DNA of 64,000 bases, from assembly GCA_900110635.1 (NCBI GenBank), contig FOEK01000001.1, positions 1 through 64,000 on the forward strand, written 5' to 3'. Both the position numbers and the translations under genes were made by a program. Shown piece by piece: positions 1 to 64,000 of this stretch. Position 1 is the first letter of the stretch; the number at the start of each line of letters is the position of its first letter. The notes beneath the pieces were generated by a model. That model did no database searches. It had not been told where the DNA came from and saw only the letters and a program-made list of their open reading frames with translations. The DNA comes from Lachnospiraceae bacterium NE2001. Lineage in GTDB: Bacteria > Bacillota > Clostridia > Lachnospirales > Lachnospiraceae.

Positions 1-116
1 AAAAGTATATGTACATGATCTATATCATCATTTATCACTTTTCTGCGATATTTCACTACCAGAACCAAATAATAATGCATCGAGAATACTGAATGATTAT
101 TAGATTCTAAATACAC
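1..116 (-). CDS. tnpA: IS200/IS605-family transposase TnpA, N-terminal fragment (cut by window edge)
   Basis: Reading the minus strand from a GTG at 114-116, preceded by GAAGGAGC, gives an open frame of 38 codons running off the window. It contains HSVFSMHYYLVLVVKYRRKV, which matches the N-terminal beta strand and basic patch of IS200/IS605 Y1 (HUH) single-strand transposases; the HUH and Tyr motifs would lie outside the window. The call rests on this one motif, but it is distinctive. The GTG start with a good ribosome binding site suggests the gene is intact at this end. Confidence 0.8.
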   Translation of the reverse strand, partial: MYLESNNHSVFSMHYYLVLVVKYRRKVINDDIDHVHIL

Positions 117-231
117 TTTATTCAAGCTCCTTCTATATATTTACCACTGAATTAATTATATCATATTTAGACAACTTTTTCAATGAAAGATAGACGATTT
201 ATTATAGATTGTTAGAGCCCTTTAGTGCGAT

Positions 232-867
232 TCATCTCCGCCTTATAGAAGACGGAGTATGCTCGCTTAGTATTGATAAATTTTTTGCAATTTCAAATAC
301 TTTTCTTAGATACTTACCAGCATTTTTATCCCGGTTAGCATCATTACCATAGCCTCTGGTCATCTCATCAAAAGCATATACTTCGCAGGTTTTTGCTCTA
401 TTTCTGATCCGGTCACCAACCATAACTGTCTTCATTGCTTCCAGCTGATTTCTTCTTACCTTATCTTTTAATGACCCACCCATGGTAATCAAAAATAAAG
501 CTTTTTCCAGACATTTCATGGATGTTTTATCCCCATATGCAAATCCGTAAGTCCATACCCGTTGAAACCATCCCTCTAACATAGCAGGAGACGAAGTCCA
601 AAAATCAGGGTAAATAAAAGCTATCGCATCTGCTTCATTTATCTTTTTCTGCTCAAAAAGAACATCCTCTGATACAGGGCTATCCAAATTATAAAATCCT
701 TCTCTTATATACTCTTTTTCCGACATCACGGGATTGAATCCATCTGCATACAGATCAGAAATCTCATATGAATGTCCTGCACTCTCCAGTCCTTTGATAA
801 AAGCTTCTTTCACTTCGTATGTAAAACTGTTTTTACTTGGATGACAATATACAATGAATACCTTCAT
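232..867 (-). CDS. Flavodoxin-fold NAD(P)H oxidoreductase (quinone reductase type)
   Basis: This 211-residue protein begins with the flavodoxin-like first strand MKVFIVYCHP, followed by SKNSFTYEV at the phosphate loop, and has the FIYPDFWTSSPAMLEGWFQRVWTYGFAYG segment (split here as FIYPDFW, PAMLEGW and RVWTYGFAYG) typical of the Flavodoxin_2 family (quinone reductase/azoreductase/KefF-like). Such enzymes bind FMN or FAD and reduce quinones or other electrophiles with NAD(P)H in the cytosol; the actual substrate cannot be told. Length fits the family. The start has AAAGGAG seven bases upstream. It is monocistronic, between the TnpA fragment and a gap of about 200 bases. Confidence 0.85.
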   Translation of the reverse strand: MKVFIVYCHPSKNSFTYEVKEAFIKGLESAGHSYEISDLYADGFNPVMSEKEYIREGFYNLDSPVSEDVLFEQKKINEADAIAFIYPDFWTSSPAMLEGWFQRVWTYGFAYGDKTSMKCLEKALFLITMGGSLKDKVRRNQLEAMKTVMVGDRIRNRAKTCEVYAFDEMTRGYGNDANRDKNAGKYLRKVFEIAKNLSILSEHTPSSIRRR

Positions 868-1015
868 TTCATACTCCTTTACCTACTTCATTTTTCAATC
901 AGAAGATATTATTAAGCAATCATTTCTTTTCTCCTATGTATCGATACCAGCAATAAAGAAACTCTCGCTAGTGTTAAACAAAATATAACATACTATCTTC
1001 TAACTGAACAGAAAC

Positions 1016-1053
1016 AAAAAGGAACGCTTCAAGCCCCCGACTTAAAGCGTTCC
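1016..1053 (-). terminator. Rho-independent terminator of the small membrane protein gene
   Basis: A 9-bp perfect stem (ggaacgctt 1021-1029 with aagcgttcc 1045-1053) is followed, in minus-strand direction, by five T (1016-1020). It lies 25 bases past the stop codon at 1079. Confidence 0.85.
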
Positions 1054-1078
1054 ACGCAGCCTTCACTATATAAAATTT

Positions 1079-1327
1079 TTAAGCAACTACTTCATTCTTC
1101 TTTGTTTCCTTCTCTTTCTTATTCTCAAGTGATGTATATGACCAAAAAACAGTCTGTAGACAAGCAAACATTGATGTTTCACTGAGCAGGCGGCTGTCTG
1201 CTGTATAGATACCATAAATTGTCATTCCTACTAATGCTACAAGAGCTACAAGCATAGCTGCTCTAACTACCATCTTTCCTGTGATTACTACTTCCTTCTT
1301 TGTATTCTTCATTGTTATATCCTCCAC
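1079..1327 (-). CDS. Small two-helix membrane protein, unknown function
   Basis: An 82-residue protein with a charged N-terminus (MEDITMKNTKKE), a hydrophobic segment at about residues 22-42 (MLVALVALVGMTIYGIYTA), a second weaker one near 50-65, and a lysine/glutamate-rich C-terminus. GGTGGAGG lies before the start; an internal ATG (MKNTKK) is also possible. Its beginning (K-N-T-K-K-E-V-V-I-T-G-K) resembles the small protein at 24713-24949 (EDKKVITGKQTVRA), and both transcription units have nearly the same promoter, so they are probably co-regulated paralogues. No function can be assigned; co-regulation points to an envelope stress or peptide-response role. Confidence 0.65.
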   Translation of the reverse strand: MEDITMKNTKKEVVITGKMVVRAAMLVALVALVGMTIYGIYTADSRLLSETSMFACLQTVFWSYTSLENKKEKETKKNEVVA

Positions 1328-1367
1328 CTTTTTATTCTTTATTTCTGCGATTTGTTCGCGTTTCTTT

Positions 1368-1425
1368 ATCTTATGTCTGGATAATACAACAACAAAGACT
1401 CATATATAGAAATTCTGTTGTGAAT
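1368..1425 (-). promoter_or_regulatory. Promoter with upstream activator-like element
   Basis: On the minus strand, TTGTTG (1390-1395) and TAAGAT (1368-1373) are 16 bases apart. Upstream, at 1417-1425, is ATTCACAAC. The block from the -10 to this element is nearly identical to that of the small membrane protein operon at 25.2 kb, including a TATCCAG.CATAAGATAAA core and a GCGAACAAATCGCA stretch in the leader. Confidence 0.6.
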
Positions 1426-1465
1426 GGGTAAAATGATGTCGTAATCGGTTAATTACGTTCCAAGA

Positions 1466-2059
1466 TCAGAGCAATTCCCGAACCTGATCTAGTATAGTTA
1501 CATCTGCAGGAAGCCAGTCGACTGAATTAAGGGTTTCCTTAGTCAGCCACTTTGCCGCTTCATGTTCTTTGAGTACCAAGTCACCCTCTACAATACTGCA
1601 AAGGAAGCAATCCATAGACAGATGAAACTCTGGATAATCGTATTCGATGGTATCAACATACCTCTCAACCTTGATGACAGTATCCAGTTCTTCCTTTATC
1701 TCCCTGACTATGGCCTGTTCAGGAGTCTCTCCCTCTTCTATCTTTCCACCTGGAAACTCCCAGCCATCCTTCAGGTCTCCATAGCCTCGTTGAGTAGCGA
1801 AAAGTATCTTCTCTGGATCAGTACCACCAGACTTCTCAGCCACTATGATAGCTCCAACGACTCGAACTGCCTTGAGATAACTTCCATCATTTCGGATCCA
1901 AATGTATTTGCCCTCTTTTATATCCTGTTCAGCAATCCATTGTTCCGACACCTCTAGTTTATCGCCACCCTCAAAAATTAGAACAGCGTGAGGACCATCT
2001 AAATGTTCCTCGCAACCAAAGTCTGCTTCTGTTATGTCTATTATCTTGTGTAAATTCAT
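1466..2059 (-). CDS. Nudix hydrolase (MutT-like nucleoside triphosphate pyrophosphohydrolase)
   Basis: A 197-residue protein with a complete Nudix box at about residues 105-127 (GGKIEEGETPEQ then REIKEEL), matching GX5EX7REUXEEXG with every metal-binding residue present. An N-terminal domain of about 65 residues precedes the Nudix fold. GWEFPGGK before the box is typical of 8-oxo-dGTP/(d)NTP pyrophosphatases, which sanitise the nucleotide pool. It lies 30 bases downstream of the PLD/SF2 helicase on the same strand and is probably co-transcribed with it, so it may act with that protein rather than as a general MutT. GGAGACAG precedes the start. Confidence 0.88.
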   Translation of the reverse strand: MNLHKIIDITEADFGCEEHLDGPHAVLIFEGGDKLEVSEQWIAEQDIKEGKYIWIRNDGSYLKAVRVVGAIIVAEKSGGTDPEKILFATQRGYGDLKDGWEFPGGKIEEGETPEQAIVREIKEELDTVIKVERYVDTIEYDYPEFHLSMDCFLCSIVEGDLVLKEHEAAKWLTKETLNSVDWLPADVTILDQVRELL

Positions 2060-2089
2060 CTTCTGTCTCCATATATTTAGTCTTTTTAT

Positions 2090-5000
2090 TTATCCATTAA
2101 CAATGTATTGATAGATATCCTCTCGAACAGGAGTATCCAATTTCCACTCTATTTCTACTGCAGTTTTATCTGTGTTTGCCATAGTAAATGGAGTAGCATT
2201 TCCTGTAGCTGTCATCCTGCCAAGGTAATAAAACTCCTTTGATATCTTATCATCTTTATTCTTTCTTACAAAGAGTTCTACGTCTATACCACGTTCCTTT
2301 GCATATAGGAAGTTCTGAACATCTTCTGAATCCAGAGACCTGCTCTGCTTAGATATAGCAATCAGTGTATTCCTTGAAGTAAAATGATCCTCATACTTTA
2401 TTGTATCCTGTATATCATCACTTTTGTCATAGTTAATAAAAACTGGAAACGTCTTAGTTGCTTTATCATATTTATAACCACCAATATTGAGAGGAACTTC
2501 ATTATGCTCCCAGTTAAGGAGTCTGCAAGCATCTTCGTACGTATACTTCTGGTAAAGAACTAACTCGGTATCTTGATAAGTCTTAGAATAATCGCGTTCA
2601 TATCTATAGATTCCGAACTCAAGCAGTTCCTTCAATATATCACGGAAAGTCGTATTGTGTATCATTTTACCAAGAGGCTTACTGACCTCGTAGTCACCCT
2701 TTGAGTCTGGCTGAATAAAGATACACGTATCATACGTCTTCTTTCCTATTCCAGCTGGGAATTCATTGGTGAGAACATTTACAACACTCTGAACAACCTT
2801 ATCGGAACAATCCTTGTTGTATCTCTCTTTAAGAGACTCCCTCATACGCGCAATTGGATTTACGTCAGAAACAAGAATATTCGATAACATCACCAGTTCG
2901 TGAATACGCTTGCCACTTGCCAATTTCTTTGAGATAAACTCGACAATCTTTTCCTCTTCCGCAGATAGTCTTATCTTATAGTCCTTCTCGTATTTAACAA
3001 GGAACTTGTAGTACGAACCCAACGAACTATTATCAAAGATGCGGAGCACATCCATTTCACCATATCTATCAAAGTCCATAAGTCCTGGGATACGCCCCAG
3101 CTTATATTTGAGGTTCTTATAATTCTCCTTGATCAGCTTTATGTCACTGAAGTTCGCTGTATCGATAGCGGCATATATCTTCTTCTTTGATATCTCGTCA
3201 AAATGAATTGTTGAGATGCCTGGAATAACCTTCTCGCCTTCAGTAACATATCGGCGGATGTTATCCTTGTTGTAGGTCCTATCCCCAGAAAGAGCAATCG
3301 GAATCATAAAGTTGTTCTTATAATTTGCTATGAAATCAAGGATTACAACAAACTCTTTATCTTCTGCTTTTCTGAGTCCACGCCCAAGCTGCTGAACAAA
3401 TACAATTGGAGACTCGGTTGGACGAAGCATAATAACCTGATTCACCTCAGGTATATCAACACCTTCGTTAAAGATATCCACAGTAAAAATATAATCCAAA
3501 TATTCACCGTGCTTCGTTCCATCTATATCGACCTGAATATCTTTAGTCAATAATTCGATGGCAGCCTCTCGTTCATCTTGGTTGTCATTTCCTGTAAGTG
3601 CAACGGTTTTGTAGCCTCTGTTGTTGAATATCCTGCTAAGTTCTTTAGCCTCAGCTTTGGAGCTACAGAAGACAAGTCCCTTTACTCTATCGCCTGAAAA
3701 TCCATAGAAGTTGATCTGCTCCATGATGTAATCAACTCTCTCGTCAGAAACAAGAAATCTGAAATTCTCTATCTCGGTTTTATCAGAAATCTCCTCTCCA
3801 TCAATTACCATATCAGTAATTCCAAAATAATGGAATGGACAGAGTAGATTCTCTTCCATAGCCTGCTGGAGTCTTATCTCCAGGGCTATATTATGGTTAA
3901 ATGTAGCAAATACGTCGAAGTCATCAGTTCTCTCAGGCGATGCAGTCATACCCAGCCAAAACTCTGGCTCAAAGTAATCCATAATCTTTTGATAACTAGC
4001 CGCTCCAGTCCTATGTGCTTCATCGACGATAATAGTCTGGAAGCTGTCCTTTGGAAACTGCGTCATCACCTCTTCTTTGGACATCATTTGCATAGTTGCA
4101 AAAAGGAAGTCTGAATCCATATCTTTACTGTTTCCAGAAAGGAGACCAAAACTCCTTGTATTACCAAATACATTTTTAAATGACTTCTTAGCCTGCTTTG
4201 CAATTTGTTCACGGTGAACTAAGAACAAAACACGCTGGTTATTGGTAATTGCGTCACGTACTCCAAATGCTGAGGCGTACGTTTTGCCCGTCCCAGTTGC
4301 ACTAATGAGAAGCGCTTTGTTTTCACCCTGTTCTACAAGACTTCTCAGATTATTTATGAAGTCAACCTGCATTCCATTGGGCGACAACTTATACTGTTCT
4401 AAAGAAACTATCGGATTATTCTCTGCAGCAATCTTTCTCTGTTTCTTTATCACAAAATACTTGGTTCGATATTCTTCTATGAAGTCTTTATATTTCTTTG
4501 TATGATTCTTATCATTCCAAAGAGCATCAAAAGCTGACTTAATGTTCTTATACATCTCGCCTTCAGAAGTCGAAACCATTTTAGTGTTCCACTCTTTATT
4601 TACTGATAGAGCCTTAGCAGTCATATTGGAACTACCAATGATAAAAGTGTATGTCTCATCTTTTTTAAAGATATAACCCTTTGTATGAAATCCGATTTTC
4701 TCAGTATCTGCTACCGGAGTAGCTCCCTCATCCAATAAGGTATACTCTTCACCCGAATTATTAGCTCCTGACAGCACAGCTTCTTCCTGGTACATGCGAA
4801 GCTCAATATTTTTAAACTCAGCTAACTTATCAAGCGCCTTCGGATCTGTGAACATGTTATAATCTGTCGTCAGTATTTTACCAGGAATCCCTTTATTACT
4901 AAGTTCCTGTAATACTGGAAGAAGTGCGATAATGCCATTATATGTTATGAAAGCAACACTAAAAGTAAAGGCATCACATCTACCAAGTTCTTCCTCAATA

Positions 5001-5134
5001 GTCGTAAGTACCTTTACTTTCTTTTCACTATCATTTGCTATGAATTCTGGTTTATATGCTGCACTAGATTTATTCGTAGCATCTATAAATGCAGTTGTTG
5101 CACCGGAATTAATTTTGTCGATATTATTCCCCAT
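2090..5134 (-). CDS. PLD-nuclease / SF2 helicase / DUF3427 fusion protein
   Basis: A 1014-residue multidomain protein. Residues about 40-230 form a phospholipase-D-like domain with HTK at 150-152 and the IIGSSNMT signature. Residues about 255-620 are an SF2 helicase: Walker A SATGTGKT (279-286), DEAH (371-374), GMTASPERTDD (motif III) and QQLGRGLRK (motif VI). The remaining 400 residues correspond to the DUF3427 C-terminal region found with this architecture. Such proteins probably unwind and cleave DNA, and this type is often seen in accessory or defence-like loci; that role is inferred. It heads a two-gene operon with the Nudix hydrolase. A truncated relative of its first 250 residues lies at 8.1-8.9 kb. 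Confidence 0.88.
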   Translation of the reverse strand: MGNNIDKINSGATTAFIDATNKSSAAYKPEFIANDSEKKVKVLTTIEEELGRCDAFTFSVAFITYNGIIALLPVLQELSNKGIPGKILTTDYNMFTDPKALDKLAEFKNIELRMYQEEAVLSGANNSGEEYTLLDEGATPVADTEKIGFHTKGYIFKKDETYTFIIGSSNMTAKALSVNKEWNTKMVSTSEGEMYKNIKSAFDALWNDKNHTKKYKDFIEEYRTKYFVIKKQRKIAAENNPIVSLEQYKLSPNGMQVDFINNLRSLVEQGENKALLISATGTGKTYASAFGVRDAITNNQRVLFLVHREQIAKQAKKSFKNVFGNTRSFGLLSGNSKDMDSDFLFATMQMMSKEEVMTQFPKDSFQTIIVDEAHRTGAASYQKIMDYFEPEFWLGMTASPERTDDFDVFATFNHNIALEIRLQQAMEENLLCPFHYFGITDMVIDGEEISDKTEIENFRFLVSDERVDYIMEQINFYGFSGDRVKGLVFCSSKAEAKELSRIFNNRGYKTVALTGNDNQDEREAAIELLTKDIQVDIDGTKHGEYLDYIFTVDIFNEGVDIPEVNQVIMLRPTESPIVFVQQLGRGLRKAEDKEFVVILDFIANYKNNFMIPIALSGDRTYNKDNIRRYVTEGEKVIPGISTIHFDEISKKKIYAAIDTANFSDIKLIKENYKNLKYKLGRIPGLMDFDRYGEMDVLRIFDNSSLGSYYKFLVKYEKDYKIRLSAEEEKIVEFISKKLASGKRIHELVMLSNILVSDVNPIARMRESLKERYNKDCSDKVVQSVVNVLTNEFPAGIGKKTYDTCIFIQPDSKGDYEVSKPLGKMIHNTTFRDILKELLEFGIYRYERDYSKTYQDTELVLYQKYTYEDACRLLNWEHNEVPLNIGGYKYDKATKTFPVFINYDKSDDIQDTIKYEDHFTSRNTLIAISKQSRSLDSEDVQNFLYAKERGIDVELFVRKNKDDKISKEFYYLGRMTATGNATPFTMANTDKTAVEIEWKLDTPVREDIYQYIVNG

Positions 5135-5195
5135 AAAACGATTACCTCGTCCGCTTTTTCATATGTCTATAATATACCACATATCATTTCACCGC

Positions 5196-5228
5196 AAAAG
5201 AAAAGAACAGCCATATTTCAGGCTGTTC
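5196..5228 (-). terminator. Rho-independent terminator of the CPCC operon
   Basis: Stem gaacagcc (5205-5212) with ggctgttc (5221-5228), followed in minus direction by TTTTCTTTT. It separates the 5333-6144 genes from the helicase operon. Confidence 0.75.
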
Positions 5229-5332
5229 CATTTCAAAAGAACGGAATTGATGCAGGCATCGCTTCCGCTGAAAACAAAAATGTTTTCGTTCCTTCATCTA
5301 AAGTACATTATAAATCTATGAATGTCAATAAA

Positions 5333-5875
5333 CTAAAACCAATGCTTCGCATATTCTTTTAAGAATGTATCTACTACTTCATAGAACACACGTTTATCAA
5401 CTGAGTCCCCACCAAAGTCATATTTATATGTAATATACTCTTCCATATCACGATTATTCCATGATATTTCTACCTTATCATCTACAGCCTGGAAATAAAC
5501 ATCTGCTATAATTCCTCCCGATGAAGCAGGATGCCATCTATGTCTTAAACACCATTCATCAAGAGTATCATAATATCTATCAAACTCATCATCATCATCT
5601 GAATCGAACTCTCTAGCATTATCATCTTTTTCAGAAGCATACCGTCCCTCTGCTTCGACAGGATAAGGATCATCATTCATATTATCAATAAATTTCCTCA
5701 ACCATTCTGCAATTTCATCTAGATTCCAGCATGTAGTACAGTTTTCACCATCCCTATCAAATTCCAGAATATTCTTGTTATTAACATACATAGCAAGCTC
5801 TGTATATCGCTCATCATCTATAAAATCATATTCTATTGCGAAGCGATTTTTATCGCCGATACATGTTTTTTCCAT
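5333..5875 (-). CDS. Hypothetical acidic protein, unknown function
   Basis: I do not recognise the family. The frame is open up to a TTG at 5929 that would overlap the upstream gene, but the ATG at 5875 (MEKTCIGDKNRF) has GGA seven bases upstream and is the likelier start, giving about 180 residues. The protein is very acidic with a run of Asp around its middle (EFDSDDDDEFDRY), has no signal peptide or membrane segment, and carries scattered Trp residues (CWNLDEIAEW, LDEWCLRHRWHP). Composition and position in an accessory region resemble cytosolic immunity proteins, but this is only an impression. It follows the CPCC gene closely and is probably co-transcribed. Confidence 0.6.
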   Translation of the reverse strand: MEKTCIGDKNRFAIEYDFIDDERYTELAMYVNNKNILEFDRDGENCTTCWNLDEIAEWLRKFIDNMNDDPYPVEAEGRYASEKDDNAREFDSDDDDEFDRYYDTLDEWCLRHRWHPASSGGIIADVYFQAVDDKVEISWNNRDMEEYITYKYDFGGDSVDKRVFYEVVDTFLKEYAKHWF

Positions 5876-5919
5876 AAACTTTCCGTCTACTCTATTATAT
5901 GATTGATTATAGCTATAAC

Positions 5920-6144
5920 TTATTGGCAATTATTAACCCATTTATAGCTTGGATTCATCTTTCGCTTATTCATAAAGTCCTGCCTGTGTTCAGATAAAGA
6001 TAATTTATTTGCTCCACCACTAAAGCCTTCATCATCATTTTGGACTTCATCATCTTCCCAACCACAAATCAGACAAATGTCATGTAATGATTCTATTTTA
6101 CCTTCGCCACAACAAGGACAACTGTAAGGATATTTATTTACCAT
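5920..6144 (-). CDS. CPCC family cysteine-rich protein
   Basis: A 74-residue protein opening with YPYSCPCCGEG, then HDICLICGWEDDEVQ and GGANKLSLSEHR. This is the Cys_rich_CPCC family: two CxxC-type pairs that should hold one zinc ion, then a conserved acidic/GGANxxSL segment. Family members are short stand-alone cytosolic proteins of unknown function, often beside toxin-immunity or accessory genes. It is the first gene of a short operon with the acidic protein at 5333. Confidence 0.85.
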   Translation of the reverse strand: MVNKYPYSCPCCGEGKIESLHDICLICGWEDDEVQNDDEGFSGGANKLSLSEHRQDFMNKRKMNPSYKWVNNCQ

Positions 6145-6239
6145 GCTTTAAAAGTATCTTCCACTTTTTTTCGTTTTTGTTTTGGAGGCGTAACAAAATA
6201 CAGTTGGCTCATTATTTCGCCCTCCGATAAAATATTTTT

Positions 6240-6268
6240 TTGACATTTTCACCGAAGGTTCCTATAAT
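6240..6268 (+). promoter_or_regulatory. Perfect consensus sigma-70/sigma-A promoter
   Basis: TTGACA (6240-6245), a 17-base spacer and TATAAT (6263-6268) match the housekeeping promoter consensus exactly, on the plus strand, although every neighbouring gene is on the minus strand. The spacer holds one arm of an inverted repeat (ccgaaggttcc 6252-6262, paired with ggaactttcgg 6291-6301) that could be an operator or fold in the transcript. Confidence 0.85.
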
Positions 6269-6274
6269 AGAAAA

Positions 6275-6350
6275 TACCACTTTTCGAAAGGGAACTTTCG
6301 GAGAACAACATCTTGTCAGTTATTGCAGTAATTGACAGGATGTTTTTTAT
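6275..6350 (+). ncRNA. Candidate small RNA of about 75 nt with intrinsic terminator
   Basis: A transcript from the perfect promoter at 6240-6268 would begin near 6275 and end at an intrinsic terminator: stem 6308-6322 with 6329-6343, then six T (6343-6348). No open frame of useful size lies between. The RNA would run convergent to the PIN toxin gene, whose stop codon is only 15 bases past the terminator. It may be an independent small RNA, an antisense control element for the toxin-antitoxin locus, or an orphan leader left by a lost gene. Seen: promoter and terminator. Inferred: that an RNA is made. Confidence 0.6.
6308..6350 (+). terminator. Intrinsic terminator on the plus strand
   Basis: The arms acatcttgtcagtta (6308-6322) and taattgacaggatgt (6329-6343) pair with two mismatches around a 6-base loop and are followed by TTTTTTATTT. 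The T-tract is on the plus strand, so it serves the small RNA and not the minus-strand genes. Confidence 0.75.
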
Positions 6351-6364
6351 TTAAAACAATCAAT

Positions 6365-6874
6365 TTAACCACGACCTTTCTCTTCTAACATCTTTATTCT
6401 CTGTTTTAGTTCATCTTCAGGAAGTCTTCTTTCTTTATGTTCCAAAAATCCTCTGAAACATTTAAGTCCTTCTTCCTCAGAGATTATATTATTCTTAATC
6501 ATTTCATCTACCAATCCTATACTTCCCAACACATTAACGCCTTCTTTTTGAGCAGCACTTCGTAGAGGTTTATCTCCTGTTAAAAGAGGAATTTTTCTAT
6601 GCTTTGCGATAGATAATGCTATCCGATCATATTTTGAAAGTTTAGGGTATTTGCTTTCCAACATCGGAACATAATAATACTCATCAAAGGACATTTCGGT
6701 TTTTTGAAGACCATACTCCAATAATAAATCACATAATTCTGGTGGTGATATTACTTCCTTATCAACAGTTTCATAATGCATCAAATATACAAACTCCAAT
6801 TTGAACGGAAGATTTAATCTATCTATTACATAAAAATCCAGCCAGATATTGGTATCGCTACTTATGTATTTCAT
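6365..6874 (-). CDS. PIN-domain-like ribonuclease, toxin of a toxin-antitoxin pair
   Basis: A 169-residue protein with the PIN fold layout: the first acidic residue in ISSDTNIWLDF (residues 4-14), then KYDRIALSIAKHRKIPLLTGDKPLR in which D-R-I-A-L-S-I-A carries the third acidic position and TGDKPLR the last. PIN proteins of this size are Mg-dependent RNases. The start ATG overlaps the stop TGA of the XRE-ImmA gene (ATGA), so the two are translationally coupled. This pairing of an Xre/COG2856-type regulator with a PIN protein is a described class of predicted toxin-antitoxin system. Target RNA unknown. Confidence 0.82.
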   Translation of the reverse strand: MKYISSDTNIWLDFYVIDRLNLPFKLEFVYLMHYETVDKEVISPPELCDLLLEYGLQKTEMSFDEYYYVPMLESKYPKLSKYDRIALSIAKHRKIPLLTGDKPLRSAAQKEGVNVLGSIGLVDEMIKNNIISEEEGLKCFRGFLEHKERRLPEDELKQRIKMLEEKGRG

Positions 6875-7920
6875 CCTGATACCTCCATCTTGTCGTAATA
6901 TTTTTGAACTTCCGAAACAGATTGATTCAATAATTCTGCTGCTTTTTGAATATTAATTTCTTCAACATATATAGCCCGAAGAACTAACTGTTTTAACAAT
7001 AATGGCGTTTCTTCCTTATTAACCCTAAAAGGTTCTTTATCTTTATATTTTACTTTATTTGCATCAATATAGAATCTTTGCTCAACTCCTGAAGAAATAA
7101 TCCCAGCCTGAGCAGCACGTTTTACAAGCAGATATAACGATATACCATATTCATTACATACCATTTCAAAATCATGAGTAATTCTAGTTCTTTTAAAACC
7201 TAATTCTCTAACAATATCCTCATTTGAAATGAGAAATGAACCTGCTATTGCCGTTGCCTCCTTTTCATTTCTTGATTCATCCGTTGAATCAGACCAATCA
7301 AATATAAAATGTGCAAGTTCATGAATTATTGTAGTTCTTTTACGTTCAGGTCTCATATTCTTATTTATAACTATATAAGGATATCCATTTACAGTTCCAT
7401 TCATACCTGAAAACGAGTCATTATCAATATCTATCTCAAGAACAAGAATCCCTTTATTTTCAAGCATACATATTATTTCTTCTATAGGTCCATCTTTTTG
7501 GAGACTCAAATAATTACGTAATTCTCTAGCATCCTTATCATAATCCCCACTTCTCGATAATTTATGAGTTTCTATTGGCTTAGGTAAAGGTTCTCCACCT
7601 AAAATCTCAACAGTATCAAAAAATCTACTGAAATACTCTTCTACAGACTCTCTGATAAATTCCTGTTCAGCTTTAGATAATGAAGATTTCTTTCGAAATT
7701 CAAAATGTTCAAACTGCAATTGATCATTTCTAGTTTGGAGGAAATCTATAGTTTTCACTCCAAGTGCTGATGCTAGTTTTTTTACAGTTTCCATATCCGG
7801 TTTTCTTTTACCACTTTCATAATTTGTAATGGCCATAGGTGTCACATCGCAAGCATCGGCCAAATCTTTTTTGGTCATTTTCCTCTTTAATCTATAATAC
7901 TTTAAATTCTTCTCAAACAT
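6871..7920 (-). CDS. XRE-family regulator fused to ImmA/IrrE metallopeptidase, antitoxin
   Basis: A 349-residue protein. Residues about 1-60 are a helix-turn-helix of the Cro/CI type (KKDLADACDVTPMAITNYES). The middle and C-terminal part is the ImmA/IrrE (COG2856) peptidase with the zinc motif HELAH at 200-204. Family knowledge: such proteins repress promoters and are inactivated by proteolysis or stress; with a PIN gene they act as antitoxin. AAAGGAGG precedes the start. The upstream gap contains an inverted repeat (7973-7999) suitable for autorepression. Confidence 0.88.
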   Translation of the reverse strand: MFEKNLKYYRLKRKMTKKDLADACDVTPMAITNYESGKRKPDMETVKKLASALGVKTIDFLQTRNDQLQFEHFEFRKKSSLSKAEQEFIRESVEEYFSRFFDTVEILGGEPLPKPIETHKLSRSGDYDKDARELRNYLSLQKDGPIEEIICMLENKGILVLEIDIDNDSFSGMNGTVNGYPYIVINKNMRPERKRTTIIHELAHFIFDWSDSTDESRNEKEATAIAGSFLISNEDIVRELGFKRTRITHDFEMVCNEYGISLYLLVKRAAQAGIISSGVEQRFYIDANKVKYKDKEPFRVNKEETPLLLKQLVLRAIYVEEINIQKAAELLNQSVSEVQKYYDKMEVSG

Positions 7921-7972
7921 GCCATGTGCCTCCTTTATCCCCTTTATGTGTTTATTTTATCATAATATTTAG

Positions 7973-7999
7973 TAAAAGTAAACAGTTCGTGTTTATTTT
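7973..7999. promoter_or_regulatory. Candidate autoregulatory operator of the XRE-PIN pair
   Basis: aaaagtaaaca and tgtttatttt form an inverted repeat around gttcg, 53 bases before the XRE gene start. AT-rich and dyad-symmetric as expected for an XRE repressor site; binding is inferred. Confidence 0.5.
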
Positions 8000-8025
8000 C
8001 ATATAAATATTTTATAATAATAAAC

Positions 8026-8059
8026 AGCCAAATTTACCCCGGAAGTAAATCTGACTGTA
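8026..8059 (-). terminator. Probable intrinsic terminator after the helicase pseudogene
   Basis: Imperfect stem around ccgg (cagccaaatttacc against aagtaaatctgactg), followed in minus direction by TTTATTATTAT. It lies between the pseudogene end (8087) and the XRE promoter. Confidence 0.5.
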
Positions 8060-8086
8060 TCCTCCTTATTATATTTCACCCTAGCT

Positions 8087-8926
8087 TTAGCTTGAAGCCA
8101 ATTTATACTGTTCAAAAGATACAACTTGACCGTTTTTCTCGCCACCGTTATATGTCATATCAGGGACAAGGTTTTGAAGAGCTATCTTCTTCTGCCTCTT
8201 GATAGTTTCATATCTTATACGATATTCGTCTATAAATTCATCATAAGACTTTGTATGATTCATATCACTCCAAAGCTTGTTAAACTCTGCAGTGATATTC
8301 TTATACATTTCACCCTCTTCGGTAGAAACAAGTTTTGTATTCCATTCTTTGTTAACAGCCAGAGCTCTATCGGTCATATTTGCACTGCCGATAATAAATG
8401 TATAAGTCTCGTCCTTTTTGAAAATATATCCCTTTGTATGGAATCCTATATTTTCTCCGCTCTGCACCTGATACATACGGAGTTCTATATTTTTAAAACT
8501 ATCAAGTTTATCTAGTGCCTTCGGATCTGTGAAATTATTGTAGTCTGTTGTCAGGATTCGTCCCGGAATTCCCTTTCTTTCTAACTCTTGAAGAGTTTGA
8601 AGCATTGGCGTAATACCACCTAGAGTTATAAAGGCAACACTAAAAGTAAAGGAGTCACATCTGCGAAGCTCATCCTCGATAGATGCACCACAGTTTTGCA
8701 ATGCAAAACTGTGATTCTGCTTCGCAGAATTGCTGTGCTAAGCACAGCGTGTCCTCGCTTTGCTCGGATCCTCGATTTCTATGAAATCGAGGACTGTTGT
8801 GAGAACCTTTACTCCATTTGTATGATCATTTGATATGAAATCCGGTTTATAAGCAGCACTGGATTTATTGGTTGAATCAATGAATGCCGTCGTTGCACCG
8901 GATTTGATTTTTTCAATATAATCCAT
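8087..8926 (-). pseudogene. Broken, truncated copy of the PLD domain of the SF2/DUF3427 protein
   Basis: Two frames on the minus strand (8738-8926 and 8087-8701) match residues 1-45 and about 46-250 of the intact protein at 2090-5134, for example KSGATTAFIDSTNKSSAAYKP and CDSFTFSVAFIT (each is close to its counterpart). They are separated by about 100 bases of palindromes that bring a stop codon. The second part ends EQYKLASS, exactly where the intact protein passes from the PLD domain to the helicase domain (EQYKLSPNG), so no helicase region remains. AAAGG precedes the first start, so a 62-residue peptide may still be made. It is probably dead, but the second frame could be expressed from TTG 8701 as a stand-alone PLD fragment. 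Confidence 0.8.
8689..8794. repeat. Cluster of four short palindromes inserted in the pseudogene
   Basis: Consecutive hairpins: cacagttttgca/tgcaaaactgtg (8689-8713), attctgc/gcagaat (8714-8730), gctgtgc/gcacagc (8732-8748) and tcctcgatttc/gaaatcgagga (8769-8793). Comparison with the intact paralogue shows that all of this is extra DNA placed in the codons between KVLTT and the next E-E-L. It is a compact insertion made almost only of palindromes. Confidence 0.8.
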
Positions 8927-8944
8927 GTTTAGCCTTTCAATCCC

Positions 8945-9259
8945 CTACATAGATAATATCTTTTGAACTCTATCTCTTAACTCATCACTGAACTCATCCA
9001 AGTCTTCAAATGTTATAGCCTCATCTTTTATCAGCCCTACAATATCATATATCAGTTCATCTCTTCCAATAGAAACCATAACACCCGGACGTTTCTTATC
9101 AGCTTTTATTCTTTCTTCTAGTTCCCAGAATTTTTCAGAAGGTAGGTTATCTGATTGTAACAAATCAACGTATTCTTTACATAGTTTCTCCATGTATAAT
9201 TCCTGCCACTTGCCTATATTATTTCTGAATTTCTTTAAGTCCGATTTTGATATATCCAT
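8945..9259 (-). CDS. Hypothetical helical protein of 104 residues
   Basis: No family recognised. The sequence is charged and predicted mostly alpha-helical (DLKKFRNNIGKWQELYMEKL, then LEERIKADKKRPG and a C-terminal acidic helix), without signal or membrane segments. GAGGA stands before the start. It lies between the pRiA4b-like gene upstream (48-base gap) and the helicase pseudogene, all on the minus strand, so it belongs to the accessory segment. The spacing suggests co-transcription with the pRiA4b-like gene. Confidence 0.6.
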   Translation of the reverse strand: MDISKSDLKKFRNNIGKWQELYMEKLCKEYVDLLQSDNLPSEKFWELEERIKADKKRPGVMVSIGRDELIYDIVGLIKDEAITFEDLDEFSDELRDRVQKILSM

Positions 9260-9307
9260 TGTTAGTCCTCTTGTCTTTCTATAACTATATATTCAAGTAA
9301 AATCCTT

Positions 9308-10282
9308 TTAATTATCTTCACTCATAATAGTATTTATTATTTTATCCATCACCTCAATAGTGCTATTATTTACATCATCTATAAAAGAGGCCGCCTTCTG
9401 TTCTCCCATAATATCAAACAGTTTTTGTGATAATTTATCATTTGCCATCAACGCCATAATTATTCTTATATTAGCGTTAAACAAAGAATTATGAATCTCA
9501 TACTTTTCTTCTTCCGTAATAATTTTCTTTGATAAAATCTCAGATAGTCTTTTATCATTCTTACTCAATTCTTCCATCAGCTCTACAAAATATTTATACT
9601 CTGCTGTTTCACCAAGCTGAATGCCTTCATCATTATGTTCAAACTCTATAGTATAAAGTTTGTTATCATTGAAATACGATTCATAAACCTCACTTGTTGA
9701 CATGGGACTATGTTTTTCCTTGGATAATACCAGTCCTGTAAGTTCTCTATTTACTAGTTCCACATCATATTCGGGAACTCCACCACCAGTCCACTCATAT
9801 ATTTCATCATATTCTTCATGCAGTGGATTTTTTAATATTTCAAGGTAATCATAAAATCCCCATACGCCTCCACAATCTTCCCAAGGTGTATCTCCTTTGT
9901 ATTTCAGCACCATTGGACATGGTCCAATATAATCATCTAATCTTTTCTCTATCTGAACAGTATGAGTCCAGTTATCGCCGAAATCATAGGTATATGTAAA
10001 TGACTTAATATCTTCATCATCCAAGAACTCATCTATACAAGTATTAGCTGCATCTATATCCTCATAAGGACCAAATCCACTATAGAATTCTTCTGGCTCA
10101 TCTACAATACTCACTAAATAGCTTTTAAATTCATACGAGCTAAGATGGTAACCATTCCATCCCATTGCCGTGTTTAAAATCAGATTCAACTGCGAAAAGC
10201 TTATTCCCGCAGGGACTACAACTCTTCTCCATATTGGTGGATGTGTATCCTTTATGATTACTTTTAAAACATATACTTTCAT
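9308..10282 (-). CDS. Plasmid pRiA4b ORF-3 family protein
   Basis: A 324-residue protein whose first 180 residues match the pRiA4b ORF-3-like family: VYVLKVIIKDTHPPIWRRV, then FSQLNLILNTAMGWNGYHL, FTYTYDFGDNWTHTV and the CPMVLKYKGDTPWEDCGG region. The last 120 residues are a helical extension. The family is found on plasmids and in accessory regions, and its biochemical role is unknown. GGGAG lies upstream of the start. The gene is the first of a minus-strand group with the 104-residue protein. Confidence 0.85.
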   Translation of the reverse strand: MKVYVLKVIIKDTHPPIWRRVVVPAGISFSQLNLILNTAMGWNGYHLSSYEFKSYLVSIVDEPEEFYSGFGPYEDIDAANTCIDEFLDDEDIKSFTYTYDFGDNWTHTVQIEKRLDDYIGPCPMVLKYKGDTPWEDCGGVWGFYDYLEILKNPLHEEYDEIYEWTGGGVPEYDVELVNRELTGLVLSKEKHSPMSTSEVYESYFNDNKLYTIEFEHNDEGIQLGETAEYKYFVELMEELSKNDKRLSEILSKKIITEEEKYEIHNSLFNANIRIIMALMANDKLSQKLFDIMGEQKAASFIDDVNNSTIEVMDKIINTIMSEDN

Positions 10283-10430
10283 TTATTTGTTATCTCCCAT
10301 ATCATTTCTTCCTATAAGCCGTCAAGTTTTTTATTTCGCATTTTTAATATTATTGTATTATTGCGAATCGTTAAGCCATCTTGCTATATCCATTATTCTT
10401 ATCCCTTTAAGTAATCATTGATTTCTTTCA

Positions 10431-11729
10431 CTAACAATTGATATCCTCGAAAAATGCTTTTGAGAACTCTCTCAGGTACTCTATATCCTTTATTCCTGCA
10501 ACCTCGTATGAGGAGTGCATTGCAAGCTGCGCAAGTCCTATGTCTGCTGTATTGATAGATACATGAGAATTGGATATGTTACCCAGTGTGCTTCCTCCTG
10601 GTTCATCCGAATGATTGACAAAGATCTGATACGGGATACTGCTATCCTCACAGATTCTCTTTACATATGCGGCTGATATTCCATCTGTTGTATAACTCTG
10701 TCTCGCACTGAACTTTATCACTATTCCGTCATTCATCTTCGGGCTCTGTATCGGATCATATTTATTTGAATGTGCAGGATGAAGCGCGTGAGCATTGTCT
10801 GCTGAGATCATAAAGCTGTTTGCATATGCGGTATAGTACTCTTCGCGGCTTCTTCCCAGGTTACCGTTTATTCTGTCAATAAGGCTGTAAAGGAAGTCGG
10901 AATCTGCGCCCTGTTTAGTTCTCGAGCCCACCTCTTCATTATCAAATATGCATAGCATTTTAACATATTCATTATTATCAGCTTCTACAAAGCCTTTAAG
11001 TGAGCACCATACACATTCCTGATCATCTAGTCTTGAAGAACCTATGAATTCATCATCGCTTCCCCAGATCACACCCTTTTCACGTATATACATAAAAAGA
11101 TCTTTTCCGAGTATGCTGTCTTCCTCTACGCCTGCTGCTTCTGCAACAAGTGACATTATGCCCTTCTTTCCTTCTGACGTGCTGACTATAGGAAGCATGT
11201 CCTTCTGGAAGCTGTAGGAATATCCGCTATTGGCTTCTTTATTCATATGTATCGCCAGTGATGGAATGACCGCTACATCCTTATCTAGATTAACTAGAAC
11301 TGGGCTGATTCCCTCTTCATCTCTTACCAGGATTCTTCCCGCAATAGAAAGTGGACGATCAAACCAAGGAGCCAGAAGCATTCCGCCGTACTTTTCAACA
11401 TCTAGACGCACATAGCCTTCTTTATCATATTCAAAGTCTTCCTTTAGTTTTGGGCACGGAGAATCACTATGACTCGCAATTATTCTAAAGCCTTTATAAT
11501 CAGACTTAGGAATAGAAAATGCTATGAGAGAAGAATCATTTCTTGAAACATAATAATTCTCACCTGCCTGCAGATTCCAAACTGCCGTCTCCTTAAGGCT
11601 CTTAAATCCTGCCGCATCCAGAATATCTTTTGCATTTTTAATAACGTGAAATGCTGTTGGCGACTTATCTATAAGATTCAATAATTCCTTCGCGTTATTA
11701 ACTGCCTCTTTTTCTATCTTGTCATTCAT
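10431..11729 (-). CDS. M18-family metalloaminopeptidase
   Basis: The frame extends to 11762 but the ATG at 11729 (MNDKIEKEAVNNAKELL) has AAAGAAG upstream and leaves a 20-base gap to the preceding gene, so it is the likelier start (432 residues). Metal-binding and catalytic motifs of clan MH family M18 are all present: ASHSDSPCPKLKE, SSRLDDQECVWC, FDNEEVGSRTKQGAD, SADNAHALHPAHSNKYD and NHSDEPGGSTLG. These are cytosolic, usually dodecameric zinc or cobalt aminopeptidases that trim peptides, often after acidic or neutral residues. It follows the CotH gene in one operon although no functional link is evident. Confidence 0.92.
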   Translation of the reverse strand: MNDKIEKEAVNNAKELLNLIDKSPTAFHVIKNAKDILDAAGFKSLKETAVWNLQAGENYYVSRNDSSLIAFSIPKSDYKGFRIIASHSDSPCPKLKEDFEYDKEGYVRLDVEKYGGMLLAPWFDRPLSIAGRILVRDEEGISPVLVNLDKDVAVIPSLAIHMNKEANSGYSYSFQKDMLPIVSTSEGKKGIMSLVAEAAGVEEDSILGKDLFMYIREKGVIWGSDDEFIGSSRLDDQECVWCSLKGFVEADNNEYVKMLCIFDNEEVGSRTKQGADSDFLYSLIDRINGNLGRSREEYYTAYANSFMISADNAHALHPAHSNKYDPIQSPKMNDGIVIKFSARQSYTTDGISAAYVKRICEDSSIPYQIFVNHSDEPGGSTLGNISNSHVSINTADIGLAQLAMHSSYEVAGIKDIEYLREFSKAFFEDINC

Positions 11730-11749
11730 ATATTCATCTTCTTTCTTTA

Positions 11750-13453
11750 TCAATATAACCAATAGCCCTCTTCATTAAAGTAGTACCACGTTCCATCTAT
11801 TTTCTGCCATGAATTAACTGGATACCATCCATTCTCATCCTCGTACCACCATCCTACGCTATTTTTCTTCCAAGCTCCTTTAAACCGATAATCGTAGGCT
11901 CCATTTGAACTAAGATAGTAGCCACCTCGCCATTCATCTGCGGCCATGTATCCATCACTATCGAAGTAGTACCAGGTATAATCTATCTTTTCCCATACGC
12001 CAGCAGCCTTCCAACCACTGGTATCTTCATAACGCCATCCCTTAGATGTTTCAATCCATTTAGCCTTTGGTTCATAATCAGGATATCCATATATACCATA
12101 CCAGTTTCCATTAATCCATTGATACTCATAATTAGGAACATATTCCTTTACAGCATCAAGATTATCATTAATCCACTGTCTTCTAAACTCAATCCAGGAT
12201 TTTAAAAAGTCGATTTCGTATGCATAGGAGGAAAGTTGTCCGAAGTTACCCCATTTAGCTCGGTCTCGTTCTACAGCAGCACTTATCTCACTATAGTAAG
12301 TATCAATAACTCCACCTTCACGTGACAACTCATATAATAATGGGTCGATATCACTCCATCTTGTTTTTATAAGATTTATAAATTCATCGTCTTCCTTTAG
12401 TTTATCTAGCCATACCATGCTAGGACCAAAGCCTTCGACATCGGATAGATTATTACTATAATCACCCCAAGTTGTTACATCAAAGTCCCATAGAGGACCC
12501 CAGTACAACTTATCATTTCTTTTTTTATAGAGATATGTGCTGTCAGTAAGATATGCATCCTGATTTAGGCATATCTGCTGCACCCACCAGAAATTAACAG
12601 CTGAATCCACATCCATATATTCTTTATAGCTGTAGCCATATTTATCTTTAAAGCCAGCTCCAAAAATCGCATTTTCAGTTTTTTGTAGATAGTTACATAT
12701 ATAGTTTCGTTGTGCTGAATTCTTATATTCAATAAAGTCTGGAGTTTCGAACTGAAATGCAACATCTCTAGTAGTACAAAATTCATTATCATTTCCATCT
12801 ATATCATAAGGATCCATAGACAAAAGATAGCCACCAGTTATTTCATCACCAGATGATACATCTTCAGTCAGTTCATCTATATCTATACGAGTTTCTCCTA
12901 CACGTACATGCTCAGCAAGAAAATATAAACCAATATATTCTTCATTCATCACAACTTCAACTGGCACAGATTTCATAGTGTAATCCATGCCAAGTTTGTC
13001 ACCTAACCAATAGGTAATTTTATTTCTTAGAAAAGTGGGATCTAATGCATTTGCAAGAAGTACCCAATGCTTATTCTTGCCCATTCCAAAAAGATCAGTG
13101 CTTTTTTTCAGTTTCAACTTATACGGCTTTTTATCTGGAATAACCCAGGTTGAAGTTCCTCGACCTCTTATGTAGTCAAGTTCCAGATTTTCTATATCTT
13201 TGACTTCATCCGTATATTCACAGCTATAGTTATCTGGTACAACGATACTTATAGAACCGTGACACTCAGCTGTATGATTCGGACTACTATTCATATTAGA
13301 TATAGTTCCCTTGCTTTCATCTATATCAATATATATAACTGGAATACCGTTATCAGCAGATCTGTCGTTATTAGCTGCATTTAAGCTTAGCGTGCTGAAT
13401 GAGAATAAAGAAATAACAAATAATAACCCCAATAAGAAATTGATTTTTTTCAT
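11750..13453 (-). CDS. Secreted CotH-kinase-like protein with cell-wall-binding repeats
   Basis: A 567-residue protein with a signal peptide (KKINFLLGLLFVISLFSFS, cleavage after LNA). Residues about 80-430 are the CotH domain: RGRGTSTW, KPYKLKLKKSTDLFG, HWVLLANALDPTFLRNK, EYIGLYFLAEHVRVG and WDFDVTTWG. CotH proteins are atypical secreted kinases; in Bacillus CotH phosphorylates coat proteins. The last 110 residues are about five choline/glucan-binding-like repeats (GWRYEDTSGW, WYYFDSDGYM, WWYEDENGW, WYYFNEEGYW), so the protein should be attached to the wall surface. Natural substrate here is unknown. AAGGAGAAGGG precedes the start. Confidence 0.9.
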   Translation of the reverse strand: MKKINFLLGLLFVISLFSFSTLSLNAANNDRSADNGIPVIYIDIDESKGTISNMNSSPNHTAECHGSISIVVPDNYSCEYTDEVKDIENLELDYIRGRGTSTWVIPDKKPYKLKLKKSTDLFGMGKNKHWVLLANALDPTFLRNKITYWLGDKLGMDYTMKSVPVEVVMNEEYIGLYFLAEHVRVGETRIDIDELTEDVSSGDEITGGYLLSMDPYDIDGNDNEFCTTRDVAFQFETPDFIEYKNSAQRNYICNYLQKTENAIFGAGFKDKYGYSYKEYMDVDSAVNFWWVQQICLNQDAYLTDSTYLYKKRNDKLYWGPLWDFDVTTWGDYSNNLSDVEGFGPSMVWLDKLKEDDEFINLIKTRWSDIDPLLYELSREGGVIDTYYSEISAAVERDRAKWGNFGQLSSYAYEIDFLKSWIEFRRQWINDNLDAVKEYVPNYEYQWINGNWYGIYGYPDYEPKAKWIETSKGWRYEDTSGWKAAGVWEKIDYTWYYFDSDGYMAADEWRGGYYLSSNGAYDYRFKGAWKKNSVGWWYEDENGWYPVNSWQKIDGTWYYFNEEGYWLY

Positions 13454-13638
13454 CTTCCCTTCTCCTTATGTTAGCAAAAAGGTTAATAAACTACTTTGAA
13501 AAAATCTATCTATAATTATATCATTATACATACATAATAACTATAGAAAATATATCTAGGTAATCGCGGAAGTATTCAAGCCTTCTATTTGTTTGAGTGT
13601 TAACCATCACTGGAAGTTAAGAATTTACGTAAAGTTGC

Positions 13639-14607
13639 TTATATGATAATTTCTAACAAAGACTTTGCTCTTTCTAGCTTGTAGGCTGGTTCCTTATCTT
13701 TAAAGTGGTTCTCTCCCGACACTGCATCTATGTAATATCGTAAGGAAAGTTCAAAGCAAAGTTTGTTAAAATCGTGCCAAAGATTATTCTTCACTTCTTC
13801 GACTCGTCTTTCATCGGATATACTAATATATCCTTCTACAAGATAATTCGCTGCTTCTTTATCAATTTTCCCATTCTGTATACAGCAGGAGCGTATTGCA
13901 TCCGCTATATCTAATGTAACTGGCCCCGGCATTACGGTATCAAAATCAAGGAAGCCTATTACCTGTCCATCTTTAAAAAGAATGTTAGATAGTTTTGTAT
14001 CAGCGTGGATTATTGCTTTAGGCTCCTCCTCGGGAGAGATATATATTTCACTTAATGTTTTAATCCGACTCTCAACTTGGGGCTCACGAAAAGTATTTAT
14101 ATTATCATCTGATGCGATGATCTGTGTATACTTCTGATAATAAAGCTTAAGGTCGTGCAGATGAGGATAAAGTGGTTCTACATCACCCTCAATCATCTGT
14201 AACGCGTTATGCAGTCTCGCCAGACCTTCACCAAATGTATATAACAATTCCTTGGATAATGGGGAGTGTGTCCTTTCACACTCAATGTATGGATACATCC
14301 GCCAAGCATCCTGCTTCTCATCGATATAATAGCGACTTCCATCCAGAGTTTTCATCCATTTAGGATATAGAAGGTTGTCCCTATCCAGGGCCTCAGAATA
14401 AAGAGAGTAATTATGCTCAAGATGCGATATATTCATTTCTTTTTGAATTCGCTGGAGAATAAACTCGTGGGATGATGTTCTTACTATGTAGGTATCATTA
14501 ATATGCCCCTCTCTCAGAATGGACACATCTATCGACCTATCTACAATAAAGTTTTCACATATTTTTCCTGGATTCATATGCTTTGAGTACCTTTTTCTAT
14601 CATTCAT
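13639..14607 (-). CDS. Aminoglycoside-phosphotransferase-fold kinase (N-acetylhexosamine 1-kinase-like)
   Basis: A protein of about 322 residues with the APH/choline-kinase fold. The catalytic loop is IIHADTKLSNILF (Asp of HxDxxxxN), and the metal-binding segment is GFLDFDTVMPGPVTLDIADAIR. The D-x-D-T-V-M-P-G variant is typical of NahK-like sugar 1-kinases and related enzymes, not of antibiotic kinases; a hexosamine or similar small alcohol is the likely substrate. The frame could start at 14631, but the ATG at 14607 overlaps the stop of the upstream gene (ATGAATGA), indicating translational coupling. Confidence 0.8.
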   Translation of the reverse strand: MNDRKRYSKHMNPGKICENFIVDRSIDVSILREGHINDTYIVRTSSHEFILQRIQKEMNISHLEHNYSLYSEALDRDNLLYPKWMKTLDGSRYYIDEKQDAWRMYPYIECERTHSPLSKELLYTFGEGLARLHNALQMIEGDVEPLYPHLHDLKLYYQKYTQIIASDDNINTFREPQVESRIKTLSEIYISPEEEPKAIIHADTKLSNILFKDGQVIGFLDFDTVMPGPVTLDIADAIRSCCIQNGKIDKEAANYLVEGYISISDERRVEEVKNNLWHDFNKLCFELSLRYYIDAVSGENHFKDKEPAYKLERAKSLLEIII

Positions 14608-15013
14608 CAGGAGACCAGTTGGCCTGAACATCTTCTATAACTACGTTCTCGTCCACCTTTACAACTATCTGGTAGTCGTCCTCATAGACAATCTCTCCCG
14701 GAAAGTTGGTATATACTACATAGTATGGATGCTCGTATCTCTCCAGCAGCCAGAGAAGAGGCTGAACCATCTTCATCATCATTTCAGTATTTTCCATCTT
14801 GAAGTAGCATATAACCTTTTCCTGGCGCTTGCACTGCGGCGGCCATGGAAGCTCCTCAGCGAACCAGGAATCGATTTCCTTGAACAGTCCCACGTCCTCT
14901 TCGTCCATTACGCCATTTGTCACCATCTGGTTGAGCATACTGAAGATACCCTTACCGGTTCTTGTGTTGGCGGCCAGCTCTTTTCCTTGAATTCTGCAAT
15001 ATTTAAACTTCAT
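14600..15013 (-). CDS. Hypothetical protein of 137 residues
   Basis: Family not recognised. The ATG at 15013 (MKFKYCRIQGKE) with AGAGGA upstream is preferred over 15052. The sequence is Trp/Pro-rich in its middle (FAEELPWPPQCKRQEK), followed by a helix with consecutive methionines (ENTEMMMKMVQPLLWLLERY) and a C-terminal beta-rich acidic part. No signal or membrane segment. It is translationally coupled to the kinase-like gene downstream, which suggests a related job. Confidence 0.6.
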   Translation of the reverse strand: MKFKYCRIQGKELAANTRTGKGIFSMLNQMVTNGVMDEEDVGLFKEIDSWFAEELPWPPQCKRQEKVICYFKMENTEMMMKMVQPLLWLLERYEHPYYVVYTNFPGEIVYEDDYQIVVKVDENVVIEDVQANWSPDE

Positions 15014-15111
15014 ATACGTATCCTCTTCTGGGTGAAATGTTACTGATAACATTCTATCATTTGAACCGTATTGGTTTCAATAAATAGATTGATTTTAAAT
15101 GCTTAGAAAGC

Positions 15112-15148
15112 AAATAAAATAGGACCCGCTCCGAAGAACGGGTCCTAT
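15112..15148 (-). terminator. Rho-independent terminator of the TerD-like gene
   Basis: A 10-bp perfect stem (ataggacccg 15119-15128 with cgggtcctat 15139-15148) followed in minus direction by TTTATTTG, 14 bases past the stop codon at 15162. Confidence 0.85.
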
Positions 15149-15161
15149 AGGTCTAAGTATT

Positions 15162-17246
15162 CTACTGGTTCATAAGAGCTATAATTCTCTCAGTGTCATA
15201 CTCGCGTATTATCTCCTTCTCTGGTGCAGCACCAGATTCAGTATCACTGAGTTTTTGAGGCTCGACGGTCTTGTTAGTAACGATCACGTCTGCATCGGCC
15301 ATATTGTCAACAACCTCCGTTGCCATCATCTCAAAGAATGTGTAAACATTTATGATATCTGTGATGTGGAAGTAGTCTAGTATGAAGTCCATGCTTGTGG
15401 TTCCGGCAACTCTTGCATTGCTATCACGGGCTATGTTGAGCCAGATGAACTCGTTGGTCTTTAGATCTATGCCAAAAAGATATGCAAATGTGCTGGCACA
15501 GTCGATAACAAATGATGACTGAACTGTCTTTGGCTCATACACTTCGCCGCTGTCCTCCAGGTCTCTGGTCATATAACCTGCCTTGCAGAAACAGCTGGTA
15601 AAATGTGATCCTGAATATACGTTGTCGCAGAAGATCAGATATCTGATCTGTGGATGCTCCAGCTTAAACTGCTCCAGTTCAATATCAAAGTACTCTGAAC
15701 CGCCGTTGTAACCGCTTGTCTCGTCGCCAGAATAGGTAATGCCCTGGGACTGCTTTCCAGCCATGGTTCTCCATGAAAACTCGGTCTTATTACCATTTGA
15801 CTCTATTCCGAATACCGAGAGGTCGATATCATTTACCTTCTCCCAATAGGTGAAGGCACGTATCTTCTTGGTCTCTGGTATCTGGATCTTAGAACCCTTG
15901 GTAAGTACTCCGAAGCCTCCCTGGGAGGTTGCCTCCTGAAGTGGAAGGGCGTAGTTCTTCATCTCTGGATCTATGTATACCTTGCCCAGTCTGCCCTTCA
16001 GAACCCTTGCAAGATTATCCTTCAGTCTGTCTGACAGCATTCTTGCGGTGCCCTTTGAGATAGCTGACTGTCGGTTCTTCTGCTCTTCAGCTGTTTCAGT
16101 ATGAACTCTCAGCTTGTCGTACTTTGTGAACTTAAAGCTTCTTGGCTCAGACTTATTCTTATACTGAGCATACTGGATGATAAGCTGCATAAGCACTATG
16201 ACGTTCTTAGTATCCATACAGCTAAGCACGTACTCCATATCACCTACTGACTCGCATCTGCTCATTATATAGTTGAGCTGACGAAGCACTGCCGCCGAGC
16301 CTTTGCCTGACTTAAGCGCATCCACTGCTGCGCGGATATTTCTCTCGGTCATATTCTTCTCGAACTCTGAATATACGGACTGGTTCTCGTTGCCTCTCAT
16401 CGCATCAAGGAACTGCTGAGCCTCCTTGGACTTAGCCTTGTAATGTATGTGATGAAGGAGACCGTTCCATATCTTCTTCTTCTCGTAGCAGTTTCTTATA
16501 TCAACTCTGCCCAGTTCAAAGAGCTTATCGATAATCTCTGTAATGAACTTTCTGTCCTGGTTCTTCAGGTTGAGCTTCTTTATATTTTCATTTTCATAAT
16601 ATATATAGTTCAGCTCATCCACCAGCTTTATGACGTCTGAAAGTGATATGAACTGAGCGAACTCAACATTCTGAAAATCGATGATCAGTCTGATTGCTGT
16701 GTTCTTGGATGCTACATCAGCTGGAACAAACTTATAGTCGTAGATATACTGATTAACCATTCCGTACTGCTCTTCGCTAAGTGGTCTCGTGCCTGCTAAT
16801 AGATCATTAACGAATTCGCCCATCTTTAGTATGGCTTCCTTCTCATCTACGATTATGAAATCCTTGATGGCAGCACTCTCTTTAAATGCTGTTCTCTCAA
16901 ACTGCTCCTCGAACAGTGAATGTCCAGCCTCGGAAAAATGTCCAAAGCCGTAAGTTACTATATAATGTACCATCTGATCGAACAGAAGCTGATCTGGCGA
17001 GAGTGCTCTTACGCTCTCTGGGAAACCTTTGTAGAAAGGTGCTGGTACATTTTCACCCAGCTGCTTTGAAGCGAACTTGATCATGCTTTCGTCTACCAGC
17101 TTCTCACCCTGAACTATTCGGATATTGAACAGGTTGGCCAGGGCAAACAAGGTTTCAAACTGATTCTTGTTCGATGGTACTTCCATATCATTTACCAGGA
17201 TATGCTTATTAAATAAATACTCTTTATAAAAAATCTCTATAGCCAT
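15162..17246 (-). CDS. Large protein with a TerD-like domain, possible stress protein
   Basis: The ATG at 17246 (MAIEIFYKEYLFNK) is preferred because GGAGG stands nine bases before it; the frame opens three codons earlier. About 694 residues. The first 400 residues are helical, with no recognised fold. Residues about 425-570 resemble a TerD beta-sandwich: FTYWEKVNDIDLSVFGI, then GITYSGDETSGYNGGSEYFD and YLIFCDNVYSG. In TerD-like domains the D-I-D-L and G-D...E-Y/D acidic residues bind calcium. Related long proteins with an internal TerD-like domain occur in several phyla. Family knowledge links Ter proteins to tellurite, phage and envelope stress. No other ter genes are in the window. Monocistronic, with its own terminator. 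Confidence 0.6.
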   Translation of the reverse strand: MAIEIFYKEYLFNKHILVNDMEVPSNKNQFETLFALANLFNIRIVQGEKLVDESMIKFASKQLGENVPAPFYKGFPESVRALSPDQLLFDQMVHYIVTYGFGHFSEAGHSLFEEQFERTAFKESAAIKDFIIVDEKEAILKMGEFVNDLLAGTRPLSEEQYGMVNQYIYDYKFVPADVASKNTAIRLIIDFQNVEFAQFISLSDVIKLVDELNYIYYENENIKKLNLKNQDRKFITEIIDKLFELGRVDIRNCYEKKKIWNGLLHHIHYKAKSKEAQQFLDAMRGNENQSVYSEFEKNMTERNIRAAVDALKSGKGSAAVLRQLNYIMSRCESVGDMEYVLSCMDTKNVIVLMQLIIQYAQYKNKSEPRSFKFTKYDKLRVHTETAEEQKNRQSAISKGTARMLSDRLKDNLARVLKGRLGKVYIDPEMKNYALPLQEATSQGGFGVLTKGSKIQIPETKKIRAFTYWEKVNDIDLSVFGIESNGNKTEFSWRTMAGKQSQGITYSGDETSGYNGGSEYFDIELEQFKLEHPQIRYLIFCDNVYSGSHFTSCFCKAGYMTRDLEDSGEVYEPKTVQSSFVIDCASTFAYLFGIDLKTNEFIWLNIARDSNARVAGTTSMDFILDYFHITDIINVYTFFEMMATEVVDNMADADVIVTNKTVEPQKLSDTESGAAPEKEIIREYDTERIIALMNQ

Positions 17247-17355
17247 CTTAGCCATCCTCCTCTCTTTCTCATTTTATATGTCAGGGTTACTCGGCTGTTT
17301 TGTAAAATGCTGATGATATGGTGGGATTGGGTTTTGATTTATCGATCAGAAAAGG

Positions 17356-17515
17356 AGTAAATCCCACTAGCTATCAGCTTCACTGGCGATATTGTCAGAT
17401 TATCAAGGTGCTCTACCGTTGAGCTACAGCCGCACGTTATCGCGGCTGGCGGGACTCGAACCCGCAACATCCTGCGTGGAAGGCAAACGAAGTAAATCAA
17501 ACTAGCTGCCAGCTT
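17356..17515. repeat. 25-bp imperfect direct repeats flanking the tRNA-like locus
   Basis: Copies at 17356-17380 and 17491-17515 share 21 of 25 bases (agtaaatc..actagct..cagctt), in the same orientation and exactly 135 bases apart. They bracket the two tRNA-like halves, so the locus looks like one period of a former tandem repeat or the scar of a circular intermediate. Confidence 0.8.
17404..17487 (-). other. Permuted tRNA-Gly-like locus (3' part precedes 5' part)
   Basis: On the minus strand the order is: anticodon arm TTTGC-CTTCCAC-GCAGG (17487-17471, anticodon TCC), variable loop ATGTT, T arm GCGGG-TTCGAGT-CCCGC (17465-17449), 3' acceptor strand CAGCCGC (17448-17442), an 8-base spacer, then 5' acceptor strand GCGGCTG (17433-17427), TA, D arm GCTC-AACGGTA-GAGC (17424-17410), A26 and CCTTG. 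Both acceptor strands pair perfectly over 7 bp, and all arms are intact, but the halves are in reverse order. No CCA is encoded. It may be a circularly permuted tRNA gene, or the remains of two adjacent tRNA-Gly genes after a deletion. Not annotated as a functional tRNA for that reason. Confidence 0.6.
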
Positions 17516-17578
17516 ATATCTATAAATAACACGTTTCCTCTTTTTTGTCAGTATACTGTAAGTTTAATTTCAGATTTT

Positions 17579-18625
17579 TCACAAAAGTTGCAGTTCCCGT
17601 CTACGCTTCGCATCCACCAGGATCCACTCGTCGAGAGTTAGTGGTACATAGTCGGAGAACATGCAGAAGCAGTTGATCATATTGCACGGGATCGGCTCCG
17701 GCTCCTCAACACCCTTGGACAGGACCTTGGTGTTCTTCGTGATATCGATAAACTGATTCACCAGTTTCTCGTCGTGGGTATTGTGCACGTGGCCGTACAG
17801 CATATATGTTATAGGCGTCCCATCTGGCTTCTTTCTATACTGTCCGTTGTAGCAGAAGATCGGGTAATGGGATAAAATGACCCTCCTGCCATTATCGCCT
17901 ATCTCGGCGTACGGACGGATCCACTCAAAGAGTGAGGGATCAAAATCCTTATCCTCCAGATATCTGTCGTGATTACCTATAATGAGGTACTTCTTTCCCG
18001 CAAGCTGCTCCAGCACTTCGTTGGTGGACTTGCCCTTGGCAATGGAGAAATCGCCCAGAATATAAACCTCGTCCTTCTTTGTGACATTTTCATTCCATAT
18101 ACGGATCAGCTCTGGGTTCATCTCGTAATGGTCTTTAAATGGGCGGTGGTCCATCCTCCTGCACAGGCCGTCGTGAAAGAAATGCAGATCGGCGATGTAC
18201 AGCTTTCGGGCAGGAACCTTGGTGCCCTTGAGACTCTTCGAAAGGCGCTTCATATATCCCGCCCCGTAGAGCTCGTCGGGGATCATCTCTTCGGCCCTCT
18301 TCACCCACGTCTTGTCCAGATCATCCATTATATCGATGCCGTACTTTTCCTTCAGGCTCTCGTATCTGCCGCGGCGGATCATCTCGTAGACGTTGATGGC
18401 GTAACGGATGATGGCCGCGTCGTTCTTCGAAAGCACACCTGCCGGTTCGGTGTTCTCCGATGCTTTGGCTGGCTGAGGTTTATCTGGGGAACCCGTTAGT
18501 TTAATGAAGCTTTGGACACGGGTCAGACTTGCCCGGATATCATCCCCCTCCGATAAATCAAGCGCAAGATCAATGAGGGAGCCTACAATATTCAGTTCTT
18601 GTCTATCCAGATTAATCGTTTCCAC
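17579..18625 (-). CDS. Calcineurin-like metallophosphoesterase
   Basis: The frame is open to a GTG at 18679, but the GTG at 18625 (VETINLDRQELN) has AAGGA nine bases upstream and is preferred; about 348 residues. The C-terminal 200 residues are a metallophosphoesterase with all metal ligands: IADLHFFHD, YILGDFSIAKG, IIGNHDRY, ILSHYP and MLYGHVHNTHD. The first 130 residues are a helical extension without recognised fold. The domain belongs to the YfcE/phage-type group of small phosphodiesterases; substrate unknown. It stands alone with short gaps on both sides, GC-rich relative to its surroundings. Confidence 0.85.
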   Translation of the reverse strand: METINLDRQELNIVGSLIDLALDLSEGDDIRASLTRVQSFIKLTGSPDKPQPAKASENTEPAGVLSKNDAAIIRYAINVYEMIRRGRYESLKEKYGIDIMDDLDKTWVKRAEEMIPDELYGAGYMKRLSKSLKGTKVPARKLYIADLHFFHDGLCRRMDHRPFKDHYEMNPELIRIWNENVTKKDEVYILGDFSIAKGKSTNEVLEQLAGKKYLIIGNHDRYLEDKDFDPSLFEWIRPYAEIGDNGRRVILSHYPIFCYNGQYRKKPDGTPITYMLYGHVHNTHDEKLVNQFIDITKNTKVLSKGVEEPEPIPCNMINCFCMFSDYVPLTLDEWILVDAKRRRELQLL

Positions 18626-18758
18626 TTTGTTTATGTCCTTATTGTTTCTTTTGTCACATTTTATATTATGTTTAATCACCTGTCATTCTACCCGTAGTTT
18701 AATCCAGAAAAATCATCCATAATCTACTTAGTATCATTTTACTACTTTCTTATGATAA

Positions 18759-20666
18759 TTATTCTGTATCTTCCGTCTTGTGGGCCATTTCCTTCATATG
18801 ATACATGGCATCGTCGGCCATGCGGAAGCACTCCTCCATACTGAGGTTGCTGTCAGAGGCAACATATACATATCCAATACTGACACTGATATTAAATGGA
18901 AGCTCCTGCTCAGCTATCTGATTCTCGATATCCGCAAACACCTTCTTCTTCAGCTGATTGATATTCTCACAGAGCGCCGCCTCTCCGATGATCACATACT
19001 CATCGCCACCGTATCTCACCGCCTTCCACTCCTTTGGAATTGCCTTCTGCAGCGCATTTGCCGTGATCTTGATAGCCATATCTCCATGAAGATGGCCATA
19101 TTTATCATTTATCTGCTTCATACGGTTTATGTCAGCAACTAATATGATAGCTTTCTTCTTCTCTTTGCGAAGCTCCTCCAGATATGGAATTGCCAGCTTC
19201 TCGTAGCCAAATCGGTTGAGAAGCCCCGTCAGCTCATCGCGCACCGAAACATCCTCAAGCTTTCTGTACATATTCTCAAGCCTGATGTTCTGGCGGCCTC
19301 GGTCAAGGCTTGCACTGATATGACTCACCAGAGAATTCAGGTAAAAGTCCTTGATCACCTTATGATTATTCTTAATTACAAAATAACCCTCGCAATACTG
19401 CCTGTTGTGAAGTGGAATGAAGAGATACATTGCAGTCTCTTCGGAGCTGGCGTTGTAATGTGGCACCAGGTCTCTGGTGTAAATGCTGCCCTGAGGCATA
19501 GCATTTCCATCAATCATACAGAAAACCACATCCATCTTCTCACTGTAGCCTTCAACGAGAAGCTCCTCATCATTCTCCATGGATTTCATAAATGCATGGT
19601 CTACGCAAAGGGCAAAATCGTTACCCTCGTAGGAATGATTCTTTGTCCAGAGATTACCATAGGTTTCATGAAGGTCGCTTATGCTCTCAACCTGTGAGGT
19701 GCATACATCAATATCTATCAAATGCCAGTCAAAGATTGTTCTCTCCAACGGAAGGCTGTAGGTTCTCCTGCCTGCCTCCTTCTGATTCTCTGCATCAGTA
19801 GCACTTATCGGACATCCGCAGCTCTCGCCAGGATCAAATGTGGAATTGTAAATGGTATCTCTCTTATTCGGCGCTCCATTCATAAGGCTGATAAGGTGCT
19901 CGGTGGCCTGATGGCTTCGGGCTGTCCAGCCTCTGTCAACCGACGCGATGGTTGGCGAGAAATAGCTTCCGCTCAGCAGATTGTCAAAGCCTGTTACTAT
20001 AACGTCATCCGGAACCTTGTAGCCTGCGCGATCCAGCGACAGACACACACCCATGGCCATAACGTCATTTGCACAGACAAATGCATCTGGCAGCTTCTCC
20101 AGCCCCTCGATAATATCTGGCATCAGCGCCTGAATGATGTTGAAGCTCCAGCTTCCATCAACCTGCTTCTCAGGATCAACGGTAAGGCCGTGGCTCTCCA
20201 TAACCTCTATGACGGCATTATATCTGTCATTACTATCAGCGTTATCGCTAGGGCCACCAACCCAGAATATATCCTTCACGCCATGCTCTGTAACCAGATG
20301 CTCGACCAGCTCCTTCATACCGTTGATATTCTCGGTCCGGATACAATCTATATCATCCACCAGAGCCTCAAGGCAAACTGCTGGAATCATTTCCTCGATA
20401 ATCTTTTCTCTCAGAATATCCATTTCACCAGCCACATACAGCGTGTTTCCCAGAAGAAGCACTCCATCAAAATCCTTAAGATCCGGCAGGTTCAGGATAT
20501 TCAGCTCGCCCATAAGATTCTCCGGGCTCTTGTCATAGGACGTATAGTCGAGAAACACAAACACATCCATGTTGTGCTCCGACGCCGCATCCTTAATTCC
20601 CTCCAGAACAAAATCCAGATACTCATCATTCCAGCCATTTGTAAATACAGCAATTTTCTTCTTCAT
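18759..20666 (-). CDS. LacI-type sensory domain fused to GGDEF diguanylate cyclase
   Basis: The ATG at 20666 (MKKKIAVFTNGWND, with GGGG upstream) is preferred to 20687; about 635 residues. Residues 1-290 resemble a periplasmic-binding-protein fold of the LacI/GalR type (NDRYNAVIEVME, AFVCANDVMAMGVCL, VTGFDN, SPTIASVDRGW) but with no helix-turn-helix and no signal peptide, so it is a cytosolic ligand sensor. After a linker domain, residues about 465-635 are a GGDEF domain: VRDELTGLLNRFGYE, VADINRMKQINDKYGH and YGGDEYVIIG, with active-site motif GGDEY intact. It should make cyclic di-GMP in response to a small ligand, plausibly a sugar. Confidence 0.88.
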   Translation of the reverse strand: MKKKIAVFTNGWNDEYLDFVLEGIKDAASEHNMDVFVFLDYTSYDKSPENLMGELNILNLPDLKDFDGVLLLGNTLYVAGEMDILREKIIEEMIPAVCLEALVDDIDCIRTENINGMKELVEHLVTEHGVKDIFWVGGPSDNADSNDRYNAVIEVMESHGLTVDPEKQVDGSWSFNIIQALMPDIIEGLEKLPDAFVCANDVMAMGVCLSLDRAGYKVPDDVIVTGFDNLLSGSYFSPTIASVDRGWTARSHQATEHLISLMNGAPNKRDTIYNSTFDPGESCGCPISATDAENQKEAGRRTYSLPLERTIFDWHLIDIDVCTSQVESISDLHETYGNLWTKNHSYEGNDFALCVDHAFMKSMENDEELLVEGYSEKMDVVFCMIDGNAMPQGSIYTRDLVPHYNASSEETAMYLFIPLHNRQYCEGYFVIKNNHKVIKDFYLNSLVSHISASLDRGRQNIRLENMYRKLEDVSVRDELTGLLNRFGYEKLAIPYLEELRKEKKKAIILVADINRMKQINDKYGHLHGDMAIKITANALQKAIPKEWKAVRYGGDEYVIIGEAALCENINQLKKKVFADIENQIAEQELPFNISVSIGYVYVASDSNLSMEECFRMADDAMYHMKEMAHKTEDTE

Positions 20667-20694
20667 ATAATTCAACCCCAAATACATATTTCAC

Positions 20695-20750
20695 AAGACA
20701 GTGGACGGTTCTCTGTCCGTTTTTTAAGACAGAGAACCGTCCCCTGTCTT
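20695..20750. repeat. Palindromic repeat, family B (GGGGACGGTTCTC type)
   Basis: 23-base arms (20695-20717 and 20728-20750) with one mismatch around a 10-base loop. The right arm encodes the last residues of the shikimate kinase gene. It belongs to the same family as the elements at 21253, 45112, 48686 and 61798. Confidence 0.85.
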
Positions 20751-21236
20751 CATTATTATAGCCTGAACGGTTCCCTCGATATCCAGACCCTCCTCCGATA
20801 TCATTTCATCCGCATACTTCTTGTAGAGAACAGCCCGCTCGTCGTAAAGCTCCTTCTTCGTCTGGCCGGGCTTCAGCACCACGCCTCGCTGCTTCACGTG
20901 ATGAAGCCTCTGCTCCAGGGTCTCATAATCAATCTCCAAGTAGATAACCTGGCTGATTTCCTTCAAATGTTTCATGGCCTCTTCACCATAGACAACGCTT
21001 CCGCCCGTGGCGATAACGGTGTTCTCAGCCTCGACCTGCGAACACACCTGGTTCTCTATCCCGAGAAAACCCTCCAGGCCATCCTCTTCTATGATATCTG
21101 CCAGGCGCTTTCCCGCCGTCCTCTGAATGATCAGATCCGTATCAACGAAGTCCATGCCCAGCACCTTCGCCAGGATGACTCCCACTGTACTCTTGCCTGA
21201 AGTCGGCATACCAATTAATGTTATATTCTTACCCAT
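20724..21236 (-). CDS. Shikimate kinase family protein
   Basis: A 170-residue P-loop kinase: Walker A GMPTSGKST (residues 9-17), the shikimate-binding DTDLIIQ, the LID-region arginine in RLHHVKQRGVVLKPG, ATGGSVVY and YDERAVLYKKYAD. All positions match AroK/AroL-type enzymes that phosphorylate shikimate at O-3 in aromatic amino acid synthesis, though the lower similarity around the shikimate site and the absence of other aro genes leave room for a related kinase. The C-terminus KTGDGSLS is encoded by a family B palindrome, suggesting the native end was replaced by repeat insertion. Confidence 0.8.
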   Translation of the reverse strand: MGKNITLIGMPTSGKSTVGVILAKVLGMDFVDTDLIIQRTAGKRLADIIEEDGLEGFLGIENQVCSQVEAENTVIATGGSVVYGEEAMKHLKEISQVIYLEIDYETLEQRLHHVKQRGVVLKPGQTKKELYDERAVLYKKYADEMISEEGLDIEGTVQAIIMKTGDGSLS

Positions 21237-21252
21237 ATATCCTCTCTTTCTC

Positions 21253-21310
21253 CAAGACAGGGGACGGTTCTCTGTCTTATTTTTCGGACGGAGAACCGTC
21301 CCCTGTCTTG
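21253..21310. repeat. Palindromic repeat, family B, perfect 20-bp arms
   Basis: caagacaggggacggttctc (21253-21272) pairs perfectly with 21291-21310 around an 18-base loop. It lies between the shikimate kinase and membrane protein genes, and its right arm encodes the C-terminus of the membrane protein. Confidence 0.9.
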
Positions 21311-22014
21311 AGCCTGTTTAGGAAGCGGAGCAGGCACGCTATGCCCCAGTCCATCAATACAATAAACCCGAAGATTACGAAGCCAACGGTCCATCCCCAG
21401 TTGAGGAAGCCGTACCAGTCGTTGGTTTCAGGCCAGACGCCAATACCATTTATCAGGATATTTACCATATATCCGATTCCGTATAGGAGGGCCAGTGATG
21501 CCGATATGAATGTATACCTGAACGGAATCCTTTTTTTCCTATCGGCTGCTTTCTTTTTTCTGATATTTTCCTTGGGGTTATCCTGAGACTCGATAGCAGC
21601 TTTGTTATTGACCACAGTATCCGAGGTGTCCAGCAGGACGAACTCCAGCATCGCGGTAAGCGGCAGGATCAGGTGAAACCACAGATTTCCGCCCTCGTAG
21701 AGGTTGAGGTCTGGATACAGTGGCGCGAGAAATGCCGCGATTATGAGAAATGTCAGCCCAACTGATGAAGCCGCCATTAGCTTCGGTAGCACTGGAAATG
21801 TTTTCTTCATTGCAAAGAAGACGAGCCACACCAAGGAAACTACGCCTGCGAAAACATTTGACAGCACAGTAAAATACTTAAAGTTCTCAATACCCGTGGA
21901 GGTCAGGCCCGAACCTTCGCCAGTGAAGGTTACCATTTTATATATTCCAATACAGGCGAAAACTACTATCAATATATTCAGTATCAGTGTTATCACTGTT
22001 CTTATATTCTTCAC
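21277..22014 (-). CDS. Six-helix membrane protein (Pr6Pr-like)
   Basis: The frame is open to 22074, but that N-terminus lies inside a palindrome; the GTG at 22014 (VKNIRTVITLILNIL) with GGAGG seven bases upstream is preferred, giving 245 residues. There are six hydrophobic segments, with FKYFTVLSNVFAGVVSLVW, NLWFHLILPLTAMLEFVLLD and YGFLNWGWTVGF, the pattern of Pr6Pr-like integral membrane proteins of unknown function (conserved His in the fourth helix region). A charged cytoplasmic loop (DNPKENIRKKKAADRKKR) follows the fourth helix. The C-terminal KTGDGSPSEK is encoded by a family B palindrome. Confidence 0.7.
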   Translation of the reverse strand: MKNIRTVITLILNILIVVFACIGIYKMVTFTGEGSGLTSTGIENFKYFTVLSNVFAGVVSLVWLVFFAMKKTFPVLPKLMAASSVGLTFLIIAAFLAPLYPDLNLYEGGNLWFHLILPLTAMLEFVLLDTSDTVVNNKAAIESQDNPKENIRKKKAADRKKRIPFRYTFISASLALLYGIGYMVNILINGIGVWPETNDWYGFLNWGWTVGFVIFGFIVLMDWGIACLLRFLNRLKTGDGSPSEK

Positions 22015-22031
22015 CGCATACCTCCAAAAAA

Positions 22032-22075
22032 AATGTGGCAAAGCGCGTGGGGATTGTCTCGCGCTTTGCCACATT
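22032..22075. repeat. Palindromic repeat, family E (AATGTGGC type)
   Basis: aatgtggcaaagcgcg (22032-22047) and its perfect complement (22060-22075) form a 16-bp stem. A relative is at 48744-48778. In both places a family A palindrome lies within 15 bases. Confidence 0.85.
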
Positions 22076-22086
22076 ATACCACAAAT

Positions 22087-22115
22087 GTTGTCACCTGTTA
22101 CGCCCCCGTGACAAC
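22087..22115. repeat. Palindromic repeat, family A (GTTGTCAC...GTGACAAC)
   Basis: gttgtcac (22087-22094) and gtgacaac (22108-22115) around a 13-base centre ctgttacgccccc. It sits between the M56-M23 gene end and the family E palindrome; the same centre recurs at 48711. Confidence 0.8.
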
Positions 22116-22117
22116 TT

Positions 22118-24103
22118 TTACTCTGTCATAATTAGGATTGGGGGTTCTTGTTCTCCGGTTTCGTTGTATAGCTCCAGGTGGAGGTGCGGGCCGGTTGACT
22201 GTCCTGTGTTTCCAACCGCTCCAACAACATCGCCTGAATTAACCTTGTCGCCTTTGGCTACAACTACTTTTTCCTGCAGGTGTGAGTATTTCACCTTCCA
22301 GCCGTCTTCGTTGGTGATAATGATATACTCGCCTTCAGTATCATCAAAACCTACTTCTTCCACTGTTCCGTCAAATACGCTCACTACGTCTGTTCCGTCT
22401 GCAGCGGCGATATCAGTGCCCTGGTGGTTATCATCCAGGGTTCGTGTGATATTTCCATTTCCTGATATTGGCCAGATTATCTCTTTAGTCGCATCATCGC
22501 GGGTACTGAGTTTTACAATATTTGCTTCAGATCCGTTTGATGTATCGTGGGTTTCTTGCACATAATTGGCTGCATCTTCTTCGGTATAAACGTATACCTT
22601 TTCATCGCTGTCACTATTCACGTCAGCGTATAGAACAACAGCATTTTCCTCTCTTTCTGGCGATACATCGACAGCCGTCAGATTGGCATTAATCTCACCC
22701 TTTTCGTCTATAGTATAAGCATCACAACCATTTGTTACATCTATGTACAGAGTTAGATTTCCTTTCTGCAAGCCCTCCGTCGTGGCATCATTAAGGTTTA
22801 TCGTATGTACAGCGCCATCTTTGTCATTTAGCTTAAGCACATATACTGTACCATTCTCATCGCTGGCGTTGACACTCGCTATATAATATTCATTCGTTAC
22901 GTCGTCGCCATCAACCAGCTTAACTTCTATCTTTTTAGCTGAAGCCACTTCTTCGCCGGAATCATCTGTAGTCTTTACAACCTTATCTGTATCCTCCGCG
23001 TTTTCATCTACGTCAGAGGCAGTTTCTTCTGAAACAGCAGTGCTCTCTTCTGTGAAATGTTCCTCGGACACCTGACTTTCGAGAGTATCCTCCTGCTTAT
23101 CTTTGGTTTTCGGATATGTCAGGAAGCAGATTCCAAGAACAACGCACACAAGCGCCGCTGCTGCGATAATGATCTTCTTTCCTTTTTTCATTTTAAGCAC
23201 GTTTTTAACCCTTTCATTTATGCCAACCTCGCCAAATGCTACTGGGCACGCCTTGATATAACTCTTAGGAATGCTTAGGTTCAGCAGCGCCTGGGAGTAG
23301 TCCTTTTTCTTATCATAACCTATTTTCTTAATTACCTTCTCATCACAAGCCAGCTCGATGTCCCTGCAGAGCAGGATGTAAGCAAGCCAAACCAGCGGAT
23401 TGAACCAATACACTGCTGTGATGATGAATCCCAAAGGTTTTACAAGATGGTCGCGTCTGGCAAGATGCGCCCTCTCGTGATTGATCGACATATAGAGTTC
23501 ATTTACACTGAGTCCATAAGGGATATAAATCTTTGGACTGATGATACCAAGCACAAATGCTGTCTCAGTTCTTTCTGACTGATAAATGTTATCGCGAAGA
23601 AGCACTGCGTCAGCCACCAGCCTCCTTAGTCTTACGTATGCCACAATTGCGTAGGTAAGTACTGCCAGCACGCCTATGATCCATACGATTGAGAAGATAA
23701 ACATCCAGTCGATGGATGGGGATAAAGCGCCTGTATTGCTGGTTTTGCCTGTCTCGGTTACCACTTGGTTGATGCCAGCGTTGTCAGCACCCTGCAACTC
23801 GCTGCCTGCTGTCCCAGCATTCTGGGTCTCGCCGCTAGTTGTCCCAATATTCTGGGTCTCGCCACTTGCTATATCATATGAAGAAGCCTCAGATGTTGCA
23901 GTCACGTACTCCCTTGCCGGAAGCAGACTGAATGGGCTTTCTATGGCAAATGGAATCGCCAGCCTCACTGCAACGAGAAGCCACATCAGGCATCTTATGT
24001 ACTTCGGCATATTTCTAAAAAGAAGGCGCACTAATACGCAGACCACAATAAGTATGCCGGCCGATATGCTGATATTCAGTATTCCTGCAAATAATTCCTT
24101 CAT
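22118..24103 (-). CDS. BlaR1-like M56 peptidase fused to an M23 peptidase domain
   Basis: A 661-residue membrane protein. The N-terminal 300 residues are the M56/BlaR1 unit: hydrophobic helices at 10-30, 36-52 and 133-157, the zinc motif HERAH (209-213) with flanking NELYMSIN and ARRDHLVKP, then a helix with YWFNPLVWLAYILLCRDIE and the third ligand motif ELACDEKV. After another membrane segment near 325 comes an acidic linker and a putatively extracellular region ending in an M23 (LytM) domain: HQGTDIAAADGTDV, HLQEKV and TGPHLHLELY. The zinc ligands of both domains look present. With BlaI just upstream it should be a sensor-protease that inactivates the repressor; M23 replaces the penicillin-binding sensor of BlaR1 and may bind or cut peptidoglycan. 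Confidence 0.88.
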   Translation of the reverse strand: MKELFAGILNISISAGILIVVCVLVRLLFRNMPKYIRCLMWLLVAVRLAIPFAIESPFSLLPAREYVTATSEASSYDIASGETQNIGTTSGETQNAGTAGSELQGADNAGINQVVTETGKTSNTGALSPSIDWMFIFSIVWIIGVLAVLTYAIVAYVRLRRLVADAVLLRDNIYQSERTETAFVLGIISPKIYIPYGLSVNELYMSINHERAHLARRDHLVKPLGFIITAVYWFNPLVWLAYILLCRDIELACDEKVIKKIGYDKKKDYSQALLNLSIPKSYIKACPVAFGEVGINERVKNVLKMKKGKKIIIAAAALVCVVLGICFLTYPKTKDKQEDTLESQVSEEHFTEESTAVSEETASDVDENAEDTDKVVKTTDDSGEEVASAKKIEVKLVDGDDVTNEYYIASVNASDENGTVYVLKLNDKDGAVHTINLNDATTEGLQKGNLTLYIDVTNGCDAYTIDEKGEINANLTAVDVSPEREENAVVLYADVNSDSDEKVYVYTEEDAANYVQETHDTSNGSEANIVKLSTRDDATKEIIWPISGNGNITRTLDDNHQGTDIAAADGTDVVSVFDGTVEEVGFDDTEGEYIIITNEDGWKVKYSHLQEKVVVAKGDKVNSGDVVGAVGNTGQSTGPHLHLELYNETGEQEPPILIMTE

Positions 24104-24163
24104 TTTCTATCTTTTTCCAGTCTCATTTCACTTCAAAGAATCCTTTTTGTCGGAATCCTTTGA

Positions 24164-24523
24164 TCACTCTTTGAACTCGTCAATCATCTTCTGTATCTCG
24201 TCGATTTCACTCTTGCTGAGCTTTCTGCCGCGAGTGAAGGCCGCAAGGAACTGAGGAACATTTCCATCAAATGTCTTCTCCACCACCTCGTCAACCTCAG
24301 CAGCCTGAACCTCCTCCTTGGTAACAAGGGAAGTGATCACTGCATTTTCACTCTTGATCACGCCCCTCTCGGTGAGTCGCTTGATCACAGTGTAGGTTGT
24401 CGCCTTCTTCCATCCAAGCTCGGCTTCGCAAAGCTTCGCCAACTCGGTACTCTTGATGGGCTCGTGCTCCCAGAGGATCAGGCAGAACCTATATTCACTT
24501 TCAAAAACCTTTGGTGTGTTCAT
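24164..24523 (-). CDS. BlaI/MecI/CopY-family repressor
   Basis: The ATG at 24523 (MNTPKVFESEYRFC) has GAGG eight bases before it and is preferred over 24544; 119 residues. A winged helix with EYRFCLILWEHEPIKSTELA and GWKKATTYTVIKRLTERGVI, followed by the C-terminal dimerisation helix, matches the BlaI/MecI family. These dimers repress their own operon and dissociate after cleavage by the M56 partner. It is 60 bases upstream of the M56-M23 gene on the same strand, the usual order for such pairs. Confidence 0.92.
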   Translation of the reverse strand: MNTPKVFESEYRFCLILWEHEPIKSTELAKLCEAELGWKKATTYTVIKRLTERGVIKSENAVITSLVTKEEVQAAEVDEVVEKTFDGNVPQFLAAFTRGRKLSKSEIDEIQKMIDEFKE

Positions 24524-24604
24524 TGTATACCTCGTTTGTTTCAAGATTGTTTCATATAAAATGTTTTTGATCTCATTTGCAAGATGAAATCAAGATGTGC
24601 ACAT
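24524..24604. promoter_or_regulatory. Upstream region of the BlaI/M56 operon
   Basis: 81 bases between the BlaI start and the terminator at 24605; AT-rich with TTTATATGAAAC and CTTGAAACAAAC. A BlaI dimer site and the operon promoter should be here, but I see no clear TACAnnTGTA-like dyad. Confidence 0.3.
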
Positions 24605-24656
24605 AAAAAGTCGAACGCGTTAGACCTTTCTTGATTTGAAGTCTAACACGTTCGAC
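24605..24656 (-). terminator. Terminator of the small membrane protein operon
   Basis: Arms gtcgaacgcgttagac (24610-24625) and 24641-24656 pair over 16 bp with one mismatch, followed in minus direction by five T (24605-24609). Confidence 0.85.
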
Positions 24657-24712
24657 CAATCCTGTCAAATATTTTTTTAACCTGCTACATAATTTTTTTC
24701 GAATTTTTTTTA

Positions 24713-24949
24713 TTATGTATTTTTGTATTTTTTAACTGTTCTCGCTATGGCTACCACGACACCTAATAACCATACAAGCAAGCCTATCCGTTCCCCAATA
24801 ATTACTGGATCAAGATCATTTATTCCAAATATCTTTCCACTTATAGTAAGAACCGCAATACTGAACGTTATTGAAGCAATAAGTCCAAGTGTACTAAGTA
24901 CCAACGCTCTGACAGTCTGTTTTCCTGTTATAACCTTCTTATCTTCCAT
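24713..24949 (-). CDS. Small two-helix membrane protein
   Basis: A 78-residue protein: a short polar N-terminus (MEDKKVITGKQTVRA), a first hydrophobic helix (LVLSTLGLIASITFSIAVL), a second (IGLLVWLLGVVVAIA), and a basic tail. AAGATATGG-type spacing from a modest ribosome binding site (AAAAGATAT). It lies 25 bases after the 24975 gene in an operon with a strong terminator. The beginning resembles that of the protein at 1079-1327. Function unknown. Confidence 0.65.
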   Translation of the reverse strand: MEDKKVITGKQTVRALVLSTLGLIASITFSIAVLTISGKIFGINDLDPVIIGERIGLLVWLLGVVVAIARTVKKYKNT

Positions 24950-24974
24950 ATCTTTTTTCCTTCACCTTTCATTC

Positions 24975-25217
24975 TTAAGAAATCACTTCAACCTTTGCTG
25001 CTTCGTTTTCAGCTTTCTTATTCTTTCCAATTGCAAATACTGCACCTGCTACGCTGCATCCGCATCCAGAAACAATCAGAGCTACGATAATGCTTCTAAG
25101 TGTCCAGTCTCTCATAATTGGTGTAATGATCATTAGCTCCCACATAATTCCTACTGCAAAACCTGCGATCATTCCCTTAACGATTTCCATCTTGTTAACC
25201 TTCTTTGTATTCTCCAT
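24975..25217 (-). CDS. Small two-helix membrane protein
   Basis: The ATG at 25217 (MENTKKVNKMEIVKG) has GAGG nine bases upstream and is preferred over 25232; 80 residues. Two hydrophobic helices (GMIAGFAVGIMWELMII and IIVALIVSGCGCSVAGAVFAIG) are joined by a basic loop, and the tail is charged (KNKKAENEAAKVEVIS). First gene of the operon driven by the promoter at 25268-25295, whose sequence is shared with the unit at 1079. Function unknown. Confidence 0.65.
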   Translation of the reverse strand: MENTKKVNKMEIVKGMIAGFAVGIMWELMIITPIMRDWTLRSIIVALIVSGCGCSVAGAVFAIGKNKKAENEAAKVEVIS

Positions 25218-25267
25218 TTTTACCATCCTCATTTCTTTTATTATTTGCGATTTGTTCGCTTAGATTT

Positions 25268-25295
25268 ATCTTATGACTGGATATTACAACAACAA
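25268..25295 (-). promoter_or_regulatory. Promoter of the small membrane protein operon
   Basis: On the minus strand TTGTTG (25290-25295), 16 bases, TAAGAT (25268-25273). Nearly identical in sequence and spacing to the promoter at 1368-1395. Confidence 0.65.
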
Positions 25296-25316
25296 TTAAG
25301 TTTATATGACAAATCA

Positions 25317-25346
25317 GTTGCGAATGGATAATATGTTGATGTGAAT
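25317..25346 (-). promoter_or_regulatory. Candidate activator site: 9-bp direct repeats 21 bp apart
   Basis: Reading the minus strand, ATTCACATC and ATTCGCAAC are repeated with a 12-base spacer (plus strand 25338-25346 and 25317-25325), placing both on one helix face upstream of the -35. This layout is that of LytTR-type response regulators; the sequence of the site does not by itself identify the protein. Confidence 0.5.
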
Positions 25347-25391
25347 GGTAAAAATGGATGCTGTCACAAAGACGTGACAACATCCAGTAGG

Positions 25392-26333
25392 TTATTTTAC
25401 AGCAAGCTGGAGAAATGGTTTTAAGGCTGGGTTGGATGGTTGGATGATCTCGAGGGTTTCGGCGATCTTGTTGGGATTTCCGAGCACTGTCTTTCTGGCC
25501 AGGTCTTCGCCCAGGTATATATAGTCGTAGATATACTCGGTCTTGGCGTCGTAGGTGTCCAGCTGGTAGATCACAGGCTTGCCCAGTTCCTCGAAGATAT
25601 AGGCCGCCTTCTTTCCCATTTCCCTGATCTTACCCTGTCTTTCTTTTTTCACCTCAGAATTAGCTGACTCAAAATCCGCATCCTGATAGCCAAAAAGAAT
25701 TCCCAGATATGGCATCCTGATAAAGTCTATATGCTCGTAGCAGGTAGCCAGATAAGACTTGATATCCGTACCCTTCTCCTCCTCATAGAGAAGCTGATTT
25801 ATGTCGTACCAGGTGAGGGAATCTCCAAGAAGCAGCCCCTCCCCGTGATCCAGGACGAAGTTTAGATCTCGTTCGTTGAGCATCCTTGCAATCCAGTCAT
25901 CCTCGTCGCGTAGCATTATCTCTCCCAGATTTTCGAGCCCTGCTGGGTTTTTAACGAGAAGGGTCAGATTTGCATACGCCTCTCTTCCCGGCATCTCGCA
26001 AGAGATACTACTGCTGTAAATAGGAATAAAGCCCATATTTACCAGGTCCTGCTCTTCCTCTCTGCAATTCTCGTGATACAGATTCACGTGGAAGCTCCGA
26101 GCCTCCTCCCTCTTAACGAGAGGTATATCGGTTCGAGCCATCTGCATCCCCTCCTCGATAAGGGCCTCGACCTGCCAGGTTTCCACATTTAGGTGGATAG
26201 AATTGCAGTAGTCCGCAATCTCGTCGGCGGTCTGCGGCTCCCCATAAAATCCATAAAGTCTCATCATCATATCACGGTGAGTCTCTGGGAGACGATTTAT
26301 ATTCTTCAATGCGTTGTTATAACTACCCTTCAT
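25392..26333 (-). CDS. Hypothetical protein with sigma-region-4-like N-terminus
   Basis: A 313-residue cytosolic protein that I do not recognise. The first 65 residues (INRLPETHRDMMMRLYGFYG, then TADEIADYCNSIHLNVETWQ) look like the conserved region 4 of sigma factors, where a LPxxxRxxxxxRYG helix is followed by a T-x-x-E-I-A helix-turn-helix; it may bind DNA or be a decayed version. The rest is acidic, with mixed alpha/beta pattern. AAAGGAG precedes the start. It lies downstream of the tandem-AAA gene, separated by a 190-base region carrying a duplicated end of that gene. Confidence 0.6.
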   Translation of the reverse strand: MKGSYNNALKNINRLPETHRDMMMRLYGFYGEPQTADEIADYCNSIHLNVETWQVEALIEEGMQMARTDIPLVKREEARSFHVNLYHENCREEEQDLVNMGFIPIYSSSISCEMPGREAYANLTLLVKNPAGLENLGEIMLRDEDDWIARMLNERDLNFVLDHGEGLLLGDSLTWYDINQLLYEEEKGTDIKSYLATCYEHIDFIRMPYLGILFGYQDADFESANSEVKKERQGKIREMGKKAAYIFEELGKPVIYQLDTYDAKTEYIYDYIYLGEDLARKTVLGNPNKIAETLEIIQPSNPALKPFLQLAVK

Positions 26334-26364
26334 ATTATTCTCCTTTCATGTTGTAAATCACACA

Positions 26365-26412
26365 TGTCCCTTTTTGCACATTTTGTTAACAGGTGAAGCC
26401 GAAGGTAACTTT
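26365..26412. repeat. 48-bp direct repeat, copy 1 (duplicated 3' end of the AAA gene)
   Basis: Identical to 26503-26550. It includes the last 27 bases of the tandem-AAA gene (ttaacaggtgaagccgaagg and following) plus 21 bases of flank. The 90 bases between the two copies hold a palindromic element. Confidence 0.9.
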
Positions 26413-26502
26413 GTGTGCAATAGGGACTGAAGTCCTTCGCTTACGCTCAGGCGCTAAAAACTGTCAGCCACTGGCTGACAACGCGCCCATTGCACATAGG
26501 TG
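26413..26502. repeat. 90-bp palindromic insert between the 48-bp repeats
   Basis: Outer inverted ends tgtgcaat and attgcaca enclose an inner hairpin gtcagcc/ggctgac. The ends belong to the same sequence family (C) as the elements at 43451 and 61034. Confidence 0.75.
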
Positions 26503-26550
26503 TGTCCCTTTTTGCACATTTTGTTAACAGGTGAAGCCGAAGGTAACTTT
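26503..26550. repeat. 48-bp direct repeat, copy 2 (functional gene end)
   Basis: Second copy of 26365-26412; this copy contains the stop codon actually used by the tandem-AAA gene. Confidence 0.9.
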
Positions 26551-29367
26551 GGCGGGCTCGTTCACTGGTTCTGGGATTGGGATGTCGCACTCCTCGATGG
26601 TGGTGAGGAGCTCGGTGGTGAGGTCGTCGTCGGCCACGTCCAGAAGACGCTCGGCCAGATTCATTTCAGCCTCCTCCAGGATCTTGCGGACGAATCGGCC
26701 GTTGCCATAATCCTCTGTGCCCACCACGCTCTCGTAGATTCCGCGCAGCTTTTTAAGGGCCGCATCTGTGATGGTATACTGCTTTCTCTCAACCATAAGT
26801 CGAGTGATATCGAGAAGCTCGTCTACGGAATAATCCTCAAAGTTCATATGAAATGCCACTCTGGACATCATACCCGGATTACGATCAAGGAACTCCTTCA
26901 TTGGCTCTGGGTATCCAGCGAAGATGACGATCACGTCGTCACGGTGGTTCTCCATCTCCTGAACGATGGTGCTGATAGCCTCGTCACCGTAGCCATCATA
27001 TTTATCGCAAAGAGAATAAGCCTCGTCAATGAAGAGGACTCCGCCCTTCGCCTCCTTAAAACGCTGCGTTACCATCATTGCTGTATGACCAACAGCTGCA
27101 CCAATCAGGTCAGCCCTTCCAACCTCAACACAGTTTCCAGATGAAAGGATCTGCTCATCCTTCAGTATCTCGGCAAAAAGTCTTGCAACGGTGGTTTTTG
27201 CAGTACCAGGATTTCCTGTAAATACAAGGTGCATAGATGGCTTATCCTTCTTAAAGCCCTTATCCATAAGAATCTTATTCATCCTATACTTTGCAAGAGC
27301 CTTGTTAACCAGTTTCTTAACCGAATCAAGACCTATCATTTCATCCAGCTCTTTTTTCGCCGTTCCCCTAGGTCTCTCATCCACCAGTCCCTCATCCATA
27401 CTGGATATATCTTCCTTTGTAATATGGAAGAGGTCCTTTTTCTTTATTTTCTCAGCCGAAGTCTTATCTCCAAGAATTCTAACCGACTGATTCTCCGCCA
27501 CCTTATCGAGCAGATTACGGACATATCTGCCATTTCCAAAGTTATCCATAATTCTCACTCTGTCAAAGATGTATGACGCCTCCTTGATTGCATCGTCTGA
27601 AACAGTGAAGCCCCTGTCCTTAATCATTAGCTTAAAGATCTCAGTGAGCTCTTCAGTAGTATAATTTGGAAAATCAATCCAGTACGGGATTCTGCTCTCA
27701 AGGCCCTCGTTCTGCTTCAGGAACTCCTTCATCCTCTCGCTATATCCGGCGAGAATAACTATCACGCTATCCCTGTGATTCTCCATCTCCTGGATCAAGG
27801 TTGAAATTGCAATGTCACCCTTCATCGAATATGCTTCATCGATAAAAAGTACACCACCCTTTGCTGCTACAAAAGCATCTCTTATCAGATCAACGCAGAG
27901 CATTCCCGTCAGATCCATTCCGCCACGAACCACAAAGCGTCCACTCTTCAGTATACCCTTCTCCTTTGCAATACCTGCAAATGCTTTCGCAACGGTTGTC
28001 TTGGCGGTACCGGGATCACCACCGAATATCATATGCATGGAACCCGGCTCGTAGTCATTTCCTCTGCGTCTCTTCCTCTCCTTTTCAACAATATCCGTTG
28101 CGATTATGGTGTCAATCTTCTTCTTTACGAGGTCAAGTCCAATAAGGTTATGCAGCTTTTCATAGGAAGAAGCAGTATCATCATCCCTGTCCAGCATAAA
28201 CTCATCAGAATCCGCAATATTATAAGACTTAAGTATATAGTTTCTAAGACACCAAGCCGGAAACTTTTCGTAAGCAGCAATCACATCAGACTGATTAAAT
28301 GTATTTCCCGGGTAAAGCTTCATATACTCATTTGCATACTTAGCATAATCTGCATACTCGGAGTTCTTTATAAGCTCCTTCATATACTGAACAGCAGATC
28401 TTCTGTCACCTGAACCCTCTCTCAGCATTACAGGAAGTACATAATTCTCCAGCTCCGGCAACAAGTAATATGAAAAACCAGGATGATCCATATTGTAAGT
28501 AAATACAAAGAGGCACTTATCCTTATACTTCTTAAGAAGCTTCTCCAGATATTTACAAAGCATCAGGTATTGTGTAGGCGATTTTCCAAACCTCTCACTA
28601 AGATCAAATACAACTACACCACCATTATTATTCTCGATAATATCCTCAAAATGATTATTTCTTCTATAAGCATCGGGATCGATATCACTGATAATTCCCA
28701 TTCTTCTGCTGCTTATTCTGTTGGACTCGAGAAGATGCTGCATCAGAATCTCGATCATATCAGTTGCCGCATCCTGACTTCTGACAGAAAGAACATAGTG
28801 CACAATATTCCCAGTGAACCCATCAATATTCTGATGTGCATCTATATTTTCCAGCTCCTCTATAAAATGCGAATCATAGATGGCACATTTCTTAGAAACT
28901 GAGTTTCCAATGATCTTCTCCTTAAACTCACAGTTAATTCTGTCCTTATCCTTATCCATATTGTAATAGTCATATATCCAGAGATGTGATATATCTACTA
29001 TTTTAGTGCTATACTGCATCAGATCTCGACGACGAGCCTCCATTAGATCGTCATAAAAATCCGTCATGGTTATCTCCTCTGGATCGAGCGTTATCGTTGT
29101 AATAAGAAATGTATCTCTAAGATGTCCCAGAACACACATAAACGCATCAATAAAGGTGCTACGCTGCTCATCAAAGGACATAGCCGCATAGATAACTCCC
29201 TCCTCCTCTCTATAGCAAAAGAATGTATAGCCATTCTGAAGAGTCTTATACATATAATTATTCAGCGAATGAACAGGATTATCATAATAATAATCCCTCA
29301 GATTTATCTTCGCATTTTTCTTAATTTCCTCAGTGCTCGAACCAAATGCAAACTCCAAATATCTCAT
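26524..29367 (-). CDS. Tandem AAA+ ATPase of the CbbX/SpoVK type
   Basis: A 947-residue protein. The N-terminal 400 residues are not recognised, though GGVVVFDLSERFG and CLFVFTYNMDHPG look like a degenerate ATPase fold. Two AAA+ modules follow: LIGLDLVKKKID with Walker A GGDPGTAKTT and Walker B FIDEAYSMKGD; then MIGLDSVKKLVN with GNPGTAKTT and FIDEAYSLCDKYDGYG. Each has the arginine-bearing sensor and the FGNGR/YGNGR motif typical of CbbX/SpoVK ATPases. Both modules look active. Such ATPases remodel protein partners as hexamers. The C-terminal tail VTFGFTC resembles the tail of the AAA protein at 45171 (TFHFGF). AAAGGAGG precedes the start. Confidence 0.88.
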   Translation of the reverse strand: MRYLEFAFGSSTEEIKKNAKINLRDYYYDNPVHSLNNYMYKTLQNGYTFFCYREEEGVIYAAMSFDEQRSTFIDAFMCVLGHLRDTFLITTITLDPEEITMTDFYDDLMEARRRDLMQYSTKIVDISHLWIYDYYNMDKDKDRINCEFKEKIIGNSVSKKCAIYDSHFIEELENIDAHQNIDGFTGNIVHYVLSVRSQDAATDMIEILMQHLLESNRISSRRMGIISDIDPDAYRRNNHFEDIIENNNGGVVVFDLSERFGKSPTQYLMLCKYLEKLLKKYKDKCLFVFTYNMDHPGFSYYLLPELENYVLPVMLREGSGDRRSAVQYMKELIKNSEYADYAKYANEYMKLYPGNTFNQSDVIAAYEKFPAWCLRNYILKSYNIADSDEFMLDRDDDTASSYEKLHNLIGLDLVKKKIDTIIATDIVEKERKRRRGNDYEPGSMHMIFGGDPGTAKTTVAKAFAGIAKEKGILKSGRFVVRGGMDLTGMLCVDLIRDAFVAAKGGVLFIDEAYSMKGDIAISTLIQEMENHRDSVIVILAGYSERMKEFLKQNEGLESRIPYWIDFPNYTTEELTEIFKLMIKDRGFTVSDDAIKEASYIFDRVRIMDNFGNGRYVRNLLDKVAENQSVRILGDKTSAEKIKKKDLFHITKEDISSMDEGLVDERPRGTAKKELDEMIGLDSVKKLVNKALAKYRMNKILMDKGFKKDKPSMHLVFTGNPGTAKTTVARLFAEILKDEQILSSGNCVEVGRADLIGAAVGHTAMMVTQRFKEAKGGVLFIDEAYSLCDKYDGYGDEAISTIVQEMENHRDDVIVIFAGYPEPMKEFLDRNPGMMSRVAFHMNFEDYSVDELLDITRLMVERKQYTITDAALKKLRGIYESVVGTEDYGNGRFVRKILEEAEMNLAERLLDVADDDLTTELLTTIEECDIPIPEPVNEPAKVTFGFTC

Positions 29368-29568
29368 ACCTTTCCTCCTTTAAATAAAAAACAAAAAACA
29401 AACAATAACAAAATCCAATTTCATTTTATTTTCAAAGAACATTTAATAACATTTCATATTTCCCAGCAACTATATGAAATAGTGTACTGTTATTATTCAT
29501 CATTTTTGAAATATGTCAAGGATTTTTCTTCAGTTTTTTGCAATTTTTTTAAATAATTTCCAGACAAC
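29368..29568. promoter_or_regulatory. Promoter region of the tandem-AAA gene
   Basis: About 200 AT-rich bases upstream of the AAA start, before the terminator of the HTH gene. Contains ccaatttcatttta (from 29413), one arm of which matches the inverted repeat near 31421-31446. Exact promoter elements are not clear. Confidence 0.35.
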
Positions 29569-29603
29569 AAAAAAAAGCAGCCTGTTCCCTCCGAACAGGC
29601 TGC
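29569..29603 (-). terminator. Rho-independent terminator of the HTH gene
   Basis: Perfect 11-bp stem (gcagcctgttc 29577-29587 with gaacaggctgc 29593-29603), followed in minus direction by eight T. Confidence 0.92.
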
Positions 29604-29631
29604 ATACAGCATCCATTTACAACATCTATAT

Positions 29632-30702
29632 CTAATTAGGTTTCCTCTTTACTACGGCTTCTTCCATAAAATCTGAATAATCTGTTACGGTCTTCTTTTT
29701 CTTTTTTATTTGTATAGGGGTAATGAGGGGCACTTTCTTTCCATCAAACCTGGCAAGCCCTGCTTCTTTTTTTATACAGCGCTCCTCTAGATTAATAAGT
29801 ATGGCAGAAAAATAATTATTTACGTGTAAATCTTTAAAGAGATCAACAAACGCAGCATATCTATCCTCACTTGCAAAGATTATAGTATGCATAACCTCCT
29901 TAAAATCCTCGGGCTCCCACAGGTCTCTCAAAAAAAGCTTTGAATGATCATCAATAAGATCATTTTTTATAAACCTGACATTTCTAACCCTATGCTCTTC
30001 CTCATCGTTAAATAGTAATTCATAATCCATTATATAATTATGAATCAAAGGAGTTTCTTCATCCTCAACGTGAATTGCAAAAAGTCCACTTTTCCACCGA
30101 AAACCATTCGTACTTTCTGGCATAGCTTCTGGGAAAGCAGATTTCACCTGCACCAGATAAGGATCCTTATATTCACCGCTTGTAAAATCTCGTATACTCC
30201 TGCCCCGTATACTATACTCATCTTCAATGATGCTTATCACATCCTCTTTTCTTTTTTCACGAGCCTTACTAAGTCTTATTCCTCGTAAAGTTCTACCACC
30301 ATTATCCAGGGGATCATCCACTACTTCTCCCTTTTCATCCACCTTCACCATTCCATTGGAAGCCATAAACAGGCTGAGCTCTATCTTATTAGGATCAGAA
30401 GCATTTTCATATATCGCTTTCATAACCGCCTCACTAAGCGGTCTCTTTATTCCTTCTTCACCGTATCTTGTACCCTTTGCAATTCTGGAAAATGTTGACT
30501 CGCTGATGCCTGCTTTTACAGACGAATCTAACAAGCCTTCCTCTTTCCACCTCTCCAAAGTATTCGAACATATATGAACAAAATCCTTCATGGTCCTGTC
30601 GCCACGGGCAATAAGAAGATAACGAGCCAGTTCCTCCTTATCAATCCCATATTTGACAATATATTCTGTCTTTATTTCACTTTTCTTTGACTGTCTTGCC
30701 AT
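29632..30702 (-). CDS. Hypothetical protein with N-terminal helix-turn-helix
   Basis: A 356-residue cytosolic protein. Residues about 20-95 look like an HTH of the XRE/phage-repressor type (KEELARYLLIARGDRTMKDF and AGISESTFSRIAKGTRYG). The remainder, about 250 residues, is not recognised; it contains several basic stretches (LRGIRLSKAREKRKEDV and the KKKKK run near the C-terminus). It could be the regulator of the adjacent tandem-AAA gene, from which it is separated by its own terminator and a 200-base promoter region. Family unknown. Confidence 0.6.
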   Translation of the reverse strand: MARQSKKSEIKTEYIVKYGIDKEELARYLLIARGDRTMKDFVHICSNTLERWKEEGLLDSSVKAGISESTFSRIAKGTRYGEEGIKRPLSEAVMKAIYENASDPNKIELSLFMASNGMVKVDEKGEVVDDPLDNGGRTLRGIRLSKAREKRKEDVISIIEDEYSIRGRSIRDFTSGEYKDPYLVQVKSAFPEAMPESTNGFRWKSGLFAIHVEDEETPLIHNYIMDYELLFNDEEEHRVRNVRFIKNDLIDDHSKLFLRDLWEPEDFKEVMHTIIFASEDRYAAFVDLFKDLHVNNYFSAILINLEERCIKKEAGLARFDGKKVPLITPIQIKKKKKTVTDYSDFMEEAVVKRKPN

Positions 30703-30733
30703 ACTTTTTCACATTTCCTTTCAAATATTGAAA

Positions 30734-30769
30734 CGTTATCCACATTTTATCATCAAAATGTGGATAACG
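30734..30769. promoter_or_regulatory. Pair of inverted perfect DnaA boxes in a 15-bp palindrome
   Basis: cgttatccacatttt (30734-30748) is perfectly complementary to 30755-30769. Each arm holds a perfect DnaA box: TTATCCACA at 30736-30744 and its complement at 30759-30767. It lies just upstream of the HTH gene. It could also serve as a weak terminator for the gene at 30821, or as operator of the HTH protein. Confidence 0.6.
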
Positions 30770-30820
30770 CTATCAATTTATGAAAAAACAGATGTCAGAA
30801 TCCCGTAATACAGCGAGAAA

Positions 30821-31357
30821 CTACTCCATATAGGAGATGGTCCAGTCAAAGATTCTGTCCTCCTCGTCCTGTGGATACTCGTCCAGAATGAAGGCAAAGA
30901 CGCCCTCATCATCACGAAGCCTGTCCGCGAAGGTATAATAAACAACAGCCTCAGCAAAGCTATAAAGCACAGGATTGATCATAATGCCATCCTGGCCGTG
31001 ATAGAGTGCCTCACACAGCTTCTGGCCATACTTCTGGATATCCATCCAGGCATCAATTGTATGCCAGTCGTCATGCTCCAGGCAGCCATCATAAACCACA
31101 TCCCAGATGCGGGTAAGCTCAGCTGAGCTAGGAATAGAGCCAAATGCAGCCTCACCAGTTCTGTAATACTCAGCAAGCTGACACAGCTCCTTAACCATAT
31201 TGCTCAGCATAATGCAAAACTCATCAAAGTCCATCTTGGACCAGAAAAGCATATGATTTGGATATCTCTCACAGGTGCAGGACTCAAATGAATCATCCAC
31301 AAGGTCATGCATCTCACAAACAAAGTTAATAGCTCGAGCGATGATAGAATTAAACAT
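30821..31357 (-). CDS. Hypothetical helical protein of 178 residues
   Basis: No family recognised. Cytosolic, acidic and probably all-helical, with clustered aromatic residues (EHDDWHTIDAWMDIQKYGQK, FAEAVVYYTFADRL) and Cys pairs near the N-terminus (FESCTCERYPNH). GAGAGGAA lies before the start. It is upstream of the HTH gene on the same strand. Its promoter region contains an inverted repeat (caatttc/gaaattg at about 31421-31446), part of which recurs near 29411 upstream of the tandem-AAA gene, so a common regulator is possible. Confidence 0.6.
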   Translation of the reverse strand: MFNSIIARAINFVCEMHDLVDDSFESCTCERYPNHMLFWSKMDFDEFCIMLSNMVKELCQLAEYYRTGEAAFGSIPSSAELTRIWDVVYDGCLEHDDWHTIDAWMDIQKYGQKLCEALYHGQDGIMINPVLYSFAEAVVYYTFADRLRDDEGVFAFILDEYPQDEEDRIFDWTISYME

Positions 31358-31506
31358 AGACAGTTCCTCTCTTTCTTGATTTAAAATATTATTTTAATTA
31401 TCTTTTTAATTTCTTTGCATTCAATTTCGTGTTTTATGAAATTGGATGTGATAATAACTTACCACACTTGAAACTAAATGTAAATAGAATTTTTACTTTT
31501 TTTGAA

Positions 31507-31548
31507 AAATAAAAAGACCAACAGGGCAATCTGCCCCGTTGGCCTTTA
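31507..31548 (-). terminator. Rho-independent terminator of the addA-like gene
   Basis: Stem aaagaccaacagggc with gccccgttggccttt (about 31513-31548), followed in minus direction by TTTTTATTTTTC; 30 bases beyond the stop codon at 31578. Confidence 0.85.
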
Positions 31549-31577
31549 TAAATCCAGTATTTTAGCGGTTTTTAGGA

Positions 31578-34500
31578 TTAGCTCTCTTCATACATTGAAT
31601 AGAGCTCGTAGGATATCTTACCCTCATCAACCTTCATCAGACGGCCAATTGCTGCTTTGTAAAGCTCCAGCTGGCCTGTGTAACGCTTCAGGAGAAATGC
31701 TTTGAAGTCCTTATACGACATTTCTTCAAGATCCTCTACATTTATTTCTTTCTTTGCTGTAGCATCCCCATCCTCAGTTGTCATTACACTTTCATAATTA
31801 GCGTATATTATTGTGTCAGACTTATAATCGATTATATTTATCGTACCATCCTTGTTAACAAGAACAAGATCTGAGATTCCATTTACCCAAAGCTTTCCTT
31901 CATCATAATCATACTTAAGAACAGCTTGATTCTTCTTAAGGTTTTCCAGATTAAGTTTTTGTATAAATTTTTTTGCCTCTTCACCCTCAAAGGTAAAGCT
32001 AAACTCATATTCTGTATAAACCTTCTCAGCTGTACATATTTTATCCTTGAACACAGAGCCATTTACAAACCTCTTCATTTTTTCATTCAAAAAGTCTGCA
32101 TACTTCTTACTGTCGGTTTCAAAGGTTGTTCCCATATCCTTACGAGATTCAAGAATAGCCTGAATTATTGATTCTTTTATTACCTTATCTTCCATGGAAG
32201 GATCAGCCTTCAGTTCATCCAGTCTGTTTACTATGAGCTGGAAGCATCTATGCATCACATTTCCGAAGATATTACCCTTTGGTCTATCCTCCTTCTTGCT
32301 TGTGCGCCTTCCATCCTTATGCTCCATACCACTTGGATTCATTGTAACGTAGGTTTTAGTACCAAGTGATGTCCCACCCCCATAAAGGGTATAATCATCA
32401 GAATTAGGATATACTTTTACAGGAGGTGTTTCCCCTTCTGAACTATCTGTGGCTTTTTCGTCATCATCCTGAGGCAATCCTACTAGTTTAGTTGTGATGT
32501 CTGTCATTCCGTCAGTAATTCCATCCATCAAAATATGTGGATTTGACTTAGAAGGTTCCATATATACTAAGATTTCCTGAGCTCTGGTGGCAGCCACATA
32601 GGATATCCTTAAGTCATCAAGTTTTTCTGCTTTTCTTGCCAAATCTACAATAGACGAATCCAGCGCAAATGTCCTATGATAATCTAAATTATTGTGTAAT
32701 TCATTTCGTATAGTTATTATAGGATAAAACTTCCGTCCATCCTTATACTCAGTAGAATCTGGTTTAACCTCTTTATTATTTCTATCTGCAATTATAACTA
32801 TCGGCGACTGAAGTCCCTTAGCCTTATGCATATTCATAAGCCTTACGACATTTCCTTCCTCAATCAGACTGGCGAGGCGTTCCTTATTCTTGTCAATATA
32901 CTCAATAGCAAGTCTAGATACTCCATCTATACTCTGTATATTCTGAACCACTATGCTTTCATATAAACTATCAAATATTTTTTGAATCTCTGAATAAAGA
33001 TGCTTATCCAGCTTGTCAGATTTAGGCATAATAAGCTCTATATGCTTTTGGAAGTACCCAACAACTCCAAGAGGATCCATCTCCTTTATATATCGCCTTA
33101 CACTATATATTTTCTCTACAATACTATCTCTTTCCTCATCACCCAGAGTGATATAGTCTTTTTCCGACAGCATCTGAACTAATAATGCCTTTTTTCTATT
33201 ATCATACGGAGAACTAAGAAAATCTACGTAGGCAGCAAAACAACCTAGTGGTCTTTTTATCTTTTCAAAGATTTCAAAAGTACCTTTATACGTTTTTCCA
33301 GTTTTAGGCTTATCACTATTTCCAGTTATTTCAACCGGAATATCTGCTTCTCGCAGCTTTGCAGCATAATTAGGAAGTCTGCTTTTCACGCTGGTAAGAA
33401 TCATTATATCCGAGTACTTTATTCTTCTTTTTATATACTTATCATTCTCTTTTACAATTATTTCATTCTGACAGCTTATAAGATTCTTTATAAGACTACA
33501 CACGCCATTGGGATCATTGCCAGGAGCCTTAAATACTCCAGATAATTCATCACTATTCTCCGCCTCTCGCTCATCACTAACAGACATCTGTTCATACTCT
33601 TCACCCAAAGCTTTAAAACGAGGTTCAAAGACTTCATTAACCCAATCTATTATCAGCTTATTAGAACGAAAATTAGTACTTAGTTCCTCAATTTTTACAG
33701 ATGAATCTATATCAGCCGCTTTTATCTCATCCCTTGTTTTATTGAAAATAGTTGAATCAGCTCCACGGAATCGATAAATTGCCTGTTTTAAATCTCCCAC
33801 AATAACAAGGCTTCCCTTTTTTATGACAAGAGGTTTTCCTAACTCTTTTTCTTTATCATAATCCCGAACAAGATTCTTTATTATCTCAGTCTGAATGTCA
33901 TCAGTATCCTGATATTCATCTACAAAGAAATACTTAAACTTGGTCTGGAAGAATCTTGCAGCCTCTTCCACTCTCGTTAGTCTTGCAGCGGTATAGAGAA
34001 GACTATCATTTGTAATAACTTTATCATCTCGCTCTTTTTGATAATCTTCTACTATCTTTTCAACTGCTCTAAAGCCATATACAGCCTTAGTTGCTTCAAA
34101 TCTCTCATGATAATCGCCTAATATACTTTCCACTTGATTGGCAATAATATCATTTTCCGGACCATTTCGTTTTTTAACATCGGCTGTTACACCTTTTCCG
34201 CCCATCCGTAACGGCTTAAATGGATTCTTTATGTCCTTTATCTTTTTTATTGCCTCGTCCTTATTATTATTATCGACAATGTCTGTAATCTCATTCAATA
34301 CATTGCCATTAAAATCTGAGTCAGTAATTTTTAATTTAGTTTTTGAAGCTTCTAAAACATTCTTTACAGATGTAAGAATATTGAATGCTTCATCTTTAAA
34401 ATCATCATAAGATTTTTTTAACAGATTCTTATCATAAACAAATTCAGCCTCTTCTCGATTAGCCAATCCCATGAATGCATTTTTAAGATTTTTATTATAA

Positions 34501-34946
34501 TAAAATGTATACCAATCCCTTAATACACTAAACACTGGTTCTGTACTATGTTTAGATATGTATTTATCATAAAAATCAGATAATAATACCTCTTCTTCCT
34601 CATTTTCGATCAGTCTTCTTGAAAGCCCCAGTCCCACATCAAAGGAACGCATATTAACCAGCTTATTACAAAAGCTATGAATCGTAGAAATATTCATATC
34701 ATCTATTCGAATATCAGCCAGCCCATCATTTCTTACTCTTTGAGTAATTCTCTCTATCAGCTCAGCGGCGGCAGCTTCTGTAAATGTTATAACAACTATC
34801 TCTGATGGTTTCTTGCCAGCTTTTAATAATTCCATAACTCTATCAACAACAAGAGAAGTCTTTCCTGCACCCGCTCCAGCTGATATGAAAAAACTATTAT
34901 CTATTTCAGTTCTTATTCTGTTACGACTTGATTCATCTGCACCCAT
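31578..34946 (-). CDS. addA: AddA-like UvrD-family helicase-nuclease subunit
   Basis: A 1122-residue SF1A helicase with a C-terminal nuclease. Helicase motifs: FISAGAGAGKTSL (Walker A, residues about 19-31), ITFTEAAAAELIERI, FFVDEYQDTDDIQ (motif II), GDLKQAIYRFRGAD (III), LMNMHKAKGLQSPIV (V) and YVAATRAQE (VI). Near the C-terminus GISDLVL with NIIDYKSDT is the RecB-type PD-(D/E)XK site. With its neighbour, it should form the AddAB (RexAB) complex that resects double-strand breaks and degrades linear foreign DNA. It starts 11 bases after the AddB-like gene ends. Somewhat diverged from B. subtilis AddA, hence the hedge. Confidence 0.85.
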   Translation of the reverse strand: MGADESSRNRIRTEIDNSFFISAGAGAGKTSLVVDRVMELLKAGKKPSEIVVITFTEAAAAELIERITQRVRNDGLADIRIDDMNISTIHSFCNKLVNMRSFDVGLGLSRRLIENEEEEVLLSDFYDKYISKHSTEPVFSVLRDWYTFYYNKNLKNAFMGLANREEAEFVYDKNLLKKSYDDFKDEAFNILTSVKNVLEASKTKLKITDSDFNGNVLNEITDIVDNNNKDEAIKKIKDIKNPFKPLRMGGKGVTADVKKRNGPENDIIANQVESILGDYHERFEATKAVYGFRAVEKIVEDYQKERDDKVITNDSLLYTAARLTRVEEAARFFQTKFKYFFVDEYQDTDDIQTEIIKNLVRDYDKEKELGKPLVIKKGSLVIVGDLKQAIYRFRGADSTIFNKTRDEIKAADIDSSVKIEELSTNFRSNKLIIDWVNEVFEPRFKALGEEYEQMSVSDEREAENSDELSGVFKAPGNDPNGVCSLIKNLISCQNEIIVKENDKYIKRRIKYSDIMILTSVKSRLPNYAAKLREADIPVEITGNSDKPKTGKTYKGTFEIFEKIKRPLGCFAAYVDFLSSPYDNRKKALLVQMLSEKDYITLGDEERDSIVEKIYSVRRYIKEMDPLGVVGYFQKHIELIMPKSDKLDKHLYSEIQKIFDSLYESIVVQNIQSIDGVSRLAIEYIDKNKERLASLIEEGNVVRLMNMHKAKGLQSPIVIIADRNNKEVKPDSTEYKDGRKFYPIITIRNELHNNLDYHRTFALDSSIVDLARKAEKLDDLRISYVAATRAQEILVYMEPSKSNPHILMDGITDGMTDITTKLVGLPQDDDEKATDSSEGETPPVKVYPNSDDYTLYGGGTSLGTKTYVTMNPSGMEHKDGRRTSKKEDRPKGNIFGNVMHRCFQLIVNRLDELKADPSMEDKVIKESIIQAILESRKDMGTTFETDSKKYADFLNEKMKRFVNGSVFKDKICTAEKVYTEYEFSFTFEGEEAKKFIQKLNLENLKKNQAVLKYDYDEGKLWVNGISDLVLVNKDGTINIIDYKSDTIIYANYESVMTTEDGDATAKKEINVEDLEEMSYKDFKAFLLKRYTGQLELYKAAIGRLMKVDEGKISYELYSMYEES

Positions 34947-34957
34947 ACCTTATCTCC

Positions 34958-37942
34958 TTATCTCTTTGCTGTTCGACATATGTTTATATAGTCACAGTAC
35001 TTACAACGATCATCGTTCTTAGTATCGATCTCATTGATAGTAGCAAAACCATCATCATCATAATCCTGAGAGAAATACACATTTATCTTTTCAATCATGT
35101 GATCATATAAGGAATCATCTAAACCACATACAAGAACCTGATCATCTTCCTTCTCTTCAAATGGAAAATGATATTCTGCCAATTCACAGTTACCATCAGG
35201 AACCTTGGTTTCATTATCCTTACCACTACTCTTTATTGTTCCATTGTTAGTAGCCAGATGCTTAAGTACTCTCATATAGAGATCGTGCTGGATCAGCTTC
35301 TGTTTTTCAAGTTTTTCTGCCTGGGTCTTTTTACGACCGGATTTATAATCTACGATTCTATAGTAGCGTTGTCCATCCTCTTCTCGATAATCTACACGAT
35401 CCATTATACCTGTTAGGTATACTCTTAACTCATCAAAATCATCGAAACTCTCTTCCACATCAGATTCTAACAAACCATAAAATCTAAACCTTCCTTCTGT
35501 ACAAAAGACCTTCCATCCATTATTCTTAAAATCCTCATGGGTCTTCTTAAGATACAGCTCAATACCCTTATTATATGTTTCCCTGCAGTCCTTAACCACG
35601 TCAAGATTCCAATACGGATACTGTTTTATATACTTTTCATAGAGTTCTTCTTCAACTTTTTTGTAGATACTCTCGTCATAATCAGGTTTTATGCTACCAT
35701 CATCATCTATTATTATTTCTTCAAAATATCTCTGAAGTATCTCATGAATATAGGTTCCTTTAAGGCTAACTGACATCCATTCCTTTGAATCAACATCTAT
35801 CTCACTTTCCCCTGGCAGATATAAATCATTCTGATACTTAAAAGCTCTAGAACAATTGATAATATTTTGAATCTTGGATGCACTCAGATAACGTTCAATG
35901 ATTACCTCGTCCTCTTCGTCGTATTCATCTTCTTCGTCTTCTTCGTCGTACCCGTCTTCTTCGTCTTCTTCTCTTGAATCTATTCCATCGCTATCTTCAT
36001 CATCATCCGTTACGATTTCTTCAGACTCCTCAGCAGCCTTTGCTTGTTTAGCAGCCTCTTTAATAGCCTCAACTTCTGCAACATAATCAATATCCTGAAA
36101 CTTCATATCTTCTGTTCCAAGTTCATCAAAACCGATTACCTCTTCAATATCACTACTATTTCCAGAAGCAGCAGGCTTATTTTTATAGGTATCAAGATAA
36201 TCCAGGTATATGTCTGCCGGGCTGTTCTCAAGTATTCTCTGTGTATCAAAATAACTATAAGAAAGATAAACCTTTCCATTCATCTCCTGAATGGTTTTCT
36301 TGACATTTTCCTCCTTCTTCTCATTAACATCTTTCGATATAATAAGAGGCTTTATAAATAGCAGCTCCATTTCTTCATCAGTCATTACAGGTGATTCACT
36401 GGATTTAGAATAAAAATCACTATATGAAAGACCAACAAAGAAGCTCTTTGTTCTGTCAGAAATGCTTACCTTGCCCATCTTTTCAACAGTAACCGAACCT
36501 GCATCCTCTGCATCATGGAACATTATTCCATCAGCAAAATCGCTAAGCACCGATAGTGCCTTCTCCATCTCAATTTCACCAAGCTGGTCACTGATTATAG
36601 CCATCTGTGGAAGTCTATCCTTTAATGCTGCAAGACCTTTTCCACGTTCAAGATTGTGTCTATTGGTATAGTTCTTAAGGAAATCTACTATTGAAGTATA
36701 TAATTCCTGAAGGGTTGTGCTTTCTTCAGAAAAAATACCTACAAGAGTCTCCATCATTTCATAGTACTGCTTCTTGTTATTATTTTTCTCTAATTTATCC
36801 TTCTTATCTTCATCAGACAGACCTTCATACCAGTCTGTTCCAGCCTCTATCCTTATTCTGTCTTCTTCAAGCTCCTTTTTTTTCATTTCAGCTTTAGCAA
36901 GATATGGATGTCTTCCCCAGCCTATCTCGCAGTCGTCCTGAAGATTAATTCCAAAGCATATATTAGACATTAGGTAACTTCGACAGATTGTTCTATAGTC
37001 TGCATACATGAAGTCATTAGATGCAAATGTAATGATGTTCTTAAACAGGGTAATATATCCGTCAGAAGGAGTTCTTCCAGTAACAAAGGAATATGGTATT
37101 CCCTCTCTGCCAAGGACAGACTTAATATAGCCCTCGTACTTGTCCGAGGAATAGAATATATTTACATCGCCAAAAGGAATCTTTTCCTTAATTATCTTGT
37201 TAACAATGTAGCGGATCTCATTTTCAACACCATAAGCCTTGTAAAATGAGATCGTTGGCTCTTCTGTTTTATAAAGGTCCTTTTTCTCTATCTTTTTTAC
37301 GCCCAATAATTCTTCTAATCTATCTACACAATAAGACTGCTCATTTAGATGATATGCAAGCAACTCCCCATCAGCAGTTTTGCTTTTTATAAAATCATTT
37401 CTTAAAGCCTCATCAGATTCCAAAAGACTTACAGCCTCAGTAATAAAGCAGGCATCATCAAAGAGTTCATCATCCTTTTCACCTGCCCTGTCTCCAAGCT
37501 TTGAATGAAAACTGAGATCAATTGTGTTCAAGCTTTTTATTCTTGAATCAAACTCCTTATCACACTCTTTCTTACCAGAAAGATGCTGTTCCTTTATAAC
37601 TCGGTACAGTTCTTTACAGGTTTCAATGTCCTCTAGAATTCTGTTAGGTTCAGGATCAGTTTCCGCTTTCTTTTCACCTGGTCCATAGAATTCAGCCCTC
37701 CCCTGATCTCTCTCCTCCAGAGCAGCCTTTTGCAATATGAAAACTGCTGTTTCATTAGATATTTCCACGATATTCGGAATGCTATCAAGGGAACTGGCCT
37801 TCCTCGCAAAGCTATAGTAGATTACCTCCTTTGCGATCTCTAATGGCGTTGTTCCAGTAAGCCCCTTTACATCCTCTGTCTTGTTAATGAGTCTCTTGAC
37901 TCTGCCCCACATTAGGTTGTTGTCCAGTATTATGTATGACAT
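34958..37942 (-). CDS. addB: AddB-like nuclease subunit with Fe-S cysteines
   Basis: A 994-residue protein. The C-terminal third has a PD-(D/E)XK nuclease: ASKIQNIINCSRAFKYQ, GIMDRVDYREE and RIVDYKSGRKK, and closes with CKYCDYINIC; together with the Cys in NCSRA this gives the four-cysteine iron-sulfur staple of AddB. The N-terminal 600 residues correspond to the inactive helicase-like part; I see no convincing Walker A. Between them lies an unusual acidic linker of about 45 residues, mostly Asp and Glu (plus-strand 35895-36025). Located between PcrA and AddA in one operon for recombinational repair. Confidence 0.82.
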   Translation of the reverse strand: MSYIILDNNLMWGRVKRLINKTEDVKGLTGTTPLEIAKEVIYYSFARKASSLDSIPNIVEISNETAVFILQKAALEERDQGRAEFYGPGEKKAETDPEPNRILEDIETCKELYRVIKEQHLSGKKECDKEFDSRIKSLNTIDLSFHSKLGDRAGEKDDELFDDACFITEAVSLLESDEALRNDFIKSKTADGELLAYHLNEQSYCVDRLEELLGVKKIEKKDLYKTEEPTISFYKAYGVENEIRYIVNKIIKEKIPFGDVNIFYSSDKYEGYIKSVLGREGIPYSFVTGRTPSDGYITLFKNIITFASNDFMYADYRTICRSYLMSNICFGINLQDDCEIGWGRHPYLAKAEMKKKELEEDRIRIEAGTDWYEGLSDEDKKDKLEKNNNKKQYYEMMETLVGIFSEESTTLQELYTSIVDFLKNYTNRHNLERGKGLAALKDRLPQMAIISDQLGEIEMEKALSVLSDFADGIMFHDAEDAGSVTVEKMGKVSISDRTKSFFVGLSYSDFYSKSSESPVMTDEEMELLFIKPLIISKDVNEKKEENVKKTIQEMNGKVYLSYSYFDTQRILENSPADIYLDYLDTYKNKPAASGNSSDIEEVIGFDELGTEDMKFQDIDYVAEVEAIKEAAKQAKAAEESEEIVTDDDEDSDGIDSREEDEEDGYDEEDEEDEYDEEDEVIIERYLSASKIQNIINCSRAFKYQNDLYLPGESEIDVDSKEWMSVSLKGTYIHEILQRYFEEIIIDDDGSIKPDYDESIYKKVEEELYEKYIKQYPYWNLDVVKDCRETYNKGIELYLKKTHEDFKNNGWKVFCTEGRFRFYGLLESDVEESFDDFDELRVYLTGIMDRVDYREEDGQRYYRIVDYKSGRKKTQAEKLEKQKLIQHDLYMRVLKHLATNNGTIKSSGKDNETKVPDGNCELAEYHFPFEEKEDDQVLVCGLDDSLYDHMIEKINVYFSQDYDDDGFATINEIDTKNDDRCKYCDYINICRTAKR

Positions 37943-37959
37943 ACCCCTTCTCCTTTTCT

Positions 37960-40137
37960 TTATGTATCAATCTTTTTTAGGTTGACCTTAAATGATATAT
38001 AACGCTCTGTCATTTGCTTGTCAAACTTGATCATATATGCCTGCATATCCATATCCAGCGCAGTGATGGTTCCCGCTCCGAAGATCATATGCTCGACTCT
38101 TGTTCCTGCTTCGAACAGCTCTGACTTATCCTCTGTCCTGAGGTGCTTTGATTCCAGTCGGATGTAGTCCTTTGCCTCTCGAACCAGCGATTCATCTGGT
38201 TCATTTACATAGTCAATATCCTGACGGTCTACCTCCAGGATAAAGCGCGATGGGAATCTTGGTGAGCTGTCCAGGTTGCGTCCCTGGGCCTCTGTAAGAT
38301 AGAGTCGGTCCTCAGCTCTGGTGATAGCTACAAATGCCAGTCGCCGCTCCTCTTCCATGGATTCCTCGGTTCTCGTCTTCTTGGACGGGAAAACGCCTTC
38401 ATTTAACCCACATATAAAGACGTATGGGAATTCCAGTCCCTTGGCCGCGTGAATGGTCATAAGCTTCACCCGGTTCTTTGTATCCTCGAGGTCTGCATTT
38501 GTATAGAGGGCAATATGCTTCAGGTAACTCTCAAGATTGGTTTCCTCTCCACAGGTTACCTCGTAGTCGTACACCGACTGCTTCAGCTCCGCCAGATTAT
38601 CCAGCCGTTCCTGACTTCCCTCGGTACGAAGCAGTTCCTCGTAACCGCTCTTCTCGATCACCTCACGAAGCAGCTCGGAGATTGGCTTATCCTCCATATT
38701 CTCCTTCAACTCATCTATCAAAGCTATGAAATCTCTCGCTTTGGTGCCACTGAAGATATCGTCATCTATATGCTCCCTGAGAGCCCTCATCAACGTTATC
38801 TGCTCGGCTTCTGCAATCTTCTCCAGATGCTTCATCCGGCGCTCGCCGATGTTACGCTTTGGTACATTTACCACATATCTAAAGGCTAGGTCGTCACCGC
38901 TGACAAGCATCCTGAGATAGGACATGGCCACCTTGATCTCAACACGGTCGTAGAACTGAACACCGCTGTAGATGGTGTATGGAATCTTGTTTGCGAGAAA
39001 CGCCTGTTCTATTGGTCTCGTGAGGAAATGTGACCGATAGAGAACTGTGATATCACGGTATTCGACTTCCGACTTGTTCACCAGGCGGGTTATCTCCGAC
39101 GCGATAAAGTCCGCCTCGTCATCCGAGTTCTCAGCAAAGAAGGCCGACGAACGTGCACCGTGTCCCCTCATTGGAAGCAGATCCTTCTTGGTGCGGTGCT
39201 TGTTCTTATCGATCAGGTCATTTGCTACATTTAACACCTCAGGTGTTGAACGATAGTTTTCGTTCATCATTATGGTCTTGGTCTTTGGGAACTTCTCGTT
39301 AAAGTTGAGAAGGAAACCGATATCTGCACCGCGCCAGGTGTAGATAGTCTGGTCAGGATCCCCCACCACAAAGAGGTTCCTGTGATAGTCTGCCAGCCTG
39401 CTCATCAGCTCGTACTGAGGCGCGTCAATATCCTGGAACTCGTCCACCATTATATACATCAGACGCTTCTGCCATTTGAGACGGGACTCCTCGCTGACGC
39501 GGAAGACATACAGCGTGAAGATCAGCAGGTCGTTATAGTCGAGACCGAAGCATTTCTTCTGCTGGTAGAGATATCCGTAGAAGATAATGTCGTCCAGATC
39601 TGTCTTGCTGAGATACTTGTCCTTCAGCTCCTCCACGGACATATTGAAGATATCCTCGTAGTAATCCTGCACCTCCTTCAGCTTCTTCATCTCGATCATA
39701 TCCCGGGCGCGGCTGTAGGTCATATCCCGAAGTGTAAGGCCCCGCTCCTCATATATGATCGCAAGCATGGAATTAATATCAGAATTATCCAGAACGAGAA
39801 ATGACTTGGGGTACTGGAACACATAGCTCTCTTCCTGCAGAACGTTGGCGCAGAAGCCGTGGAAGGTGTTGATATAGCCCGTGTCCTTGTCACCTGTGAG
39901 ACGATGGATCCGGGCTCGCATCTCATTTGCCGCCTTATTGGTAAATGTGACACAGAGGATGTTCCCCGCAGGAATACCCACCTCGTTCACTAAGTACGCA
40001 AAACGATGGGTGAGGGCTCTGGTCTTGCCGCTGCCCGCTCCCGCAATTACCCTGATATAACCCTCTGTGGTGGTCACTGCCTCACGCTGGGAGTCATTCA
40101 GGTTCTCCAATATATTATCTTCAAAATCAAAACTCAT
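37960..40137 (-). CDS. pcrA: PcrA/UvrD ATP-dependent DNA helicase
   Basis: A 725-residue SF1A helicase: NDSQREAVTTTEG (Q motif), VIAGAGSGKTRALTHR (Walker A), CVTFTNKAANEMRARI, VDEFQDIDAPQYEL, VVGDPDQTIYTWRGAD, LMTIHAAKGLEFPYVFICG and FVAITRAEDRLYL. The C-terminus FEAGTRVEHMIFGAGTI is the small beta domain of PcrA that contacts RNA polymerase. It unwinds 3'-5' in repair and clears replication conflicts. First gene of the pcrA-addB-addA operon: 17 bases separate it from addB. AAGGAAAT precedes the start. Confidence 0.93.
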   Translation of the reverse strand: MSFDFEDNILENLNDSQREAVTTTEGYIRVIAGAGSGKTRALTHRFAYLVNEVGIPAGNILCVTFTNKAANEMRARIHRLTGDKDTGYINTFHGFCANVLQEESYVFQYPKSFLVLDNSDINSMLAIIYEERGLTLRDMTYSRARDMIEMKKLKEVQDYYEDIFNMSVEELKDKYLSKTDLDDIIFYGYLYQQKKCFGLDYNDLLIFTLYVFRVSEESRLKWQKRLMYIMVDEFQDIDAPQYELMSRLADYHRNLFVVGDPDQTIYTWRGADIGFLLNFNEKFPKTKTIMMNENYRSTPEVLNVANDLIDKNKHRTKKDLLPMRGHGARSSAFFAENSDDEADFIASEITRLVNKSEVEYRDITVLYRSHFLTRPIEQAFLANKIPYTIYSGVQFYDRVEIKVAMSYLRMLVSGDDLAFRYVVNVPKRNIGERRMKHLEKIAEAEQITLMRALREHIDDDIFSGTKARDFIALIDELKENMEDKPISELLREVIEKSGYEELLRTEGSQERLDNLAELKQSVYDYEVTCGEETNLESYLKHIALYTNADLEDTKNRVKLMTIHAAKGLEFPYVFICGLNEGVFPSKKTRTEESMEEERRLAFVAITRAEDRLYLTEAQGRNLDSSPRFPSRFILEVDRQDIDYVNEPDESLVREAKDYIRLESKHLRTEDKSELFEAGTRVEHMIFGAGTITALDMDMQAYMIKFDKQMTERYISFKVNLKKIDT

Positions 40138-40218
40138 ATATATTTCCTTATATTTTTAATCAACCGCTCAGGTTTTATTATTCCACTAATTTTTGATATT
40201 TCAAGCTAGACTCTGCTT

Positions 40219-41004
40219 TTAGTAAAAACAAAGCAGTGACAACAGAACCATATAGCAGATGGTTTTCGGGATCATCAGCATTCCCAGCTTTGGCTTTTCT
40301 TTGCCGAATATCGCAACGGGCAGATAGAAGGCAAAGCTCAGAAATACAGTTATTATTATAGTCATATAGAAACCAAAGGGGTAGTTGTGTGCGTGTGCGA
40401 TTATGGCCATAAAACCAACGATTGTAAGAATGCCAATAAGGGCAAATGGGATATTTCGGGCGATGGCCCATGGGCGGTTCGGCTCCTTTTTATACCAGCC
40501 ATTCCAGGGGAGCAGCAGGATGACGAGGCGTATGATCGTCAACACCAGAATTGACTGCTCTATGCCGAGGTTATACATGCTCTCGTCGTACTCGAGAGTA
40601 TCGCCCATTCCAATAAGAATGTTATAGAAAACGGTCATTGTGATAGATGAGATAAGATTGCCCAGTCCCAGAAAGAAGTCCTGCTTCGCCATACTGCCCC
40701 GGAAGTTCACAATGATCCTTGGGATCAGGTGAAATGCATCTCCTCCCACCAGCAGTGCTGCCAGCATAAAACCAAAACCGTACCGATAGGTATCCATATA
40801 TTCTGGACTGACGTATAGGTCGCCAGCCGCCTGGACTCCTGCATCATAGCGGCCTTTCATTATGAATACTAGTACCGTTGTGTATATGAGATAGACAACG
40901 CAAAAGAAGCCCTCACCCAGCCTTGCGCCAAGGGGCTTCTCTGGTGATATATCATTTCTATCAGCTGATATATCTTTTTTATCTTCTAATATTTCTGAAT
41001 CCAC
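40219..41004 (-). CDS. Multi-pass membrane protein, unknown function
   Basis: A 261-residue protein starting with GTG after GGGGGATAGG. After a polar N-terminus of about 28 residues there are roughly seven hydrophobic segments (FFCVVYLIYTTVLVFIM, YGFGFMLAALLVGGDAFHLI, FLGLGNLISSITMTVFYNIL, SILVLTIIRLVILLLPW, FALIGILTIVGFMAIIAHAH, FYMTIIITVFLSFAFYLPV, LMIPKTICYMVLLSLLCFY). Conserved-looking polar residues within helices (GGDAFH, HAHNYPFG) suggest an active or ligand site. I cannot name the family with confidence. It stands between pcrA and the YgjP-like gene. Confidence 0.7.
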   Translation of the reverse strand: MDSEILEDKKDISADRNDISPEKPLGARLGEGFFCVVYLIYTTVLVFIMKGRYDAGVQAAGDLYVSPEYMDTYRYGFGFMLAALLVGGDAFHLIPRIIVNFRGSMAKQDFFLGLGNLISSITMTVFYNILIGMGDTLEYDESMYNLGIEQSILVLTIIRLVILLLPWNGWYKKEPNRPWAIARNIPFALIGILTIVGFMAIIAHAHNYPFGFYMTIIITVFLSFAFYLPVAIFGKEKPKLGMLMIPKTICYMVLLSLLCFY

Positions 41005-41058
41005 GTAACCTATCCCCCATATATATTAAACCATATATTTTTAGTATCTTTTATCTAG

Positions 41059-41619
41059 TCAATCAGTGAAGCGGATCTTCTTGATGATCTCTTTGCCATG
41101 CTCCTTCAGCCACTTCTCGTGCTTCTTGTAGTCTGGGATCAGCTTCCCCACCTCTGCCCAGAACTTTGGAGAATGATTCATCTCTATCCGGTGACAAAGC
41201 TCGTGTACAACCACGTAGTCCATCACCTCAGGCGGCGCCATCATCAGCCCCACGTTGAAGTTAAGATTTCCCTTCGAACTGCAGCTGCCCCAGCGACTCT
41301 TTTGATTACGGATGGTTATTCTGCCGTAAGTGACACCAACAAGTGGAGCATAATATTTCACCCTCTCAGGGATTACCTTGCAGGCCTCATCCGCCAGAGC
41401 CCTGACCTCAGCTTCGGAGAGCGGTTCTATTTCATCCTCTTCCTGCTTAACCCTCTCCATCTTCTCGATGTTCCGAAGTATCCAATCCCTATTCTTGTCA
41501 ACAAACTCCTGAATCTCTTTATTTGTCAAGCGATACGGCGCCCTTACAACCACGTCTTCAGCGCTCTTCACCTGTATGGCAATCGTTTTTCTTTTGCTTC
41601 TAATTACACTTATTTCCAT
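41059..41619 (-). CDS. YgjP/SprT-like zinc metallopeptidase (DUF45)
   Basis: A 186-residue protein with the DUF45/YgjP signature: IAIQVKSAEDVVVRAPYRLT, ITIRNQKSRWGSCSSKGNL, MMAPPEVMDYVVVHELCHR (zinc motif HELCH) and MNHSPKFWAEVGKLIPDYK. These small cytosolic gluzincins are widespread, sometimes beside restriction systems, with unknown substrate. AGGTGATG precedes the start. Followed downstream by an unrelated membrane protein gene. Confidence 0.9.
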   Translation of the reverse strand: MEISVIRSKRKTIAIQVKSAEDVVVRAPYRLTNKEIQEFVDKNRDWILRNIEKMERVKQEEDEIEPLSEAEVRALADEACKVIPERVKYYAPLVGVTYGRITIRNQKSRWGSCSSKGNLNFNVGLMMAPPEVMDYVVVHELCHRIEMNHSPKFWAEVGKLIPDYKKHEKWLKEHGKEIIKKIRFTD

Positions 41620-41680
41620 CTATTCATCACCTAGAGATAACTTTACCATTTATTGCGAAGAATATCACCCTTTTTATTTG

Positions 41681-41744
41681 AATGTTGTCACGGGGACGTA
41701 ACAGTTGACAACACTGTCAGTAGTTACGTCCCCATGACAACATT
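41681..41744. repeat. Palindromic repeat, family A, long form
   Basis: 22-base arms (41681-41702 and 41723-41744, one mismatch) around a 20-base loop, beginning aatgttgtcacggggacgta. It fills the gap between clpP and the YgjP-like gene. Confidence 0.9.
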
Positions 41745-41747
41745 TGG

Positions 41748-42335
41748 CTAGGTGTGGTAGATGGCGTCGATGAGGCCGTAGCTAAGGGCCTCCTCCGGCT
41801 TCAGCCACTTGTCCAGCTCGGTATCCCTGGCCACCTCGTCCACGGACTTGCCTGTACGCTCGCTGAGAATCTTGTTCAGCTCATTTCTAAGGTCACGGAT
41901 GTGGTCCGCTGCCACGAGAATATCTGATGTCTTGCCATTTGCACCACCGGATGGCTGGTGGATCATCACCTCGCTGTGTGGCATCATCATACGGGTGTCG
42001 CCTCCAGCAAGGATAACCGCTGCCATACTAGCTGCCATACCCACGCAGAGTGTTCTAACTGGGGTGCTGAGACTCCTCATGGTGTCGTAAATTGCAAGCC
42101 CCGCGCTGACCGAGCCTCCCGGACTGTTGATGATAAGGGTGATGCCGCTCTCGTCCCCAGCCTCTCTCGCCTTGTAGTCCAGATCGAGAAGCTGAGCCAC
42201 AATGGACATAGCCATCTCATCCTCGATCTCGCCAACGAGATAAACATTTCCCTCCATATAGTTCCTTGAAAATGTGTCGACGGTGCCTCTCACACCGTCC
42301 TTTCCCTCAATAGTTGTAACTGGATTAATAAGCAT
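41748..42335 (-). CDS. clpP: ClpP-type serine protease subunit
   Basis: The ATG at 42335 (MLINPVTTIEGKDGV) sits seven bases after AGGAGGAA and is preferred over 42362; 195 residues. Catalytic triad of ClpP: Ser103 in GMAASMAAVIL, His126 in MIHQPSGG, and Asp in EVARDTELDKWLKPEEA. LINSPGGSVSAGLAIYDTM is the oxyanion/handle region. It should form the tetradecameric chamber that works with ClpX or ClpC, but no Clp ATPase is nearby and it is at an isolated position, so it may be an extra ClpP paralogue. The IGF-loop interaction surface cannot be judged. Confidence 0.92.
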   Translation of the reverse strand: MLINPVTTIEGKDGVRGTVDTFSRNYMEGNVYLVGEIEDEMAMSIVAQLLDLDYKAREAGDESGITLIINSPGGSVSAGLAIYDTMRSLSTPVRTLCVGMAASMAAVILAGGDTRMMMPHSEVMIHQPSGGANGKTSDILVAADHIRDLRNELNKILSERTGKSVDEVARDTELDKWLKPEEALSYGLIDAIYHT

Positions 42336-42401
42336 ACTCTTCCTCCTTTTAATATGTGACAAGCTCCACCTTACTGAGAACTTGTCTCATCTTCTTTTTC
42401 T

Positions 42402-42485
42402 GTCTTGGTTTGTATATTTTGCCTCGGGTTCTATATTCTGTCTCGGGTTCTACATACTGCCTCGCCTTCTATATTCTGTCTCGTT
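42402..42485. repeat. 19-bp tandem repeat array
   Basis: Units begin at 42421, 42440 and 42459 (gcctcgggttctatattct and variants), with degenerate units on both sides (42402 and 42478). The array enters the last codons of the gene ending at 42469 and lies upstream of clpP. Confidence 0.8.
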
Positions 42486-43344
42486 TTACAAAGCGCAGGT
42501 AGTTGTAAAGTGTCTCCTCTGAGAGACACACATTATAAAGCTCTTTCTTAATCTGGGTCAGATCATCCTGGGTCAGCTTGTCATTTGACATTACTGCGCG
42601 CAGAAGCTCCAGATAATCCTCGTCGGTCTTCGGCGGAACAACCAGGACATCGAAGCCGTACTTCATAACCAAATTCTTGATGATATATGCATCCATCGCA
42701 CCGTTTATAAGCTCCTCCTCAGTGATCTCACCCTTCGCAAACCTGTCATAATCATCTGACCCATAGAAGACAAATGTATTCGTGAAATAATTCTTCGCGA
42801 GAAGTGGCAGGTCAAAAGCCTCATAATACTCAAGGAAATGGCGCCCATTAAGTGCCTTGGAATTTTTCTCCTTAATTTCTATATTCGTGATCATCACGGA
42901 GTCAACCACAGTTTTAAGTGCATCCATCTGGTGATGCAATATATCAATCTTCTCACCCGCCCACAGGTTTCCAATACTCACACCCTGCTCGCGCCTCTCG
43001 CCCCTGCCATCATAGGTGTAGAAATCCTCGTTCTGATAGATCTGCCCCTCAACACCAATTGGGATCATCTCAGCAGCAAGGTGAAATGCATCATTTGAAC
43101 TTCCTCCAATGAGAATGGTCCGGATTCCGTCAGCGTGGAAGTAATCAGGAATCTCGCCCTTCTCTCTAACATCCGCAAAATAATCCCAGAGCTTCGCCGC
43201 CAGCTTTGACTCCTTGGTGATAAAGCTGTCCTCGTAAATGAGATTGTTGCAGGTTCTGATCTCAGCAGACTTTGTTGCTGTGCTGATCCTACTAATGTCC
43301 ATAATTGGTGCAAGTGTTGCAAGCTTCAAATGGCTGTTCTTCAT
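42469..43344 (-). CDS. Hypothetical protein divergent from the WYL regulator
   Basis: A 291-residue cytosolic protein of no family I recognise. It has GIRTILIGGSSNDAFHLAAE near residue 75, which looks like a nucleotide- or substrate-binding beta-loop-alpha, then GVEGQIYQNEDFYTYDGRG and a helical C-terminal half ending in the 19-bp tandem repeat. AGAGGAGG precedes the start. It is transcribed divergently from the WYL gene, across the palindromic operator at 43416-43429, and this operator recurs before the AAA+ gene at 47.1 kb, so the three genes are probably co-regulated. Confidence 0.65.
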   Translation of the reverse strand: MKNSHLKLATLAPIMDISRISTATKSAEIRTCNNLIYEDSFITKESKLAAKLWDYFADVREKGEIPDYFHADGIRTILIGGSSNDAFHLAAEMIPIGVEGQIYQNEDFYTYDGRGERREQGVSIGNLWAGEKIDILHHQMDALKTVVDSVMITNIEIKEKNSKALNGRHFLEYYEAFDLPLLAKNYFTNTFVFYGSDDYDRFAKGEITEEELINGAMDAYIIKNLVMKYGFDVLVVPPKTDEDYLELLRAVMSNDKLTQDDLTQIKKELYNVCLSEETLYNYLRFVKRDRI

Positions 43345-43415
43345 TTTACTTTCCTCCTCTTTGGCTAATTATTTGTTTTATGATTACACTCTAACATACC
43401 CCTTCCGACAAATTA

Positions 43416-43429
43416 GGGAATATATTCCC
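43416..43429. promoter_or_regulatory. Candidate WYL operator, site 1 (perfect 14-bp palindrome)
   Basis: gggaatatattccc is a perfect palindrome, followed by cccatccgg. The same arrangement (ggggaatatatccccctatcc) occurs at 47110-47130 before the AAA+ gene. Confidence 0.7.
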
Positions 43430-43450
43430 CCATCCGGATATTTTTATGAT

Positions 43451-43487
43451 AAAATGTGCAGTGGGGACAGTCCCCATTGCACATTTT
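43451..43487. repeat. Palindromic repeat, family C, in the WYL leader
   Basis: Arms aaaatgtgcagtgggga (43451-43467) and tccccattgcacatttt (43471-43487), one mismatch. Lies 12 bases before the ribosome binding site of the WYL gene and would form a strong hairpin in its mRNA. Confidence 0.85.
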
Positions 43488-43508
43488 GATAAATGGGAGG
43501 TTGTTGTG

Positions 43509-45080
43509 ATGAAAAAAACAATGAAAGAAACAAAGAAAGATAATATAGAAGAAAAAACAACTAAAGAAAAAGATGGGAATGCTTCTGGTTCAAGCTATGC
43601 TCCAAGGGAGATGACGCTGACGCTGGTGTCTAATATTGTATTTATTTTAAAATGCTTTTCAACGCGTGAGCATCCCATGACTCGTGATGATATATTGCAT
43701 AAACTAAATATTATTGGAAATGTTGCAGCTTATGAATACCAAATAAAGAATAAGAGTAATATACATGAGATAAGTGATGATACACTCAAAGACAATCTGA
43801 AAAATATCATGTGTATAATGAATGAAACGCCCTTCAAGACATCACAAAAAAAATATACTGCTTATAATGATAAAATGGCGATAGAACAGATATGCAAAAA
43901 TCTGAAGAAAACCTTCATTTATACTTATGGTGGAGAAGTTAAGCTGGCTTCCAAAAAGAATCAGATCCAGCGATATTATTTTGAACCACTTCTTAAACAC
44001 AGCGACGTGTCAATGATCAATGGTGCCATCATTTCGAATCCTTATCTAACAGAGGATGAAAAGGATTATCTCACAACCCGCGTCAGGTTCCTTTCTTCTT
44101 TTGACGACATATTTATGCCAGAGTATTATCTGTCTTCCAATAATGCCGACAATTCAAATAAGTTTGCCAGTTCAAGTGGGGCTGATAATTCAAATGAATC
44201 TGACAGTTCAAATGAGTCTGACGAATTCAAGGATAACTTGAATATGAAAACTGATATACGGTTGTATGAGTATCTGGATGACGATAAGAATATTTTTACC
44301 AAAGAAAAAAAGCCTGACTCAATTATGCTGAGAAGGATCAACAAGCTTGACGAAGCCATTCGGACTAAAAAGAAGATTACATTTAAATATGGTGAATACC
44401 AGTACGACGAAAGCAGCAGGCGTCCTAAACTCATTCCAAAGACTGAATTAATTGAACAAGAAGATAAGAATGGAAATATAATAGAGAAGCAGCAGGATAA
44501 GGAATATAAGGTCGATCCGTATGCGCTCTGCTGGAATGGTGGCTTCTACTATCTTATCTGTAGGACTCGTCACGGCCTTACACATTTTCGCGTAGATAGA
44601 ATGATTGATTTACCTAAAATTTGTACAGATGATAAGGATAAATACACCAAACCACCAACTGAATTATCTAAATACTTTAAACAAACCGATCACGGCAGGC
44701 TTAAAGAGTTTGACGCTCTTAAGTACAGACGTACCTACCCTCTTATGTCAATATATAAGGAAAATGATACCGATACCTTCAAGTTTGAAACCAGCGCTCT
44801 GTCCATACTGGTGGACTACTTCGGCAACGACATACATTTAGAAAAAGTTTTTGAAGCAAGCACGGGCAATAATGGCAATCAAAAAACACCTAAATGTGAC
44901 ACGGACTATAATAACAAACCAAAACCTATATACCGTGCAACTATTAGAGGAGTGGATTGCGAAAGCGGCAAGCTCTTTGCTTTGCAGCAGCATTCACGCG
45001 TTCACTTAGTAGCCCCACCTAGGGCAGCTCGCGAAGTTCGCGAAACACTGCAACAATCCGCCAACTACACCCAGGTTTGA
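43509..45080 (+). CDS. WYL-domain transcriptional regulator
   Basis: The ATG at 43509 (MKKTMKETKKDN) has GGGAGG nine bases before it and is preferred to 43446; 523 residues. A winged-helix-like region at about residues 35-90 (LTLVSNIVFILKCFSTREHP, MTRDDILHKLN) is followed by a long middle part with a low-complexity Ser/Asn/Asp stretch (DNSNESDSSNESDEF). Residues about 270-400 form the WYL domain (KKKITFKYGEYQYD, KVDPYALCWNGGFYYLICR, THFRVDRM) and a WCX-like C-terminus follows. WYL proteins sense ligands, often nucleic acid or nucleotides, and regulate defence and stress genes. It is a plus-strand gene among minus-strand ones, flanked by co-regulated genes. Confidence 0.85.
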   Translation: MKKTMKETKKDNIEEKTTKEKDGNASGSSYAPREMTLTLVSNIVFILKCFSTREHPMTRDDILHKLNIIGNVAAYEYQIKNKSNIHEISDDTLKDNLKNIMCIMNETPFKTSQKKYTAYNDKMAIEQICKNLKKTFIYTYGGEVKLASKKNQIQRYYFEPLLKHSDVSMINGAIISNPYLTEDEKDYLTTRVRFLSSFDDIFMPEYYLSSNNADNSNKFASSSGADNSNESDSSNESDEFKDNLNMKTDIRLYEYLDDDKNIFTKEKKPDSIMLRRINKLDEAIRTKKKITFKYGEYQYDESSRRPKLIPKTELIEQEDKNGNIIEKQQDKEYKVDPYALCWNGGFYYLICRTRHGLTHFRVDRMIDLPKICTDDKDKYTKPPTELSKYFKQTDHGRLKEFDALKYRRTYPLMSIYKENDTDTFKFETSALSILVDYFGNDIHLEKVFEASTGNNGNQKTPKCDTDYNNKPKPIYRATIRGVDCESGKLFALQQHSRVHLVAPPRAAREVRETLQQSANYTQV

Positions 45081-45111
45081 CAAAGTACCAAGTAGAGACG
45101 GCACAAGACAG

Positions 45112-45153
45112 GAGAACCGTCCCCTGTCTTGGAGAGAACCGTCCCCTGTCTTG
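45112..45153. repeat. Family B palindrome arms in direct tandem
   Basis: gagaaccgtcccctgtcttg occurs at 45112-45131 and again at 45134-45153. Two same-strand arms follow each other without the complementary arm, between the convergent WYL and AAA+ genes. Confidence 0.85.
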
Positions 45154-45170
45154 TTTTCCTGTGACTAATG

Positions 45171-47048
45171 CTAGAAGCCGAAGTGGAAAGTTCTGGAGAG
45201 TCGTCCCGGCTCCTTCCTGAGGCTCTCGATAGTCTCCTGGATGTCCTTCTTGGTGATGGTATACGCCGACTTTGTGACTGGCTTTGTTGGATCGTAACGA
45301 TTTGCCACCTTCTTCAGGGCACTGTCAACAAAGTTCCGGGCCTCACGACCATTGCCAAATGTATCGCTCTTCGACCTCTCGTTGAAATAGCTGACGATCT
45401 CACGGTCTGCTGTATGGACCATGCTGAGGCCCTTCTCGTGGGCAATTCCGTGTATGATGCTGAGCATCTCCTCACCGCTGTAGGAGTCAAACACAACATA
45501 CGCACTGATACGGCTCTTGATACCTGGATTCGCACGAAGGAACTCCTCCATCTTATTATCGCGGTCAGATACATTTCCACCATATCCTGCAAATATAACC
45601 ACCTTGTCAGCACTGTGCTCCTCCAGCTCGATAGCAAGCTGAGCCAGCGCCTCCTGCGCGTAGGTATCCATCTCGCCATTGGTGCTGCTCGTAAGCGAGT
45701 ACGCCTCGTCAATAAGGATAATGTCATTCTTGTCGAAAAGCTCAGCTACCTTTGGTGCCGTCCAGCCCACAAACTGGCCCTTCAGTTCAGCACCAGTCAC
45801 CGAGATAAATCTGTCACGTCTCAGGATTCCGGCATTCTTCATCATCCGGCCCAACTCCTTTGCAACCGTGGTCTTCGCAGTTCCAGGTGCGCCAACAAAC
45901 ATATAGACATTGTGAAGCTCGCCCTTAATAACACCCTTCTTCAACATATCCTTGTAGAACCTCGTATACTGAACGATCCCTCGGACCTCCGACTTAACTC
46001 TGTCCAGACCGATCAGCTTGTCCAGCGAAGTACCGGATGCCTGCTCTGTCTTTGCAGGTGAAATGAGACCGAAACGCCTAAGTGTATCCAGCGAAATCTC
46101 TGTGGTCTCAGGCTCCAGATGCCTGATATACTTCAGCGTCTTCTCCATAGAAGTCATAGGATAAACCGGATCGAAGCTCACGATATTCTTCACAATCTCC
46201 TCAATATCCTCGGCCTTGTCAACCCTCATTCCATACTGGTCCAGCCAGGACTTAAAGAGCTCCACATCGTACTTCTCGATATCCGCATCGCTGGCAGTAA
46301 CATTTATCCTGTCTGCTGTATGATTCATAAGGAATCTGGCAAATGACACTCCCTCATTCCCCAGCTCCTCGGGATCAAAAAAGATCTCCTTGCTCTGCCT
46401 CTCGGACTCATCCTCCCTGATCACAAGATAGAACACGCGCCTGTTGGGGCCGAAATAATTGATGATCCTGTCGTCAAAGTCATTGAACCTCGAACCATAC
46501 CCAACCGTCTCATCCTTCACAATGATGATTGGAATGCTGGAAATATCCATCCAATAAGGAATCAGCCCGTCCTTATTCACCGGTGCCAGAAAACGCTGAT
46601 CACCCATGGAAAATGGAAGCATGGAATCCTTGTTTATCTGGGAGTTAGCCTCACTAAAAGGAACGATCGGGATCATCGTCCCCCCACCCAGATAATCCAG
46701 GATGTCCTCGTCATCGTCCATATCCCAGCCATCGTCCCACTCGTCATACTCGGTCTCATCGATGCTGCCATCCTCATCTACCAGGGACATACGGTAATCC
46801 TCATTTGCCATTGCATTCATATAAGTAATGGCAACCAGACCCTCCTCCTCATTGTTCGCCTCAATCACAACACAGCGCTCCAGCTTCTTCAGCAGCACAT
46901 TCTCGCACTCCTTGAAAAACGACGCCCCCGCCTTCATATCCGAGTGAAATGTATCCTTTCCGAAAATCGCCGGTGTCCTAAGAATCCTGTAATTCTCACC
47001 ATTACCCGTCTTGCCTGTAAGCACATCCGCCTTCTTAACTGTAATCAT
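45171..47048 (-). CDS. CbbX/SpoVK-type AAA+ ATPase
   Basis: A 625-residue protein. Residues 1-335 are an unrecognised N-terminal region with an acidic stretch near 100-115 (DETEYDEWDDGWDMDDDEDI). Residues about 340-600 are one AAA+ module: KLIGLDRVKSEVRG, Walker A GAPGTAKTT, Walker B ILIDEAYSLTSS, SRISAYVVF and the FGNGREARNFVD motif of CbbX/SpoVK. It ends RTFHFGF, like the tail of the tandem-AAA protein at 26524. AGGAGG precedes the start. The shared operator links it to the WYL regulator and the 42469 protein. Client unknown. Confidence 0.88.
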   Translation of the reverse strand: MITVKKADVLTGKTGNGENYRILRTPAIFGKDTFHSDMKAGASFFKECENVLLKKLERCVVIEANNEEEGLVAITYMNAMANEDYRMSLVDEDGSIDETEYDEWDDGWDMDDDEDILDYLGGGTMIPIVPFSEANSQINKDSMLPFSMGDQRFLAPVNKDGLIPYWMDISSIPIIIVKDETVGYGSRFNDFDDRIINYFGPNRRVFYLVIREDESERQSKEIFFDPEELGNEGVSFARFLMNHTADRINVTASDADIEKYDVELFKSWLDQYGMRVDKAEDIEEIVKNIVSFDPVYPMTSMEKTLKYIRHLEPETTEISLDTLRRFGLISPAKTEQASGTSLDKLIGLDRVKSEVRGIVQYTRFYKDMLKKGVIKGELHNVYMFVGAPGTAKTTVAKELGRMMKNAGILRRDRFISVTGAELKGQFVGWTAPKVAELFDKNDIILIDEAYSLTSSTNGEMDTYAQEALAQLAIELEEHSADKVVIFAGYGGNVSDRDNKMEEFLRANPGIKSRISAYVVFDSYSGEEMLSIIHGIAHEKGLSMVHTADREIVSYFNERSKSDTFGNGREARNFVDSALKKVANRYDPTKPVTKSAYTITKKDIQETIESLRKEPGRLSRTFHFGF

Positions 47049-47109
47049 AAAAAAACCTCCTGTCTTGTTCTATCTTGCTTTGAGTATACAACAGGAGGTT
47101 TCAACAATA

Positions 47110-47124
47110 GGGGAATATATCCCC
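47110..47124. promoter_or_regulatory. Candidate WYL operator, site 2
   Basis: ggggaatatatcccc then cctatcc, 62 bases upstream of the AAA+ start. Closely similar to 43416-43429 and its flank. Confidence 0.7.
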
Positions 47125-47158
47125 CTATCCATATAAAAAACTGATTTTGTTATAAAAA

Positions 47159-47178
47159 TTGTTACAAGGACGTAACAA
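47159..47178. repeat. Family A palindrome over the cca stop codon
   Basis: ttgttac (47159-47165) and gtaacaa (47172-47178) around aaggac. It encodes the last residues of Cca (VVTSL) and supplies its stop codon. Confidence 0.75.
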
Positions 47179-48502
47179 CCTGGATTAATTGTTCTTTGGT
47201 GTTGAGGGTTGGATCCTCTAGCACTTTGTCCAGCAGGTCATTCAGGATGCGTCCCATTTCAGGGCCTGGCTGTATGCCCAGCGTCTTTAGATCAGCGCCA
47301 CCAATTGCAAGATCCTTCAGGGTAAGGGCATTTCCCTCAGCAATTATCTCATCGTGACTTTGTATCAGTTCCTCAAGAACCATTGCCTTCCAGTCAGCCA
47401 GGTAGTCGCTCTGGCCCGCCATATCAGCCCGTCGAATGGCTACGAAGCTGTCAAAATACTGCGCTCCCATTTTACTGAGCATCCTACGAAGGGATTTCTT
47501 AGTAGTCGTTCCAGAGATTCCATAATCGTGCCAATATACAATCTTCTTCACGTCACGAATAGTGTCGTTATCCATCTTGAGGCGTCTCAGGATCGGCTCC
47601 ACCATCTCTTCACTGCGAACAGCATGGCCTTTGAAATGATCCACTCCGCCTTCATCTGTGGTCTTGCAGTCCGGCTTTCCGATGTCGTGCAGCAGAGCCG
47701 CATAACGCATCACCTTCGTAGCTGGTACATTTTTAATCACCTCTACTGTGTGGCGCCCAACATCAAACTTATGAAATGGGCTGTTCTGCGGAGTTTCCAT
47801 CATGCGGTCAAACTCTGGAAGAACCTCCCTGGTGATCCCTAGCTCATACATATCGATTATTTTCTCAGGATACGGCGAAAGTAACAGCTTGGTCAGCTCA
47901 GTCTCAATTCGTTCAGCACTGACATTTGCCAGCTCAGGTGCATGCTTTGCCGCAGCCTTGCGAGTTTTTTCTTCTATTGTAAATCCCAGCTGAGCCGCAA
48001 ATCTCACAGCTCTCATAATCCTCAGCGCATCCTCATCGAAGCGGTCATCCGGCTCGCCAACACAGCGGATCACGCCGTTTTCCAGGTCGCCAAGCCCGCC
48101 GTAAAGATCCACCACTCCTGACTCATCATTATAGGCCATTGCATTTATGGTAAAATCTCTTCTAAGAAGATCCTCGCTGAGTTCCCTGGTAAATGTCACT
48201 CCGTCCGGCCGCCTGTGGTCGGTGTACTCCCCGTCAATACGGAAGGTCGTCACCTCATAGCCTTCATTTTTCAGCATTACAGTAACCGTACCGTGCTTCA
48301 GACCCGTGTCCACTGTGCGCCTGAAAATGTCCTTTACCTCGTAAGGCGTCGCCGAGGTCGTAATATCCCAGTCATTTGGTTTTCTCTGTAAAATGCTATC
48401 TCTGACGCAGCCTCCCACAGCGTAGGCCTCGAACCCCGCCTCGTTCAGCTTTTCTATTATAAGCCTCACATCCTGAGGCATTTCAATCTTAATATCTTTC
48501 AT
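47162..48502 (-). CDS. cca: CCA tRNA nucleotidyltransferase with HD domain
   Basis: A 446-residue class II nucleotidyltransferase: AYAVGGCVRDSILQRKPNDW (catalytic GG and DxD), DITTSATPYEV, GTVTVMLKNEGYEVTTFR, LLRRDFTINAMAYN, EDALRIMRAVRFAAQLGF and the RxxxE-type segment. The C-terminal half contains an HD phosphohydrolase motif (YAALLHDIGKPDCKT, then HFKGHAVRSEEM). The enzyme adds or repairs the CCA end of tRNAs. Its C-terminal residues lie in a palindromic repeat. Confidence 0.95.
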   Translation of the reverse strand: MKDIKIEMPQDVRLIIEKLNEAGFEAYAVGGCVRDSILQRKPNDWDITTSATPYEVKDIFRRTVDTGLKHGTVTVMLKNEGYEVTTFRIDGEYTDHRRPDGVTFTRELSEDLLRRDFTINAMAYNDESGVVDLYGGLGDLENGVIRCVGEPDDRFDEDALRIMRAVRFAAQLGFTIEEKTRKAAAKHAPELANVSAERIETELTKLLLSPYPEKIIDMYELGITREVLPEFDRMMETPQNSPFHKFDVGRHTVEVIKNVPATKVMRYAALLHDIGKPDCKTTDEGGVDHFKGHAVRSEEMVEPILRRLKMDNDTIRDVKKIVYWHDYGISGTTTKKSLRRMLSKMGAQYFDSFVAIRRADMAGQSDYLADWKAMVLEELIQSHDEIIAEGNALTLKDLAIGGADLKTLGIQPGPEMGRILNDLLDKVLEDPTLNTKEQLIQVVTSL

Positions 48503-48803
48503 CCTACTGCCTAAATATCTCCCATTCTACAGCCTTAAAGACTATCATTTTTTAATCTTCCTGACTATTATTCGATCTTTATTTCTATTAATCTCTGGTC
48601 TTCATAAATTATCTCATTGATTAGCATCTACATAGTAACAAACGCCGCACCTTTTTTCAATCGCCTGGTGGGCTAATCACCAACTGGGGACGGTTCTCAA
48701 ATGATGTCAGCTGTTACGCCCCCGTGACAACATTTGGCGAAAAAATGTGGCAAACAGCCCCAGGCCATCTGCCACATTAACCCCTGTATCAAAAAAGATA
48801 CTA
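48503..48803. other. 301-base intergenic region made largely of palindromic repeats
   Basis: Between cca and the ABC ATPase gene. From 48686 it holds a family B half (ggggacggttctc 48686-48698), a family A palindrome (48700-48734) and a family E palindrome (48744-48778), in direct succession. The remaining 48503-48680 is AT-rich and should contain the cca promoter; I see no gene there. Confidence 0.75.
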
Positions 48804-49958
48804 TTATTCTTTTGAAATGACAATCTTGCCGTCTACGATGTCGATCTTAACTCGGTTAGAGTCGATACCGACTGCCTCTCGCATTTCAGCGGATAGTCGA
48901 ACTCGGCCGGCTTTATCAAGAATTGAGAATTCTTCGTGGGAGTCGTTTTCTGAGGAGGAAACTCCCGTTCCGGCACCGAGTCCAGCATTTGCGGCCTCAC
49001 CTGCTCCAGGTGCAATACCTTCCTTGAGCATAGTTTCTCCCGCTTCAATCTTGCGACGATATTCATCTTTAAGGATACGCTCCGAGCTTATCTTTCCGTC
49101 CGATATCATAACGACACGGTCAACTCGGTCAGCCAGACTTATGTCGTGCGTAACAATTATTATAGTAATTCCAAGCTTTCTATTGATGTCACGGAAAAGA
49201 TCCTGCAGCATAATAGATGTCTTTCGATCAACCGCACCAGTTGGCTCATCCATCAGCAGAAGCTCTGGCTCATTTACCAGTGCCGTTGCAATGGCAACTC
49301 TCTGCTGCTCACCACCTGATAGCATAGTTGGAAATGCTTTCTCTTTGTGTGCAAGTCCTACGGCATCAAGCATTTTCATAGCGCGGTCGTGCTTTTCTTT
49401 CTTTGTAAGACCTGTGAAAAGCAGAGGCATTTCAACATTTTCCACAACAGTCAGATAATTTAGAAGATTGTCTGTATTCTTCTGCCATACGAAACCAATG
49501 TGGTCACTGCGGAACTTGGCCAGCTCCTTCTCTGAGAGCTCGGCAATATTCACGCCATCGTATGCCACGAAACCAGCGCTAGGTTTATCCAGAGCACCAA
49601 GCATATTCAAAAGCGTGGACTTTCCACTACCAGATTTTCCAATGATTGCGGTGAGCTCGCCACGCTGGATCTCAAGATCAAGACCTTGAAGGGCCATAAC
49701 CTCGATTCCCTCGGACTTGAAAATGCGGACGAGGCTGTCACATTTAATGTATGGAACGTTCTCGTCTGTGTCGCCTGTTGAGCTTCCCTCATCAACTGGG
49801 CTGCCTTCCGCGGCAGGACCATCTCCAACTTCTGGGCCGCCCACAACTGCAGGTCCGTCTCCTGCTACTGAATTTTCTCCCATAACAATAATCTCTGGAG
49901 CCTGGCTTCCTTCTACCGGAGTATTATCTTCAGTTTTCTTCTTGCCAAATAATTTCAT
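48804..49958 (-). CDS. ABC transporter ATPase with C-terminal AbrB/MazE-like domain
   Basis: A 384-residue protein. Residues 1-70 are a low-complexity Gly/Pro/Asp-rich extension (GDGPAVVGGPEVGDGPAAEG). Residues about 72-295 are a LolD/MacB-type ATPase: IGKSGSGKSTLLN, Q-loop, MLSGGEQQRVAIA, LLLMDEPTGAVD and IIIVTHDISLAD. After another Gly/Ala-rich linker, residues 344-384 (FSILDKAGRVRLSAEMREAV, then KIDIVDGKIVISKE) are a swapped-hairpin AbrB/SpoVT-type DNA-binding-like domain. The fusion is unusual: it may dimerise the ATPase or let it act on DNA. Last gene of the export operon. Confidence 0.88.
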   Translation of the reverse strand: MKLFGKKKTEDNTPVEGSQAPEIIVMGENSVAGDGPAVVGGPEVGDGPAAEGSPVDEGSSTGDTDENVPYIKCDSLVRIFKSEGIEVMALQGLDLEIQRGELTAIIGKSGSGKSTLLNMLGALDKPSAGFVAYDGVNIAELSEKELAKFRSDHIGFVWQKNTDNLLNYLTVVENVEMPLLFTGLTKKEKHDRAMKMLDAVGLAHKEKAFPTMLSGGEQQRVAIATALVNEPELLLMDEPTGAVDRKTSIMLQDLFRDINRKLGITIIIVTHDISLADRVDRVVMISDGKISSERILKDEYRRKIEAGETMLKEGIAPGAGEAANAGLGAGTGVSSSENDSHEEFSILDKAGRVRLSAEMREAVGIDSNRVKIDIVDGKIVISKE

Positions 49959-49974
49959 ATATAGACCTTTTCAT

Positions 49975-50020
49975 CTGGTCCCTTCGATTTGCTCGTTTTA
50001 TGCAATATTGAAGGGACCAG
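49975..50020. repeat. Inverted repeat between the two ABC ATPase genes
   Basis: ctggtcccttc (49975-49985) and gaagggaccag (50010-50020), 11-bp perfect arms, 24-base loop. Confidence 0.8.
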
Positions 50021-50070
50021 GCATTTTATACATTTTACAAGACGTCTCAAACATCTCATCAATAGCTTAT

Positions 50071-50793
50071 TTACAGCTGTATCAATACATCGGCCAGCTC
50101 GGAAAGTCGAATATCGTGGGTTGTCATGATAACTGTCAGATTCTCTGTTCTCGTCATATTCTTAAAAAGCTCTGCGATGTAGATACCCGTTGTGGTATCC
50201 AGCGCTCCAGTTGGCTCATCAGCGAAAAGAATGGTCGGCCTGTGAGCCATAGCACGAGCGATTGCTATACGCTGGCGCTCACCACCTGATAGCTCAGCAG
50301 GAAAATGCTTTGCTCTGTCTGCAAGTCCAACCTTTTCCAGGACCTCCTGAATTCTTTCATCTCGATTTCCTTCAAAGTTAGCTGTACGAAGGCCAAAGTC
50401 AACATTTTCATAAGCTGTCATAACTGGGATCAGCGCAACAGACTGGAAGACAAAGCCAATATTGTAACGCCTGAACTTCTCCTTATCGCCGACACTCATC
50501 TGCGAGTAGCTGATCTCTGGAGAACCATCACCAGCATTATAGAAAATATCGCCAGCGGTTACATCATCAAGCGTACTGAGAAGATTCATAAATGTGGTCT
50601 TTCCGGAACCGGATCTACCCATCAGCATAATAAGGCGGCCCTTCGGAAAGTCATAGTTCACGTGATCAAGAACTGTCAGTGTTTCGCCACTTCCAAGAGG
50701 ATATGCCTTAACCAGGTCTCGGGCAGTCAGTATATTTTCAGGCATTGGTTCGCTCGTCTTTATATTTGGTTGTGCCATATTTACATTATCCAT
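50071..50793 (-). CDS. ABC transporter ATP-binding protein (LolD/MacB type)
   Basis: A 240-residue ATPase: LMGRSGSGKTTFMNLL (Walker A), IGFVFQSVALIPVMTAYENV (Q-loop), ELSGGERQRIAIARAM (signature), ILFADEPTGALDT (Walker B) and VIMTTHDIRLSELAD (H-loop). It belongs to the MacB/LolD/FtsE group that powers FtsX-type permeases, such as the one encoded just upstream. TAGGAATA precedes the start. With the second ATPase at 48804 the system has two different nucleotide-binding subunits for one large permease, which suggests a heterodimer. Confidence 0.93.
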   Translation of the reverse strand: MDNVNMAQPNIKTSEPMPENILTARDLVKAYPLGSGETLTVLDHVNYDFPKGRLIMLMGRSGSGKTTFMNLLSTLDDVTAGDIFYNAGDGSPEISYSQMSVGDKEKFRRYNIGFVFQSVALIPVMTAYENVDFGLRTANFEGNRDERIQEVLEKVGLADRAKHFPAELSGGERQRIAIARAMAHRPTILFADEPTGALDTTTGIYIAELFKNMTRTENLTVIMTTHDIRLSELADVLIQL

Positions 50794-50816
50794 TTTATAT
50801 TCCTATAATTACTTCT

Positions 50817-50849
50817 ATGTGCGAGTGGGGTCTGTCCCCACTCGCACAT
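50817..50849. repeat. Palindromic repeat, family C variant
   Basis: atgtgcgagtgggg (50817-50830) and ccccactcgcacat (50836-50849), perfect 14-bp arms, 5-base loop, between the ATPase and permease genes. Confidence 0.88.
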
Positions 50850-50850
50850 T

Positions 50851-53829
50851 TTAGTCGTCGCCTAGCTTCAGGGCTTCGGTGATGTTGAGGCCTCGAACGA
50901 TCCGGCGTATCCAGAAGATACATACAAGCACTACGATCAGGAGTGTTGCTGCCAGCTTGATCAGGTCGCCACCGTAGCTGCTGGTAAATACAGCGATGTT
51001 GTGTTTCTCTGGCAGGTATACTGCAGCGAAGACTTTTACGAAGAACTTGGAGGCAAGTGTACCCGCAAGCACTCCGGCAAAGATGGACATGAGCGACAGG
51101 AACACCTGTTCCATACCCAGCATGTTGTTGATCTCGCCACGACTGATACCCATTGCTCGGTAGATACCAAAGAGCAGCTCTCGATCCCTGATAGATGTTA
51201 TCCAATAGATCATATATCCGATGATACAAAGAATCAGCGCAATCAGGAAATCAGCTGTGAAGAGTCCATTTGTAATCTGGATAATAGCTGATGACTTCTC
51301 GTCCTTTATATCATCTCTCCAGGAGGTTACACTATCGGTGTATCTGGTAGGGTTCTGGTAGCCCTCTTTAAGCATTGCATTTACGATATCAGATTCCCTG
51401 CTTGAAACTGAGGTACCGTCAGCATTTTTAAACTTCTCTTTAAGATCATCCGTCAGCTTAACGCCGTCTTCAGTGCTTGCCCAAACCTCGTAAGGAAGGA
51501 CGTTGAAATGACTAGTAGCATTTCCATAATTTATAACCGCAAGATAATTTTCTCTCTCAACCAGCTTGGTTTTGCCATCAACTTCCTGATACTCGTATTT
51601 GTACTTGTTGTAGCCCGGCCAAGCATCAGTAATTGCAACTATCTTAAAGTCTGTCTGCGCATAAACCTTGGTCAGTCCGGTCTGCTTAGGTGGCAGCATA
51701 TCACACTGTATCTTATCGCCAACCTGCAGCTCAAACTGATCTGCCAGATTCTGTGAAATGATCACGCCCTCAATCTCTGTCGAGAGAGCATTTAGATAAT
51801 TAAACCAATGTTCGTCTGTGATGCCGTCCCTCAGGAACGCAGTCTCACCGAACTCCTTGGTGTGGATACCCATAAGCGTAACGTCCGGCGTCTCTTTTCC
51901 GCTGACCTTAAGTACAGCTCTATCACTCATAAGAACCTTTGTTACAGAGGTAAATGTGCCATCCTCCACCAGCTTCTGATATACAGAGAAATCTGGCTCG
52001 TTGAACTTCCATTTTCTATCCTCTGGAGGACCAACTATTGTAGCAACCCAGTGCTCCTTGATCCTGATATCAGCACCACAGGAGTATATCGTACGCTCTT
52101 CTTTGTTTCGGTTAATAGTTCTAGCCATATTTGCATTGAAGAGACTCATTGCAACTGTCATTACCAGGAAGATTGAAATGATACTCGAAGCCTTTCTGGT
52201 ACGCATAATCTGCAGGAATCCTGCGTAGGTTACAGGCTTGAACTTCTTCTCACCTATCTTATAAACCAGCTTCACCAGGTAGAATATAATTCTCAGCATG
52301 AGCATACCACAGGCAAAGAGGAACAGCGTTGAATTGATGAAGATTATAGGATCTATGCCTTCACCATTCAGCACGCCCTTTGAAAGGGTACCAACCTGCT
52401 TATTGTAGTTATAGAGAAGATATACTGACACAGCCAGAAGAGCAACATCGATAAAATATCTCTCCCAGCCCGGAGTACTGGAACTCTTTCTGCGGTTTTT
52501 CTTCTTCTTGAAATAGAGAAGGACCGGCAGAAGCATTACGCATACTGCGATCAGTGCACCAATAGCACCTGAAGCAACCATCAGTATATTAAATCTATAA
52601 TCTCTGACACTTATACTTGAAGCGCCAAATGAAAATCCCATGAAGTCCGTTACACCGGCAACCATCTTTCCGAAGAGGAAGCCTACCGCCAGTCCAATAG
52701 GGAGACTCACTCCGGCCAGAATAAAGGACTGGAGAACATACATTCCGATCAGCCTGGCCTTTGAAAGACCTCTGTTCTTAAGGGTTGTCAGCTCGCCATC
52801 CTCAGAATCTATGATCCTGAATGCGATCATTCCGATGAAGATTAGTACAAGAACTATCAGCGGCAGCACGATAACGTAAAGCATCTGCTCTACTGACTTG
52901 CTGTTCTTTCTGTAGTCACGGATGATCGGTCTAACCTGCTCCTTAAGGTTCTCATCCTTTTCAGTAAACTGTTTCAGAATACTGTCAATATCGTCAATTC
53001 GATTAGGACGAATATATCTATAGTCAAATGACATATAGAGATCATAGTACAAATCCTTAGGATATTTCTTTATAATATTCTCAAAATCCTGCTTATCAAG
53101 AATTGCAAGGAAGCCACAATCTGCAAGAGATACCTGCCAGAAATAATCGTTAGGTTTTTCTGTAATGATTCCATTAATATATAAAGTAACAATAGGTTCT
53201 TCTGAGGTTTCTCCACCATAGATAAGCTTATAGAAGTTTATTAACTCGCCCGGAACAAGATTCAGGCTGTCAGCCGTATACTGACTGATCAGACATGGAA
53301 TTGCATTTTCAGGTATCTCACAGCCTGTAGCCGTATACTCTGAAATGTCACCGTAAAGGTCATTTCCCGCAGATATATTATAATGAGCGGAGAGATCAGC
53401 CTCTTTTCCTCCAAGACCGCCCTCTATATATCCCATATCTATGTGACCTTTTCCTCCATAGGAATACTCACACTCTGCATTTCTATAGGTTACGATCCTC
53501 TCTGTATCAACAATCGGAAGATTTATATATTTATTCCAGGATGCCTCGTAAGCCTCTTCATCCTTGGTAATATAATCAACAATCTTCGCATCTTCAGAAA
53601 GAGCTTCAATCTCATTTAACCTGATAGCACCCTGTCTGTAAAGAGTCATTGGGAACTGGTGAGTTTTCTCCTGATAGCTGGTAAAGCCTCTTTGGATCAG
53701 CTTTGCCCGGGAACCCTCGCGGAACATCATTATCATCGCGAAGATCATAATGATGGCTATGTTACCGACCATCAGGCATAGATAGAGCTTGTACTTATTT
53801 AATATTTTTGTGATTATGTATCTTAGCAT
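50851..53829 (-). CDS. FtsX/MacB-type ABC transporter permease
   Basis: The ATG at 53829 (MLRYIITKILNKYKLYL, GAGG upstream) is preferred over 53847; about 992 residues. One N-terminal membrane helix, then a large extracytoplasmic domain (residues about 40-325), three helices (LYVIVLPLIVLVLIFIGMIA, LQSFILAGVSLPIGLAVGFL, VASGAIGALIAVCVMLLP), two more near 460-530, a second extracytoplasmic domain and three C-terminal helices (LIALILCIIGYMIYWIT, FLSLMSIFAGVLAGTLAS, LAATLLIVVLVCIFWIRRI). This is the duplicated FtsX layout of eight to ten helices. Substrate unknown: such systems in Firmicutes move peptides, lipids or antibiotics, or do mechanotransmission. Confidence 0.88.
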   Translation of the reverse strand: MLRYIITKILNKYKLYLCLMVGNIAIIMIFAMIMMFREGSRAKLIQRGFTSYQEKTHQFPMTLYRQGAIRLNEIEALSEDAKIVDYITKDEEAYEASWNKYINLPIVDTERIVTYRNAECEYSYGGKGHIDMGYIEGGLGGKEADLSAHYNISAGNDLYGDISEYTATGCEIPENAIPCLISQYTADSLNLVPGELINFYKLIYGGETSEEPIVTLYINGIITEKPNDYFWQVSLADCGFLAILDKQDFENIIKKYPKDLYYDLYMSFDYRYIRPNRIDDIDSILKQFTEKDENLKEQVRPIIRDYRKNSKSVEQMLYVIVLPLIVLVLIFIGMIAFRIIDSEDGELTTLKNRGLSKARLIGMYVLQSFILAGVSLPIGLAVGFLFGKMVAGVTDFMGFSFGASSISVRDYRFNILMVASGAIGALIAVCVMLLPVLLYFKKKKNRRKSSSTPGWERYFIDVALLAVSVYLLYNYNKQVGTLSKGVLNGEGIDPIIFINSTLFLFACGMLMLRIIFYLVKLVYKIGEKKFKPVTYAGFLQIMRTRKASSIISIFLVMTVAMSLFNANMARTINRNKEERTIYSCGADIRIKEHWVATIVGPPEDRKWKFNEPDFSVYQKLVEDGTFTSVTKVLMSDRAVLKVSGKETPDVTLMGIHTKEFGETAFLRDGITDEHWFNYLNALSTEIEGVIISQNLADQFELQVGDKIQCDMLPPKQTGLTKVYAQTDFKIVAITDAWPGYNKYKYEYQEVDGKTKLVERENYLAVINYGNATSHFNVLPYEVWASTEDGVKLTDDLKEKFKNADGTSVSSRESDIVNAMLKEGYQNPTRYTDSVTSWRDDIKDEKSSAIIQITNGLFTADFLIALILCIIGYMIYWITSIRDRELLFGIYRAMGISRGEINNMLGMEQVFLSLMSIFAGVLAGTLASKFFVKVFAAVYLPEKHNIAVFTSSYGGDLIKLAATLLIVVLVCIFWIRRIVRGLNITEALKLGDD

Positions 53830-53837
53830 TTTAATTA

Positions 53838-53884
53838 AACACCTCATCAGTCAGCTTCACTGACAGCTTGGTCTCAAGGGGAAG
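53838..53884. repeat. 47-bp dispersed repeat, copy 1 (family D)
   Basis: Shares 46 of 47 bases with 56217-56263; contains hairpin gtcagc-ttc-(a)ctgac. Located between permease and adaptor genes, and includes the start region of the permease frame. Confidence 0.9.
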
Positions 53885-53892
53885 GCTATTAT

Positions 53893-56160
53893 TTATTTAA
53901 GAACAGTGTCGCCTGGTTCCAGACCGTTTAGAATATACTTAACACTGGTTGGAGCACCTGGGTTAAATACGTCAACGTACTCCTTCACTATCTCGCCATC
54001 TTCAACTTTCCAGACATAATATTTCTCTTTGCTGCTGAGCTGAGTGATCTCTGTCTTCATGGCGGAGGCAGGTATCAGCACAACATCTCTGACATCAACA
54101 CTGTAGAACTCCAGCTCGGTCTGCATCAGGTCAACCTCTGTGAGCTCAGTATCCATTTCAATATAAAACTGCCTTAAAACATTCTTATTAAATGGAGTTG
54201 AATGAGTTATGCAAGGCTTTCCATCATCAGTAAACAGATAGAATACTCCCTTGTCTCCATTCTGTCCGAAGCAGGTGCCCGTCCAGGATTTATCCTTCTT
54301 TTTAAGCGTTACCGTGGAACCTATCTTGGCATTCTGAGGATCCTTGGTTCCTGAACCCATGATGGCCAGCAGCTTTGTTCTGCCATTCTGGTCACCCATA
54401 AGCTCCTCCGTCATAACGAAGGAATCCTTCTCTACAGCTCTATCCTCGCCATACTGAATAAAGGATATACGGCCCGGGCTGGTGGAATACTCAATATAGT
54501 CAGACGTTCCGCCAAGGTCCTTGGTTCCCTTTTCCATCTTGGTATATTCAGCATTTTTAATTGCTCTCTGAGCTACGTACTCATTATTCTCATAGGTTTC
54601 CTGATAGGTCAGTATATCCAGCTCGCATTCCTTACGCTCTGCGTAGTACATATACTCACGAGCTGCATCTGTATCGGTGCCTATATCATCCGGACCAAAA
54701 CAGTCCGCTCCGTGAATCTCTGTTTCCAGATCCTTCTTATTATATTCATACTCTCTGTTAGACTTGGTTCTCTGCTGATCCAGATCAGCTATATCTTCCT
54801 TTATCTTATCCAACTCAGCTCTTCCAACAGATGATTCAACTGAGAACAGTGCATCGCCTGTTGTTGCCTTTCCAGTATCGTGAAGCTTTCTGTAGGTTCC
54901 ACCTACTTCAGCTGTATAGAACTCATAATATGGATAAGCAAACTCTACTATTTCAGTAGACTGCGTCTCTCTATAATCACCAATAGAAGCAATCGCAGTT
55001 TCATAATTCTTTGGAATAAGAGCATCATTTCTATAGAAGACCAGCTCTCCCTCTTCAAGGCCAGACTTTACTATGGTGTAATTGCCATCCGAAGTGCCCA
55101 CATCTATGATACGCTTTTCATTGACCTCACCATCGCCCTTAACAAATACAAAGTATTCGCCATTTTCATAGCTGATAGAATCATTTCCAACTACCAGCTC
55201 GGGACTGTTATCCTCCTCCATAAAGAAAAGTACTACATCCACACCCATGGTAAGCATCGCACCAGGTGCATCGTAAGCCATAGGAGGATACTTCTTCATA
55301 GAATTAGCGTAAGAGATTTCCTCATTTGTATACTTGTGCTCTGTGATCTCAACCTCTTTGCCGTTAATAAATGCCCACTTGCTCTCATAATCCTCGAGGT
55401 TGTAGTGTCCCATATTTGTATCATCGGTCTCAATGTAGAGGTCGTTATAATCAGATATTACTGCTATATTTTCAAAAGGCTCCAGAGTATTTGTCTGGGT
55501 CATATCCTTGACAAATGTTACTCTGCCGGAATGCGGTGCAACGAAGTTAATATCTGCATTTTCTTCCTGAAGCTCTGCGATAGAACTTCTCTTCTCACTG
55601 ATAGAATTATCTATTACCGCCAGGTTGTATCTCTGATTTTCCTGCTCAACAAGGATTTCCAGAGTCTTTGTATTTATACCATCTGTGTTCTGAAGAAACT
55701 CCTCGATCTTTTTCTCATACCCAAGCTTGGTTATAGTTGCATCTGAGATATTCTTAGTCTTTGTTCTCTCTCTCTGGAGGGAGGCTATCTCGTTCTGCAG
55801 CTGTGTTATCTGTTCTTCCTTACCATTTGTTACAGCGGTAGCAATAACATCGCCTGCATTTACATAGTCACCAACACCAACCTCTACCTTTGCAAGGGTT
55901 GTGGTCTTTTTAACATATACAGGATACTCCATTGGAACCACAACACCTTCATATTGTGTTATGACTCCAACTCGTCTCTTTGCAACCGGACGGTATGCAT
56001 TTACTGCTGATACCGGCTCCAGGAGCTCAGGTACCTCGGCCGTTGTATTACCACAGCCTGTAAATGAACCAAGAGCCACAAGTATCTCGGCCATAACCAG
56101 GATTGCGGCAGTGCGGATTCTAGTCTTCTTTTTCAGTTTTCCAAGTATTCCTTTTTTCAT
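53893..56160 (-). CDS. Lipoprotein membrane-fusion (adaptor) protein of the ABC exporter
   Basis: The ATG at 56160 (MKKGILGKLKKKTRIRT) is preferred because it begins a normal signal; about 755 residues. A hydrophobic stretch ends in LGSFTGC, a lipobox giving a lipid-anchored Cys. Two lipoyl-like hairpin halves are seen (VKKTTTLAKVEVGVGDYVNA; FVAPHSGRVTFVKD) with coiled coil between (QLQNEIASLQRERTKTKN). A second coiled coil follows near residues 470-560 (ELDKIKEDIADLDQQRTK). The C-terminus is the beta domain (VVLIPASAMKTEITQLS, GLEPGDTVLK). This is a HlyD/MacA-type adaptor with apparently two hairpins, unusual in length. Confidence 0.82.
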   Translation of the reverse strand: MKKGILGKLKKKTRIRTAAILVMAEILVALGSFTGCGNTTAEVPELLEPVSAVNAYRPVAKRRVGVITQYEGVVVPMEYPVYVKKTTTLAKVEVGVGDYVNAGDVIATAVTNGKEEQITQLQNEIASLQRERTKTKNISDATITKLGYEKKIEEFLQNTDGINTKTLEILVEQENQRYNLAVIDNSISEKRSSIAELQEENADINFVAPHSGRVTFVKDMTQTNTLEPFENIAVISDYNDLYIETDDTNMGHYNLEDYESKWAFINGKEVEITEHKYTNEEISYANSMKKYPPMAYDAPGAMLTMGVDVVLFFMEEDNSPELVVGNDSISYENGEYFVFVKGDGEVNEKRIIDVGTSDGNYTIVKSGLEEGELVFYRNDALIPKNYETAIASIGDYRETQSTEIVEFAYPYYEFYTAEVGGTYRKLHDTGKATTGDALFSVESSVGRAELDKIKEDIADLDQQRTKSNREYEYNKKDLETEIHGADCFGPDDIGTDTDAAREYMYYAERKECELDILTYQETYENNEYVAQRAIKNAEYTKMEKGTKDLGGTSDYIEYSTSPGRISFIQYGEDRAVEKDSFVMTEELMGDQNGRTKLLAIMGSGTKDPQNAKIGSTVTLKKKDKSWTGTCFGQNGDKGVFYLFTDDGKPCITHSTPFNKNVLRQFYIEMDTELTEVDLMQTELEFYSVDVRDVVLIPASAMKTEITQLSSKEKYYVWKVEDGEIVKEYVDVFNPGAPTSVKYILNGLEPGDTVLK

Positions 56161-56216
56161 TGTCATTTCTTCATATGATAATTTAAATAAATATGCTTCT
56201 TTAGTTTTTCTAAGAT

Positions 56217-56263
56217 AACACCTCATCAGTCAGCTTCGCTGACAGCTTGGTCTCAAGGGGAAG
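56217..56263. repeat. 47-bp dispersed repeat, copy 2 (family D)
   Basis: See copy 1 at 53838; here the hairpin is gtcagc-ttc-gctgac. Lies between the two adaptor genes. Confidence 0.9.
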
Positions 56264-56274
56264 CCTTTACGGCT

Positions 56275-57495
56275 TTAGTCGGGGATTGTTACGGTGTCGC
56301 CCTCTTCAAGGCCTGAATTGATTACTGCGTAGAGACCAACCATCTGGTCAACATCTACCTCTATTACTCTGATGGTGCCATCCTCCATCTCTTTATATAC
56401 GTAGGTTTTATCGTCATATACTATAATGGCTCTTCTGTCTACGTAGCACACATTCTTAAGTACTGGCAGTTCCTTGCTGATGGTCATTGCCTTATCTTTT
56501 ATGGCATCATCGCCAACGATCTTAAAATATACCTTGTCGCCGGTGATCAGCTCGCCAGAGCTACTGGAGTCTCCCGCACTTGCTGTCTCTGTATCATCAC
56601 TGCTGGAGGCATCCGTTGCTGTTGATACGGTCTTTCCTGTAGGATCAGGGATAACCTCTACGACATATTCGCTAAGTGCATACTTTCCATCGAATCTGTC
56701 ACCCACGTGGAAATCTATATCTGCTGAAAATCTAGCTTTGTTTTTATCCATATTTGGCTTCTCAGAACGATCATATATATAATATCCATCATCCGAGCTA
56801 ACCTTTATTATTGGGGATCCGGTAACAATGAAGCCATCTTTTACAGAATCATGAATGAAAGTGACAACACCACTATTTGTTGCAACAAGATTCATATTGT
56901 TATAGGTTTCAGCCACATCTGCTGCATATTCGTCAGCCAGTGTGATCTCATCATTCAGATCAACTATCTCGTCATAGTAGTCATAATTTTCATCCAGCGC
57001 CTGAAGATTTCTATAATGCTCTCTCCTGAGGCTTGCATTAGTTTTTGAGGAAGACCATTCCTTACTCTTCTTTTCAAGCACCTCTGATGTAAAGGTCAGT
57101 AGTGTGTCACCCTCTGAAACTCTGTCACCTTCTGAAACCAGCACTTCGTCGAACTTCGCTTTATATAACATTTCAATCTCTGCCAGCTTTCCTTCGGTGA
57201 TCGAGTAATTCATTTCCTCAAAACCAGATAGTTCTATATCAGCCTGGAAGACAGGGGTTAGATCACCTCTCTCCACAACGGCTGTATCTCTTTCCTGACC
57301 AGTGTAAGAAACATCGACAGGCGGACAAAGCGGATCCATATCCGAGTTGCCACAGCCAGATACCATAAGAAGTGACACGAGAAGAAGTCCTGCCAGGACT
57401 TTTCTTCCAGATCTACGCCTGAAAGCTCTCATTCTGACAGAACCACGTCTCTCTATCTTATGACTATCATACAATTCTCTGTTTTTTGATCTCAC
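56275..57495 (-). CDS. Second MacA/HlyD-type adaptor lipoprotein
   Basis: A frame of 406 residues from a GTG at 57495 that almost touches the upstream stop; an internal ATG (MRAFRRRSGRKVLAG) would start directly at the signal peptide. The lipobox is LMVSGC. A biotinyl-lipoyl-like half (LYKAKFDEVLVSEGDRVSEG) precedes a short helical hairpin and the second half (NLVATNSGVVTFIHD), then beta domains and a closing INSGLEEGDTVTIPD, as in MacA-like adaptors. A Ser/Asp/Thr-rich insertion (DASSSDDTETASAGDSSSSG) lies near residue 290. It probably pairs with the longer adaptor downstream around the same permease. Confidence 0.8.
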   Translation of the reverse strand: MRSKNRELYDSHKIERRGSVRMRAFRRRSGRKVLAGLLLVSLLMVSGCGNSDMDPLCPPVDVSYTGQERDTAVVERGDLTPVFQADIELSGFEEMNYSITEGKLAEIEMLYKAKFDEVLVSEGDRVSEGDTLLTFTSEVLEKKSKEWSSSKTNASLRREHYRNLQALDENYDYYDEIVDLNDEITLADEYAADVAETYNNMNLVATNSGVVTFIHDSVKDGFIVTGSPIIKVSSDDGYYIYDRSEKPNMDKNKARFSADIDFHVGDRFDGKYALSEYVVEVIPDPTGKTVSTATDASSSDDTETASAGDSSSSGELITGDKVYFKIVGDDAIKDKAMTISKELPVLKNVCYVDRRAIIVYDDKTYVYKEMEDGTIRVIEVDVDQMVGLYAVINSGLEEGDTVTIPD

Positions 57496-57496
57496 T

Positions 57497-59143
57497 TTAC
57501 TCTGTACTCCAATAATATAGGTCTACTATTGAACCATCCATTGCGTTCACTATAACCTCAGCGCCATTAGATCCATTTCCATCTGGATACATATCAAATG
57601 TCCAGCACGGGATATAAGAAAACTCATTAGATGTTGGATCATCCGAATCAGGTGTATATGTAAGGTTTAAGATGTCCAGATATACACCCTTCGAATTTAG
57701 TTCCATTTTATTTTTATCAAACCTCTCTGGAAGCTCTGCCTGAAGACTTTCAGTTATCTTTTCGAAAGGAAGTAGCTGTACGTCTTCCTTAACATCCTTG
57801 ATCACTTCCGTGAGTGTCAGGTCCATTCCGTAGAAGCCCTTGCTTGTATACTTGATGATTCCAGTATTAGGAGAATATACACTGACTCCGTTATATATAT
57901 CATTTCCCGTAAATACATCGCTTCCAACAAATACCGCGTAACCATCAGTATCAAAGTTTGGATCGACAACATTTTCTTTGTAGCTTGTGGAATCACTCAT
58001 TACAAATTCAAAGATTTCAGTATTTTTATCAGGATGAGCATCCGTATATTCCTTGTATAGATCCTTCTGATCTGCCAGGATGCTATAAGCAACATTATCC
58101 CCATGTTCTTCGTGAGACTTTAAAGTACTGATATAATCAGCATCTGAAAACATAAGTACTGACGATCCCTTATCAAATGACATATCACTATCCATATAAT
58201 AATAGGATACTGAACCTGCATATACCAAGTAATTGAAGCTAAGGGCCGAATACAGCGATGAATCCTTATTTATAGTAAGCTTTCCCTTCAGCTTTAAGGT
58301 TTTATCAATAAAATCCTCAGCTTCTTCATTTATTTCGTCTACGTTCATACCGCAGGCATTTTCCATATCAAGGGGCTCACCCACATAATTACTATCACTT
58401 GTAACAAGAAGTGTCTTATAATCCTTATCAGGGAAATATTCCTTTATGCTTATGGGCTCCATAAAGATAGTTCTTTTATTTGAAATGTAATCAAAGGCGA
58501 GGATCAGTCCAAATCTTTTTCCATCATATTCGCCTTCATACATATGGATGTAATAGTTCTTATCATCCACCCACTTGTAGGTTTCACCTGTTGCTCCATT
58601 GATTATGGAGTAGCTTGGCTCTATATATGTATATGTTTCTGAATCCTGATTTACTTCAAACCGTTCATGCTCATCTATAAGCTCTCTGTACTTATATAGA
58701 AGGGGTATATAATCTGTTTCATTTGTATATTTAAGTTCTTCTATCTTTTCAGCTGTATCACCAAAGAGGTTCTTTACTATAGCATCCTCATCGGCTTTTC
58801 CATCGTCGATGCCTTCAGCATAGTATACATTCATTCCTTCTTTGTCAGGAATACTTGTATCTACATCTGCTGTGAAACGAACTCCATCAATGGTGAACTC
58901 CTCCTCCCAGCTGACGCTTTTTCCGAAAAGGTCACGAAGGGAGCCTTCTGTTCCCTGCTTTATCTCTTTTGCATCACCCTCGGTACCTGTACTTTCTGTT
59001 GATGCAGCCGTATTTGATCCTGCCGCATAATCATCAACCACAGTCTCATTCTTTCCACAGGAGGTCACACCAAAACACATTATAGCACTGAGAGTTATTG
59101 ATAAAAACCTTCTAAACTTTAGATTTTTCATACCTTTTTCCAT
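57497..59143 (-). CDS. Lipoprotein of the export operon, unknown function
   Basis: A 548-residue lipoprotein: basic start (MKNLKFRRFLSI), hydrophobic core and lipobox FGVTSC. A short Thr/Ser/Gly linker follows, then a globular domain I do not recognise, rich in Tyr and Asp, with segments such as YTYIEPSYSIINGATGETYK and TYTPDSDDPTSNEFSYIPCW. It resembles extracytoplasmic lipoproteins encoded with Firmicutes MacAB-like operons, where a role in substrate capture or sensing is suspected. First gene of the six-gene operon ending at 48804; the next gene starts within two bases of its stop. Confidence 0.7.
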   Translation of the reverse strand: MEKGMKNLKFRRFLSITLSAIMCFGVTSCGKNETVVDDYAAGSNTAASTESTGTEGDAKEIKQGTEGSLRDLFGKSVSWEEEFTIDGVRFTADVDTSIPDKEGMNVYYAEGIDDGKADEDAIVKNLFGDTAEKIEELKYTNETDYIPLLYKYRELIDEHERFEVNQDSETYTYIEPSYSIINGATGETYKWVDDKNYYIHMYEGEYDGKRFGLILAFDYISNKRTIFMEPISIKEYFPDKDYKTLLVTSDSNYVGEPLDMENACGMNVDEINEEAEDFIDKTLKLKGKLTINKDSSLYSALSFNYLVYAGSVSYYYMDSDMSFDKGSSVLMFSDADYISTLKSHEEHGDNVAYSILADQKDLYKEYTDAHPDKNTEIFEFVMSDSTSYKENVVDPNFDTDGYAVFVGSDVFTGNDIYNGVSVYSPNTGIIKYTSKGFYGMDLTLTEVIKDVKEDVQLLPFEKITESLQAELPERFDKNKMELNSKGVYLDILNLTYTPDSDDPTSNEFSYIPCWTFDMYPDGNGSNGAEVIVNAMDGSIVDLYYWSTE

Positions 59144-59258
59144 ATCTTTCCTAGATTTTAGACATTTTCCCCTGGTACGCTGTTATGTTATATCCTATTT
59201 GTATCGGGAATGTATCAAAATGTAAATTATATGAAAAAAATATAAAAACTTTGCGAAA

Positions 59259-59276
59259 ATCATCCCTAGGGATGAT
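59259..59276. promoter_or_regulatory. 18-bp perfect palindrome between divergent lipoprotein genes
   Basis: atcatccctagggatgat is its own complement. It is centred in the 242-base gap between the export operon (minus) and the lipoprotein at 59386 (plus), the expected place for a shared operator. Confidence 0.6.
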
Positions 59277-59385
59277 GTGCGGCCTATTTTTATATGGTAT
59301 TATCCGTATTGTGAAAGGTTATTTAATATAAAACTACGTAACTTGTTAAACATTTTACTAATGAGTTAAGCGGGAGGATGAAAGG

Positions 59386-60915
59386 ATGAGAAAGAAAATA
59401 TTAACTATGTCACTTGCTCTTGCACTCTGCATGGCTGGACTTACAGCCTGCGGACAGACTGAGGAAGCGACCACTGAGGCAACTACTGAGGCAGTTACCG
59501 AAGCTACTACTGAAGCTGATAACGGCAGCGACGACACAACAGAAGCTTCTGCTGGGGATTCTGACAGTGATGATTCTGCTGCATCAGTAGACGGCAAGAA
59601 GGTGGAGACCCCACTTGCAAATGTTACTTATGACGATAAGATCTGGACTCTTGATGAGGAGAACAAGACTGAAACAGATGAAAAGACAAGTCTTAAGTTC
59701 CAGATTCTGGACGGCGATGATATTGCCTGCCAGGTTGAAGTATATGCTGGTCTTACAGACTGCTATCAGTTCAGGGAGAATCTCTATGATTACGGATTCG
59801 ATCAGAAAGAGTACGCAGACGGAAAGGTTGAGACAACCAATATTGGTGGTGCTGAATGTGTTATGTATGAAACCGGATCTACACGTATCTTCACAGGTCG
59901 TGATGTTGGAGCTGGAGAATCATTTACAGTTAAGGCATCTTATGATTGCGACAATGAAAACGTTCAGGCTCTTATCGATGGTATCGAGTTTAAGATAACT
60001 GATGTTGGTAACACAGATTATCCTTGGTACTGGGAAGGCGAGCCATTCTCAGTTGATTCAGCCAGTGCTACTGTTGGCGATCTGTCCCTTACTGCTAATC
60101 AGCTTAAGATGGATGATCCATTTGTAACACACGAAACCTTCAATCAGGAGATCGCTGTTACAGATGATAAGATCTATATCCTTGAGAATGACTATATTAG
60201 ATCCTATACATTAGCTGAGACAGGATTAGTATTTGACTCAGAATATGATCTTGGTGCTAAGTATTCCAGCATGAATGGTACAGATGATGGACGTATCTTC
60301 CTCTCACAGAACGGCAGAGAGCTGATCGAGTGGAAGGACGGCGAGATTGTTACTACATATGCTGACTGCAAGAAGGACTATGACATCAGCCCTGATGGAA
60401 CCTGGGGCGTTGGCTACTTTGTTTCAGGTGATGAATGCGAGATCGTTACTCTGAATGGAGACGGAACTTCTTCTTCAACACCAGCTTCATTTGCTGAGAT
60501 CAAAACTATCAATCATTTGAATGTCAGCAACGACAAGATATTTGTATGCGGCTCACCTAGTGATGAAGATAGTGAAGCTACACACATCGTTGGCGTATAC
60601 AACAAGGACGGAAGCCTTGACACAATCCTTACTATTTCAAAGGATGAGGAAAATGTTGGTGTTGGTAGCGTAACCTTCGTAGCTGATACAGCAAATGGCT
60701 ACTTCGCAATGGACGGAAATATGAGAACCATGCCTTACTGGTCAAAGGACGGAACATACCAGGGAAGACTTGAGGACAGCGACCTTTTCGGAACAAACTA
60801 TCCTTGGTTCAGCGCAAGTGCTTACCACAATGGCAGCCTCTATACTGTTATGACCGAAAAGCGTGCTGACCAGTCAGCTACAGAAGTTATCTGCTTCCAG
60901 GTAAACGGCTTCTAA
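59386..60915 (+). CDS. Lipoprotein with Thr/Glu-rich linker and possible beta-propeller domain
   Basis: A 509-residue lipoprotein: signal KKILTMSLALALCMAGLTAC, then a repetitive linker (EEATTEATTEAVTEATTEAD). A first domain (residues about 70-200) is followed by a region with repeated strands and Asp/Gly turns (ITENDYIRSYT-like, NGTDDGRIFLSQNG, VSNDKIFVCGSPSDED, NGSLYTVMTEKR) that reads like a seven-bladed propeller or similar sensor fold; this is an inference from pattern. GGAGG lies nine bases before the start. Divergent from the export operon, with its own terminator at 60936. Confidence 0.7.
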   Translation: MRKKILTMSLALALCMAGLTACGQTEEATTEATTEAVTEATTEADNGSDDTTEASAGDSDSDDSAASVDGKKVETPLANVTYDDKIWTLDEENKTETDEKTSLKFQILDGDDIACQVEVYAGLTDCYQFRENLYDYGFDQKEYADGKVETTNIGGAECVMYETGSTRIFTGRDVGAGESFTVKASYDCDNENVQALIDGIEFKITDVGNTDYPWYWEGEPFSVDSASATVGDLSLTANQLKMDDPFVTHETFNQEIAVTDDKIYILENDYIRSYTLAETGLVFDSEYDLGAKYSSMNGTDDGRIFLSQNGRELIEWKDGEIVTTYADCKKDYDISPDGTWGVGYFVSGDECEIVTLNGDGTSSSTPASFAEIKTINHLNVSNDKIFVCGSPSDEDSEATHIVGVYNKDGSLDTILTISKDEENVGVGSVTFVADTANGYFAMDGNMRTMPYWSKDGTYQGRLEDSDLFGTNYPWFSASAYHNGSLYTVMTEKRADQSATEVICFQVNGF

Positions 60916-60935
60916 ATATATCTTAAAAAACAAAA

Positions 60936-60994
60936 AACCCGACGAGAACTTTTAAATTATTAAACAGGGGAGAACAGTTCTCGTTGGGTTTTTT
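60936..60994 (+). terminator. Rho-independent terminator of the 59386 lipoprotein gene
   Basis: Arms aacccgacgagaact (60936-60950) and agttctcgttgggtt (60976-60990) pair over 15 bases with one G-T, followed by TTTTTT. Confidence 0.9.
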
Positions 60995-61016
60995 CATGTC
61001 CTGTGCTATACTTGAA

Positions 61017-61096
61017 TGTGCAATGGGGACAAATGTGCAATGGGGACAGTCCCCATTGCACACCCATTGCACATAGGTCCGTCCCTTTTTGCATAT
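61017..61096. repeat. Cluster of family C repeats before the response regulator
   Basis: tgtgcaatggggac occurs twice in direct orientation (from 61018 and 61034); the second copy pairs with tccccattgcaca (61050-61062). A gtccctttttgca segment follows at 61081, as in the 48-bp repeats at 26.4 kb. Confidence 0.8.
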
Positions 61097-61131
61097 TGGG
61101 AATTCTGTAATTTGTTCAAAGGTTATATTAA

Positions 61132-61788
61132 ATGATTAAGATACTGATTGTTGAGGATGAAAAACCAATATCTGACCTGATGGTTATGAATCTGACTATG
61201 GCGGGCTACAACTGTACCGCCCTTTATAATGGTCGGGAAGCTGCTGACCTTCTGGAAGAAAATCAAGGCTTCGATCTTATACTTTTAGATATCATGCTTC
61301 CTGAGATAAATGGTTACGAACTGATGGAATACATTCGTCCTATGGGGATTCCTGTTATCTTCATCACCGCTATGGCATCTCTCGATAACCGCATCAAAGG
61401 CCTCACCTCTGGCGCTGAGGACTATATCGTAAAACCATTTGAAATCGTGGAGCTTCTGGCCCGCATAAATATCGTGCTAAGGCGATACAACAAAACCGAG
61501 ACTACCCTAACTTATAAAGATATAAAAATAGATACGGAGAACCGTATCGTAACTAAAGGGGAGGAGGAGATAAGGCTCACTCCAAAGGAGTTCGACCTGT
61601 TTGTACTATTTGTGCGAAATGTTAATATCACCCTCTTCAAAGACAAGATATTCGAAACCATCTGGGAAACCGAATGGCAGCCGGAATCACGAACCGTTGA
61701 CCTTCACGTCCAGCGTCTACGCAAGAAGCTGGACCTGAAGGACGACCTGAAAACCGCCTACAGCACCGGGTACCGACTCACCACCTAA
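61132..61788 (+). CDS. OmpR/PhoB-family response regulator
   Basis: A 218-residue two-domain regulator. The receiver has the acidic pair EDE (9-10), phosphoacceptor Asp53 (LILLDIMLPEING), the Thr in FITAMAS and the conserved Lys in DYIVKPFE. The winged-helix effector follows (EIRLTPKEFDLFVLFVRNVN, SRTVDLHVQRLRKKL, STGYRLTT). Its expected histidine kinase partner may be the gene at 62826, but that one is on the opposite strand with another gene between. Weak AAAGG ribosome binding site. It could regulate the export operon or the lipoprotein next to it. Confidence 0.93.
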   Translation: MIKILIVEDEKPISDLMVMNLTMAGYNCTALYNGREAADLLEENQGFDLILLDIMLPEINGYELMEYIRPMGIPVIFITAMASLDNRIKGLTSGAEDYIVKPFEIVELLARINIVLRRYNKTETTLTYKDIKIDTENRIVTKGEEEIRLTPKEFDLFVLFVRNVNITLFKDKIFETIWETEWQPESRTVDLHVQRLRKKLDLKDDLKTAYSTGYRLTT

Positions 61789-61797
61789 TCAACAACT

Positions 61798-61835
61798 GAG
61801 AACCGTCCCCACCTGTCGATTTGAGAACCGTCCCC
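61798..61835. repeat. Family B half-palindromes in direct tandem
   Basis: gagaaccgtcccc at 61798-61810 and 61823-61835, between the convergent response regulator and the 61846 gene. Confidence 0.85.
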
Positions 61836-61845
61836 ACTTGTTGAT

Positions 61846-62748
61846 TTATTCTGGCAATAGGACGAGGGTGTAGCCGTTGTCAGTCTTCTGGCTGCTGACA
61901 AGATACTTGAGGGTGCTGGAATTATCCCCGTTGCTTGTCTGCATCAAGCTAAATATCTGGTCTGGCTCGATGCCATCAAACCCATCTACAAATCTGGATG
62001 CATATGTTGTATCCAGTTTTTCTTTTTCTTCATTTGTTGCTGAAGCAACTCTGTAGGCAGTCACCTTGTCATCGTGAACTGTTACCTTCGTGTAGCCATT
62101 ATTGTATGTGTTGGATACTTCTCCATAGTAATTGATGAGGTACAGGCAGTTGGACATTCTTGGCTCAAAGGAGTTAAGATTCTGTCTGACTTCACTATCT
62201 GCCTCAACACCAAGACCGATGGACATATCCGCATATAAAATATCCCCCGATTCAGTGACAATAAACCTGTGATATTCAGAACCATCAAACTTCGTAAATC
62301 GTACATCCCAGAATATGGCAGCATAGGACTGGAAGGTTGTATCCAGCGCTCTGTATGGAATCGCCGACCAGGTGTACCAGGAATCAAAATCTCCCGAAAG
62401 ACTGGTTGGATAGAGTCCCTTTACATACAGATTTTCAACCCTGTTTATTGTGATGGTCTTGATGCCGAACTCCGTCAGCTCGCAGGCACTCTCTCCCACA
62501 CGTTCAACCGTACTCTCCCAGGTACCCGTTATCAGTTGGAGGCGCTCCTCGTTGGTCAGCTGACGCGAAGCATTTTTAATGATTGCTTCTGATGGGCCAG
62601 AGTAATACTGGGCCGGCACATCCTTAATCACTGACAGCTCCGCTTCGTCCTCACGGCGCAGCAGATCACCCGGCAGCCAGATTGCTACAATCGTAACCGC
62701 CACGGTAATCACCACCAGTATTACATTTTTAATCACATACTTTATCAT
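61846..62748 (-). CDS. Membrane-anchored extracytoplasmic protein, unknown function
   Basis: The ATG at 62748 (MIKYVIKNVILVVITVAV) has AGGAAGAG upstream and is preferred over 62799, which lies in a palindrome; 300 residues. One N-terminal hydrophobic helix of about 20 residues acts as anchor or signal, with no lipobox. The rest is an extracytoplasmic alpha/beta domain (LTNEERLQLITGTWES, FDSWYTWSAIPYRALDTTFQ, YHRFIVTESGDILYADM) of no recognised family. It follows the histidine kinase gene on the same strand by 77 bases, so it is likely part of a signalling operon as sensor accessory. Confidence 0.7.
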   Translation of the reverse strand: MIKYVIKNVILVVITVAVTIVAIWLPGDLLRREDEAELSVIKDVPAQYYSGPSEAIIKNASRQLTNEERLQLITGTWESTVERVGESACELTEFGIKTITINRVENLYVKGLYPTSLSGDFDSWYTWSAIPYRALDTTFQSYAAIFWDVRFTKFDGSEYHRFIVTESGDILYADMSIGLGVEADSEVRQNLNSFEPRMSNCLYLINYYGEVSNTYNNGYTKVTVHDDKVTAYRVASATNEEKEKLDTTYASRFVDGFDGIEPDQIFSLMQTSNGDNSSTLKYLVSSQKTDNGYTLVLLPE

Positions 62749-62789
62749 ATTCTCTTCCTGTGTTGTCACAGATATTGTCATAATGACGA

Positions 62790-62822
62790 TTATTGTCACC
62801 TATTACGTTACCGTGACAATAA
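62790..62822. repeat. Family A palindrome before the histidine kinase stop
   Basis: ttattgtcac (62790-62799) and gtgacaataa (62813-62822), 10-bp arms around a 13-base centre with ctattacgttacc; compare 22087. Confidence 0.8.
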
Positions 62823-62825
62823 TCG

Positions 62826-64000
62826 TTAAAATGTTACTATCATCTTGGTTCCTACGCCAAGCTCGCTCTCGATGGAGAGGTCGGCTCCGTGCTCCTTCAG
62901 GATTGCCGCCACCAGTGACATTCCGAGACCCGCTCCACCTTCTCTTCGTGAACGGGACTTGTCTACCATATAGAACTCGTCGCAGATCCTGTCGATGTCC
63001 TCTTCGGCGATGCCGATACCTTGATCCTCTACCACAAATTGATACCACTCTGAAGACGAATCACTCGATTTGTTCTTTTTCGATATTTCATCATCCTTAT
63101 CAGGGTGAAATGTTATCTTCCTGCCAGTGAATCTTATTATCTTGCTATCGTCCTTAGCGTCTGATTCCTTTGCCGCCACCGTTGCCTTCCTTGCATTATC
63201 CAGCAGATTTATAAAAACTGTTTTCAGCAGCGACGCATCGCCAACAAGTGTTTCGCTGTCAAACTCCGATTCCAGTGTTATGCCCGCACCCTCAATAGAC
63301 GGAAGCACTGTCTCCACTACGGAGTCTCCAAGAGCCTGGGTATTCACCGGCTGCTTAGGAATCTCTCCATCCTTCAGATAGATAAGGTCGAAGAGATGCT
63401 GTGACATCTGCTCAAGACGTTTACCCTCAGAGAAAATATAGTTGGCGGCCTTGACTTCAGTCTCTCTTGGAAGCTCCACAGATCTGATAGTATCGGCATA
63501 TCCGATAATCGTAGTCATAGGCGTCTTTATCTCGTGGGTAAAGTCAGCAACAAACTGATCCCTGCGGTGAAGCATATCATTTAACTCATCTATATGACCC
63601 TCAACGGAATCCGCCATATGATTGAACTTTTCTGACAGCAGACCAACCTCGTCACGGGACCGAACCCTGCTTCTCGTATCGAAGTTTCCTTCCGCAAACT
63701 CATCCGTTACACGGTTCAGCTTCTCCAGCGGTCGTGTCAGAAGAAGACTCAGTACATACACAATGAGACCAGAGATCATAAGTATCACGATAATAAAGAT
63801 TCTGAAAACATAAATGTTATAGGTGATAATGGTTCTGGTGTCAGTGATATTTCGCTTGGTTATTATGGTAATGGCCTTCTCTTCAACATAGACGCTGGAC
63901 ACAACGTAGACGAAGGAGCCCTTCTTCTCCTCGGTAATCTGGTAGTTCTTTCTACCATTTGAAGAAGTTTGTTTCAGTACATTCTTGGGGATGGTGTCCT
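62826..64000 (-). CDS. Sensor histidine kinase, N-terminus beyond the window
   Basis: The frame stays open from 62826 to the window edge, so at least 391 residues are C-terminal to the true start. A membrane helix (IFIIVILMISGLIVYVLSLL) is followed by HAMP (TRPLEKLNRVTDEFAEGNF), HisKA with the phosphoacceptor in ADFTHEIKTPMTTIIGYAD, N box LLDNARKA, G1 box VVEDQGIGI, the F box and G2 box REGGAGLGMSLV. All kinase residues are present, with an insertion (about 35 residues, Lys/Ser-rich) between N and G1 boxes. The extracytoplasmic sensor lies mostly outside the window. Its cognate regulator could lie just upstream, beyond 64000. Confidence 0.92.
   Translation of the reverse strand, partial: DTIPKNVLKQTSSNGRKNYQITEEKKGSFVYVVSSVYVEEKAITIITKRNITDTRTIITYNIYVFRIFIIVILMISGLIVYVLSLLLTRPLEKLNRVTDEFAEGNFDTRSRVRSRDEVGLLSEKFNHMADSVEGHIDELNDMLHRRDQFVADFTHEIKTPMTTIIGYADTIRSVELPRETEVKAANYIFSEGKRLEQMSQHLFDLIYLKDGEIPKQPVNTQALGDSVVETVLPSIEGAGITLESEFDSETLVGDASLLKTVFINLLDNARKATVAAKESDAKDDSKIIRFTGRKITFHPDKDDEISKKNKSSDSSSEWYQFVVEDQGIGIAEEDIDRICDEFYMVDKSRSRREGGAGLGMSLVAAILKEHGADLSIESELGVGTKMIVTF

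Follow-up and report, generated by a model that had tools for sequence, protein, structure and literature searches.

A permuted tRNA-like element in Lachnospiraceae bacterium NE2001 is very probably a Y RNA, encoded upstream of a predicted Ro60-like ring protein

Why should an intergenic region of a bacterial genome carry the arms of a tRNA in permuted order? Permuted tRNA genes, in which the 3′ half precedes the 5′ half, exist in red and green algae and an archaeon. The window (the whole 64,000-nucleotide stretch of Lachnospiraceae bacterium NE2001 DNA that was analysed, from contig FOEK01000001.1) holds such an arrangement at 17356–17515. Read on the minus strand from 17515 downwards, repeat copy 1 is followed by an anticodon-like hairpin, the T arm, the 3′ acceptor strand and 8 bases, and then by the 5′ acceptor strand, the D arm, a tail and repeat copy 2. 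A sequence-only reading had described this order and raised the possibility of a permuted tRNA-Gly gene between direct repeats, recombination of which would give a circle. The sequence read-out bears out the order itself, and the two acceptor strands are complementary as claimed (7 of 7 bp pair in the window copy); that reconstruction is sound as far as it went. Our interpretation is that the element, here called RNA1, belongs to the YrlA class of bacterial Y RNAs, and that an adjoining segment, RNA2, is a companion Y-like RNA without a tRNA mimic; the Y identity is well supported and we hold it to be very probable.

YrlA has been described as pairing its ends into a stem and carrying a domain that resembles the D, T and acceptor arms of tRNA (PMC8394870), and a structural survey reports that a bacterial Y RNA superposes on tRNAs by circular permutation, with 81 of 99 permuted pairs involving 6CU1 (PMC11472068). 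Two structural features of bacterial Y RNAs are present in RNA1, namely the permuted module of T arm, acceptor stem and D arm, and paired ends with an internal loop. Its parts are as follows.

17383–17512, minus strand: RNA1, very probably a YrlA-class Y RNA whose tRNA-like module is permuted (RF02553, covariance model R1, covariation over 35 sequences)
17508–17512, minus strand: 5′ strand of the outer stem, CTGGC, pairing with GCCAG at 17383–17387
17503–17507, minus strand: AGCTA of the internal loop, opposite AATATC at 17388–17393; invariant in 35 of 35 copies
17489–17502, minus strand: 5′ strand of the inner stem (17495–17502) running into TTACTTC (17489–17495)
17471–17475, minus strand: 3′ strand of the anticodon-like stem, forming 3 bp here with 17406–17408 behind the D arm
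17449–17465, minus strand: T arm (Rfam match, alignment, covariation)
17427–17448, minus strand: acceptor stem, 3′ strand first, capped by an 8-nt loop
17448–17442, minus strand: 3′ acceptor strand
17441–17434, minus strand: the 8 bases between the acceptor strands
17433–17427, minus strand: 5′ acceptor strand
17410–17424, minus strand: D arm, its stem invariant in 35 of 35 copies, which were picked by a D-arm pattern
17394–17401, minus strand: 3′ strand of the inner stem, AATCTGAC; 7 of 8 pairs form in the window

One inner-stem pair is mismatched in the window copy, its anticodon-like stem has only 3 bp, and folding it as a single sequence did not return the Y fold (−36.5 versus −43.8 kcal/mol, z near 0). 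Rfam at its curated cut-offs gave nothing in the window. A permissive scan of 385 bases gave YrlA (RF02553) as the best match, at 17405–17473 with 40.4 bits and E 1.1e-7, below the curated cut-off of 69 bits; the same model matched 16 of the 20 TROVE (Ro60) loci given, all below 69 bits (best 44.1). RF02553 also matches tRNA clusters of the window’s own genome at 21–31 bits and, at E≤0.1, has uninspected matches in 10 of the 14 control genomes, so weak matches to it need a check of the stem. A DNA similarity search for a second copy in the window’s genome returned only short stretches, none longer than 35 bases.

The fold was examined among relatives, drawn from public genomes as 80 of 81 confirmed loci that encode relatives of the 697-amino-acid protein downstream of RNA1 (alignment A1 comprised the window and 59 of the 80). 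A simple pattern for a T arm followed by a D arm, applied to the 900 nt upstream of the protein gene, matches in 33 of the 80 loci. Alignment A2 joined the window copy to 34 RNAs from 32 of these loci (n = 35); copies missed by the first pattern are absent from it, and one locus with two matches (L109) was left out since it resembles ordinary tandem tRNAs. The arms lie between a conserved 5′ strand, CAGCTA..TTTACTTC, and a conserved 3′ strand, AAT....ATATCGCC. Across the 35 sequences, 98.1% of the 1137 cells of the drawn structure are paired, and 24 of its 33 pairs show two-sided changes (255 cells). None of 500 shuffles reached any of the five measures used, and slid versions of the structure paired at 35–48%. 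Because A2 was chosen by T- and D-arm patterns, the invariance of those arms is partly a matter of selection; the covariation of the stem and the acceptor is not. The two helices of the end-pairing stem are paired in 97.7% and 97.9% of cells, with two-sided changes in 11 of 13 pairs, and the acceptor stem has such changes in 6 of 7 pairs. RNAalifold on A2 recovered the outer, inner, T, acceptor and D helices and did not recover the anticodon-like helix. The permuted tRNA-like fold is thus genuine, kept with compensatory changes in 34 further copies from 32 relatives.

The direct repeats find their place in the same structure. They are real and lie at a 135-base interval as had been stated, but they are imperfect, with 21 of 25 bases identical (84%), and a repeat finder at its default seed reported none. 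They had been proposed as recombination sites, a role that is not required: each repeat makes up the 5′ side of the stem in one of two tandem Y-like RNAs, and both of these RNAs have a 3′ partner strand of their own.

17491–17515, minus strand: repeat copy 1, the 5′ strand of RNA1
17356–17380, minus strand: repeat copy 2, the 5′ strand of RNA2
17310–17377, minus strand: RNA2, a Y-like hairpin without the tRNA module (descriptor match and minimum-energy fold)

RNA2 consists of an outer stem, a loop of AGCTA opposite CATATC, an 8-bp inner stem and TACTCC, and its minimum-energy fold when taken alone is exactly the hairpin of our descriptor (outer stem, AGCTA, inner stem, short loop). That descriptor found two hairpins in the window, RNA1 at 17383–17512 and RNA2 at 17310–17377. 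Of the 81 stretches, some with short upstream DNA, 60 gave one hairpin or more and 34 gave two to four, against none in 405 shuffles, which permuted pairs of bases; descriptor and threshold were set by the analyst in the same script, and at least one match, the lowest-scoring (L056, 629 nt upstream), looks spurious.

A covariance model, R1, was built from the 35 RNAs of A2 only, the window copy included. In the 64-kb window it scores 115.7 bits at 17379–17514, its sole match at E≤1 (RNA2 is unmatched), so the RNA1 signal is more than chance. Over the 80 loci R1 gave 114 matches at E≤0.01, of which some are tRNAs. In one locus (L086, 2482–3917) seven matches are arrayed upstream of a single ring-protein gene, four at 78–120 bits and three at 34–42.

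A search of 299 phylum-wide genomes found RNAs of the same type as RNA1 beside genes for a known Y RNA partner. At E≤1e-10 (searches of more than 40 genomes used stricter filters, by which weak matches are lost), R1 matched two places besides the window, at G307:C2:54046-54177 (74.3 bits) and G148:C3:24559-24692 (73.0 bits); these lie 50 and 16 nt, respectively, upstream of the picked start of a TROVE gene. Both TROVE genes had been found earlier in the same genomes by PF05731. TROVE occurs in 4 of the 299 genomes, the other two of which (G179 and G282) were unmatched by R1. The set was enlarged to 32 TROVE loci (L139–L170), 28 of them added from one order; many are closely related, with 22 distinct among the 29 matched sequences. 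R1 reached at least 51 bits in 28 of the 32, with one match per locus at E≤0.01; a match in L142 (27.6 bits) is to tandem tRNAs, and L139, L157 and L161 had none. All 26 matches that could be placed relative to the ORF of their TROVE locus are on its strand, 7–605 nt upstream. TTACTTC is found in 26 of the 28 TROVE-linked RNAs (25 at the same offset, L163 shifted by one) and in 31 of the 35 copies of A2. We regard these matches upstream of TROVE genes as the strongest evidence that RNA1 is a Y RNA.

If so, what protein would hold it in the window? The gene that follows RNA1 on its strand encodes a candidate.

15162–17255, minus strand: 697-amino-acid protein, predicted to form a helical ring like that of Ro60, into which a TerD domain is inserted at about 457–625 (AlphaFold, VIA-align)

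Pfam gave no match to this protein, the TROVE profile included, and found no RING domain. Modelled by AlphaFold with 60 sequences (pLDDT 90.4, pTM 0.90), its predicted structure contains a TerD fold (VIA-align to 2QNG: Z 13.9, rmsd 2.4, 147 residues aligned); PF02342 matches 4 of 60 family members, with a best E of 1.7e-5, and does not match the window protein. After TerD, the best long VIA-align matches are to Ro60, known as an autoantigen in humans, in which a vWA-like domain closes a ring of helical repeats: 9NFA (Z 7.5, rmsd 5.1, 335 aligned, over model residues 43–697) and 1YVP (Z 7.3, rmsd 5.0, 332 aligned). With residues 1–450 modelled alone (pLDDT 83.4), six Ro60 or TROVE entries stand in the first nine rows (243–272 aligned, Z 6.7–7.6), among them TROVE 9KOP (Z 7.6, rmsd 5.8, 243 aligned); the other rows with Z of at least 6 align only 79–110 residues, at Z up to 7.2. 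The tool warns that a Z below 8, or below about 13 for helical repeats, can reflect a common arrangement. Foldseek returned nothing at E≤0.001, and hhalign of the ring protein against 28 TROVE proteins gave a probability of 2%, no sign of kinship (of the 32 TROVE loci, L139, L142, L159 and L163 were dropped because no suitable right-strand ORF was picked). TROVE was also absent from the families listed (25 of 30) in a profile scan of 60 members of the protein family. With Z under the tool’s threshold and Foldseek and hhalign negative, we call the predicted structure Ro60-like and not a member of Ro60, kinship being unproven at a Z near 7.5.

The family has another relative by sequence. Residues 287–613 resemble NF041916, the MXAN_6230/SCO0854 RING family, at 80.9 bits against a family cut-off of 600. 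Only 3 of the 299 phylum genomes contain the protein family at E≤1e-20, near full length only in the window’s genome. Eight distant loci were examined, from two phylum genomes, from three of the 18 plasmid records that matched and from three of the 9 matching phage records. They gave no YrlA match at E≤0.5 and five weak R1 matches, the best at 17.6 bits; four of the five fall within a tRNA/tmRNA cluster of L174. In that locus, a fecal phage record (MT835874) whose contig is labelled phage, the distant ring-protein relative (25% identity) has a tmRNA and four tRNAs as its neighbours.

Within the genus, RNA and protein occur together. In the 61 genomes searched, 27 R1 matches of at least 90 bits are spread over 24 genomes, the protein occurs in 33, and 22 have both (Fisher p 1.4e-6, without correction for kinship). 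Three genomes (G019, G025 and G074) carry RNA1 without the protein on that contig, and 11 carry the protein but no RNA1 that reaches 90 bits; in five of these 11 (G005, G031, G062, G072 and G082) a weaker R1 match adjoins the protein. PF05731 finds TROVE in none of the 61, which fits replacement by the ring protein. One genome of the phylum set, G148 (L141, L173), has both a true TROVE gene with its Y RNA and a distant ring–TerD relative, so the families can coexist. From its fold and position, the ring protein is probably the partner that binds the Y stem.

Upstream of RNA1 lies a further gene on the same strand.

17579–18679, minus strand: calcineurin-like phosphoesterase (Pfam)

Its ORF cluster covers only 4 of the 81 stretches, the window included, which places it outside the conserved unit; with the 80 loci and the window pooled, the largest cluster besides the ring protein covers 10 loci. 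Defence-system models gave one weak match for the phosphoesterase (E 0.046) and nothing for the ring protein. In 5 of the 80 loci (L039, L040, L042, L062 and L108) an RtcB ligase gene (PF01139) lies no more than 4 kb from the ring gene, and in L039 and L040 such genes are present on both sides of it. A RING-bearing distant ring–TerD relative on a plasmid of Variovorax sp. WDL1 (L176) lies about 1.3 kb from rtcR, an RNA-repair activator gene. Further, in 5 of the 7 genus genomes with a long RtcB, a weaker YrlA-like R1 match (41–56 bits) follows that gene on the same strand, 109–299 nt downstream. The sequence was read for the first of these, L136, only; no ring–TerD protein was found in its genome, G029.

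G029:C13:238219-238339 (L136), RtcB-linked R1 match
G067:C139:1898-1971, RtcB-linked R1 match
G069:C69:27314-27379, RtcB-linked R1 match
G070:C24:28232-28305, RtcB-linked R1 match
G007:C2:11244-11375, RtcB-linked R1 match

What the module might mimic is suggested by the 12 bases before its variable loop. Compared with the anticodon loops of 122 tRNAs from loci L001–L118, these have a mean best identity of 8.49 of 12, versus 7.25 for shuffled loops, and 9 of the 35 copies (resembling Ala, Asp, Gly, Ile and Lys once each and Pro in four cases) reach at least 10 of 12, versus 2.7% of shuffled ones. The window copy most resembles Ala(tgc). Different copies resemble different tRNA isotypes, as if the 3′ half had been swapped with tRNA genes. 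This resemblance, the RtcB ligases near some copies and a competitive-inhibitor role that has been proposed for the tRNA-like domain of YrlA (PMC7790460) are what one might expect of a decoy for anticodon nucleases of phage or toxin–antitoxin origin. Such a decoy would leave the end-pairing stem unexplained, however, and likewise RNA2, which has no tRNA part; and among the six window proteins scanned no nuclease was recognised alongside. We consider a decoy unlikely.

A cis-acting tRNA-like leader, controlling the ring-protein gene through RNase P processing or protein autoregulation, for example, and not released as a free RNA, would account for the position of the element: 22 of the 27 genus matches of at least 90 bits share the strand of the protein match and fall in the 600 nt upstream of it, at distances of 54–412 nt, and no separate promoter- or terminator-like site was seen in the window. 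But in G002 RNA1 and the protein match are 23 kb apart on one contig, and G063 has an extra copy on another contig, positions that argue for action in trans. In two relatives (L061 and L113) a T run comes directly after the 3′ strand, and in some relatives −10-like hexamers adjoin the copies; hexamers with at least 5 of 6 bases occur upstream of 25 of the 35, versus 17.5 (s.d. 2.7) in shuffles, at scattered positions, an enrichment that is suggestive only. The bacterial Y RNAs studied act free, bound to Rsr and PNPase, according to PMC8394870. Control of the gene as a leader alone is thus distinctly improbable, though leader and free-RNA roles could coexist.

The functional permuted tRNA-Gly gene of the sequence-only reading, its halves joined through an RNA or DNA circle, has the order of arms on its side and is nevertheless hardly credible. 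At default settings ARAGORN found no tRNA anywhere in the window, nor in the 135-base unit in linear, doubled or circular form. The rejoined form was recognised only when an intron was allowed, the circularised unit then giving tRNA-Gly(tcc) with a 55-nt intron; a circle can thus yield a normally ordered tRNA-Gly, as had been claimed, but no circle is necessary. With a lowered threshold the program reported instead an unpermuted tRNA-Gly(tcc) at 4–75 of the unit, the same reading as an Rfam tRNA match at 17441–17509 (22.9 bits versus a cut-off of 29), and with introns allowed as well it listed 128 candidates on the unit, so that the rejoined tRNA is not singled out. The anticodon stem TTTGC/GCAGG does exist in the window; it is not the conserved element, for a local anticodon hairpin (at least 4 of 5 bp) is formed in only 11 of the 35 copies, the window’s among them, and is complete in 3, against the near-universal pairing of the end stem. 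Conservation of the TCC anticodon loop was not found among the 35 copies, whose loops resemble different isotypes in different relatives, and the repeats are the stems of two RNAs. The permuted gene proves to be a misreading, the permutation being the architecture of a bacterial Y RNA; with this false lead removed, wherever a bacterial intergenic region shows tRNA-like arms in permuted order, a Y RNA is the reading to test first. Two adjacent decayed tRNA-Gly genes, the plainer alternative offered before, would agree with the unpermuted reading, with the T-arm, spacer and D-arm order that tandem tRNA genes also yield and with the weak matches of tandems to RF02553 and R1, but they are refuted by the conserved covariation, since compensatory changes in 34 further copies run through an acceptor stem that would span the ‘two genes’, and since the flanks carry Y-stem motifs; we give them next to no weight.

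With RNA1 taken as a Y RNA, a mechanism can be proposed. The ring protein would bind the Y stem as Ro60 binds Y RNA, and the Y RNA, sitting on the ring, would tether an effector through its tRNA-like module, by analogy with the known tether of Rsr and PNPase (PMC8394870). That effector may handle tRNA or structured RNA: it is PNPase in the known case, with RtcB or tRNA enzymes as candidates here, and any single effector is far less likely than the ring protein as a partner. RNA2 may occupy the same ring without offering a tRNA-like module. The module itself may, speculatively, stand for a tRNA opened at the anticodon, an idea supported by the anticodon-loop resemblance to different isotypes.

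Tentatively, and as a possibility that we think less likely to be right than wrong, these elements may belong to a hidden second branch of Ro60-type ribonucleoproteins. In it, a ring with an inserted, putatively ligand-sensing TerD domain would replace TROVE in rumen and gut Lachnospiraceae and keep arrays of one to several Y RNAs. The module would be a copy of an anticodon-opened tRNA, redrawn repeatedly from the 3′ halves of different tRNAs; the particle would thereby present a ‘broken tRNA’ to enzymes of repair or decay, RtcB for example, and TerD may read a nucleotide-like signal that switches the particle. At the time of PMC7790460, Deinococcus radiodurans was the only bacterium in which the roles of Ro60 and Y RNA had been studied, and we found no description of an RNA1-type RNA or of its pairing with this protein in the open-licence literature. 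If the ring, which sequence profiles fail to recognise, is Ro60-like, the Y RNA arrays would widen the range of this class of RNA quality-control particle to include rumen and gut bacteria, would tie Y RNA particles to TerD domains, and would supply many natural variants with which to test the role of the tRNA mimic.

How, then, does the locus compare with known systems? Like the permuted tRNA genes of algae and an archaeon, RNA1 has its 3′ half before its 5′ half; unlike them, it has an unconserved anticodon arm and ends held by a stem of the protein-binding type. The NF041916 family shares similarity with the window protein, which has no RING and scores far below 600, and beside the eight distant loci there was no RNA1-type RNA, unlike in the window. 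Ro60 and Rsr (1YVP, 2NVO, 9NFA and 9L5Y) align over 243–335 residues with the predicted helical ring of the 697-amino-acid protein and share with it a gene next to a Y RNA; the protein differs in its inserted TerD domain and has no detectable sequence similarity to them. The TROVE-linked Y RNAs of other Bacillota (L139–L170) differ from RNA1 in outer stem and internal loop, which read GAGGCGC.. / ..CCTC, and share with it the R1 matches, TTACTTC and the upstream position. A close parallel is Salmonella, with its rsr-yrlBA-rtcBA arrangement (PMC7790460); the YrlA stem tethers the Ro60-like ring Rsr and the tRNA-like domain binds PNPase (PMC8394870). The window locus departs from that system in that RNA2 lacks the mimic and the neighbouring protein a TROVE match, and RNA1 has AGCTA/ATATC in its stem loop in place of the RF02553 consensus. 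What the two share is the YrlA design (RF02553; Salmonella YrlA, PDB 6CU1), a permuted T arm, closed acceptor and D arm on paired ends with an internal loop, together with an adjoining ring-protein gene and, as in rsr-yrlBA, a second RNA in tandem.
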